Assembly: GCA_024275165.1 (NCBI GenBank)
Contig: JAJRZQ010000001.1
Location: 1 to 35,120, forward strand
Direction: 5' to 3'
Origin: a bacterium
GTDB lineage: Bacteria; SAR324; XYD2-FULL-50-16
Length of the DNA stretch: 35,120 bases
In this document: in pieces, positions 1-35,120 of the stretch
Position numbering within the stretch: position 1 is the first letter of the stretch
Layout of the letters: each line of letters opens with the position of its first letter
The notes under the pieces: model-generated
What the model was told of the DNA's origin: nothing
Seen by the model: only the letters and a program-made list of their open reading frames with translations
Databases searched by the model: none
Made by a program: the position numbers and the translations under genes

Positions 1-780
1 AGTCGAGATGGCCGCTTTACCAAAGTGGAATCAGTGGTTTCCGACTCCACCAATGGCGGGGTGATCTGCCGTGATGGCCGCTTTCAATTTCAGCTTGTTG
101 ACCCGCAACCCCTGGTGGTGAGCGAAGTGGCCAAGGTGAAAGAATGGGTGGACGCGGCAAGGAAAGTCAGCCTGATTGTGGGTTCGGGCTTAACGGTCGA
201 AGAAATCTACGCGGCCAAAAAGTTTGCTCAACTCAAGGGCGGGAGTTTGTATTACTTGGCGGGAGAGGTCAAAGAGTCCTCTAAAAAACCCTATGCGAAA
301 ATTGAGTCCTTGGCCAATATCTCGCTTTTGGAAAAGTTGGGAGCCAAACCCTGGCAGGGGGATGACGCTGATTTATGGATCAGCTTAGGGGGCCTGATGA
401 AAAAAGAGGCAGGGAAAAAGCTGGTGGAAATCACCTCGAAACCCACAGGGCAAGCGGACGCGTATTTGCCGATGCTCCATCCCTTGCGAAAAGAAGGTTT
501 CTTTTTAAATCAAGAGGGGGAATTGGGGTTGCTGCAAAGCTTGATTCCCGCCAGGAACCGAGCAGCGATAAGCTTGCTGGCCAGCTTATCTGGTGAGCCC
601 TCCTTGGGGGATTTAACCTCTTTACGCGCTACTTTAGGGCAAGAGGTCCCCGAATTTGCCGAGGCCTTCAAGGCAAGAGAGCGCAAGACAAAAACCAATT
701 TGCCCCCAAAACTGATTGCCTTGGCAGAGAGTTGCTGGGCAAAGCAAGCCGGGGAACACTTTGCCGCCAAGGGGTTATAA
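1..780 (+). CDS. NuoG-like complex I subunit, C-terminal part (5' end outside window)
   Basis: The reading frame is open from the first base, so the gene starts upstream; a GTG at 25 is probably internal. The visible N-terminus (SRDGRFTKVESVVSD, then NGGVICRDGRF) resembles the last cysteine segment of the 4Fe-4S region that precedes the molybdopterin-oxidoreductase-like domain of NADH-quinone oxidoreductase subunit G. About 230 residues follow without recognisable cofactor motifs, consistent with a shortened, degenerate molybdopterin-like domain. In the family this subunit carries electrons through Fe-S clusters in the peripheral arm of complex I on the cytoplasmic side. A related NADH-linked hydrogenase or formate dehydrogenase subunit is the alternative. 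The 5' portion and upstream neighbours would settle it. A terminator-like hairpin follows. Confidence 0.6.
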   Translation, partial: SRDGRFTKVESVVSDSTNGGVICRDGRFQFQLVDPQPLVVSEVAKVKEWVDAARKVSLIVGSGLTVEEIYAAKKFAQLKGGSLYYLAGEVKESSKKPYAKIESLANISLLEKLGAKPWQGDDADLWISLGGLMKKEAGKKLVEITSKPTGQADAYLPMLHPLRKEGFFLNQEGELGLLQSLIPARNRAAISLLASLSGEPSLGDLTSLRATLGQEVPEFAEAFKARERKTKTNLPPKLIALAESCWAKQAGEHFAAKGL

Positions 781-804
781 AAATATTATTTTAAATATTG
801 CCTG

Positions 805-846
805 AAGGGGCTTAAACGCAGTAGATTTGCCTTAGGCCCTTTTTTA
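805..846 (+). terminator. Rho-independent terminator after the NuoG-like gene
   Basis: AAGGGGCTTAA (805-815) pairs with TTAGGCCCTT (832-841) with one bulged G and one G-U pair, and a T run follows at 840-845. It lies between the stop of the first gene and the start of the ferritin-like gene, so the latter is probably transcribed separately or by readthrough. Confidence 0.55.
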
Positions 847-859
847 TTGGAGTTTTTTT

Positions 860-1309
860 ATGAGCGATTTTACGGATATTTTAACCTACGCGATCCAGCT
901 AGAAAGCGACTCGGTTCAAATATACCAAAAATTAGCGGCAAAGGCGGCAAAGCCTGAAATCAGTAAATTTTTTTTAGAGATGGAAGCGCAAGAGCAGGGG
1001 CATAAAAAACGCCTGGAACGCTTTTTGGAGCGTGGTTCCTTACCGCAGACGCAACAAAAAATTACCCTGGATGAGGATTTAGGCCTTGCTGAAATTCTTA
1101 AGGGGGTTGACTTAAGTCGCGAGAATTTGAATTATCAAGATGCCTTGATTATTGGAATGAAGCTGGAAAAAGCGGCCCTGGAGCTATATCGTGGAATGGT
1201 TGATTTCGCTCCAGATGAAGATTCCAAAGAGTTATTTCAATATCTTGCCGACGAGGAAGCAAAGCATAAATATTCTTTTGAAAAAGAATTTGATGATCTA
1301 TTCCCTTAA
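860..1309 (+). CDS. Rubrerythrin-type ferritin-like diiron protein (no rubredoxin domain)
   Basis: 149 residues forming a single four-helix ferritin-like domain. Acidic and histidine ligand motifs typical of rubrerythrin-type diiron sites are visible: E-x-D near residue 15, EAQEQGH near 42-48, a mid-protein KLEKAALELY, and DEEAKH near the C-terminus. The C-terminal rubredoxin (Cys4 iron) domain of classical rubrerythrin is absent, so it belongs to the short ferritin-like/YciE-like group. Family members are implicated in peroxide reduction or iron handling in the cytoplasm; the exact role cannot be read here. The start is the ATG at 860, preceded by GGAG about 7 bases upstream. A hairpin follows the stop. 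Confidence 0.8.
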   Translation: MSDFTDILTYAIQLESDSVQIYQKLAAKAAKPEISKFFLEMEAQEQGHKKRLERFLERGSLPQTQQKITLDEDLGLAEILKGVDLSRENLNYQDALIIGMKLEKAALELYRGMVDFAPDEDSKELFQYLADEEAKHKYSFEKEFDDLFP

Positions 1310-1355
1310 TTTAAATAGGGTATTATACTCAATGCTGAGGTCATAAAAGCGCAAC

Positions 1356-1396
1356 GATTTGAGGCGTCTTTGCTCAAATCCAAGGGTGGATTTTTT
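1356..1396 (+). terminator. Terminator region with two overlapping hairpins
   Basis: GATTTGAG (1356-1363) pairs perfectly with CTCAAATC (1373-1380). Overlapping this, AATCC (1377-1381) can pair with GGATT (1388-1392), directly followed by a T run to 1396. The two hairpins share bases and exclude each other. The simplest reading is the terminator of the ferritin-like gene; an attenuator for the next gene is possible. Confidence 0.45.
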
Positions 1397-1492
1397 AGTC
1401 TTTCGGGGGGGTAGACATCCTTCCATCCTGCATGAAAGAACCTTGAATACTTAAGGTTTTTGAACTCGAATCAGCATAGCAGAGACTCGCCT

Positions 1493-3385
1493 ATGGCTCG
1501 GCCACCTGTAGACAAAACCCAAATCGCCTTTCAAGCCGCGTTGTTGAAGCGAGTGCAGAGCTTTACTCAGAGCAAACTGCAAAGTAAGCCCGTTCAACCA
1601 GGTCAACGCTTATCTGATTTGATCGAAAACCTAGCCCCTCTAAGCAGCGACCAAGTTGAAGAGTTGCTGCTGCCTGAATATAAAAAGCTTATCCCACCTG
1701 AAGAACTCTCTGAAATCAAAGATACTTTTTTGCATATGGTGGGGAATTTAAACCGTTTCCCTCCGGTGAAGCGTTTTTTTATTTTAGAGACGATGGACTT
1801 CTTTCGCAGCTCTATCAGTATTGCGAAATTGATCCCTCCCTTGATCCTCCTCCAGGGGGAGGAGCAGAAAAAAGCAATCGCCGAGTTCATTAAGCCCACT
1901 TTTGTGAGCATCAACAAGAATGTAGAAATCTTAACGGCAACCAACCAAATTTTTGACAGCAAGCGGATTCATTTAGAGCGAGGTAGCCTGTATAGCTTTA
2001 TCAGCGATACGGCGAAAATCATTACCGAACTCTTTGAGCCGGAGTACTTACAGGAATTTATCAATGTGCATGGCTCTGTGGATTTAGTGGGGCAAATCAT
2101 CGAGAGCAATCCCTATTTTACGAATAACAAGATTCCTACCGCGCCCCTGGAAGGAATGATCAGCGACACGGTCCGTTTGCGCAAAACTTTGTTGTCTTTT
2201 GTTTGTTCGATTCAATCCCATGAGGCGTTGTATAATTACGCCACGAAACGCCATGCCTATTATAAGCTGTTTTTGAAAAACGCCATCTTGCCGGGGAAGT
2301 TTCGCGATGTCCCCCCCTATGAGGCGAGTCTGCTTTTAGCCGCTTGCCTGTGGACCAATAAACAGCTCGCGCCCAGCAAAGACTTCATTGCCTCTTTGAT
2401 GGACGCGAATTCCTTTCAAAGCGAAGAAACCCAGCAAAAGCTAGCGCGCTTTTTAGATCTCTTAGCCCCTAAAACGGTCTATCAAGTGATTTTAGACTTA
2501 AAGGCGGCGATGCAAAACTTGACCCATCAAAGCTCAATGGCCGAGTTTGGTCTTTTGCAAAAACTCTCGATAAAAAATATTTTAAAGACGGTTTGGAAGG
2601 CGGTCATCTTGTTTGGAGAAAAGAGCCTCGCCTTTGCCAGTGCCCCCTTTCGCTTGATTTTTGAAGGCTTGAAAGCGACTTATACCGCCTTTATCAAAGA
2701 CAATGCCGCTGAGATGGAAGAGGATGGGGAAACCGCTCCTCTCTCTCATGTGCCGCGAAGTTTACAAAGTTTGCGGGTGGTGAGCCAAAAATATAAAATT
2801 GTTTCCACCGATATTGTGGGGTTGCGTGGGGAGTATGAAGGGGCGAGCCAAAAAGATCGAAATATCAGTCTGCAATGTTTTGGTGGTGAAGAGGGGTTGG
2901 GGCAGTTTACTTTTGTCTTTGAACTGCTTTTAAAACATCTGCAGCAGAATGAGCATGTTAAAATCTTTTCCTTGCCCAGCAATCGGGCGGTGAAAGAATA
3001 TCATCTGAGTTTGTTGTTTGGGGCGCATTTATTTTGCTTTGGCTTGACTCATTTGAAGGCGCATGAAGAGGTCGGGATACAGAAACAAGATATTTTCCCC
3101 TATGCTTTATTGCTGCATAAGGCGGAACGCAAGACCTTCGGTCGGGCATTGAGCCGAATTGTTCCTGAAACGGGGTATCTTTATAATGAGGCTCCCCCCG
3201 AATCGGTTCAGGCCAAGGCGCTGGTTTACGAGTCCTTGTTTCACGCCCTGCACCTGCTTCCTGAATCCTATTGGGAGGAAGAGCATCTGCAAAAGGCCCT
3301 GCTCTTTTTATACGCTCGATTGAACGAGATTGCGGAAAAGGGAGAGCGCTTTTTGTTTATGGAACGCCTACCCCCCGCCAAATAA
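1493..3385 (+). CDS. Large orphan protein, function unknown
   Basis: 630 residues from the ATG at 1493. An upstream TTG at 1460 would add 11 residues, but its AAGG is only 3 bases away, whereas AGAG sits 8 bases before the ATG. The protein has no signal peptide, no clear membrane segment and no catalytic motif I recognise. It looks all-helical, with amphipathic stretches (KLIPPEELSEIKDTF; EYLQEFINVHGSVDLVGQII) and a low-complexity acidic linker near residue 410 (AEMEEDGETAPL) that probably separates a long N-terminal region from a C-terminal domain of about 200 residues. Base composition matches the neighbours, so recent transfer is not suggested. It converges on the next gene with a gap of only 10 bases. 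No function can be assigned. Confidence 0.8.
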   Translation: MARPPVDKTQIAFQAALLKRVQSFTQSKLQSKPVQPGQRLSDLIENLAPLSSDQVEELLLPEYKKLIPPEELSEIKDTFLHMVGNLNRFPPVKRFFILETMDFFRSSISIAKLIPPLILLQGEEQKKAIAEFIKPTFVSINKNVEILTATNQIFDSKRIHLERGSLYSFISDTAKIITELFEPEYLQEFINVHGSVDLVGQIIESNPYFTNNKIPTAPLEGMISDTVRLRKTLLSFVCSIQSHEALYNYATKRHAYYKLFLKNAILPGKFRDVPPYEASLLLAACLWTNKQLAPSKDFIASLMDANSFQSEETQQKLARFLDLLAPKTVYQVILDLKAAMQNLTHQSSMAEFGLLQKLSIKNILKTVWKAVILFGEKSLAFASAPFRLIFEGLKATYTAFIKDNAAEMEEDGETAPLSHVPRSLQSLRVVSQKYKIVSTDIVGLRGEYEGASQKDRNISLQCFGGEEGLGQFTFVFELLLKHLQQNEHVKIFSLPSNRAVKEYHLSLLFGAHLFCFGLTHLKAHEEVGIQKQDIFPYALLLHKAERKTFGRALSRIVPETGYLYNEAPPESVQAKALVYESLFHALHLLPESYWEEEHLQKALLFLYARLNEIAEKGERFLFMERLPPAK

Positions 3386-3395
3386 GTCTTTTGGG

Positions 3396-4007
3396 TTATC
3401 GGCCCTTTAAGCCTTGAACTTTTCTTTTCACCTCTTCGAGTTCCTTTTCTAAATGGAGTAGGCTGTCTCGCAAACGGCGTCGGGCCTTGAGGTTTAAAGC
3501 TTTGGCGTCTTGCAATCGCTTTTGCCTTGCTTGTTTGTATTCGTCTAAGGGTTGGTCTAGATACTTCCGTTCCCAAGCCAGACTCTCTTGATAGGCCTGA
3601 ATGGCTTGGGCCCAATTTTGCTGGGATTGAAAGAGTCGGTTAAAGTGGCTTTGGCTCATCCCCTTGTAGAGGGGAAAGGACTGCATCCCTATGCGCAGGG
3701 TTTGGAGTTGTTGCTCGGTTCCTGTCAGGGCTTGTTCCAAATCCTTAAAGGTGATTTTTTTTTTGATATAGGCTTGCAGAAACCCCGGCAGGGGGGCAAA
3801 GAGTTGCGCCGTTTCTTGATGGATGGCAGCGGCGAATTTTTGAAATTGAACGATGTTCAGGCTATCGAGTTGAACCTGTTTGAGTTCTTTGGCCAGCTCG
3901 GGGGGGAGGGGTTGCTCGGCAAAAAGAAGGGAGTGAAACAGGCAGAGGCTCAGCAGCACGAAGAGGCCAACCCCACTTGAACGAGGATGTAAGCGCAAGA
4001 TCAACAA
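3396..4007 (-). CDS. Exported coiled-coil protein, function unknown
   Basis: 203 residues with an N-terminal signal peptide: positive start, a hydrophobic run (GVGLFVLLSLCLFHSLL), then a likely cleavage after LLFA. The C-terminal third is rich in Lys, Arg, Glu and Leu with heptad-like spacing (LLHLEKELEEVKRKVQ), suggesting a coiled coil. It is predicted periplasmic. The start is the TTG at 4007 preceded by GAAAGGAG; no other start fits the signal peptide as well. It lies 116 bases downstream of the hybrid histidine kinase on the same strand and could be its periplasmic partner, but nothing in the sequence proves that. Confidence 0.75.
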   Translation of the reverse strand: MLILRLHPRSSGVGLFVLLSLCLFHSLLFAEQPLPPELAKELKQVQLDSLNIVQFQKFAAAIHQETAQLFAPLPGFLQAYIKKKITFKDLEQALTGTEQQLQTLRIGMQSFPLYKGMSQSHFNRLFQSQQNWAQAIQAYQESLAWERKYLDQPLDEYKQARQKRLQDAKALNLKARRRLRDSLLHLEKELEEVKRKVQGLKGR

Positions 4008-4123
4008 AGGGGCTCCTTTCAGGCAAGAGGGCTGTTTTCAGTCTGATTCTAACTGGTTCCAGGCGGGGAAGAAAGTCTAAATTTTTTCTTTTTCCGCTAT
4101 GGCTTTAGGAGGGGGTGCTCCGG

Positions 4124-6811
4124 TTAGCCCTTGGCTAAGCAGGCCTGGATGGTTTGACTGAGTTGCTCTTCTCCAATCGGTTTGAACAGCACCTGATCCA
4201 CTCCCTTTTGCCGCAAGCGAGTTTCTAAGGCGGTATCGGCAAAACCGGTGATCAAGACAACGGGGAGCTGGGGCCAATGGGTTTTAATTTTCTGCGTGAG
4301 TGTTTCTCCATTCATTTTCGGCATGGAGAGGTCGCTGAAAACCAAATCGACCTTCCCTTTTTGAGTTCGCAGCCAATCTAGGGCCGTAGTGGCATCGGTA
4401 AAGAGCTGGACTTGATGCCCCATGCTTTCGAGCAAAAGCCCGGTCGCCTTGACAATCGCCGGTTCATCGTCAATTAAGAGAATTTTGATCGGTGTTAAGG
4501 GGGCTTGGGCTTCTAAGCTTGGCTGGGGTGTTTTCTCGGTTTGCAGGAGTTGGGGCAAAAGAATCTCCATGCGCAGGCCTTGAGGGATATTGTCTTTTAA
4601 TAAGATCGCGCCTTTGCATTGGGCAATGATCCCATGCACCACGGCAAGCCCCATTCCCGTGCCTTCCCCAGCCGCTTTGGTGGTGAAAAAGGGTTCAAAA
4701 ACACGGTCTTTGAGTTCCGGGGGGATGCCCGGCCCATTATCTTGAATGATTAAGGAAACATAAGGGCCGGGGGGAATGCCTAGGTTCTGGGCAAAGCTGG
4801 GGTCAAGCTCCAGGATTTCGCACTCAAGCTCAATTTTTCCAGGGGAGTCGCCCAAAGCTTGCGCGCTGTTTCCGATCAGATTCATTAAAACTTGTTGAAT
4901 CTGAGTCGAGTCTGCCAAGATGTAGCAGTGGCTCAAAGAGGGGGTAAAATTCAGTTGAATCTGTTTGTTTAAAGTGGCGCGGAGCAATTTATTGGTTTCG
5001 TGGATCGCCTCGATTAAGTCGAGGGGGTGGAATTGGGTTTCTTCTTTGCGGCTAAAGGTCAAAATTTGTTGGATCAAGTTTTTCGCGCGGTCTCCAGCGG
5101 TGAGGGCTTGATCTAAGTATTCCTCGAGTTTTGTTTGGCCGACGCTTTCTTTTTTCGCGAGCTTCAAATAAAGCACCATGGCGTATAAAATATTATTAAA
5201 ATCATGGGCTACTCCGCCCGCGAGGGTGCCGATGGCCTGCATTTTTTGTGATTGGATTAATTCTTTTTCCATTTCCACCTGCTCGCTTACATCCCGTAAT
5301 AGTATGATATAATTGAGTAGTTCTCGGTCTGGGCCAAAGAGGGGAGAAATCGCCAATTCTCCATAAAAGGGTTGTTGGTTTGCCTTCATCGGCATGCGGC
5401 TGTTGTACTTGCCCCCAAAGCGGAGTTTTTGGTTGATCTCTTCTTGCTGTTGCCAAAAATCCCCGCTCAAGATTTGGGGCAAGGGGGTACCGATAAGCTT
5501 AGTGGAAGAGCTTGAAAAAAGCTGACTCAAAGCAAGGTTGGAGTATTGAATGACCCAATCGGTGTCTAAAATCGCCATTCCTTCGGCAACCTGCTCTAAG
5601 GCGCTGACGAGGTGATGGCGTTCCGCCTCCATTTTGCGTCGTTCGGTGATGTCTTGCAAAAAGGAAACAAAAAGTTTTTCCACCCCCGTAACAATAAAGC
5701 TGGTTTTGACCTCCACCACCTTGTTGGGGCCGGATTTGGGTTGGATCACCCCTTCAAAGGCTTTTTTTCCTTTTGCCGCCGCTCCGGGCATTTGCTCCCA
5801 TAAGGAGGTGGCTTTGGAGGCGGTTAACTTGTCTAAATGTTGGTTTAAAAGTTCTTCCCGCCAAAAGCCGGTGAGGAGGCAAAAGGTTTCGTTGATCTCT
5901 TGAATTCGGCCCTGTTCGTCGACCACCAAAAAGCCTTCTTGGGTGGTTTCTAAAATAGTTTGGTTGCGTTTATTGGAGTTGAGTAAAAACGCTTGAGTGT
6001 CTTTGAGCTTGATCGTTTCTTCGCTCAGGTGGTCTCGTGCCGTTTTTAAGGCCGTGGCGGGCTCTTTCAACCCCCAATGAACAATTCCCCAATAATAGCT
6101 GGTAAAATATAGAATTTTAATCCAATGGCCCAGGTAATTTGAAATCGCGTAGGCATTGGCGTAAAAGGTAAAGATGATTTCAGAGATGACATTTAAAAAC
6201 AGACCGATAATGAAATAAAATTCCAACTTTTTGGGGAGTCCCAAATCCCCTTTCAACATCCAGAGTAGGGCGGCTAAGCTGAATAGGCATACCAAATACT
6301 CCATGGCGAGCTTAAAGCTGGTTTGCCCTTTGCCTTCAACAAACCCTAAGGGGAACCAGTTTGTTCGATAGATAATCGCTAATAAGACGGCGGTGAGGAG
6401 CATGTAAAAAATCAACAACCGATTTTTATCCACCTTTGCCCGTCCCCAAACCACGGCGGCAAAAAAGCTTACCGCTTGCAGCAAACGGGAGGAAACCCAC
6501 AATTGGGTGCCTAAGTTGGTGCTGGAGGGCAAGAAATTACTGCCCGGATAACTAAAGGAGTGAAAGGCGTCGAGGGTGCCTACGCTGACTAGACTAATGC
6601 CGACGATGAGGTAAAAGGCTTGGCCGCGTTTTTCTTGAGTGTGCCATAAGATGGCAAAAATCGCGAAGCCGATTAAGATGGTGATCCCCTCTGCGAGGGT
6701 ATGCGTTAGGAGAAAGTTGACCCGACTCAGCTCGAAACCAAAGTAACCGAAAAAAAAGAAAATCAAAGGTAGAGTGATCCATCTTTTTAGGCTGTCGATT
6801 TTCCCTCTCAC
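4124..6811 (-). CDS. Hybrid sensor histidine kinase: MASE3-PAS-PAS-HisKA-HATPase-REC
   Basis: 895 residues from a GTG start preceded by AGGGA. Residues 1-245 hold seven or so membrane segments with the signature of the MASE3 sensory domain (LDAFHSFSYPG; TQLWVSSR). Two PAS domains follow at about 280-390 and 400-510. The kinase core has the phospho-acceptor H536 in VAHDFNN, the N box with N648, DNGPGIP at 691-697 and GEGTGMGLAVV. A C-terminal receiver (about 776-895) has acidic pair D781/D782, phospho-acceptor D827 and K877. All catalytic residues are present. It is an inner-membrane kinase whose ligand is unknown. No partner output gene is adjacent, but a NarL-type regulator and a CheA-like kinase lie upstream on the same strand. 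Confidence 0.93.
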   Translation of the reverse strand: MRGKIDSLKRWITLPLIFFFFGYFGFELSRVNFLLTHTLAEGITILIGFAIFAILWHTQEKRGQAFYLIVGISLVSVGTLDAFHSFSYPGSNFLPSSTNLGTQLWVSSRLLQAVSFFAAVVWGRAKVDKNRLLIFYMLLTAVLLAIIYRTNWFPLGFVEGKGQTSFKLAMEYLVCLFSLAALLWMLKGDLGLPKKLEFYFIIGLFLNVISEIIFTFYANAYAISNYLGHWIKILYFTSYYWGIVHWGLKEPATALKTARDHLSEETIKLKDTQAFLLNSNKRNQTILETTQEGFLVVDEQGRIQEINETFCLLTGFWREELLNQHLDKLTASKATSLWEQMPGAAAKGKKAFEGVIQPKSGPNKVVEVKTSFIVTGVEKLFVSFLQDITERRKMEAERHHLVSALEQVAEGMAILDTDWVIQYSNLALSQLFSSSSTKLIGTPLPQILSGDFWQQQEEINQKLRFGGKYNSRMPMKANQQPFYGELAISPLFGPDRELLNYIILLRDVSEQVEMEKELIQSQKMQAIGTLAGGVAHDFNNILYAMVLYLKLAKKESVGQTKLEEYLDQALTAGDRAKNLIQQILTFSRKEETQFHPLDLIEAIHETNKLLRATLNKQIQLNFTPSLSHCYILADSTQIQQVLMNLIGNSAQALGDSPGKIELECEILELDPSFAQNLGIPPGPYVSLIIQDNGPGIPPELKDRVFEPFFTTKAAGEGTGMGLAVVHGIIAQCKGAILLKDNIPQGLRMEILLPQLLQTEKTPQPSLEAQAPLTPIKILLIDDEPAIVKATGLLLESMGHQVQLFTDATTALDWLRTQKGKVDLVFSDLSMPKMNGETLTQKIKTHWPQLPVVLITGFADTALETRLRQKGVDQVLFKPIGEEQLSQTIQACLAKG

Positions 6812-6986
6812 TAGATCCCTTTTGTGCTGTTGCGCTATTTGTTTTGTCGAGAGTAAACCGAGAAGGGGCAGGTTGCAACAGCTTGGTTATTTTGCCGGTT
6901 TGTTGGTCGGGTTTAAAGTGGATTGGTTTTTATTATGGTTTGATATTTTAGGTAATTGTTTTAATCCAAGGGAAGTTTTCTCCCTT

Positions 6987-8534
6987 TTACTGGCTTACTC
7001 TTGATTCGTGGAAGTTGTTTTTTTGCTCCAAAGAGGTCATTTTGTTCAGCTTGGTTGTCGGTAGCGGGGGGGGTATCAATTCGCTTGGGAGGGTGATTTG
7101 AAAACTCATTCCCTGCCCGGCTTGACTGTGATGAGTCATCTTCCCTTGAGATTGCGCAACCCAATCTTGTACCGCGTCTAAGCCAACGCCTCGCCCAGAA
7201 GCCAAGTCTGGATTTAAGTTGGAAGAAAAGCCGGGTCGATAGATCAAAGACTCAATCTCTGCGTCGCTCATGGCGGCGAGTTCTTCTGGGTTGTGGAGGC
7301 CTTGAGAAAGCGCGACCTCTTTGAGTTGGTTTAAATCAAGGCCTTGGCCGTCATCTTTTACCTGAATCAGGTATTGGTCATCGGTTGATTTGAGTTCCAA
7401 TTGGATTAAGCCTTGGGGGTGTTTCTTTTCTTCTTGGCGCTTTTTTACCCGTTCAATTCCATGGACGCAGGCGTTGCGGACAAGGTGCAAGAGGGGGCCT
7501 TGCATGTCTTTACAGATAGCTGGAGGCAGGCGTAAAATCTCGTTTCGCACTTTGAGCTCAATTTCTTTGCCTTGAGCGGCGCCCCATTCAATCACCCTCT
7601 GGCGGAGCAGGGTTAAAAAATCATCAAAATTGTATGGCTCTTCGGTGAAGAGACGGGTTTTTAGGTCCTGCCAAGCGGAGTATAATTCGTTGAATTGCCT
7701 TTGTTTTTCCGGTTCTAAGCTTGAGGTGGCTTGAAGCTGTCGCAAGATTAGGCCCTCGAGGCGCTCACTTTGGTCCAACCAAGAGTTTTGCGCAGGAAGG
7801 CGAGTCGGGGGGCAGTCTAAGGGGGCTAGGCTTGAGGGTTCTTGCCCTTGATGCAAGATCAGGGAGCGGAGTTGGAGCAGCAGGCGCTGAATCCGCAAAA
7901 TATTGGCCAAGCTTAGCGGTTCTTTGAGTTCAGCGGCTTCGGAATAAAAATGATACAAGACCTGTAGCCATCCTTGAGCGGCCGGTAGGCCGTCTTTACG
8001 GGCAAAGAGGTCGAGCGCGTCAATGGCTTGCAAGCAATTGGTTAGGTTGAACAGCTCGGCTTTTCCCTCCATGACGGCGAGATGATCTAAGGATTTCTCT
8101 AGGGTGCAGAGGTGGTTTTTGACTTGGCGGAACTCGCGGATATCGGAATGGACCTCAAAATTACGTTGTAGCTGTTCGGTATAATGTCGGATCTCTTCGC
8201 TGAGGCTTGCGACCTCAGCGATGAAGAGGCGTTTTAAGAGGGCAACCCCTTCTAAGAGGAGGCCTCGAACCTCGCTGTTTAAGGGATGCTGATGCTCGCG
8301 CAGGTAGGCTAAAAAACTTTCGATGCCGTGGCAGAGTTGGCTGACTTGGCGGAGATCTAAAAAGCCGGCACCGCCTTTGATGGTGTGAATTTGCCTAAAA
8401 ATAAGATGGAGGTCTTCTGCGAGCCCGTCAAAGGGGTTACCCCAGTGGGTTAAAACCTGCTCTATGGTTTCGATACGAAGCTTCGTTTCCGCTTGGTAGG
8501 TAGTGAGCAGGTTTTCTTCTTGTTGTTCTGGCAT
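6987..8534 (-). CDS. CheA-like histidine kinase (Hpt plus HATPase) lacking the CheW-like domain
   Basis: 515 residues from the ATG at 8534, which has GGGGGGAAAAAAC directly upstream; an in-frame ATG at 8558 lacks a ribosome site. An N-terminal Hpt (P1) domain carries the phospho-acceptor H50 in IHTIKGGAGF. A long helical middle follows, then a CheA-type ATPase domain (LLHLVRNACVHGIE, DDGQGLD, SGRGVGLDAV, GQGMSFQITLP). The protein ends right after the ATPase domain: the P5/CheW-like regulatory domain and a separate CheY-binding P2 are not seen. It therefore may not couple to chemoreceptors as classical CheA does. It sits between a NarL-type regulator and a hybrid kinase on the same strand. CheW is encoded about 5 kb away on the other strand. 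Confidence 0.85.
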   Translation of the reverse strand: MPEQQEENLLTTYQAETKLRIETIEQVLTHWGNPFDGLAEDLHLIFRQIHTIKGGAGFLDLRQVSQLCHGIESFLAYLREHQHPLNSEVRGLLLEGVALLKRLFIAEVASLSEEIRHYTEQLQRNFEVHSDIREFRQVKNHLCTLEKSLDHLAVMEGKAELFNLTNCLQAIDALDLFARKDGLPAAQGWLQVLYHFYSEAAELKEPLSLANILRIQRLLLQLRSLILHQGQEPSSLAPLDCPPTRLPAQNSWLDQSERLEGLILRQLQATSSLEPEKQRQFNELYSAWQDLKTRLFTEEPYNFDDFLTLLRQRVIEWGAAQGKEIELKVRNEILRLPPAICKDMQGPLLHLVRNACVHGIERVKKRQEEKKHPQGLIQLELKSTDDQYLIQVKDDGQGLDLNQLKEVALSQGLHNPEELAAMSDAEIESLIYRPGFSSNLNPDLASGRGVGLDAVQDWVAQSQGKMTHHSQAGQGMSFQITLPSELIPPPLPTTKLNKMTSLEQKNNFHESRVSQ

Positions 8535-8569
8535 GTTTTTTCCCCCCAAGAAAATCATTTTTATGATTT

Positions 8570-8600
8570 AAGGTTCCTCTAAAAAATTCAGAGGCGTCTT
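8570..8600. repeat. Degenerate short palindrome resembling the ends of the dispersed repeat family
   Basis: AAGGTTCCTCT (8570-8580) and AGAGGCGTCTT (8590-8600) form an imperfect hairpin. The core CCTCTaaaaaattcAGAGG resembles the joined ends of the repeat family seen at 16172, 17619, 26257 and 27464. It lies just upstream of the CheA-like gene. Membership is tentative. Confidence 0.4.
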
Positions 8601-8677
8601 AACTATAACAAGAAAAAAGGGGGAAGGTCTATCGGGGAGTTCCTGATTTTAATAGGGGGAAACCCTTAGAAAAAGGG

Positions 8678-9322
8678 CTAAAGGCTGGTAATTCCTTCTT
8701 TTAAGGCAAATTTGGTTAGTTCGGCAATGGAGTGGAGGTCGAGCTTTTGCATGATCTGTCGGCGATGGCTTTCGATGGTTTTAATGGAGACATGGAGCTG
8801 ATAGGCGCAATTTTTGGTCGAATATCCCTCGGCAAGGAGTTGCAGAACTTCGCGTTCGCGGCTGCTCAGCGCGGAATTGGCCAAGTCGCTGAGGGGCGCG
8901 GAGTTGCCTAAAAAGCCGTCGAGTACGATTCCCGCGATGCCTGGGCTTAAGTAGATTTGGTGGTTTAGCACCCGATCTATGGCGGAGAGTAATTCTTCAA
9001 AGGCGCAATTCTTTAACAAATAACCCTTTGCCCCTGCTTGCAACATTTGCGAGATATATTTGGGCTCTTGGTGCATGGAAAGCGCGATGATTTTTACTTT
9101 GGGCAGAAGTTGTAGGAGTTGGCGAGAGGCCTCGATGCCGTTGAGGTCGGGCATTCCGATATCCATAATCACGACCTGCGGGCGGAGGGATTCGGCCAAT
9201 TCCACCGCTTGTCTACCGTTTTCCGCCTTGCCTACCACCTGAAAGTCGCCCTGACCCTCAATCAAGGCTTGTAGGCCTTCTCGGATGATTTTATGATCGT
9301 CGACAATGAGTACAGGAATCAT
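8678..9322 (-). CDS. NarL/FixJ-type response regulator
   Basis: 214 residues. The N-terminal receiver domain has acidic residues D8/D9, phospho-acceptor D54 in IMDIGMPDLNG, the conserved S/T (LSMHQ) and K in GYLLKN. The C-terminal LuxR-type helix-turn-helix has LSSREREVLQLLAEG and the recognition helix VSIKTIESHRRQIMQKL. It is a cytoplasmic transcription factor activated by phosphorylation. It is first in the minus-strand signalling block, ahead of the CheA-like kinase (gap about 140 bases) and the hybrid kinase, either of which may phosphorylate it. The start is the ATG at 9322, which lacks a strong ribosome site. A good promoter lies upstream at 9357-9385. Confidence 0.93.
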   Translation of the reverse strand: MIPVLIVDDHKIIREGLQALIEGQGDFQVVGKAENGRQAVELAESLRPQVVIMDIGMPDLNGIEASRQLLQLLPKVKIIALSMHQEPKYISQMLQAGAKGYLLKNCAFEELLSAIDRVLNHQIYLSPGIAGIVLDGFLGNSAPLSDLANSALSSREREVLQLLAEGYSTKNCAYQLHVSIKTIESHRRQIMQKLDLHSIAELTKFALKEGITSL

Positions 9323-9356
9323 TATGATTTTTGGATTTTTTATTTGTATATATTAT

Positions 9357-9385
9357 ATTTTATGCATTTTTGTCTAGCCCGTCAA
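9357..9385 (-). promoter_or_regulatory. Sigma70-type promoter for the NarL-type regulator gene
   Basis: On the minus strand TTGACG (9380-9385) and TAAAAT (9357-9362) are separated by 17 bases, about 35 bases upstream of the ATG at 9322. Further A/T-rich sequence (TATAAT) follows the -10. Confidence 0.6.
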
Positions 9386-9418
9386 AAATTCGTTTTTATT
9401 TTGCTTTTTTTAGAGGGG

Positions 9419-9733
9419 TTATTTTCCAAAGGGGGAAAGGCTGCCGGGTTTTCTCGGGGTCATGGAGCCCGCATTCATCCCGTAGTAGATACAAGCTCGA
9501 TGCTGAGTCGATTGAGGCGGGTCCATACAGGTTCCCTGGGTGGCCGCACAGCGTTTTTGGCAAAGTTTGATGGGTTTGTACATTACCTTGCTGTTTAAGG
9601 ATTTCAAGGTAGCGCTCGATAGACAAGCGCGTTTGCAGCTGGCGACAGCCGGGCTGTCTTTGCTTTCACATCCCATTAAGGCAATGAAGCAGACAAGCAT
9701 AAACCAAGAGGGGATAAAGTAGAGGGTCTTCAT
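9419..9733 (-). CDS. Small cysteine-rich lipoprotein, function unknown
   Basis: 104 residues. The N-terminus is a lipoprotein signal: hydrophobic run to about residue 20, then LMGC with the lipidated C22, followed by ES. The mature part has six further cysteines, including two CX3C motifs (CKRAC at 33-37, CQKRC at 58-62), then C69 and C81. Such spacing suggests disulfide-linked helices in the periplasm, or metal binding. The C-terminus (about 85-104) is Pro/Ser/Lys-rich and probably disordered. Start ATG at 9733; the ribosome site is weak. I recognise no family. The 415-base gap upstream holds a structured element. Confidence 0.65.
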   Translation of the reverse strand: MKTLYFIPSWFMLVCFIALMGCESKDSPAVASCKRACLSSATLKSLNSKVMYKPIKLCQKRCAATQGTCMDPPQSTQHRACIYYGMNAGSMTPRKPGSLSPFGK

Positions 9734-9767
9734 GTTAATTCGGCGTGTATATAGTTCCTGATTTTAA

Positions 9768-9960
9768 AAAACCACTGGGGTCTGGGGCTCTCAGCCCCAG
9801 CCCGCGGAGCATATTTAAATAGCGGGGCGCTTACGCCCAGCGAGCCGCCCCGCCGGCTGCGGGCAGAGCGTCATCAAGACGACCCGCCTGCAAGCGAACT
9901 CCGCGAAAGCAAAGGGAGCGGCCTGTAGGCTGCGCCTAGGTCGGTCCAGTTTACAAGAAA
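9768..9960 (-). other. Structured GC-rich intergenic element in the 9734-10148 gap (candidate RNA or palindromic repeat)
   Basis: The 415-base divergent gap holds a dense nest of hairpins: CTGGGGCT/AGCCCCAG (9782-9800, perfect 8 bp), GCGGGGCG/CGCCCCGC (9822-9853, perfect), GCGGG/CCCGC (9859-9887) with an inner CGTC/GACG, and a long-range stem CGCGGAG (9803-9809) with CTCCGCG (9899-9905) enclosing the last two. Read on the minus strand it ends in hairpin, ACCCCAGTGG, then TTTTTT near 9770, like a terminator. It is much more GC-rich than its surroundings. It could be a small RNA, the leader of the lipoprotein gene or a genome-dispersed repeat; strand is a guess. The rest of the gap (9961-10148) shows only weak short hairpins. 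Confidence 0.5.
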
Positions 9961-10148
9961 CAATAGTAGGTGTCGGCTTAATAAGCTCCTTGTTTACAGG
10001 GTACTTTACCCTAACCCAAAGCAGAGTAAAAAGGCAATTTTCCTTACAAAAAGGGCCTTTCAAAACTCGGTGAAACTGGGTTACGCTTTTGCTACAGCGC
10101 GCTTGTTGGCTATTGTGGGTTAATAATGATACGCTAAAATAAAAAGCC

Positions 10149-11129
10149 ATGCTCTTAGATCACCTTGATGAACTTTACAACCGCGATAAAAGGCAGGCCT
10201 TGCCGCTCGCCTCTGTCGGCGTTCAGCTGACGAAGCTCCCAGAGAGCTATAGCAAGCCCAAGCGAGGGTTTATATTTTTCTTGACTCACCCCTTTGACCT
10301 CATCGGTTGGGATCATTACCATCAATATATGCGAGACGCTAGGGATTTAACGGAAGTGGAACGCTATCAAGACGCTCTAGGGGCCTATTATCTTGCCCTC
10401 AAAGAAAGGCCGAGCAGTATTGAGCCGCTCATGGGAATGGTGCAAGCCTTGGAAACTTTAGGGGGGTCCAGCAATTACCTGCTCGCCCTAGAGCAGGCAA
10501 AAAAAGCTTTGGCGCTTAATTTTCGCGATTTGACGATCTATGACGAGTTGGTTTATCTCTTTGAAAAATTGGGAAGTCGCCAAGAGGCTTTAGAGTATCG
10601 GCGCAAGCGTTTTACGGTGCGTACCTTAAAATCCAACCCCAATAACCCCATGGTTTTAAATAATATCGGGGTGATGCTGGTGGATTTGAAAATGCACGCC
10701 CAAGCGATTCATTATTTTCAAAAAGCTTTGATTGAATCTCCTCATTTATCCATTACCTGCTTTAATCTAGCAAAGGCATGGCTGCAAAAAGGGATGGAGA
10801 CGGAAAAGAAAAAATTAAAACTGCAACACCTCCAGGCGGCGGAAGATGCCTTAAATGAGATTCGGGACGACACCCCGGCTATTTTAATCTTACGAGGTAA
10901 GATTTTGTATCAGGCAGGCAAGTACGCCCAAGCTAAAGAGGTCATGGAACAGGCCTTGTATCGTGCGCCTTCTCTGCTGGAGATACATACCACCTTGCAG
11001 TTGATCAACGAAAAGCTGGGAAATATCAAAGAGGCGATTGATAATTATGAAACCTATCGCCTGCTCCAGCAGGAAGACAAACCAAAGAAAAAAAGACGCT
11101 TTTCTTTTTTATCGAGAGAAAAAAAATAG
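10149..11129 (+). CDS. TPR-repeat protein
   Basis: 326 residues made mostly of tetratricopeptide-like helical pairs between about residues 65 and 305 (for example RYQDALGAYYLALKERP; NNIGVMLVDLKMHAQAIHYF; KYAQAKEVMEQALYRAP; GNIKEAIDNYETYRLL). There is no signal peptide; FIFFLTHPF near 42-50 is a short hydrophobic patch. The tail is strongly basic (KPKKKRRFSFLSREKK), possibly contacting membrane or nucleic acid. TPR proteins are protein-binding scaffolds; the partner is unknown. The start is the ATG at 10149; no strong ribosome site. The gene converges on a CheY-like gene with a 7-base gap. Confidence 0.85.
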   Translation: MLLDHLDELYNRDKRQALPLASVGVQLTKLPESYSKPKRGFIFFLTHPFDLIGWDHYHQYMRDARDLTEVERYQDALGAYYLALKERPSSIEPLMGMVQALETLGGSSNYLLALEQAKKALALNFRDLTIYDELVYLFEKLGSRQEALEYRRKRFTVRTLKSNPNNPMVLNNIGVMLVDLKMHAQAIHYFQKALIESPHLSITCFNLAKAWLQKGMETEKKKLKLQHLQAAEDALNEIRDDTPAILILRGKILYQAGKYAQAKEVMEQALYRAPSLLEIHTTLQLINEKLGNIKEAIDNYETYRLLQQEDKPKKKRRFSFLSREKK

Positions 11130-11136
11130 GGTGGAA

Positions 11137-11541
11137 TCAGTTCTCGATTAAGTTTAGGTCTCGCAGTAGCTGAGTGATTTTTTCTCGGTCTAAGGGTTTG
11201 GTGATATATTCCTCAATCCCTTTTTTAAAGCTTTCCAAGGCGTTGTCCCAATCCCCTAAACTGGTAACGATGGCCACTTTAACCTGATGACCCGTATCAA
11301 TATCGGCTTCTTGTTCTAAGTCGCGAATTTTTTTTAAGGCCGCTTGTCCATCCATAACGGGCATCATGAGATCTAAAAAAATCAAGTCGTAGGGTTGTTT
11401 TTTTTGTTGAGAGGTTTGCCAGGCCTCAACGACTTGAGCCCCATCGTGAGCAAAGTCAACCTTGCCAAAGGGTTTGAGGATCTTCCACATCAAGGTGCGG
11501 TTGATTTCCATATCATCGGCCACAAGAAATTGTAGTTGCAT
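11137..11541 (-). CDS. Single-domain CheY-like response regulator
   Basis: 134 residues, a receiver domain only: acidic pair D9/D10, phospho-acceptor D57 in FLDLMMPVMDG, T/S switch residue (VTSLG) and the conserved K in YITKPLDREK. There is no output domain, so it acts by protein contact or as a phosphate relay in the cytoplasm. The start ATG has a good AGGAG 6 bases upstream. It follows the antiporter gene by 34 bases on the same strand and is probably cotranscribed, which would link it to ion homeostasis; a chemotaxis link through CheW is also possible. Confidence 0.92.
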   Translation of the reverse strand: MQLQFLVADDMEINRTLMWKILKPFGKVDFAHDGAQVVEAWQTSQQKKQPYDLIFLDLMMPVMDGQAALKKIRDLEQEADIDTGHQVKVAIVTSLGDWDNALESFKKGIEEYITKPLDREKITQLLRDLNLIEN

Positions 11542-11575
11542 TGTGTTCTCCTGATAATGGTTAAGGTATCATTTT

Positions 11576-13774
11576 TTAAGCTTTGGGTTCAAGCTGTTTT
11601 ACATGGCCTTTTTCTAAAATGCCGTAAGCTTCGCTTAAGCTTTGGGCTTGGAGCAAAGCGGCGCGGTTTTCTTCTTGGATCGCGAAACGAGCTAATTTAG
11701 AAAGCATCTGCAAATGGGTTTCCGGGTGCCCTGCGGGGCTGATCAATAAAAAGACCAGTTCAATGGGCTCTTGACTGTACTCGGTGAAGAGGGGTTGTTT
11801 TAAAATCCCAATGAGCAGGATGCTCTCTTCGATATAGGAGTCGTAGCAATGGGGGAGGGCCACCCCCTTGCCGATCAGGCTGGAGTATTCTCGTTCTCTC
11901 AACATGAGTTCTTCCAACATCACTTCTTTTGCCAGGGGGTATTGTTCTTCGTCTAAGAGGCTTAAGAGCTCTTTATAAAGGGCATAGAGGCTTTTAGCTT
12001 GAGAAAAGACAATCCAGTCTTCTCGCATGGGGCCGAGCAGGCCGACGGCAAAGGGGGTCAAGGTCAAGGCTTTGACTTCCCCCTCTCTGGCGGTGGGAGG
12101 GATGGGGCTTAAGCGTTCTTGATGAACAAAGAACAAGCCATGCCCCTGGTTGTTTTTCCAGGGTAGGGGGTGAATGTCTTCGCAGGTGAAGAGTTCTTTG
12201 GCTTCGGTTTGGATTTGCAGGGACTTGAGAGAGAAGTCACTCCAGCAAGCCTGAGCTTTTTTAGGAACCCCGTGACTCTTTTTTTCCTCACCGGGCCAGA
12301 AAAACAACCTAGCCTCGGGAATCAGTTGCCCCCAGCGCTGGCAAACCAGGCGGTTTAGTTCCTCATTGGGGGTGGCGGCCAGAATATGGCCGATATCGGC
12401 GAGTTCGATGTATTGTTCCAACTCCAGTTGCAGCGCGTTTTCGCAAATCGCCTTGAGCCCCTCTCTTTGGGCTTGCTTGACCTCTCTCGGGTTGCTGTCG
12501 AGCAAGAGACTTTGTTCCCCTGTGCGGGCAACGAAATGAGCCACCGCGCGGGTAATCGGGTTGCTGCCGATAAAAAGCCAGCCCCTGGGGCGGGTTTGCA
12601 AAACCTGGAGTAGTCCGGCCACCCCCTTAGCGGTAATGCTTTGAAATAAAACCGTGCCCGCGATGATGGTATAGGTAAAGGTTTCTAAAAAATCGGCCTG
12701 CACAAAGCCGTTGCGAGAGAGTTGCACCGTAAAGAGGCTGGCCATACTGGCCGCGACAATCCCCCGCGGGGCGACCCAGCTTAAAAAGCTTTTCTCTCTC
12801 CAGGTGAGATCGCTCCCTAGGGTGGAAAGCAAAATATTGAACGGGCGGATTAAAAAAGCGACCAGCAAAAGCGCGACCAGGAGAACCCAGCCATAGGCGT
12901 AGAAATTATTAAAGTGTAGGTTGGCCGCCAAAAGCATGAACAACAGCCCGATTAAGAAATCTTTCAGTTCGGTTTTATAAGCGATAATGCCGACTAAACC
13001 GGGGCTTTTTTTCCAGCCGAGATAAAGGCCCGCTAAGGTAACGGTTAAGAGGCCGCTTTCTTGAACGATCAGATTCGAGAGGGTCAAGGCCACCATCGCG
13101 CTGGTGAGCATGAAGATGTTGATGCGCTCTTCGGGCAGCCAGTTGGCTTTGAGGATGAAATTCAAGCCCGCCCCAAAGGCGCCGCCGAGCGCGAGCCCGG
13201 CAATGAGCCGAAAGAAAAAGTTCAGGTAGGCATCGGCATTCCCCGCGGTTAAAATCCATTCATAGCTCAAGAGGGCTAAAAATACCCCAATGGGGTCAAT
13301 CAATACCGCTTCCCAATAAAGAATCTGTCGTAAATTTTCCTTAATCCGAATTCGGTGCAGTAAGGGACCGACCACCGTGGGCCCGGTCACGATAATGAGG
13401 CTCGCCGCCAATAAACAAAAAGGAAAATCAAAGCGTAAGAGGAACCATAAAACCACCGCGGTTCCCAGCCAGGTGACTAAAACCCCTCGGGTGAGAACGC
13501 CGTGAATCTCTTTGGAGAGTTTGCGATAACCACGAATATCGAGGGTCAAGCCTCCTTCAAAAAGAATAATCCCCACGGCAAGATTGATCAGCACATTGAG
13601 CCCTTCCCCCAGGAGTTTGGGTTGGATCAGTTCCAGCCCTTCAGGCCCAAAGGCAACGCCTGCCAAGAGCAAAAAGCCGATGGGGCTGGTGCGGAGGCGC
13701 TCGGCCCATAAAACCAAAATGAGCCCAATGGCGCCAGAAGCAACAAAGGTGGTTAAAATATCGAGGGTGTGCAT
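11576..13774 (-). CDS. CPA1-type Na+/H+ antiporter with TrkA-N-like and PTS EIIA-like C-terminal domains
   Basis: 732 residues from the ATG at 13774, which has AAGGAG 6 bases upstream; the frame stays open further up but those codons have no ribosome site. Residues 1-395 carry about 12 membrane segments with CPA1 antiporter motifs (IIVTGPTVVGPLL; EAVLIDPIGVF with D160). Residues about 396-500 look like a TrkA-N/Rossmann nucleotide-binding fold (GWLFIGSNPITRAV; LLLDSNPREV). Residues about 590-725 resemble a PTS EIIA type-2 domain (LMLRERE, GKGVALPHCY with H642 where the phospho-histidine would be, FLLISPAGHPETHL). The known role is exchange of Na+ or K+ for H+ across the inner membrane; the added domains suggest control by nucleotide and phosphorylation state. 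A CheY-like gene follows. Confidence 0.88.
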   Translation of the reverse strand: MHTLDILTTFVASGAIGLILVLWAERLRTSPIGFLLLAGVAFGPEGLELIQPKLLGEGLNVLINLAVGIILFEGGLTLDIRGYRKLSKEIHGVLTRGVLVTWLGTAVVLWFLLRFDFPFCLLAASLIIVTGPTVVGPLLHRIRIKENLRQILYWEAVLIDPIGVFLALLSYEWILTAGNADAYLNFFFRLIAGLALGGAFGAGLNFILKANWLPEERINIFMLTSAMVALTLSNLIVQESGLLTVTLAGLYLGWKKSPGLVGIIAYKTELKDFLIGLLFMLLAANLHFNNFYAYGWVLLVALLLVAFLIRPFNILLSTLGSDLTWREKSFLSWVAPRGIVAASMASLFTVQLSRNGFVQADFLETFTYTIIAGTVLFQSITAKGVAGLLQVLQTRPRGWLFIGSNPITRAVAHFVARTGEQSLLLDSNPREVKQAQREGLKAICENALQLELEQYIELADIGHILAATPNEELNRLVCQRWGQLIPEARLFFWPGEEKKSHGVPKKAQACWSDFSLKSLQIQTEAKELFTCEDIHPLPWKNNQGHGLFFVHQERLSPIPPTAREGEVKALTLTPFAVGLLGPMREDWIVFSQAKSLYALYKELLSLLDEEQYPLAKEVMLEELMLREREYSSLIGKGVALPHCYDSYIEESILLIGILKQPLFTEYSQEPIELVFLLISPAGHPETHLQMLSKLARFAIQEENRAALLQAQSLSEAYGILEKGHVKQLEPKA

Positions 13775-13876
13775 AAAAATCTCCTTGCCCCTGAGAGTAT
13801 CTGCTTCATTGAAAATAGACAATCTTTTGCTGTCTCTCACTTAGCTTAAGCTGAAACAGGAGCGGTTTTTTTCTTT

Positions 13877-13905
13877 TTGACCAAGCGAATTTAGGGTTGT
13901 ATATT
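13877..13905 (+). promoter_or_regulatory. Sigma70 promoter for cheW
   Basis: TTGACC (13877-13882) and TATATT (13900-13905) are separated by exactly 17 bases, about 24 bases before the cheW start at 13929, which has AAAGGAAG as ribosome site. Confidence 0.7.
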
Positions 13906-13928
13906 ATAAAAAATCTTAAAGGAAGCAG

Positions 13929-14399
13929 ATGGAATTATCCTTAGAAAATACGCAAGCTTTAGCCTTGGACGCAGACGCGAAGCTGTTGGTGTTTCAATGC
14001 AGTCAAGAGTACGGTATCCATATTGCTTATGCCCGCGAGGTGGTTGGTTTGCAGGTCGTTGACCCGGTGCCCATGATGCCGCACTTTATGGAAGGGGTGA
14101 TGAACCTCAGGGGGAAGATCGTCCCGGTAATGAATCTGCGCAAAAAATTGAATATGCCCGAGGTCGAGCCCACTCAAGAGACCTGCATCGTGGTGGTGGA
14201 CTTGCAAGGGGAGCAGATGGGAATCATCGTGGACTATTTGATCGGGGTGCAGTCCTTAAATGATTATGTAACTGAAGATAGCCCTGATTTGGGCTCTCAG
14301 GGGAGCAACAACTTCATTCAGGGAGTGGCTAAATCGGGGAGGCGGGTTATTCTTATTTTGGATGCCTTTCGCTTGATCGAGGTCAAGGAGGAGGATTAA
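13929..14399 (+). CDS. cheW: Chemotaxis coupling protein CheW
   Basis: 156 residues, a single CheW domain. Typical features are the two SH3-like subdomains with LLVFQCSQEYGIHIAYAREVV, VDPVPMMPHFMEGVMNLRG, KIVPVMNLRKKL, and QMGIIVDYLIGV near residue 98. CheW links chemoreceptors to the kinase CheA in the cytoplasmic array. No chemoreceptor or full CheA is in the window; the CheA-like kinase at 6987-8534 lacks the domain that normally binds CheW. Close to the usual CheW size with a roughly 15-residue N-terminal extension. Start supported by AAAGGAAG. A bidirectional terminator overlaps the stop. Confidence 0.93.
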   Translation: MELSLENTQALALDADAKLLVFQCSQEYGIHIAYAREVVGLQVVDPVPMMPHFMEGVMNLRGKIVPVMNLRKKLNMPEVEPTQETCIVVVDLQGEQMGIIVDYLIGVQSLNDYVTEDSPDLGSQGSNNFIQGVAKSGRRVILILDAFRLIEVKEED

Positions 14400-14432
14400 A
14401 ATAACAGTCCGGCAAGCTCAGCGGGTTATTTT
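14398..14432. terminator. Bidirectional terminator between cheW and the SpeD-like gene
   Basis: AAAATAAC (14398-14405) and GTTATTTT (14425-14432) are perfect inverted repeats around a GC-rich centre (CCG/CGG), with A runs on one side and T runs on the other on both strands. The arms overlap the TAA stops of both convergent genes. Confidence 0.7.
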
Positions 14433-14785
14433 CGATAGGTTTGCTTCAGAACCACTTTGTTGGCCCCGAAGTATTCTTGGGCAAAGTCCGCGGCGATTTG
14501 GGGCTCGTAATGCTTACAACTGAAAATATCTAAATATACCGCATTGGAAGCATTGGCAAAATGAGCTGAAATCATGCTTGTTTCAATGAGTTGAACCAGG
14601 GTGAAGCCCGCGACTCTCTCCTCTTCGCCAAAGTGGACGATTTGAGGTTCTCCGTATGCTTTCATTTGAATCAAATGGACCAGCTTTTCAGCAAATTCCT
14701 TGATCGCCTCGCGATCGCGAATTGTATCCGCGTTGCACCCGTAAAGGTCTATAGAGCATGAAAGCCCCCAGTGATCACCCAACAT
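14426..14785 (-). CDS. Diverged SpeD-family pyruvoyl decarboxylase homologue
   Basis: 119 residues from the ATG at 14785, inside the end of the upstream fusion gene (11-base overlap), with AGAGGAGG upstream. The fold pattern matches S-adenosylmethionine decarboxylase: hydrophobic start (GLSCSIDLYGC), then LIETSMISAHF aligning with the canonical LAESHISIHTW self-cleavage region, then YLDIFSCK aligning with the catalytic-cysteine strand. The pyruvoyl-forming Ser (S70), His (H75) and Cys (C90) are kept, but the residue before the Ser is Thr, not the canonical Glu, and the WPE motif is gone. SpeD homologues with such changes include proteins reported to decarboxylate ornithine or arginine. The upstream gene already contains a canonical AdoMet decarboxylase, so a different substrate is plausible; plain redundancy is the alternative. 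Confidence 0.8.
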   Translation of the reverse strand: MLGDHWGLSCSIDLYGCNADTIRDREAIKEFAEKLVHLIQMKAYGEPQIVHFGEEERVAGFTLVQLIETSMISAHFANASNAVYLDIFSCKHYEPQIAADFAQEYFGANKVVLKQTYRK

Positions 14786-16082
14786 TGCTGGTCTGCCTCC
14801 TCTGCTGATTGTATAAGGCCATGAATTCTTCGAGTAAACTTTCTTGATTGATGATCTCGTGTTTGCTTTGCAAGAGGTCTTTGATGTATTGAGGTTGGGC
14901 CATGATCCCAAAGTGCATATCGGCATTATAGAGCTGCAAGCCCTTTAAGTCTCTTTGGGCAATGCGCGCCTCGATTTCTTGGTGAGAGAATCCTTTGAAA
15001 TCCGTTGCTTCTGAACAATAGGCGAAACTCATTACCGCGCCGTAAAGGGGGATAAAGGTAAAACCGTGTTCGATTTGCCGGAACACCTGCGCTAAGGTCG
15101 CGTGAATTTTGCCAAAAACTTGGGGATAAATAAAGGGGTACTCGCAGTGGAGCGACAAAATCCCTTTTTCATCGCGCAACAGGCCCTTTAGGCGCTGATA
15201 AAATTCCTTGGTGTATAAAGCCTTGGCCGGACCAATGGGGTCGGTTAGATCCAAAATGATGACATCGAATTTTTCTTTGGATTCTTCTGCGTATTTTAGG
15301 CCGTCGCCAATAATCAATTCGGTACGGGGGTCTGTGAAAACGCCTTGATGAATTTTGTGGAGCCATTTTTTGGATAATTCGACCACCTCGTCGTCGATTT
15401 CGACCATAACTCCGCGCTCGACCGTATTGTGCAAGAGGGCATGGCGGAGCGTACCCCCATCCCCTCCCCCGATCACCAATACGCTTTTTGGGTTGGGGTG
15501 AGCGGTCATGGCGGGGTGGACTAAGGATTCATGATACAAGAATTCGTCAACCTCGGAGGTCTGAAAATAGTTGTCAATGCGCAGTATTCTGCCAAAGCGC
15601 TCGGTGTTGTAAATCGCGACTTCTTGTTGCTCGGAGTTTTTTTTGTGCAGCACGGCACTGGGTTTGATAAAAAAACCGTAATCTTTGGAGAAGTACTCGG
15701 TAAATTTATCGTCTTCTACATCGCGATAGCCCTCAATGACCCGATAATTGGTGTCTAAGGGATTGAAAACCTGTTTCATCTCTTCAAAAAGGCGTTGCGC
15801 CTTGTTGAAGTTGTCGCAGTGGTAATTGCAAACCGAGAGGTCGAGATTAATGTAAAAATCCCGCTCAGGCCAAGTATGAATATTTAGATGGGATTCGGCG
15901 AGCACGATGGAACCCGTAACGCCGCCGCCGTCAAAGGGGAACATGACCTTTGCCACGCAGGTTAGCCCCGCCGATTCTACGGCTTGGATTAAAACCTTTT
16001 CTAAAGCAAGATGATCGGTAAAGAGAGCGAGATTCTCTTTGCAATGAAGAAGCTCAGAGATGATATGAGTGACTTGTCTCAC
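14775..16082 (-). CDS. speE: Fused S-adenosylmethionine decarboxylase - spermidine synthase (SpeD-SpeE)
   Basis: 435 residues from a GTG with AGGAGG 8 bases upstream. Residues 1-125 form a canonical AdoMet decarboxylase: GGGVTGSIVLAESHLNIHTWPE with cleavage expected between E63 and S64, proton-donor region H69 and C85. Residues about 126-435 form a spermidine synthase: YHESLVHPAM, GGGDGG (205-210), VEIDDEVV, and LDLTDPIGPA with D278 and D281 in the catalytic loop. SpeD makes decarboxylated AdoMet, and SpeE transfers its aminopropyl group to putrescine, giving spermidine. Fusing them would keep the two consecutive steps together. Cytoplasmic. It overlaps a second SpeD homologue downstream, forming a two-gene operon. 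Confidence 0.93.
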   Translation of the reverse strand: MRQVTHIISELLHCKENLALFTDHLALEKVLIQAVESAGLTCVAKVMFPFDGGGVTGSIVLAESHLNIHTWPERDFYINLDLSVCNYHCDNFNKAQRLFEEMKQVFNPLDTNYRVIEGYRDVEDDKFTEYFSKDYGFFIKPSAVLHKKNSEQQEVAIYNTERFGRILRIDNYFQTSEVDEFLYHESLVHPAMTAHPNPKSVLVIGGGDGGTLRHALLHNTVERGVMVEIDDEVVELSKKWLHKIHQGVFTDPRTELIIGDGLKYAEESKEKFDVIILDLTDPIGPAKALYTKEFYQRLKGLLRDEKGILSLHCEYPFIYPQVFGKIHATLAQVFRQIEHGFTFIPLYGAVMSFAYCSEATDFKGFSHQEIEARIAQRDLKGLQLYNADMHFGIMAQPQYIKDLLQSKHEIINQESLLEEFMALYNQQRRQTSNVG

Positions 16083-16118
16083 TTGGCAGCCTCCTCAGCA
16101 GGGGGTCGACAAAAAAGA

Positions 16119-16150
16119 TCTATATGACGGATTTTGCTTCATTGGGTCAA
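16119..16150 (-). promoter_or_regulatory. Possible promoter for the polyamine operon
   Basis: On the minus strand TTGACC (16145-16150) and TATAGA (16119-16124) lie upstream of the GTG at 16082, but the spacer is 20 bases, longer than optimal. A small inverted repeat CAAGCAAAAAGCTTG (16148-16162) overlaps the -35. Weak call. Confidence 0.3.
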
Positions 16151-16171
16151 GCAAAAAGCTTGCGAGTCTTA

Positions 16172-16323
16172 AGGAAACCCTAAAAAACTTAGAGTTTCCT
16201 GGTGGCGCATGGATGCAACGCCAAATCAATAAACAAAGTGAATTGATTTGTTTGGTGATCAGGAATTCACTTCCTGACACCAAAGCTGAAAAAGTCTGAG
16301 GATGGAATTTTTCAGAGGGTTTA
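16172..16323. repeat. Dispersed structured repeat, copy C, in the 16083-16398 gap
   Basis: A series of hairpins in the same order as copies at 17619 and 26257: stem 1 AGGAAAC/GTTTCCT (16172-16200), stem 2 TGGCG/CGCCA (16203-16223), stem 3 AATCAAT/ATTGATT (16224-16248), stem 4 TTTGGTG...CACCAAA with CAGGAA/TTCCTG (16251-16284, about 14 bp, one bulge), and a final stem CTGAAAAA/TTTTTCAG running into AGAGGGTTT (to 16323). Base pairs are kept while the sequence differs between copies. A second end sequence lies at 16395-16415. The rest of the gap (16324-16394) holds nothing recognisable. Confidence 0.7.
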
Positions 16324-16394
16324 AGATGAACCGGATTTTTTTCTTTTTCAGGGCGGGGCGCTTTTTTGCCGGAGAACGCAGCCAGGGACGGGGC

Positions 16395-16415
16395 TTTTTC
16401 AGAGGCTCTTATAGG
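16395..16415. repeat. Isolated end of the dispersed repeat, overlapping the 3' end of a gene
   Basis: TTTTTCAGAGGCTCTTATAG matches the right end of the copy at 26457-26475 (TTTTTCAGAGGCTTCTATAG). On the minus strand it encodes the last residues and stop of the reductase gene (Y-K-S-L-stop). It may be the outer right end of copy C. Confidence 0.6.
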
Positions 16416-16896
16416 TCAACTGCGCCAATCCACTGGAAAAGGCCTCGTTTGCAACCAATTCCCAATTTTTGGGGGGGAACCCCGCGGGAAAGAGCGGCAC
16501 CCCACCGCCGAGTAAGATGGGGTGCAGGGATAAGATAATTTCATCAATCCAGCCCCCTGCCAAAAAACCGGATACCACCTCACCGCCTCCGACCAGCCAG
16601 ATCGTACCGGAACCTTGGGATTGAAGTTGAGGGATCCACTGGGCCAAAGGGGGGGCCAAAAATTTTTTGCCCTTGTTTTTTCGACTCAAGACAAAGACTT
16701 CTTTACCCGCAAAGGGCTCTGCTGCAAAACTTTGGCAGACTTCGTAGGTTTTGCGGCCTACGATGACGGTGCGGACTTGGTTGTAAAAAGGGGTATAGTT
16801 GTAATCCTGGTCCTGCAAGAGCCAGTCGATTTCACCCTGCAGGCCAGCGATGTAGCCGTCTAAACTGGCGGCGATAAATAATTGGATGGGTCTCAT
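16399..16896 (-). CDS. Dihydrofolate reductase / RibD C-terminal-like reductase
   Basis: 165 residues. The N-terminus MRPIQLFIAASLDGYIAG, then VIVGRKTYEV, VFVLSRK, TIWLVGGGEVV and HPILLGGGVPLF are the typical strands and loops of the DHFR-like fold in the RibD C-terminal group (YyaP/YwjB-type). These are cytoplasmic NADPH-dependent reductases whose physiological substrate is mostly unknown; a true folate reductase is less likely. Full length for the family. The start ATG at 16896 is the only one that completes the first strand. The last codons and stop lie within a repeat end (16395-16415), so the C-terminus may have been altered by that element. Confidence 0.85.
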   Translation of the reverse strand: MRPIQLFIAASLDGYIAGLQGEIDWLLQDQDYNYTPFYNQVRTVIVGRKTYEVCQSFAAEPFAGKEVFVLSRKNKGKKFLAPPLAQWIPQLQSQGSGTIWLVGGGEVVSGFLAGGWIDEIILSLHPILLGGGVPLFPAGFPPKNWELVANEAFSSGLAQLTYKSL

Positions 16897-16930
16897 AGCC
16901 TAAGCAAAAGGGGGGATGAGCCCCTTTTGT

Positions 16931-17461
16931 TCAATAGTGGTTTTGCGCCATGCTGTAGCGCGCTCCCTGCCCTAGGGGGACAAAGATCGGAGTAATGGTC
17001 AAGTCGGCGGGTTTATGCTCGATGCGAAAACCAAAGAAGTCCTTTCCTAAATCCCAGCGTTTTTCTTGGAACTTGGCGATAAATTTGCCTAAGTATTCTT
17101 TATCTATAAAGAGGGTCGAAAACTGTTGGCTGGAAAATTCCCCATCTGGAATCTGTAGTTTAGAAGGGGGAAATTTGTGGCAAACAAAATAGCCAAAATA
17201 GCCTGCGAGTTTTTGTTGGAAGCAGGCTTTAAAGGAAACCTCGCCATTGTGATAGATATTGCGAAACACAAAGGGGGAGGTGAAATCGTATCGCCTTAAT
17301 TCCACTAAGGGCATACCCCGGTAAAAGAGGTTGCCTACGGCGATTGCGGTCAAGAGCGCGAGAATGGAAATGAATTTGAAGAATTCCCACCTTGCGTTGA
17401 GGGGCTTTTCAGCGCCTTCTGCCTCTTTAGGAGGCTCTTGGTAAGGGCTTTTGTCAAACAT
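16931..17461 (-). CDS. Membrane-anchored protein of unknown function
   Basis: 176 residues. An acidic, Pro-rich N-terminus (about 1-25) precedes one hydrophobic segment (FISILALLTAIAVGNLF, about 29-45), giving a single-pass inner-membrane protein with a C-terminal domain of about 130 residues, probably periplasmic. This domain is rich in aromatics (FKACFQQKLAGYFGYFVCHKF) and has two Cys (C80, C94) that could pair. It resembles no family I can name. Start ATG at 17461 with GGGGTG upstream. It lies 34 bases upstream of the reductase gene on the same strand and may be cotranscribed with it. Confidence 0.7.
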   Translation of the reverse strand: MFDKSPYQEPPKEAEGAEKPLNARWEFFKFISILALLTAIAVGNLFYRGMPLVELRRYDFTSPFVFRNIYHNGEVSFKACFQQKLAGYFGYFVCHKFPPSKLQIPDGEFSSQQFSTLFIDKEYLGKFIAKFQEKRWDLGKDFFGFRIEHKPADLTITPIFVPLGQGARYSMAQNHY

Positions 17462-17618
17462 TGTGCACCCCGTTATGGGTATCTATTTTTATCCAGCAGA
17501 AAGCTTGATTCTATAGTTTTATTGATGCATTTAGCGTGCTAAAATGAAGCGGTTTTCACTTTTGAGCGCGCGGTAAGGGGTGAATCCTTTTTTAGATATA
17601 TCAAGCTAAAGCATTTAA

Positions 17619-17772
17619 GGGAACCTCTGAACAATGAAGAGGTTCCATGCAAGGCATGGTGCCTTGCTAAATCAAGATGTGTAACCTATTGATTTGTATT
17701 GAGGTTGTGGTTTTATTCCCCACGCTCAAGCATAAAAAACGCCTTGCGGGGAGTTTTTTTAGAGACTTTTAG
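17619..17772. repeat. Dispersed structured repeat, copy B, in the 17462-17827 gap
   Basis: Same hairpin order as the other copies: stem 1 GGAACCTC/GAGGTTCC (17620-17646), stem 2 GCAAGGC/GCCTTGC (17649-17667, identical to copy A), the linker AAATCAA with stem 3 AATCAA/TTGATT (17670-17694), a CATTCCCC-like segment (TTATTCCCCA), then AAAAAAC ... GTTTTTTT and AGAG. The right end is more degenerate (TTTTTTTAGAGACTTTT). It lies downstream of the SDR gene. The other parts of the gap (17462-17618, 17773-17827) show only a small TTTAGC/GCTAAA inverted repeat and A/T-rich sequence. Confidence 0.7.
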
Positions 17773-17827
17773 CACAAAGTTTAAACAAGTTGAACTTTTT
17801 TGTCTCGTTAAAAAATAAGTCTTTTTT

Positions 17828-18724
17828 TCAACTGTCGTCTAGGGTTTGGTGCCAACGGGCTAATTCTTGGAGGCCTTTTAGGGCGCTTTGCTGATGTTTT
17901 AATTCGTAGGCCTGGGTTAATTGGGTTCCCCTTAAGGCGGATTCTCTAAAAAGACGATGCAACCCCTCTGCCCAGGGGATGGGGGAGTGTCTTTTTTCCC
18001 AACTCTGGGAGAGTCTTTCCATCCAGGCGAGCGGGGGGAAGGCATAGCAACCCTTTTTCTGGGGGCGTAGGGCCTGATAGATGATTTCATGCACCTCCCC
18101 CAAGGTGAGGTTTTCTTGATCGCTGAAGCAAAAGCTGCCGCTGGGGCCTTCTTGTTGTAAAATCTGGGTAATCGCCTGGATTAGGTTGTTGGCGCTCAAG
18201 CGGGGGGAACGAGCCCCCAGCCCTGCCAAGGGAAGGCGTACCCCAGCCAGGGCCAAGCGGGTCAAAATCTGCACCTCTCCTTTAAAATAAGGGCCGTACA
18301 AAGGGGGCAAACGCAAAATAACCAGTCGGGTGGAACTGGCTTTAAAAACCTTGCCCAGGGCCTTTTCCGCTCTCTCTTTGGCCGCTAGATGAGCGGCGGG
18401 CCCGCTGAGGCAAGAGGTAAAGATAAAATCCTTCACCTTCTTAGATCGAGCCAACTCAGCGAGCTTGAAGGTGAATTTTACATGAACCCGCTCTAATTTG
18501 GCGGGGGCGCTTTTGGGTTTGGCCGCGGCAAAATGCAAGATGGAGGTGCTGGGGCCCCATTGCTCTTTGGGTAAAGCGGAGACGCTCAGGGTGGGGTAGC
18601 CCTCTCGTTGTAAAAGGTGGTCATTGGCGGAAACAAGGCGGATGTCAAAGCCGGAAGGCGGGTTTGCCAACAGGTTGCGACCCAAGGCCCCGCTGGCTCC
18701 GGTGATGACGAGTTGGGGGGGCAT
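17828..18724 (-). CDS. SDR-type NAD(P)-dependent epimerase/dehydratase-like protein
   Basis: 298 residues from the ATG at 18724, two bases after the stop of the exonuclease gene (TAG-CC-ATG), so probably translationally coupled. The N-terminus LVITGASGALG is the Rossmann nucleotide-binding motif of extended short-chain dehydrogenases; ILHFAAAKPK and the later LRLPPLYGPYFKGEV also fit the epimerase group. The usual catalytic YxxxK appears as HLAAK (H112, K116): the Tyr is replaced by His, so normal SDR catalysis is doubtful. The substrate is unknown; related proteins act on nucleotide sugars. Cytoplasmic. Confidence 0.8.
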   Translation of the reverse strand: MPPQLVITGASGALGRNLLANPPSGFDIRLVSANDHLLQREGYPTLSVSALPKEQWGPSTSILHFAAAKPKSAPAKLERVHVKFTFKLAELARSKKVKDFIFTSCLSGPAAHLAAKERAEKALGKVFKASSTRLVILRLPPLYGPYFKGEVQILTRLALAGVRLPLAGLGARSPRLSANNLIQAITQILQQEGPSGSFCFSDQENLTLGEVHEIIYQALRPQKKGCYAFPPLAWMERLSQSWEKRHSPIPWAEGLHRLFRESALRGTQLTQAYELKHQQSALKGLQELARWHQTLDDS

Positions 18725-18726
18725 GG

Positions 18727-19359
18727 CTAAAAGAGGCTGAGTTGTTCTTGATCGGCAAAGGGGTCGGGCTTGGGTTCCTTGTTTTCCCATTGCACGAGAA
18801 TTTTTTTGATTCCCAATTCCTTGTCTTGATACCAAATCTCGCCCTGCTCCAAACCATGCAGGTACAGGTCGCGGGTCACCGCTACATCCTGCTTGCAGTA
18901 ATCGGCGATCTGCTTGAGTTTATCGGTGTTCCCCGCCAGATATTCCTTATACCAATCCAAGGCCTGCAACCCATCGGCAGACTTACCCACCTTTAAGGTA
19001 GGTCGGGCCACATCTTCGAGCTTGACCTTTTTTCCCAGTACGCTGCGGATCATCAGCAGGAGGTCGAGATTGTTGAAGGCCTTGAACTCGGTTAAGATTT
19101 GTTCTCGTTGTTCTGGGGGAAAATAGCCCGCCAAGACCCGGTAGTCAAAGCCGAGGTGATTGTAGCCAATCACCGGGCTCCCTTGCTTTAAGTGGTCGAT
19201 CAGCTCTTGCACCTGAGATTCGTAGTAAACGGAAAAACGGCCCTCTTTTGCGTCCCACAAGACCCCGACCGACATCTTCATCTCTTCGATGTTTTCCCAT
19301 CCCCCCACCTCCATCGCCGAACGCTGGGTCTCTAAATCAAATACCAAAAAATCTTGCAT
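18727..19359 (-). CDS. DEDD-family 3'-5' exonuclease with a C-terminal sliding-clamp-binding motif
   Basis: 210 residues with an RNase H-like exonuclease fold: motif I FDLET (D8, E10), motif II GYNHLGFDYRVL (D72), motif III YCKQDVAVTRDLY (Y154, D158), the metal-binding residues of DEDDy exonucleases. The C-terminus is a basic/acidic linker ending in DQEQLSLF; QLSLF is a perfect match to the bacterial consensus QL[SD]LF for binding the replication clamp DnaN. I infer a DNA-repair or replication-associated nuclease recruited to the clamp; the substrate is unknown. It heads a two-gene operon with the SDR gene and is divergent from queG (66-base gap). Confidence 0.85.
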   Translation of the reverse strand: MQDFLVFDLETQRSAMEVGGWENIEEMKMSVGVLWDAKEGRFSVYYESQVQELIDHLKQGSPVIGYNHLGFDYRVLAGYFPPEQREQILTEFKAFNNLDLLLMIRSVLGKKVKLEDVARPTLKVGKSADGLQALDWYKEYLAGNTDKLKQIADYCKQDVAVTRDLYLHGLEQGEIWYQDKELGIKKILVQWENKEPKPDPFADQEQLSLF

Positions 19360-19425
19360 CCTGCCTCTAACTTTTTCTTGCTTTGCAGGATAGGCAGTTT
19401 CTCCCCGTTCTGTTAAGGGTCAATC

Positions 19426-20346
19426 ATGCAAGAAAGGATAAAATCCCGCTTTACTGCCGCGGGCTTTTGCGCTGTCGGCTTTTTATCGAAACAAGACGCG
19501 CGCTTTGGCCCCTGGTATGAGTCCTGGTTAAAACAGGGGTACCAGGGGGAAATGAGTTACCTGGAGCGCAACCTCATACTGCGCCAAGATCCGGCCAGCA
19601 TCGAGCCCTGGGGCAAGTCGTTTATTTGCTTGGCCTTTCCCTATTTCACTCAAGCCCCCCCAGGGTGGGAGATCAATCGTCCCCTGAGCCGTTACGCCTG
19701 GGGCAAAGACTACCACCGGGAGCTCAAAAAGCGCGTCAAACCGGTGTGAGCCCAGCTGGAAAAAGAATACGGCCCTTTTCTACACCGCGTTTTTGTCGAT
19801 TCCGCCCCCTTGCCCGAAAAGCTTATGGCCCAAAGGGCGGGGCTCGGTTTTATTGGGAAAAACAGCCTTTTGATTCACCCCCAGCAGGGGTCTTTTATTT
19901 TCCTGGCTGAGATCTTAACCGACTTGGAACTAAAAAGCAGCGAACCCTTTACTGGAGTAGATTGCGGGGGCTGTCGCGCCTGCTTGGAGCATTGCCCCGG
20001 CAATGCCATTCTGCCGGGGAACCAGGTGGACGCTCGGCGCTGTGTCAGTTACCTCACCATTGAAAAAAAAGGCCCCTTGGCCCCTTGGGAGGCCTTGATT
20101 ACCGGGGGGCGGATTTTTGGCTGCGATCATTGCCAAGACTGCTGCCCCTATAACCAAAAGGCGATTGCCCAAACCCCTTCCCCCTTTGCCTGTTTGGAGC
20201 GCTGGCAAGGGTTGAAGGCGGAACGGGTGCAAGGCTGGTCTGAGGCCGACTTTGCCCAATTAAAGATCAACAGCCCCTTAAAACGGGCGGGGCTAAAGGC
20301 CTTGCGACGCAACGCGAGCGTGCCCCCCTTTGACGGATTGGCTTAG
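19426..20346 (+). pseudogene. queG: Epoxyqueuosine reductase QueG, interrupted by one in-frame TGA
   Basis: A single frame of 306 sense codons with one TGA at 19747-19749 (after KKRVKPV). Both sides match QueG: GKSFICLAFPY and YHRELKKRVKPV before; RVFVDSAPLPEK with the catalytic-region Asp, AQRAGLGFIGKNSL, and two 4Fe-4S motifs (CGGCRACLEHCPGNAI; CDHCQDCCPYN) after. QueG reduces epoxyqueuosine to queuosine in tRNA using cobalamin. The C-terminal HEAT-like extension of some homologues is absent, as in short QueG proteins. ATG at 19426 has AAGGG upstream. The stop falls in a non-catalytic helix, and TGA ends other genes here, so a recent nonsense mutation or a base error is likelier than recoding. 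Confidence 0.85.
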
Positions 20347-20385
20347 CTGATCCATACTCTTTTTTTTCAATCTATCGGTACTTGA

Positions 20386-21141
20386 ATGAGTCAACTGAAA
20401 ACCTGGGTGCGTCGTTTTTTGGATGAAGAGGCGATTGCGACCCATCGCGCTAAAATTCTTTGGGCGCAAAACCTAGTTTCTTATTTTGTTGCCGGGGATT
20501 TAAAAAAACTCGCCTTGATTTTCGGCTCCGATAAGTGGGGGTTTCATTTTTACTGCCAACATTACCAAACCCATTTACAGGGGCTGCGCCAGCGACCGAT
20601 TCAACTTTTGGAAATCGGGATTGGGGGCAATGAGGACCCTGCCCTAGGCGGGAACTCCTTGCGCATGTGGCGGCGCTTTTTCCCCAAGGGGCAAATCCAC
20701 GGGTTGGATATTGCCGATAAAAGCATCCATCAAGCGAGGCGGATTCACATCCATCGAGGGAGTCAGGCAGACCCGGATTACCTGCGCCGGCTCGCGAAAG
20801 AAATCGGAGAGATTGACATCATCATTGATGACGGCAGCCACCAAAACGAGCATGTCCTGATCTCTTTTGAAACCCTGTTTCCCCTATTGAAAGCAGGAGG
20901 GTGGTATATTGTTGAAGATACCGAAACCGCCTATATCCCTAAATTTGGAGGCAGCAGCGAACAGCGAGAGGAGGTGAAAAGCTCCATCAACTTTTTCAAG
21001 AGCCTGATTCACGGCCTGCATTACAACGATTTCCAGTTAGAGGGCTATGAGCCCACCTATTACGACCAAAACATCCTCTCCCTCTTTTTTTATCACAACA
21101 TGGTCTTTATCCAAAAGGGCGACAACAGCAAAACCCATTAA
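20386..21141 (+). CDS. Class I SAM-dependent methyltransferase (MycE/TylE-like)
   Basis: 251 residues. A helical N-terminal part precedes FGSDKWGFHFYCQHY and a Rossmann methyltransferase core: LLEIGIGG (motif I), SLRMWRRFFPKGQIHGLDIADKS, RGSQADPDYL, DIIIDDGSHQNEHV and GGWYIVEDTETAYIPKFGG. This order is typical of macrolide-sugar O-methyltransferases of the MycE/TylE type and of related proteins in surface-glycan clusters. The conserved acidic and His residues (IDDGSH) probably bind a metal. No glycan genes are nearby, so the acceptor is unknown. Start ATG at 20386, no strong ribosome site. It follows queG by 39 bases and precedes ruvB on the same strand. Confidence 0.85.
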   Translation: MSQLKTWVRRFLDEEAIATHRAKILWAQNLVSYFVAGDLKKLALIFGSDKWGFHFYCQHYQTHLQGLRQRPIQLLEIGIGGNEDPALGGNSLRMWRRFFPKGQIHGLDIADKSIHQARRIHIHRGSQADPDYLRRLAKEIGEIDIIIDDGSHQNEHVLISFETLFPLLKAGGWYIVEDTETAYIPKFGGSSEQREEVKSSINFFKSLIHGLHYNDFQLEGYEPTYYDQNILSLFFYHNMVFIQKGDNSKTH

Positions 21142-21215
21142 GCGCGCGCGGCCCTTTCCCTTGACCTTGCCTTTTCTTTATCGCAAACTAAAATTTTTAG
21201 AACATTTGTACGGTT

Positions 21216-22241
21216 ATGGAAGAATCCAAAGACCTTTTTTTGCGAGACCGGCAAGCGGAAGACGCCCAAGAGCAGGGCCTGCGCCCTCAGTATTTTAAAG
21301 AATACATCGGTCAAGAAGAGATGAAAGCCAATCTTTTTGTTTTCATCCAGTCCGCTCGGAGGCGGGGTCAAGTTTTAGATCATGTATTGCTTCACGGCCC
21401 CCCTGGCTTGGGAAAGACAACCTTAGCGGGGATCATCGCCAAAGAGATGGGGGCTTCCATGCGCGCCACCGCGGGCCCGGTGATCGAACGCCAAGCAGAC
21501 CTAGCCGCTATTTTAACGAGTTTAGAACCCCATCAGGTTTTATTTATCGACGAAATCCACCGGATGAATCGCGCCATTGAAGAGGTGCTTTATTCGGCGA
21601 TGGAAGATTTCACCCTCGACATCTTGATCGGCCAGGGGCCTAGTGCCCGCACCTTAAAGCTCGACTTGCCGCATTTTACCTTAGTCGGGGCCACGACTCG
21701 CACCGGGCTTTTGTCCACCCCGCTCCGGGAGCGTTTTGGCATCCCCCTGCACTTTGATTTTTACCTTCCCGAAGAACTCCAACAAATCATTGTCCGCAGC
21801 GCGGGAATCTTAAAGGTGGAAGTTTACGAAGAGGCCGCCTTAGAGATCGGTCGTCGTTGCCGAGGCACCCCTCGCATCGCCAATCGGCTTTTAAAACGCT
21901 GCCGTGACTTCGCTGATTTTAAGGCGGGCGGGGTGATCACGCTGGAGATCGTGCAAGAAACCCTTTCTCGTTTAGGGATTGATTCCTTAGGCTTAGACAA
22001 ACAAGATCGGAGGATTTTAGAACACATGATCGAGCATCACGGCGGTGGGCCGGTGGGCCTATCCACCATTGCCGCCAGCGTGAGCGAGGAAACCGACACC
22101 ATCGAAGATGTGATTGAACCCTATTTGCTGCAGCAGGGGCTTTTGCAGCGCACGCCCAGGGGGCGGGTCGTGAGCCAAAAAGCCCGCCAGCACCTCCAAG
22201 GGCCTGCCGAGCCGAAACCGGATCAATTGGAGATACTTTAA
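21216..22241 (+). CDS. ruvB: Holliday junction branch migration helicase RuvB
   Basis: 341 residues, full length for RuvB. It has the AAA+ ATPase core with Walker [11 protein letters not shown] (61-70), Walker B FIDEIHRM, sensor 1 GATTRTG and arginine-finger region [15 protein letters not shown], followed by the C-terminal winged-helix domain ([21 protein letters not shown]). It drives branch migration of Holliday junctions with RuvA, ahead of RuvC cleavage. ruvA and ruvC are not in the window. Its TAA stop directly abuts the ATG of miaB, so the two are surely cotranscribed. Confidence 0.97.
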
Positions 22242-23582
22242 ATGCCTGACGCGAACGCCAAACCCAAGGCCTTGATTGAAACCTTCGGCTGCCAGATGAA
22301 TGAGCACGACAGCCAACGAATGCGTGAAATTCTGCTCCAAGAGGGTTACGACTTTACCCGCGCCCCAGAAGAAGCGGACTTTATCTTACTCAATTCGTGC
22401 AGCGTACGCGAGGCCCCAGAAAATAAGATTTACAGCATGGTAGGCCGCTTGGGGGAATTCAAAAAGAAAAACCCCAAGCTGATTATTGCCGTGGCGGGCT
22501 GTGTGGCGCAGCAGGAGGGGAAAAGAATCCTCCAACGGCAAAAGGAGGTGGATATTGTTATGGGCACAGATCAAATCTTTCATTTGCCGGAGTTATTAGC
22601 CCAGGCCCGCCAGGGGAAGAGAGCGGTGCGAACCGCCTGGATGCCTAGAGAACAAAAGACGCAGAACTTCATTCCCACTGAAGAACTCGCTCATTTTGAG
22701 GTAAGGGGGGCGAGCGCCGGCCTGGCCATTACCAAGGGCTGCGATAATTTTTGCAGCTTTTGCATTGTTCCGGCCACCAGAGGCCGCTTGGTGAGCCGGG
22801 AATGGGAAAATATTTTAGCGGAGGCTAAGCTTTTAATTGAGAAAGGAGCAAAAGAAATTTTGCTCTTGGGGCAAAATGTAAACAGCTATCAGGCGGGCGG
22901 GGTGAATTTTGCCCGGCTTTTAAAGGCTGTCGCTGATTTAAAAGGCTTGAGGCGACTGCGGTTTACCAGCCCCCACCCCAATGATTGGAGCCCGGCCTTG
23001 ACCGATTTGATGGCTGGTCATCCAATGATTTGCCCCAGTTTGCACCTGCCCTTTCAAGCCGGGGCGGATCGGATATTGCAAAAAATGCGACGGGGCCATA
23101 GCCAAGCGCAATATCTGGAACAGGTGGCCTACCTGAAAGAAAAAATTCCGCATATCGGGCTTTCCAGCGATATTATTGTGGGCTTTCCCAGCGAGACCGA
23201 GGCCGAGTTTCAAGAAACGATTCAGGTCATGCGGCAGGCTCGCTTTAGTCAGGTTTATGCCTTTAAATACAGCCCACGACCGGGGACCAAGGCGGACAGC
23301 CTACCCGACGATGTGCCGCCGCGAGTCAAGCAAGAGCGGTTGTCGCGGGTTTTAAGTCTTTTTGAGTCCATTCGGGAAGAGATTTTATTGGCTACCTTGG
23401 GCCAAAAGCTGGAGGTTTTAATCGACCAGGCCCACCCCAAAGAGCAAGGGGTGATGACGGGCCGTACGGGGAGCCATCTCCCGGTCGCGGTGCTGAGCCC
23501 GGAATTGAGGATTGGGGATTTGGTTTTAGTCGAGATCACGGCAAAGCGGGCTCACAGTCTGGAAGGCCGTTTGCTGGCTTAG
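22242..23582 (+). CDS. miaB: tRNA-2-methylthio-N6-dimethylallyladenosine synthase MiaB
   Basis: 446 residues with all three MiaB domains: the N-terminal UPF0004 domain (FGCQMNEHDS C17, C53, C87 as auxiliary cluster ligands), the radical-SAM domain with KGCDNFCSFCIVP (C167, C171, C174), and a C-terminal TRAM RNA-binding domain (about 380-446). It methylthiolates i6A at position 37 of tRNAs reading UNN codons. The start ATG lies immediately after the ruvB stop. Together with queG it makes this a partly tRNA-modification operon. A terminator follows. Confidence 0.96.
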   Translation: MPDANAKPKALIETFGCQMNEHDSQRMREILLQEGYDFTRAPEEADFILLNSCSVREAPENKIYSMVGRLGEFKKKNPKLIIAVAGCVAQQEGKRILQRQKEVDIVMGTDQIFHLPELLAQARQGKRAVRTAWMPREQKTQNFIPTEELAHFEVRGASAGLAITKGCDNFCSFCIVPATRGRLVSREWENILAEAKLLIEKGAKEILLLGQNVNSYQAGGVNFARLLKAVADLKGLRRLRFTSPHPNDWSPALTDLMAGHPMICPSLHLPFQAGADRILQKMRRGHSQAQYLEQVAYLKEKIPHIGLSSDIIVGFPSETEAEFQETIQVMRQARFSQVYAFKYSPRPGTKADSLPDDVPPRVKQERLSRVLSLFESIREEILLATLGQKLEVLIDQAHPKEQGVMTGRTGSHLPVAVLSPELRIGDLVLVEITAKRAHSLEGRLLA

Positions 23583-23631
23583 GTCAAGTCCTGTTTTGAT
23601 GTTTTTTACCTCTTACGATTCCTTTTTTTAG

Positions 23632-23655
23632 GCCTCCTGCTGGGGGGGCTTTTTT
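23632..23655 (+). terminator. Rho-independent terminator after miaB
   Basis: GCCTCC (23632-23637) pairs with GGGGGGC (23643-23649), followed by a T run to 23655. It ends the ruvB-miaB transcript. Confidence 0.7.
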
Positions 23656-23713
23656 GGTTTAACCAGAAATCATACTTCCGTTATTGGGGCTGATTTTACC
23701 TCTCTCAGGCCCT

Positions 23714-23751
23714 GGAATTTATACTTCTGGAAAAACAGAATATTAAATTCC
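23714..23751. repeat. Long imperfect hairpin between convergent genes
   Basis: GGAATTTATACTTCTG and CAGAATATTAAATTCC pair over 16 positions with two mismatches around a 6-base loop (GAAAAA). No T run follows on either strand. It lies in the 234-base gap between miaB and the NHL gene; role unknown. A CGCAAGCTTGCG palindrome lies further on near 23795. Confidence 0.55.
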
Positions 23752-23816
23752 GAAAAATTACAACCTCCGCTATTGATGGGCCTGGAGACAAGTCGCAAGC
23801 TTGCGTCGGCACTCCC

Positions 23817-24791
23817 CTACTTGACCCCCAAAGGGGAAAATTTTTGAACGCGGTGATTGCCAAAATCGACCACATAGATATTTCCCTTGGAATCAACCGC
23901 CATATCGGTTGGACGATCAAACTCCCCTGGGCCGGTTCCCTTTTTCCCCCACTCGACTTGAAACTCCCCCTCGGAGGTAAAAACCTGAATGCGATTATTA
24001 TAAAAATCAGCTACATAAATATGGCCTTTTGCGTCTGCGGCAATTGCGGTAGCGACATTAAAGGCCCCTGGGGAGGCCCCCTTGAGCCCAACGCCAAACC
24101 CCCTCCCCCATTTGCGCACAAATCCGCCCTGGGGGGTAAACTTTTGGACGCGGTGATTATAGGCGTCGGCAACATAAAGAAAGCCCTGAGGCCCAACCGC
24201 CACATCGGTGGGGTAATTGAAGCGCCCGCCAAAAATCCGGCCTTTTTTTCCAATGGGGGGCAAGGGAGTCAAGTCCGCGCTAAAGACTTGAATTCTATGA
24301 TTGTAAAAATCAGCGACAAAAACCTGGCCTTGCCTGTTTACCGCGACTCCCCCAGGGGCGTCCATTTGCCCGATTTTTGTGCCGTTGGTGCCCAGCAAGG
24401 CGACAAACCGCCCGTCAGGCTCAAAAATCTGCACCCGATCATTGCCGTATTCGGCAACATAAAGCTTGCCATCTGGGGCAACGGTTAAATGCATGGGGCG
24501 ATCCAATTCACCCTTGGCCTTTCCCGGTTTCCCCCAACTCGATATAAACTTCCCCTTGGTGGTGAATTTTTGAATTCTTTGGTTTTCCGTGTCGCTGATA
24601 TAGATCCGGTCCTCTGCGTCCAGGGCAATGCCCAGGGGGCGGTTAAACTGCCCCGGCGCGGCCCCCAACCCCCCCCATTGGGCCATAAATCGAGGGGCTG
24701 TGAATTCTTGAGCCTGAAGGCTTTGAACCATAAATAAAAAGAGCAGTAACAATAAAGCAAAGGAATAGGTGATAGAGGATCGTTGTTTCAT
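23817..24791 (-). CDS. Exported NHL-repeat beta-propeller protein
   Basis: 324 residues with a signal peptide (MKQRSSITYS, hydrophobic core, cleavage after SLQA). The mature protein is about six NHL repeats of 45-50 residues, each with a pattern like QFNRPLGIALDAEDRIYISDTENQRIQKF; the last strand RPTDMAVDSKGNIYVVDFGNHRVQKF closes the propeller. NHL propellers bind proteins or small ligands; in this family some are extracellular sensors or scaffolds. It is the third gene of an operon behind an HMA metal-binding protein and an outer-membrane barrel (11-base gap). It is predicted periplasmic or secreted; the ligand is unknown. Confidence 0.9.
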   Translation of the reverse strand: MKQRSSITYSFALLLLLFLFMVQSLQAQEFTAPRFMAQWGGLGAAPGQFNRPLGIALDAEDRIYISDTENQRIQKFTTKGKFISSWGKPGKAKGELDRPMHLTVAPDGKLYVAEYGNDRVQIFEPDGRFVALLGTNGTKIGQMDAPGGVAVNRQGQVFVADFYNHRIQVFSADLTPLPPIGKKGRIFGGRFNYPTDVAVGPQGFLYVADAYNHRVQKFTPQGGFVRKWGRGFGVGLKGASPGAFNVATAIAADAKGHIYVADFYNNRIQVFTSEGEFQVEWGKKGTGPGEFDRPTDMAVDSKGNIYVVDFGNHRVQKFSPLGVK

Positions 24792-24802
24792 TTTGTTGGA
24801 GC

Positions 24803-25624
24803 CTAAAGGTGGCGCTCTATTCCCAGAGCGATTTTATATTTTTCTGTGTCTTGACTTCCATTGAGGGCTTGCCGAACCGGAAAGGCGACCCCCCCAACGA
24901 TCATCCAGTTTTGATAGGACAATAAAAATGAAGGCCCCAAAGAAGCGGTATGGCCTCCGGTATTTTGGAGGCTGCTGCCATTGAGTCGGCTCTGGGCTTG
25001 CTGCTTGCCGGAAAGCTCTAAAAGCAGGACTAAATCAGGTTCCCAGTACTCGGTTTGCCAGGGGCGAAAGCCAAAGGAGGCCCCATATAACCAAGCGTCC
25101 CCCTGTTGTAGGTTTTTGTTGTTGGTTCCATTTTTACGATAACGCAAATCCGTAAAATAATACAAGGTACGGGACTCCCGACCTACCGTAATCCCAGCGA
25201 GATAATCCCTAGAGCCACTTCCTGTACTCTGGTCCCCGGTGGGCAGTTTAACCGCCGCCAGTAAAGCCACTTGGTCTTGCCTTCCTTCCGGGTAATCTTT
25301 TCTGTAAAAACGCCATTTGGTTTTTAGGGTCAGGTCTCCTAAACCGGAAACCTGTTGCTCCCCTTCCACTTTTTGCTTTTGCGGAACCTCCGCCGTCACG
25401 CTCCAATCAGCGGTCAAACCATAGGACAGGTCGTAGTTTAGGGTTTGCTCCTTTCCCTTTACTGTTTGTTCCTTTTCATATTCTGCGCCGATCCCAATCC
25501 CATCTTTATAGATGGTATGCGGGCCGATGCCAAAAATCGGTTCATGGGCTTGGGAGACTTCGGGGGCACTCAAAAGCAATAAACTTGCCGGCAACAGCAA
25601 GCTTGTTTTCCATTTTTGATTCAT
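24803..25624 (-). CDS. Outer-membrane beta-barrel protein, transporter-like
   Basis: 273 residues with a signal peptide (MNQKWKTSLLLPASLLLLS, cleavage after SQA). The mature part starts HEPIFGIGPHTIYKDGIGIGAEYEKE and continues as alternating amphipathic strands (TADWSVTAEVPQKQKV; GDLTLKTKWRFYRKD; VALLAAVKLPTGDQ), ending in a terminal strand YKIALGIERHL. This resembles outer-membrane barrels annotated as transporter or MetA-like proteins, often near metal-resistance genes. It lies 30 bases downstream of the HMA gene. The HEP start, with a His at the mature N-terminus, could bind metal, but that is a guess. Confidence 0.75.
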   Translation of the reverse strand: MNQKWKTSLLLPASLLLLSAPEVSQAHEPIFGIGPHTIYKDGIGIGAEYEKEQTVKGKEQTLNYDLSYGLTADWSVTAEVPQKQKVEGEQQVSGLGDLTLKTKWRFYRKDYPEGRQDQVALLAAVKLPTGDQSTGSGSRDYLAGITVGRESRTLYYFTDLRYRKNGTNNKNLQQGDAWLYGASFGFRPWQTEYWEPDLVLLLELSGKQQAQSRLNGSSLQNTGGHTASLGPSFLLSYQNWMIVGGVAFPVRQALNGSQDTEKYKIALGIERHL

Positions 25625-25654
25625 GAGGGGCTTCTTTTATAAGGATGGATTGGG

Positions 25655-25987
25655 TCATGGTTGGGGGAGAATAATCTCTCTGGCGGTAAAACCGCTGTCT
25701 TCAACCGCTTGTTGGATGGCCTCGACCTCAATTTTCGCTTCGGGGGCAAAGGTAACCAGGACTTCTCCTTCATTCATCTTGACATGAATGGCTTTGACGC
25801 CTTTTAAGACCTTCAACTTTTTTTCCACTCCATAGGCGCAAAAGGGGCAAGATAATCCATTGATTTTAACGATGACGATTTGATCTTGACCTTCCATCGC
25901 CGCCAGCGGGGCCTGCCCCGAACTCAAAACAAGCAATAGACTGAAGAAAAAGAGGAGGGATAATCTTTGCAAGGCTATTGGTTTCAT
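25655..25987 (-). CDS. Periplasmic HMA-domain (MerP-like) metal-binding protein
   Basis: 110 residues: signal peptide (MKPIALQRLSLLFFFSLLLV, cleavage near PLAA) then one heavy-metal-associated domain. The metal site is GLSCPFC with C47 and C50 in the CxxC motif; the rest (VEKKLKVLKGVKAIHVKMNEGEVLVTF...IQQAVEDSGFTA) matches HMA folds such as MerP, CopZ and ATPase N-termini. It is predicted to bind a soft metal ion (Hg, Cu, or Zn/Cd/Pb-like) in the periplasm. Start ATG with AGGAG about 5 bases upstream. First gene of the operon, 45 bases after the -10 of a MerR-type promoter. No metal ATPase or MerT is present. Confidence 0.88.
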   Translation of the reverse strand: MKPIALQRLSLLFFFSLLLVLSSGQAPLAAMEGQDQIVIVKINGLSCPFCAYGVEKKLKVLKGVKAIHVKMNEGEVLVTFAPEAKIEVEAIQQAVEDSGFTAREIILPQP

Positions 25988-26031
25988 ACTCGTCTCCTGG
26001 TTTCAATCGGGGTAAAAATAAGCTTGAATTC

Positions 26032-26063
26032 AGTCTACAATCTATACTTGGGTATAGAGTCAA
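26032..26063 (-). promoter_or_regulatory. MerR-family-type promoter/operator for the HMA-barrel-NHL operon
   Basis: On the minus strand TTGACT (-35, 26058-26063) and TAGACT (-10, 26032-26037) are separated by 20 bases. The spacer holds the perfect dyad CTATAC-CCAA-GTATAG (26042-26057). This is the layout of MerR-family promoters (merT, zntA, cadA, pbrA), where an over-long 19-20 bp spacer is untwisted by the metal-bound activator. The ATG is 45 bases downstream. No merR-like gene lies in the window, so the regulator must be elsewhere. Confidence 0.8.
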
Positions 26064-26173
26064 GGGTTGTTTTTTGTTTTTTTTCCCGGTCATTGAGCCG
26101 AGGTCGGCCTAGGGTCGATTTAACCAATAAAGCGAGGGAAGCGAGGAAGGGTTGGAATTGTTTTTTGGGGGGA

Positions 26174-26205
26174 CCAGCGCCCCCTGAGTAAGTAGGGGGC
26201 GCTGG
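26174..26205. repeat. Perfect 12-bp GC-rich hairpin in the 25988-26459 gap
   Basis: CCAGCGCCCCCT (26174-26185) pairs perfectly with AGGGGGCGCTGG (26194-26205) around an 8-base loop. No T run follows directly on either strand, so it is not a normal terminator. It lies between the MerR-type promoter and repeat copy A, upstream of the HMA operon. The rest of 26064-26256 shows a GAAGCGCTTC palindrome near 26222 and nothing else. Confidence 0.6.
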
Positions 26206-26256
26206 ATGGGGTTAGCGGATTGAAGCGCTTCACCGAGCTTGAGAGCGTTATTGATT

Positions 26257-26475
26257 CTGGGAAACTCTGAAAAACGCGGAGTTTCCCAGCAAGGCGAGGA
26301 TGCCTTGCCAAATCAAAAAGCGCGACTTCTTGATTCGCGTTGGGATTGTGAATTTCATTCCCCACCGAAAAGACGAAAAAACTCGACGCGCCCCCAGGGC
26401 TATAATCAGCCCGAAGGGCACGAGCCTACCGCTTGAACAAGCGGTAGGCAAGGAGTTTTTCAGAGGCTTCTATAG
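26257..26475. repeat. Dispersed structured repeat, copy A, with an inserted hairpin block
   Basis: Stem 1 CTGGGAAACTC/GAGTTTCCCAG (26257-26289, perfect 11 bp), stem 2 GCAAGGC/GCCTTGC (26289-26308), linker AAATCAA with stem 3 AATCAA/TTGATT (26311-26335), a CATTCCCCA segment, then GAAAAAACTC (26374-26383) facing GGAGTTTTTC (near the right end). Between the last two lies extra sequence including a perfect palindromic hairpin GCCTACCGCTTG/CAAGCGGTAGGC. The right end TTTTTCAGAGGCTTCTATAG is the inverse of the left motif CTCTGAAAAA and overlaps the 3' end of the next gene. It resembles a MITE or structured-RNA repeat; no coding capacity is evident. Confidence 0.75.
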
Positions 26476-27353
26476 TTCGCCACTGCGGTGAGGGCATCCT
26501 TGATGTCCCCCGGCGCGCTCATGATATTCATAAAGCTGTTCGAGCCCATCATCGAAAGTTCAGGAAAGTTGATGGCAATGCGGTAATCAGCAGGCAAGGC
26601 AATCACCTTGTTGCCGATGACGAGGATTTCGTAAGGCAGGTGCGCCGCGGATTTAAGAGGCTTAAAGTCGATCTCGCTCATGATAAAGGCGTCACTGCCC
26701 TCTTTTTTGCTCAAGGTCACCCCGAATAAAACCTGTTCAACCCCCTCAATGGGGAGTTGAAACACCTTGGAACACCCCCCTTTTTTAGCGGCCAGGCTGG
26801 CCTCGACAGCGGCGAGAGCCTCCGCGTGGCTGGGATAGCTTGCCAATTCGTCCACATCTTCAAAGTAAGGGCGACCAAACATGTAATGGTAGGTTCGCAA
26901 CTGCTTTGCGGTTAAGGCTTTTTCCACCCCGAATTCTTTGAGCTTGCCCAAGGCCTTGCCCAATTGGGCTGCCAGGGGGGCCAAATCGCCCTCTAAGTGG
27001 TAAGCGTACTGCATATAAACGGGGTTGGTATAGCTCACCTGAATTTGATCTCCGTCGGCAACCACGGCTACCCGCTGCACGGCCCCAAAGGCGCCCTGTT
27101 CAGATCGGGTGGTGATGGCGCGCAACTCTTTGGAAGAGACCACCAAGAGGTTGGTTCCCGCATAGGGGGTTACTTCCCCCACGATTTCGAATCCGTTGGC
27201 GGTTAAGGCTGTTTTGGCCTTTTGGGTGGCATTGGCTAAATTTCCTGGGTTGTGGCTCCCTAAAATAAAGGGCATATAGGTTTCATCCGCAGCGATGACG
27301 CTTGGAGTATGGAAAAACAAAACGAAAAAACAAAGCAAAAGGAATGGTTTCAT
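26460..27353 (-). CDS. Periplasmic protein of unknown function (possibly DUF302-like N-terminal half)
   Basis: 297 residues with a signal peptide (MKPFLLLCFFVLFFH, cleavage after SVIA). The N-terminal half (AKTALTANGFEIVGEVTPYAGTNLLVVSSKELR; AVQRVAVVADGDQIQVSYTNP) resembles DUF302-type alpha/beta proteins, though I am unsure of this. The C-terminal half has a conserved-looking YHYMFGRPYFEDVDELASY and a single Cys (GGCSKVF). The product is predicted soluble in the periplasm. Start ATG with AGAGG about 6 bases upstream. The last residues (Y-R-S-L-stop) are encoded by the end of repeat copy A, as in the reductase gene at 16399. Role unknown. Confidence 0.75.
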   Translation of the reverse strand: MKPFLLLCFFVLFFHTPSVIAADETYMPFILGSHNPGNLANATQKAKTALTANGFEIVGEVTPYAGTNLLVVSSKELRAITTRSEQGAFGAVQRVAVVADGDQIQVSYTNPVYMQYAYHLEGDLAPLAAQLGKALGKLKEFGVEKALTAKQLRTYHYMFGRPYFEDVDELASYPSHAEALAAVEASLAAKKGGCSKVFQLPIEGVEQVLFGVTLSKKEGSDAFIMSEIDFKPLKSAAHLPYEILVIGNKVIALPADYRIAINFPELSMMGSNSFMNIMSAPGDIKDALTAVANYRSL

Positions 27354-27417
27354 GCAAGCCTCTTTGAAGGATAGTAAGAACGCAGTACCCCCCCTGGGTA
27401 CGATGAAAGATCAATCC

Positions 27418-27446
27418 TTTCTAATATATGATTATACGAAAGTCAA
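27418..27446 (-). promoter_or_regulatory. Possible promoter for the periplasmic orphan gene
   Basis: On the minus strand TTGACT (27441-27446) and TAGAAA (27418-27423) are 17 bases apart, about 65 bases before the ATG at 27353. A TATAAT also occurs in the spacer but has no matching -35. Confidence 0.4.
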
Positions 27447-27463
27447 AATAATTGTATTTTTCA

Positions 27464-27500
27464 CTATAGGAAACTCTGAAAAATGCAGAGGTTCCTATAG
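27464..27500. repeat. Minimal copy D of the dispersed repeat: two ends back to back, in the 27354-27721 gap
   Basis: CTATAGGAAACTCTG (27464-27478) and CAGAGGTTCCTATAG (27486-27500) pair at 14 of 15 positions around AAAAATG. The arms match the left end and the right end (CTATAG included) of the larger copies, with no internal hairpins. It looks like a left and a right end joined after internal deletion. The remaining gap (27501-27721) shows no gene or clear signal. Confidence 0.7.
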
Positions 27501-27721
27501 CTTTTCCCCTCAATGCCGCAGCTAATTTTACTCGGGTCGAGCTGGCTTTTTTGGGTTGAATCGCCTTAGAGCATACAGAGACCTTGAACAGCTAGAACGC
27601 TAAAGCTTAAAGCGGACCAGAGCGTTTATGGATATAAGGTAAGCGTCTATACAAAGCTGGAATCATCGGCTAGGGTGAACTTATTTTTGATGCCCCTAAG
27701 ACCTTATTTTATCGGTTTAGA

Positions 27722-28792
27722 ATGACGAGCCTTTGGTTTGCCGGCTTTTTGTTGATTTTAGGTTTAGTTGTAGTTTCTTTTGGGGCAGATGCCTTGGTTC
27801 GCGGCGCGACCTCGATTGCCGCCGCCTTGGGGATCAGTCCTTTGGTCATCGGCCTGACCGTGGTTTCTTTTGGTACCAGCGCGCCCGAAGCGGCGGTGAG
27901 CGTCAGCTCGGTTTGGCAGGGCCAAGGCAGTTTGGCCCTGGGCAATGTGGTCGGCAGCAATATCTTCAACAGTCTGATGATTTTAGGGCTTGCCGCGGTC
28001 GTGAGTCCCTTGGTGGTTTCTCGTCAGGTGATTCGTAAAGAGGCCCCGATCATGCTTTTGGTCTCGGTTCTCATCCTCCCTATTTTAATGGATTCCTTTC
28101 TTTCTCGTTTGGAGGCGGCAGGGCTTTTTATGGGCCTGTTGATTTATACCGGTTGGGCCGTATACAGCGGGAAAAAAGCTCCCGCGCAAGAGGTGGAAGA
28201 GGTCGAGGTTCCCAAAGATAAGACCTGGCAAAGCTGGTCATGGCTCATCGGTGGGGCAATGTTGCTGGTTTTGGGTTCTAATTGGATGGTGGATGGCGCC
28301 GTGGAAATAGCCCGCTACTTAGGCTTAAGCGAGTTGGTGATCGGCTTGACCATTGTTTCGGTGGGGACTTCGCTCCCCGAATTGGCCACCTCCATCAGCG
28401 CGAGCATGAAAAAACAGCCGGACATCGCGGTGGGCAATGTGGTGGGGAGCAACCTCTTTAACCTCTTGGGGGTTTTAGGGGTGGCAGGGCTCGCCTCGAG
28501 TTCCGGAATTGAGATTTCCTTTGACGCGATTGCCTGGGATGTTGGTTTTGTGGTTTTCTCCGCCCTGATCTGCCTCCCCATTTTGCTGACGGGGATGGTG
28601 ATTTCTCGTCTCGAAGGAGTTTTATTCCTGGCGCTTTACGGGCTCTTTTTAATTCGTTTGTTTTTCGATGCCACCGGGAACCCGAGATTAGAGCAGTTTC
28701 AGTTTTTACTTCTCTACGGGATCGCGCCGGGGGTGTTGGTTGTGCTGGCGATTTCTGTGGGGCTGGAAAAAATGAGAGGGGCGCAGGGCTAG
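27722..28792 (+). CDS. Na+/Ca2+ antiporter family protein (YrbG-like)
   Basis: 356 residues with about ten membrane segments and the two inverted alpha-repeats of the CaCA superfamily: VVSFGTSAPEAAVSV with NVVGSNIFN in the first half, and IVSVGTSLPELATSI with NVVGSNLFN in the second. The paired acidic residues (APE, LPE) coordinate the exchanged ions. It is an inner-membrane cation antiporter; the transported ion (Ca2+, or another divalent ion) is inferred from the family. The hydrophilic loop near 140-165 is charged. Its end overlaps the end of fliA by four bases (convergent). Confidence 0.93.
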   Translation: MTSLWFAGFLLILGLVVVSFGADALVRGATSIAAALGISPLVIGLTVVSFGTSAPEAAVSVSSVWQGQGSLALGNVVGSNIFNSLMILGLAAVVSPLVVSRQVIRKEAPIMLLVSVLILPILMDSFLSRLEAAGLFMGLLIYTGWAVYSGKKAPAQEVEEVEVPKDKTWQSWSWLIGGAMLLVLGSNWMVDGAVEIARYLGLSELVIGLTIVSVGTSLPELATSISASMKKQPDIAVGNVVGSNLFNLLGVLGVAGLASSSGIEISFDAIAWDVGFVVFSALICLPILLTGMVISRLEGVLFLALYGLFLIRLFFDATGNPRLEQFQFLLLYGIAPGVLVVLAISVGLEKMRGAQG

Positions 28793-29535
28793 CTTTCGAT
28801 AAATTCTTTTAGGTAACTGCGCAGCATGGCGATTGCCTTGGTGCGGAGTTGGCTCACCCGGCTTTCGGTGAGGTCTAAGACAGCGCCGATTTCTTTTAGG
28901 TTTAAATCTTCATTGTAATAAAGAGCGAGTACCATTTTTTCTTTTTCCGGCAATTTTTCGATTGCCTCGGCTAAGAGTTCTTGCGCCTCTCCCCCTAAAA
29001 GTTCCGTAAAGGGGTCTTTATCTTCCGGCTTCGATAGGGTTTCGGTAAAATCCATCTCCCCTTCGTCTCCTCCGGCCTTGTGCCCTATGCCTTCAATGGA
29101 GAGCAAGGGAATGGGCTTGGCCTTTTCCAAAAACCCGGGGAGCTGTTTGGGGTTGATATCTAGTTCTTGAGCCAGGGCCTTGTCTGTGGGGTTGAAATTT
29201 CCCTGATTGCGGAGCTTGCCATAAGCCGTCTCGAGACGGTGCGCCGCTTCGCGAACGCTGCGGGGAATCCAGTCCTTGGCCCGTAAATCGTCGAGCATGG
29301 CCCCCCGCACCCGCAGTTCGGCAAAGGTTTTAAATAAAAATCCCTTGCTGGCGTCAAACTTATCCGCCGCTTCCAAAAGCCCCATCATTCCCGCTTGGAT
29401 CAGGTCGTCTCGATCAATCCCCACCGGCAACCGTGCGGCTAGGCGGTTGGCAATATGCTTGACGATGGGGGCGTATTCCAAGACAAGGGCTTCCTTCGTG
29501 TTGCTTTTTTGCTGTTTGGCGTAGGGGTTGTGCAT
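28789..29535 (-). CDS. fliA: Flagellar sigma factor FliA (sigma28)
   Basis: 248 residues with the group 3 sigma layout: region 2 (YAPIVKHIANRLAARLPVGIDRDDLIQAGMMGLLEAADKFD; TFAELRVRGAMLDDLRAKDWIPRSVR), region 3 (ELDINPKQLPGFLEKA) and region 4 (LPEKEKMVLALYYNEDLNLKEIGAVLDLTESRVSQL). An acidic insert near 155-185 (GGDEGEMDFTETLSKPEDKD) is longer than in enteric FliA. It directs RNA polymerase to late flagellar and chemotaxis genes. Last gene of flhF-flhG-fliA, 4 bases after flhG. Confidence 0.95.
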   Translation of the reverse strand: MHNPYAKQQKSNTKEALVLEYAPIVKHIANRLAARLPVGIDRDDLIQAGMMGLLEAADKFDASKGFLFKTFAELRVRGAMLDDLRAKDWIPRSVREAAHRLETAYGKLRNQGNFNPTDKALAQELDINPKQLPGFLEKAKPIPLLSIEGIGHKAGGDEGEMDFTETLSKPEDKDPFTELLGGEAQELLAEAIEKLPEKEKMVLALYYNEDLNLKEIGAVLDLTESRVSQLRTKAIAMLRSYLKEFIES

Positions 29536-29539
29536 GGTT

Positions 29540-30424
29540 TTACAGGCGTCGCTTAAATAAGCCTAAACGGGTAAAAAAGTTGGTTTCTTCCTGCTCCATG
29601 GATTGGCCGGGATTTTGTTCCAAATGTTTCGCCATTAGGGCAAAGGCCTTGGAGGTCGAAGAATTGGGTTGCAAGAGGCTCAAGGGGGTTTGAGCCCGTA
29701 CCGCTTTGGGGAAGTTTACATCTCTGGGGATAAATCCCATCATCATCAAATCCACGGGTAAAAACTGCTGAAACACGGCTTTCAGTTTTTCGTAAACCGC
29801 TTTTGCCTCTTTCATATTGCCCACCTGATTGACGATGAGGTTGAATTTTCTCACCTGATACTTGGTCGCCATGACCTTCATTAAAGCGTAGGCATCGGTT
29901 AAGGCCGTGGGTTCGGTGGTGGTGATCACGCAGATTTCATCTGCCGCGGCATTAAAGCGCAGCACCGTAGAGGCAATTCCCGCGCCCGTATCAATCAAAA
30001 TAAAATCATAGTTGTCTTGCAAGCTCGCTAATTGTTGCAGCATGTGCATTTGCTGTTCGCCAGAAAGCTCGGTCATTTCGCTCACGCCACTGCTGGCGGG
30101 CAAAATATGCACCCCAAGGGGGCCTTCGACCATGACTTCATGGATTTGCTTTTTGCCCAGCAACACATCTTCAACCGTGAATTGAGGGTTTAGGTTGAGC
30201 ATGATGTCGATATTGGCCAACCCTAAGTCCGCGTCAATCAACAATACTTTTTTACCCCGCTTGGCCAACTGCACGGAAAGGTTGACCACAATATTGGTTT
30301 TGCCCACTCCCCCCTTGCCACTGGTAAAGGAGAGCGCCCGCACTCTGCGCCCCTGAGGACGGTAGTCCTTTGGGCTGGCCTCGGGAAAGTGCTGGCGGAG
30401 GCTGTGCGCCTGATCGCGGATCAT
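29540..30424 (-). CDS. flhG: Flagellar number regulator FlhG/FleN (MinD-like ATPase)
   Basis: 294 residues. A short N-terminal region containing DQAHSLR (the activation helix known to stimulate FlhF) precedes a deviant Walker A SGKGGVGKTN (35-44), LLIDADLGLANID, and DFILIDTGAGI, the ParA/MinD family pattern. The C-terminus is amphipathic (SFFTRLGLFKRRL-like, NFFTRLGLFKRRL), suited to membrane binding. It limits flagellar number and antagonises FlhF at the cell pole. It lies 7 bases after flhF and 4 bases before fliA. Confidence 0.94.
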   Translation of the reverse strand: MIRDQAHSLRQHFPEASPKDYRPQGRRVRALSFTSGKGGVGKTNIVVNLSVQLAKRGKKVLLIDADLGLANIDIMLNLNPQFTVEDVLLGKKQIHEVMVEGPLGVHILPASSGVSEMTELSGEQQMHMLQQLASLQDNYDFILIDTGAGIASTVLRFNAAADEICVITTTEPTALTDAYALMKVMATKYQVRKFNLIVNQVGNMKEAKAVYEKLKAVFQQFLPVDLMMMGFIPRDVNFPKAVRAQTPLSLLQPNSSTSKAFALMAKHLEQNPGQSMEQEETNFFTRLGLFKRRL

Positions 30425-30431
30425 AGGTTCC

Positions 30432-31775
30432 TTATTTTGAGCCTTCCAGTTCGCCGGAAATATTTAAGAGTAGGTCGGCCAAGCGTTCTCGGCTCGCTTC
30501 TTCCATGTCTTCTGGTACATTTTGCCCCGTGGTCAACCAGGCCAGGGGGAGCTTAAACCGAATGGAATGATTGAAAATGCTTCCATAATTGGTCGATTCA
30601 TCAAGCTTGGTAAAAATAACCCCATGCAAGGGCACAATGGAAAAGCGTTTGGTCATCTCCGCCATATCCGCATCCTTGGTGGTGGTGCTTAAGACGAGCA
30701 GGTTGGTGAAGTTTTCCCGACCTTCGAGATAGTTTTTCAGCTCCTCCATCTGCAAGGCATCGCGCTGGCTGCGGCCCGCGGTATCAATCAAAATGAGATC
30801 AAGCTTCGCGAAACTCTTTATTACCTCATCCAGTTCCGTTTTGTCATGCACCACCTTGCAGGGAATTTTAAGAATTTTGGCATACTCTTGCAATTGTTGC
30901 ACTGCTGCGATGCGATAAGTATCAATGGTAATCAGCCCGACTTTCAACTCCGGGTTTTTTAATTTCTCCGCGGCGGCAATCTTTGCCAAGGTGGTGGTTT
31001 TGCCCACTCCCGTAGCCCCCAGGAGAGCTAAAATTCGGGGGCCTTTGGTGGATACTTGGGCTGGATTGGGCAAGAGGTGCAACACCTGCATGAACATCCG
31101 CGCCAGGTAGATCTTGACATAAGAAAAGTTGTTGATCTCGCTTTGCGGCACCTTTTTTTGCACCTCTTCGCAGAGTTTTTTGGCAAATTTTTCTTCCACC
31201 CCGTTAAAGCTCAATTGCTGATATAAAGAGAGTAGGTTTCCATGAAGGTTTAAATCCTGGACCCCCGCGGTTTGATTGACGAGATCGCTGACCATGTGCT
31301 TTAACTCGTTGAGTTCGTAGCGGAGGTGGGTTACATTCCCTTGATTGTTGGCCTCGCGGCGAGCCCCTTGGCGGAGGTCTTGAATTAGATCTTTGAGTTC
31401 GATGATTTCATCTTGCAAGCCCTGATAGCTTGAGGATTTTTCCTTTTCGATCTGGCGCGGCTCTTTGGGGGCGTTTTGGCTGATTTCCCACTCGTAATCG
31501 CTCATCGCGTTGGGTTTGTTCCCGCTGGGCGGGCTCATGGCCGCCCTGTCTTGAGGCTTGAGGGCGACTTTTGTTGCCTTGGGCTTGGTGAGGTGGGTTG
31601 GTTTATCATCCCTGGCGGCAGTGACTTCCAAGACATATTTCCCAAAAAGCCCAAAGGCCCCTGAGCCTTTACGAATCTTGCGGGTCGAGAGAATCACGGC
31701 CTTGGGCCCCATCTCTTCTTTGATCAGGCGAACGGCCTCTTGCATGTCTTGAGCAATGTATTTCTTTACCTGCAT
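30432..31775 (-). CDS. flhF: Flagellar placement GTPase FlhF (SRP-type)
   Basis: 447 residues from the ATG at 31775, which has AAAGG 5-6 bases upstream; an in-frame start at 31814 lacks one. The N-terminal B domain (MQVKKYIAQDMQEAVRLIKEEMG) and a long basic, Pro-rich linker precede the NG domain with P-loop GATGVGKTTT (about 253-262), LIDTAGR, and FTKLDE. It is an SRP-family GTPase that places the flagellum at the pole. First gene of the flhF-flhG-fliA operon, divergent from murJ. Confidence 0.95.
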   Translation of the reverse strand: MQVKKYIAQDMQEAVRLIKEEMGPKAVILSTRKIRKGSGAFGLFGKYVLEVTAARDDKPTHLTKPKATKVALKPQDRAAMSPPSGNKPNAMSDYEWEISQNAPKEPRQIEKEKSSSYQGLQDEIIELKDLIQDLRQGARREANNQGNVTHLRYELNELKHMVSDLVNQTAGVQDLNLHGNLLSLYQQLSFNGVEEKFAKKLCEEVQKKVPQSEINNFSYVKIYLARMFMQVLHLLPNPAQVSTKGPRILALLGATGVGKTTTLAKIAAAEKLKNPELKVGLITIDTYRIAAVQQLQEYAKILKIPCKVVHDKTELDEVIKSFAKLDLILIDTAGRSQRDALQMEELKNYLEGRENFTNLLVLSTTTKDADMAEMTKRFSIVPLHGVIFTKLDESTNYGSIFNHSIRFKLPLAWLTTGQNVPEDMEEASRERLADLLLNISGELEGSK

Positions 31776-31812
31776 GGTAGCCTTTAAGTTAATGACGCAG
31801 TGATACCTGCCC

Positions 31813-31841
31813 ATGACAAGAAAGAATCATGCCAGAATCAA
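31813..31841 (-). promoter_or_regulatory. Possible promoter for flhF (sigma70 or sigma54-like)
   Basis: On the minus strand TTGATT (31836-31841) and TGTCAT (31813-31818) are 17 bases apart. Overlapping them, TGGCATGATTCTTTCT (31819-31834) partly matches the sigma54 consensus TGGCAC-N5-TTGCW, but the GC of the -12 element reads TC. Neither match is strong. Confidence 0.3.
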
Positions 31842-31918
31842 GGTGGGCTGCGAGGATAGAGAAAAAAGACTAGCCTCAATGAAGTGTCGTCGTTAGATTA
31901 GGCCATTCAGAGGGAATC

Positions 31919-33478
31919 ATGGTGGAAGGACGCGATTTTTTTAAAAAGGTGGCTCAAATCGGGGGGATCACCTTGATCAGCCGGGTTTTAGGGCTGGCGC
32001 GAGAAATGATCCGCGCCCAGTTTTTAGGCACCAGTTATTTTTCCGATGCCTTTGTTTTGGCCTTTAGCCTGCCCAATCTCTTTCGTCGTCTTACCGCCGA
32101 AGGGGCCATGTCCACGGCGTTTATCCCTGTTTTTTGCGAGGTGGAACAAAAAGAGGGCAAGGAGCGGGCCCTGCAATTTGCCCGCAATTTCTTTTGGGCG
32201 CTCAGCTTGATTTTGGTGCTTTTCTCCTCTGCTTTTATCTATTTTGCCGATTTTTTTGTGGCGCAGATCTTTGCTCGTGGTTTTAGTGGGGAAACCTTAG
32301 AGATCACCGTCTGGCTGACGCGCCTCATGTTTGGTTATATCTTATTGATTTCTTTGTCCTCTGTAGCCCAAGGAGTGCTGAACGCAAGGGGCCTTTTTAA
32401 TATCTCCAGCGCTACCCCCATTGCCCTGAATTTAGCGATCATCGCTTGCGCCTACGGGTTAAGCCCTTTTTTTGCCAACCCCGCTACTCCCTTTGCCCTC
32501 GGGGTGATGCTGGGGGGGCTGTTGCAGTTGACAATGCAATTTCCCGCTCTGTTTGCCCAGGGGTTTCATTTTTTTGGCCCCCTGCGCCTGTGGACGATCC
32601 ATATTAAAGAGGCGCTTTTTTTGATGTTTCCCGCCCTCTTTGGGGCGGGGATTTATCAGATCAATATTTTGCTTTCCAATCTGATCGCCACGACTTTAGT
32701 CGTGGGTAGCCTTTCGAGTCTCACCTTTTCCAATCGCCTCTTAGAACTCGTTTTAGGAATTGTGGTGGTCAGCATTACGACCGTCACCTTGCCGCAATTG
32801 ACCCAGCTTTTTTTGAGCGACCAATTGGAACAGGCCAAAGCCATGCTGCGGCAAAATGTATCCCTCATCACCTTGATCACCTTACCGGTGATCACCATCA
32901 CCTGGGTGATGGCCGAAGAAATCATCGCTCTTTTGTTTCTCCGGGGCCGTTTTGACCAGCAAAGCCTGATGATGACGGCAGGGGCTCTGAAATTCCATAT
33001 TTTAGGGCTTGTTTTTATTGGGGTCAATCGCTTATTGCTCTCTGTTTTTCAAGCGAAGAAACAAATTAAAACCCCGGTATGGATCAGTTTTTGGGTTATG
33101 CTGGCGAATTTAGCGGGTTGCTGGTTTTTGGCCCAAAGCCTAGGGCATCGAGGCATTGCCTTGGCCAACAGCTTGAGCCAGGCCTTGCAAAGCCTGTTGC
33201 TGCTTTTTGGCTTGGCGGGTTTGGGGATTCGGGGCTGGGTCAACTCAGGCTTACTTTTTCGCTTGCTTCGTCAAGGTTTGCTTGCCTTGTACCTTGGGGT
33301 TGGCCTGTATTGGGTCAAGGTTTGGCTTTGTTTCGAGGGGGTTGGCTTGTCGGCTCGTTTCTTTTTGCTTTTGGCCGCTTTGGGTTTATTGCTTTTTTCC
33401 GCCTTGCCGATTTTAGCGAAAAAAGAACTCCGCGAACTCAAATCCCTTTTGAAAAAAAGAAGGTCTCAAAGCCCCTAA
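31919..33478 (+). CDS. murJ: Lipid II flippase MurJ
   Basis: 519 residues with about 14 membrane segments and MurJ/MviN signatures: ITLISRVLGLAREMI near the start, FSDAFVLAFSLPNLFRRLTAEGAMSTAFIPVF, and KIPV-like later loops. It flips lipid-linked peptidoglycan precursor across the inner membrane. Start ATG at 31919 with AGAGGG upstream. It is followed by lepB with an 81-base gap on the same strand. Confidence 0.95.
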   Translation: MVEGRDFFKKVAQIGGITLISRVLGLAREMIRAQFLGTSYFSDAFVLAFSLPNLFRRLTAEGAMSTAFIPVFCEVEQKEGKERALQFARNFFWALSLILVLFSSAFIYFADFFVAQIFARGFSGETLEITVWLTRLMFGYILLISLSSVAQGVLNARGLFNISSATPIALNLAIIACAYGLSPFFANPATPFALGVMLGGLLQLTMQFPALFAQGFHFFGPLRLWTIHIKEALFLMFPALFGAGIYQINILLSNLIATTLVVGSLSSLTFSNRLLELVLGIVVVSITTVTLPQLTQLFLSDQLEQAKAMLRQNVSLITLITLPVITITWVMAEEIIALLFLRGRFDQQSLMMTAGALKFHILGLVFIGVNRLLLSVFQAKKQIKTPVWISFWVMLANLAGCWFLAQSLGHRGIALANSLSQALQSLLLLFGLAGLGIRGWVNSGLLFRLLRQGLLALYLGVGLYWVKVWLCFEGVGLSARFFLLLAALGLLLFSALPILAKKELRELKSLLKKRRSQSP

Positions 33479-33559
33479 AGCCAGTTGCAAGCCCCTATGA
33501 ATTAGGGTAATCTGAGCAGAATATACTTACCCCCCCTTCTGTTTTTTAGTTCAAAATAT

Positions 33560-34180
33560 ATGAAATTCATCAACTTAGAACGATTTATTAAAAATAAGAT
33601 TCTCCGCGAATGGTCGGAGGCCTTGCTCTTTGCCCTGATTGTCGCCTTTATTTTCCGTACTTGGCTTTATGCCCCCTACCGAGTGCCTACAGGTAGTATG
33701 ATCCATACTATTGAAATTGGAGATCATTTATTTGTCAATAAACACGCCTATGGTTTTTACATCCCCTTTAGCGAGGAAAAATTAGGGGCCAACCCGGTTC
33801 ATCGGGGGGATATCGTGGTGTTTCCTTACCCTGAAGACCCCTCCATCGACTTCATCAAGAGAGTGATCGGGATCGGGGGGGATCACATCCGTTTGATCGG
33901 GGAAGAGGTTTACATCAATGGCGAGCCGGAACGGGCCCCCTACCTGTTTTTCGACTCGAATTTATTGGGGATGCCCTATGACCGAGAATTTACCGTGCCC
34001 AAGGGGAAGCTCTGGGTCATGGGGGACAATCGGCGAAATTCCAAAGACAGCCGCTATTGGGGTTTTGTGGAAGAAAAAAATGTAACCGGGCAGGGGCTGT
34101 TTATTTATTGGTCCCACAATTCAAACAGCAACCTTTTGCAGGGCTATCGTTTGGAACGAATTGGCAAACTCTTGGAATAA
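33560..34180 (+). CDS. lepB: Signal peptidase I LepB
   Basis: 206 residues. One N-terminal membrane anchor (ALLFALIVAFIFRTWLY) precedes the catalytic Ser46 in YRVPTGSMIHT and Lys100 in DFIKRVIGIGGD; the box GKLWVMGDNRRNSKDSRYWG is the conserved C-terminal motif. It cleaves signal peptides of exported proteins, at the periplasmic face. Shorter than E. coli LepB, with one anchor as in many other bacteria. The next gene starts 6 bases after its stop. Confidence 0.95.
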   Translation: MKFINLERFIKNKILREWSEALLFALIVAFIFRTWLYAPYRVPTGSMIHTIEIGDHLFVNKHAYGFYIPFSEEKLGANPVHRGDIVVFPYPEDPSIDFIKRVIGIGGDHIRLIGEEVYINGEPERAPYLFFDSNLLGMPYDREFTVPKGKLWVMGDNRRNSKDSRYWGFVEEKNVTGQGLFIYWSHNSNSNLLQGYRLERIGKLLE

Positions 34181-34186
34181 AATACT

Positions 34187-34882
34187 ATGCCTGTTCTTTT
34201 TTGCTTCATTCTTTTTGTCCTAACCCTCTTTTCGGGGCCGGCAACCCTTTGGGCGCAAGGACAAAAAAAGCAAACCATCCAAGCCAGCAGTGGGATGATC
34301 AATTATGGGTATCAAACGCATGTCTTTAGCCAATTCACGGGAAGAACCGACATTTTTGGCGATGGCAACGGGCCCGCGAGTACTTTTGCGAATATCTCCC
34401 TGCAGGTACTCGAACTCTTTGAGGATTTGGAAATGCCGGCCGGCTTTTCGTATGGCTTTGAGGTGGCCCGTTTTAGTCAGGATTCCCAATCGGTTTATAC
34501 GGGCAAGGGGGATGTCATCGGCCCTGCGGTCAATTTAAACAGCTATCTGTGGGATATCGTGGCCCGCCTCTATTTTTACGATCCCTTTGAATCTCAGTTT
34601 CAGCCTTATATTGGGGCGGCCTGGGGGTGGGTGAACGGTGACATTCATTCTCGAAGCGCGGGCTTTGATACGAGGAGTTCATTTTTGGGGATCATGGCAA
34701 CGCAAATTTTTGGGGCCAATGTGATGATTGGAGAGCGTATGCGAATCGCCATTGAACTGCGAAACCTGCGCAGCAAAAATGTATCTGTTTCCAATGATCC
34801 CTTTAATCAAGGCGGCGGGCAGGATCTCACCCTGGATTTCACCGGCACCATGTTGAATTTTATGGGAACTTACCGATTCTAA
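34187..34882 (+). CDS. Outer-membrane beta-barrel protein, function unknown
   Basis: 231 residues with a signal peptide (MPVLFCFILFVLTLFSGPATLWA, cleavage before QGQKK). The mature part has alternating amphipathic strands (SSGMINYGYQTHVF; FQPYIGAAWGWVNGDIHS; NVMIGERMRIAIELRNLRS) and ends in MLNFMGTYRF, with the terminal Phe recognised by the BAM machinery. It has the size of an eight-strand OmpA/OmpW-like barrel. No specific function can be read. It lies 6 bases after lepB and 20 before the MetY-like gene. Confidence 0.8.
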   Translation: MPVLFCFILFVLTLFSGPATLWAQGQKKQTIQASSGMINYGYQTHVFSQFTGRTDIFGDGNGPASTFANISLQVLELFEDLEMPAGFSYGFEVARFSQDSQSVYTGKGDVIGPAVNLNSYLWDIVARLYFYDPFESQFQPYIGAAWGWVNGDIHSRSAGFDTRSSFLGIMATQIFGANVMIGERMRIAIELRNLRSKNVSVSNDPFNQGGGQDLTLDFTGTMLNFMGTYRF

Positions 34883-34902
34883 CTTCAAGCGAAAAAGGCC
34901 CT

Positions 34903-35120
34903 ATGGGAGAGAGAAAACTCCATATTGATACCTTGGCGGTTCATGCGGGCCAAGCCCCTGACGCCACGACTCCTGCCCCCATGGTTCCTGCCCCCATGGC
35001 TCATGCCCGCGCCGTGCCCATTTATCAAACCAGCTCTTTTTTGTTCGACAGCCCAGAGCAGGGGGCTGATACCTATATCGGCATGACGAACCCCACTATC
35101 GAGGCGTTTGAAAAGCGCAT
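34903..35120 (+). CDS. O-acetylhomoserine sulfhydrylase (MetY)-like PLP enzyme, 5' part
   Basis: The first 72 codons of a gene that runs off the window. HIDTLAVHAGQAPD and RAVPIYQTSSFLFDSPEQGADTY match the N-terminus of Cys/Met-metabolism PLP enzymes of the MetY type, which make homocysteine from O-acetylhomoserine and sulfide. Between the two motifs lies an unusual insert rich in Ala, Pro and Met (APMVPAPM), from a 15-base tandem duplication at 34972-35001; relatives usually have a short segment here. The PLP lysine lies outside the window. Start ATG with AAGG upstream. Confidence 0.85.
   Translation, partial: MGERKLHIDTLAVHAGQAPDATTPAPMVPAPMAHARAVPIYQTSSFLFDSPEQGADTYIGMTNPTIEAFEKR
34972..35001 (+). 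repeat. 15-base tandem duplication inside the MetY-like gene
   Basis: CCTGCCCCCATGGTT (34972-34986) is followed by CCTGCCCCCATGGCT (34987-35001), one mismatch. It is in frame and adds Pro-Ala-Pro-Met-Val/Ala units to the N-terminal region. Confidence 0.85.

Follow-up and report, generated by a model that had tools for sequence, protein, structure and literature searches.

What are the three intergenic repeats in the window, a stretch of 35,120 nucleotides from a SAR324 bacterium, and what keeps their hairpins? A reading of the sequence alone had found the same ordered hairpins between inverted ends in three gaps, and had suggested that they might be either MITE-like, mobilised by a transposase encoded elsewhere, or RNA modules built of several hairpins. 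We conclude that they are copies of a non-coding, IS5-derived MITE, a short non-autonomous transposon; the family is unnamed, but it is of a known kind.

Extent, parts and dispersal of the family

The order of the parts was confirmed in all three copies, and the copy limits were refined to those in Table 1, with the right limit of the copy at 17620-17766 trimmed by eye. The ends of the main copy had been read wrongly. Its left end is GGAAACTCTGAAAAA and not CCTCTGAAAAA, its right end is TTTTTCAGAGGCTTC, and the CTATAG that had been assigned to the right end of 26257-26475 is mostly flank rather than element. In addition, two 27-bp solo hairpins had been overlooked. The main copy scored 140.5 bits with a covariance model whose alignment includes the copy itself. 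In the ORF listing for the window, only an 81-aa ORF extends into it.

Table 1. Copies of the element in the window and the parts of the full-length copy
Feature	Position	Strand	Remarks
Full-length 211-bp MITE copy, main sub-family	26260..26470	+	Flanks TCTG / TATA, without intact target duplication
Left-end hairpin, left TIR GGAAACTCTGAAAAA and inverted copy GGAGTTTCC	26260..26286	+	Helix 1; 93% of cells paired
Second hairpin, GCAAGGC/GCCTTGC	26289..26308	+	Helix 2; both-side changes in 4/7 pairs across sub-families
AATCAA/TTGATT stem	26311..26335	+	Helix 3; best-paired stem, 95% of cells
Third hairpin, GTTGGGA/TCCCAAC-type	26339..26368	+	Helix 4; double changes in 6/9 pairs, only 78% of cells paired
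Right-end hairpin, inner arm AAAAACTC, 60-nt insert, right end GAGTTTTTCAGAGGCTTC	26377..26470	+	Helix 5
Hairpin inside the 60-nt insert, GCCTACCGCTTG/AAGCGGTAGGC	26424-26449
Diverged copy, ~150-bp sub-family	16173..16322	+	Left flank TTAA; 138.9 bits (member of the model's own alignment)
Diverged copy, ~150-bp sub-family	17620..17766	+	117.1 bits (member of the model's own alignment)
27-bp solo form GGAAACTCTGAAAAATGCAGAGGTTCC	27469..27495	+	TATA on both sides; right-end allele GGTTCC; 23.2 bits
27-bp solo form GGTTCCTCTAAAAAATTCAGAGGCGTC	8572..8598	+	TTAA on both sides

A further right-end-like sequence, TTTTTCAGAGGCTCT followed by TATAG, lies at 16335-16412, ~88 bp past the right end of the 16173-16322 copy, and is perhaps the remnant of another copy.

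The further copies that the sequence-only reading called for are present. A DNA search of the bacterium's own genome (2.69 Mb, 47 contigs) gave at least 40 near-full-length copies of ~211 bp with 89-97% identity, and the window copy is 89-97% identical to at least 39 others. The TIR pattern GGAAMCTCTGAAAAA matched the genome 157 times at no more than one mismatch, and the reversed pattern not once. The assembly is 98% complete, with some contigs breaking in insertion sequences, and 1.53 of its 2.69 Mb (57%) were read as stretches. In these 1.53 Mb, 65 elements of 27-213 bp, lengths that leave no room for a transposase, were found at E < 1e-3, and extrapolation from this 57% of the genome puts the total in this one bacterium very roughly at a hundred. 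Although the ORFs of a crude map cover 90% of the sequence, 41 of 52 copies fall mostly in the remainder. One main-type copy, at C16:187849-188186 (L164:7849-8186), is fused directly to an old-type copy that has no left end, and looks like a recombinant of two elements.

The exact TIR occurs 111 times in this genome, as against 0-2 times per genome in 51 others from the class. By these counts and by the covariance model, no copy of the element was found in those 51 genomes, and the model matched in this genome only. Collections of E. coli, plasmid and phage DNA and viral contigs had no match to the element. Among the compared genomes, amplification therefore appears confined to this lineage. 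Another genome of the class (G025:C10:35560-35594) holds a 35-bp match (86%, E = 1.2e-4) to the element core, without matching ends.

Insertion sites and the probable source of the transposase

The element is bounded by a 15-bp TIR, GGAA[A/C]CTCTGAAAAA. The target duplication was examined in the 52 elements with both ends found. The 4-bp flanks were equal on the left and right in 28 of them, against a shuffled mean of 6.1 (maximum 13; 0 of 2000 shuffles), and the same 52 elements had no excess at lengths of 2, 3, 5 or 6, with 2-bp identity at chance. The target consensus is acTTAAgt. TTAA is commonest, CTAA and TTAG are present, and TATA, TTTA and TAAA occur as well. A 4-bp YTAR-type target duplication is the preference of the IS5 group; the present family follows it as a preference and not as a strict rule.

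An empty site was found within the genome. The copy at C41:10677-10887 splits a second dispersed repeat, which is unbroken at the same point in contigs C16, C28 and C29 and in the window; this is a single case, and the four bases on each side of the copy differ (AATA/TTTA). The second family, GCTCCGCGGGCTGGGGCTGAAAGCCCCAGACCCC...ACACGCCGGATTAATAA, is likewise intergenic, with copies at 9735-9841 of the window (- strand), C16:31-141, C16:127783-127892, C28:5724-5823 and C29:167548-167659 that are ~81-86% identical to the occupied copy at C41:10567. When genome contigs were scanned with the neighbouring gene, the only matches were distant homologues from other bacteria, and none provided a syntenic empty site. 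The family thus carries the marks of a MITE: TIRs, a fixed 4-bp target duplication, short multi-copy sequence without a transposase gene, and an empty site.

The sequence-only reading had advised looking for an insertion sequence with the same ends, and two IS5-family transposase remnants in the same genome do carry a similar type of TIR. At C29:166982-167400 the TIR GGAGGCTCTGAAAAG, with 3 mismatches to the MITE consensus, stands ~85 bp before an IS5-type ORF. Its product begins MSQLSFISLAHAKKELKPEKF and keeps the family resemblance for ~110 codons, then breaks off. A 205-bp deletion derivative at C29:104754-104958 is flanked by TTAA and TATA; it has a good TIR on either side and retains the 5' portion of a related ORF, 80% identical over 30 aa. 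The remnant ORF scored 67 bits for DUF772 and 96 bits for NF033581 (IS5_4), the latter under the full-length cut-off of 140, as the fragment is truncated.

Transposases 47-52% identical to the remnant were found on plasmids, including ISPa41-type elements and the IS5 element of Achromobacter xylosoxidans pA81. Their ends were located by an inverted-repeat scan near the gene, which gave clean pairs with matching 4-bp flanks for L254 and L257, an approximate pair for L256 and none for L253 and L255. The pA81 element, bounded by GGAACCTCTGAACAAG and GGAAGGTCTGAACAAG, lies between two TTAA flanks, and an ISPa41-type copy lies between two CTAA flanks. The MITE shares the TIR type GGAACCTCTGAACAAG and the kind of target with this IS5_4 type (NF033581); unlike it, the MITE has no transposase, its interior is unrelated, and its TIR continues AAAAA rather than ACAAG.

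Two other sources were considered. Several copies of an IS5-type element with the ends GAGACCTCTGCA occur at the end of C46 (L041 1333-2223) and at the starts of C28, C14 and C31, where contigs break; in the copy at the end of C46 the transposase frame is broken. The C29 remnant is preferred as the source of the driver, because the ends of the GAGACCTCTGCA element differ from those of the MITE at 4 of 15 positions. A transposase pseudogene at C29:121251 has no matching TIR.

The MITE interior is unrelated to the insertion sequence, so that descent rests on the ends. Because of the TIRs, the TTAA-type 4-bp duplication, the empty site, the IS5-family remnants with a similar TIR and the pA81 relative, we assign the element to the IS5-derived MITEs. 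Its source, and the provider of its transposase in trans, was very probably an ISPa41-like member of the IS5 family, of the NCBIfam type IS5_4. Such a transposase would recognise GGAA[A/C]CTCTGAAAAA and direct insertion to TTAA-like sites, of which 4 bp would be duplicated; it would have done the moving here, and its autonomous copy would since have been lost. No intact transposase of the IS5_4 type was found in the assembly, only truncated or deleted copies, and the identity between any two main copies is at most about 96%; the family may therefore now be immobile. The lack of an intact partner weighs against 'currently mobile' and not against 'derived from' IS5. The earlier suggestion of a transposase elsewhere is supported, and the MITE was almost certainly moved by an IS5-family transposase that survives only as fragments.

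Covariation between sub-families and decay in resident copies

The stems had been said to differ between copies while pairing is kept. A five-helix structure was tested on 17 diverse copies, in which 86.8% of the cells are paired. Pairs changed on both sides numbered 17 against 10.0 in shuffled alignments (sd 1.8; reached by 0 of 500 shuffles). Cells changed on both sides numbered 34, against 16.3 in shuffles (sd 3.1; 0 of 500) and 11-15 in slid versions of the structure. On a tree, 13 pair-preserving double changes were counted against 4.8 for re-paired columns (maximum 9) and 4-6 for slid versions. The covariation thus exceeds chance, as the sequence-only reading had predicted for a larger alignment. 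Because the same sequences served for drawing the structure by hand, part of its lead over the slid versions is built in; the shuffle and re-pairing controls suffer less from this but are not immune. RNAalifold retained only two helices on the alignment.

The helices do not contribute equally. Helix 3 is conserved with zero double changes and thus has no covariation support; in some copies, e.g. 16173-16322, it overlaps a second stem in pseudoknot order (by eye only). In helix 4 the pairing register varies by sub-family, and the 60-nt insert of the right-end hairpin is missing in the ~150-bp sub-families.

Within the main sub-family the picture is different. In 39 main copies the stem changes are nearly all one-sided, with one pair-preserving double change among roughly 180 changed stem cells. 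Outside the TIRs the rate of change was 0.045 in stems and 0.078 in unpaired positions, a gap that may reflect some stem constraint or uneven hot spots; with the highly polymorphic columns omitted, the rates were 0.027 and 0.034. The claim of kept pairing therefore stands across the sub-families, while individual main copies lose pairing freely. Since the sub-families covary and the main copies lose pairing in this way, the structure seems to be kept mainly along the lineages that spawn new copies and not in each resident copy.

The hairpins could be kept because they work as a functional RNA that serves the host at the insertion sites, be it an sRNA, a terminator or an RNase III site. The covariation between sub-families, the high stability of the fold in the window copy (z = -6.8), the position of most copies outside ORFs and their mild over-representation between convergent genes (15/51 vs 101/622; Fisher p = 0.03) all speak for it, and Nemis RNA has been proposed to be processed by RNase III (PMC2229807). 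We consider it improbable all the same: the window had no Rfam match (Rfam 15, gathering score), simple scans of the three copies gave no promoter- or terminator-like site, and in the 39 main copies the stems change almost without compensation and, with the highly polymorphic columns omitted, at near the loop rate. Of the proposed RNA module, the structure conserved between sub-families is what remains.

Host RNA function is the weaker rival for the covariation; the main one is mutational. Hairpin-templated repair (quasi-palindrome correction) would copy one arm onto the other without selection on structure. Near-perfect palindromes are a known substrate for template switching, the end hairpins are of this kind, and pair-preserving double changes are present in such hairpins. 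If such repair were frequent on resident copies, double changes would be expected in the 39 main copies, where a single cell was seen, and we regard this explanation as rather unlikely, though worth keeping in mind. For the IS5-derived MITE, the hairpin core would have been kept since foldable copies keep propagating. More tentatively, and with less conviction than the repair explanation commands, propagation of this DDE-type MITE might depend on a folded single strand, in that transposition or protection of the element would require the hairpins at its ends and the stems of its core. Only well-folding copies would then become sources, with compensatory change in source lineages and loss in resident copies.

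Short forms and comparison with known elements

At each end of the element the TIR and an inverted copy of itself form a hairpin. The inner arm at one end therefore repeats, in direct orientation, the TIR of the opposite end. Recombination between these short direct repeats would yield the 57-bp, 44-bp and many 27-bp forms. Besides a 151-bp form without the 60-nt insert of the right hairpin, 57-bp and 44-bp forms were observed; in the list of short forms, the ~104-bp entries without exception and several of the 44-bp ones are parts of longer copies. Exact 4-bp flanks were found in 7 of 18 solo-class hairpins against 1.4 expected (p = 4e-4), in a list that takes in truncated longer copies and the 17620 window copy, where divergence at the right end prevents a match to the pattern. 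The right-end allele GGTTCC is carried by 5 of 6 flank-matched solos and by 5 of 49 inner arms of full copies (Fisher 4e-4; counted by hand, one divergent solo omitted). Judging by this enrichment, internal deletion is the apparent origin of most 27-bp forms whose target duplication is intact. Several other solos carry the left-type allele GTTTCC, and so not all suit a simple deletion model.

The coexistence of 27-bp solo palindromes with longer forms could also suggest a REP/REPIN-like family with a tyrosine (RAYT) transposase, in which the 27-bp hairpin is the primary unit. This is very improbable, as the element has TIRs and, unlike REP/REPIN, a 4-bp target duplication, its ends match an element with a DDE IS5 transposase, and the solos with an intact duplication carry the right-end allele of the long form.

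Comparable in form is Correia/NEMIS of Neisseria, likewise a short non-coding TIR MITE in many copies, with stable stem-loops and with two main size classes set apart by an internal segment of ~50-60 bp (PMC2229807). Its TIR is 24 bp long with a TA motif at the ends (PMC2229807), whereas the present element has a 15-bp GGAA.. TIR and a 4-bp TTAA-like duplication. By description, RUP, ERIC and other bacterial MITEs are similarly non-autonomous, with AT-rich intergenic targets and predicted stable RNA folds (PMC10969869, PMC2229807), but in the present element the two ends form separate hairpins that enclose a core of several more. Since reviews describe stable stem-loops as usual in bacterial MITEs (PMC10969869), folding as such is not new.

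The part worth pursuing is the covariation between sub-families set against the decay in resident copies. Selection on MITE folding is rarely testable. The genome studied here holds old sub-families and a younger group of at least 40 copies, which lets selection in source lineages, seen as covariation, be separated from selection in resident copies, which show almost no covariation. In addition, the 27-bp solos with intact duplications suggest a route by which REP-like small palindromic repeats may arise from a longer MITE via deletion.
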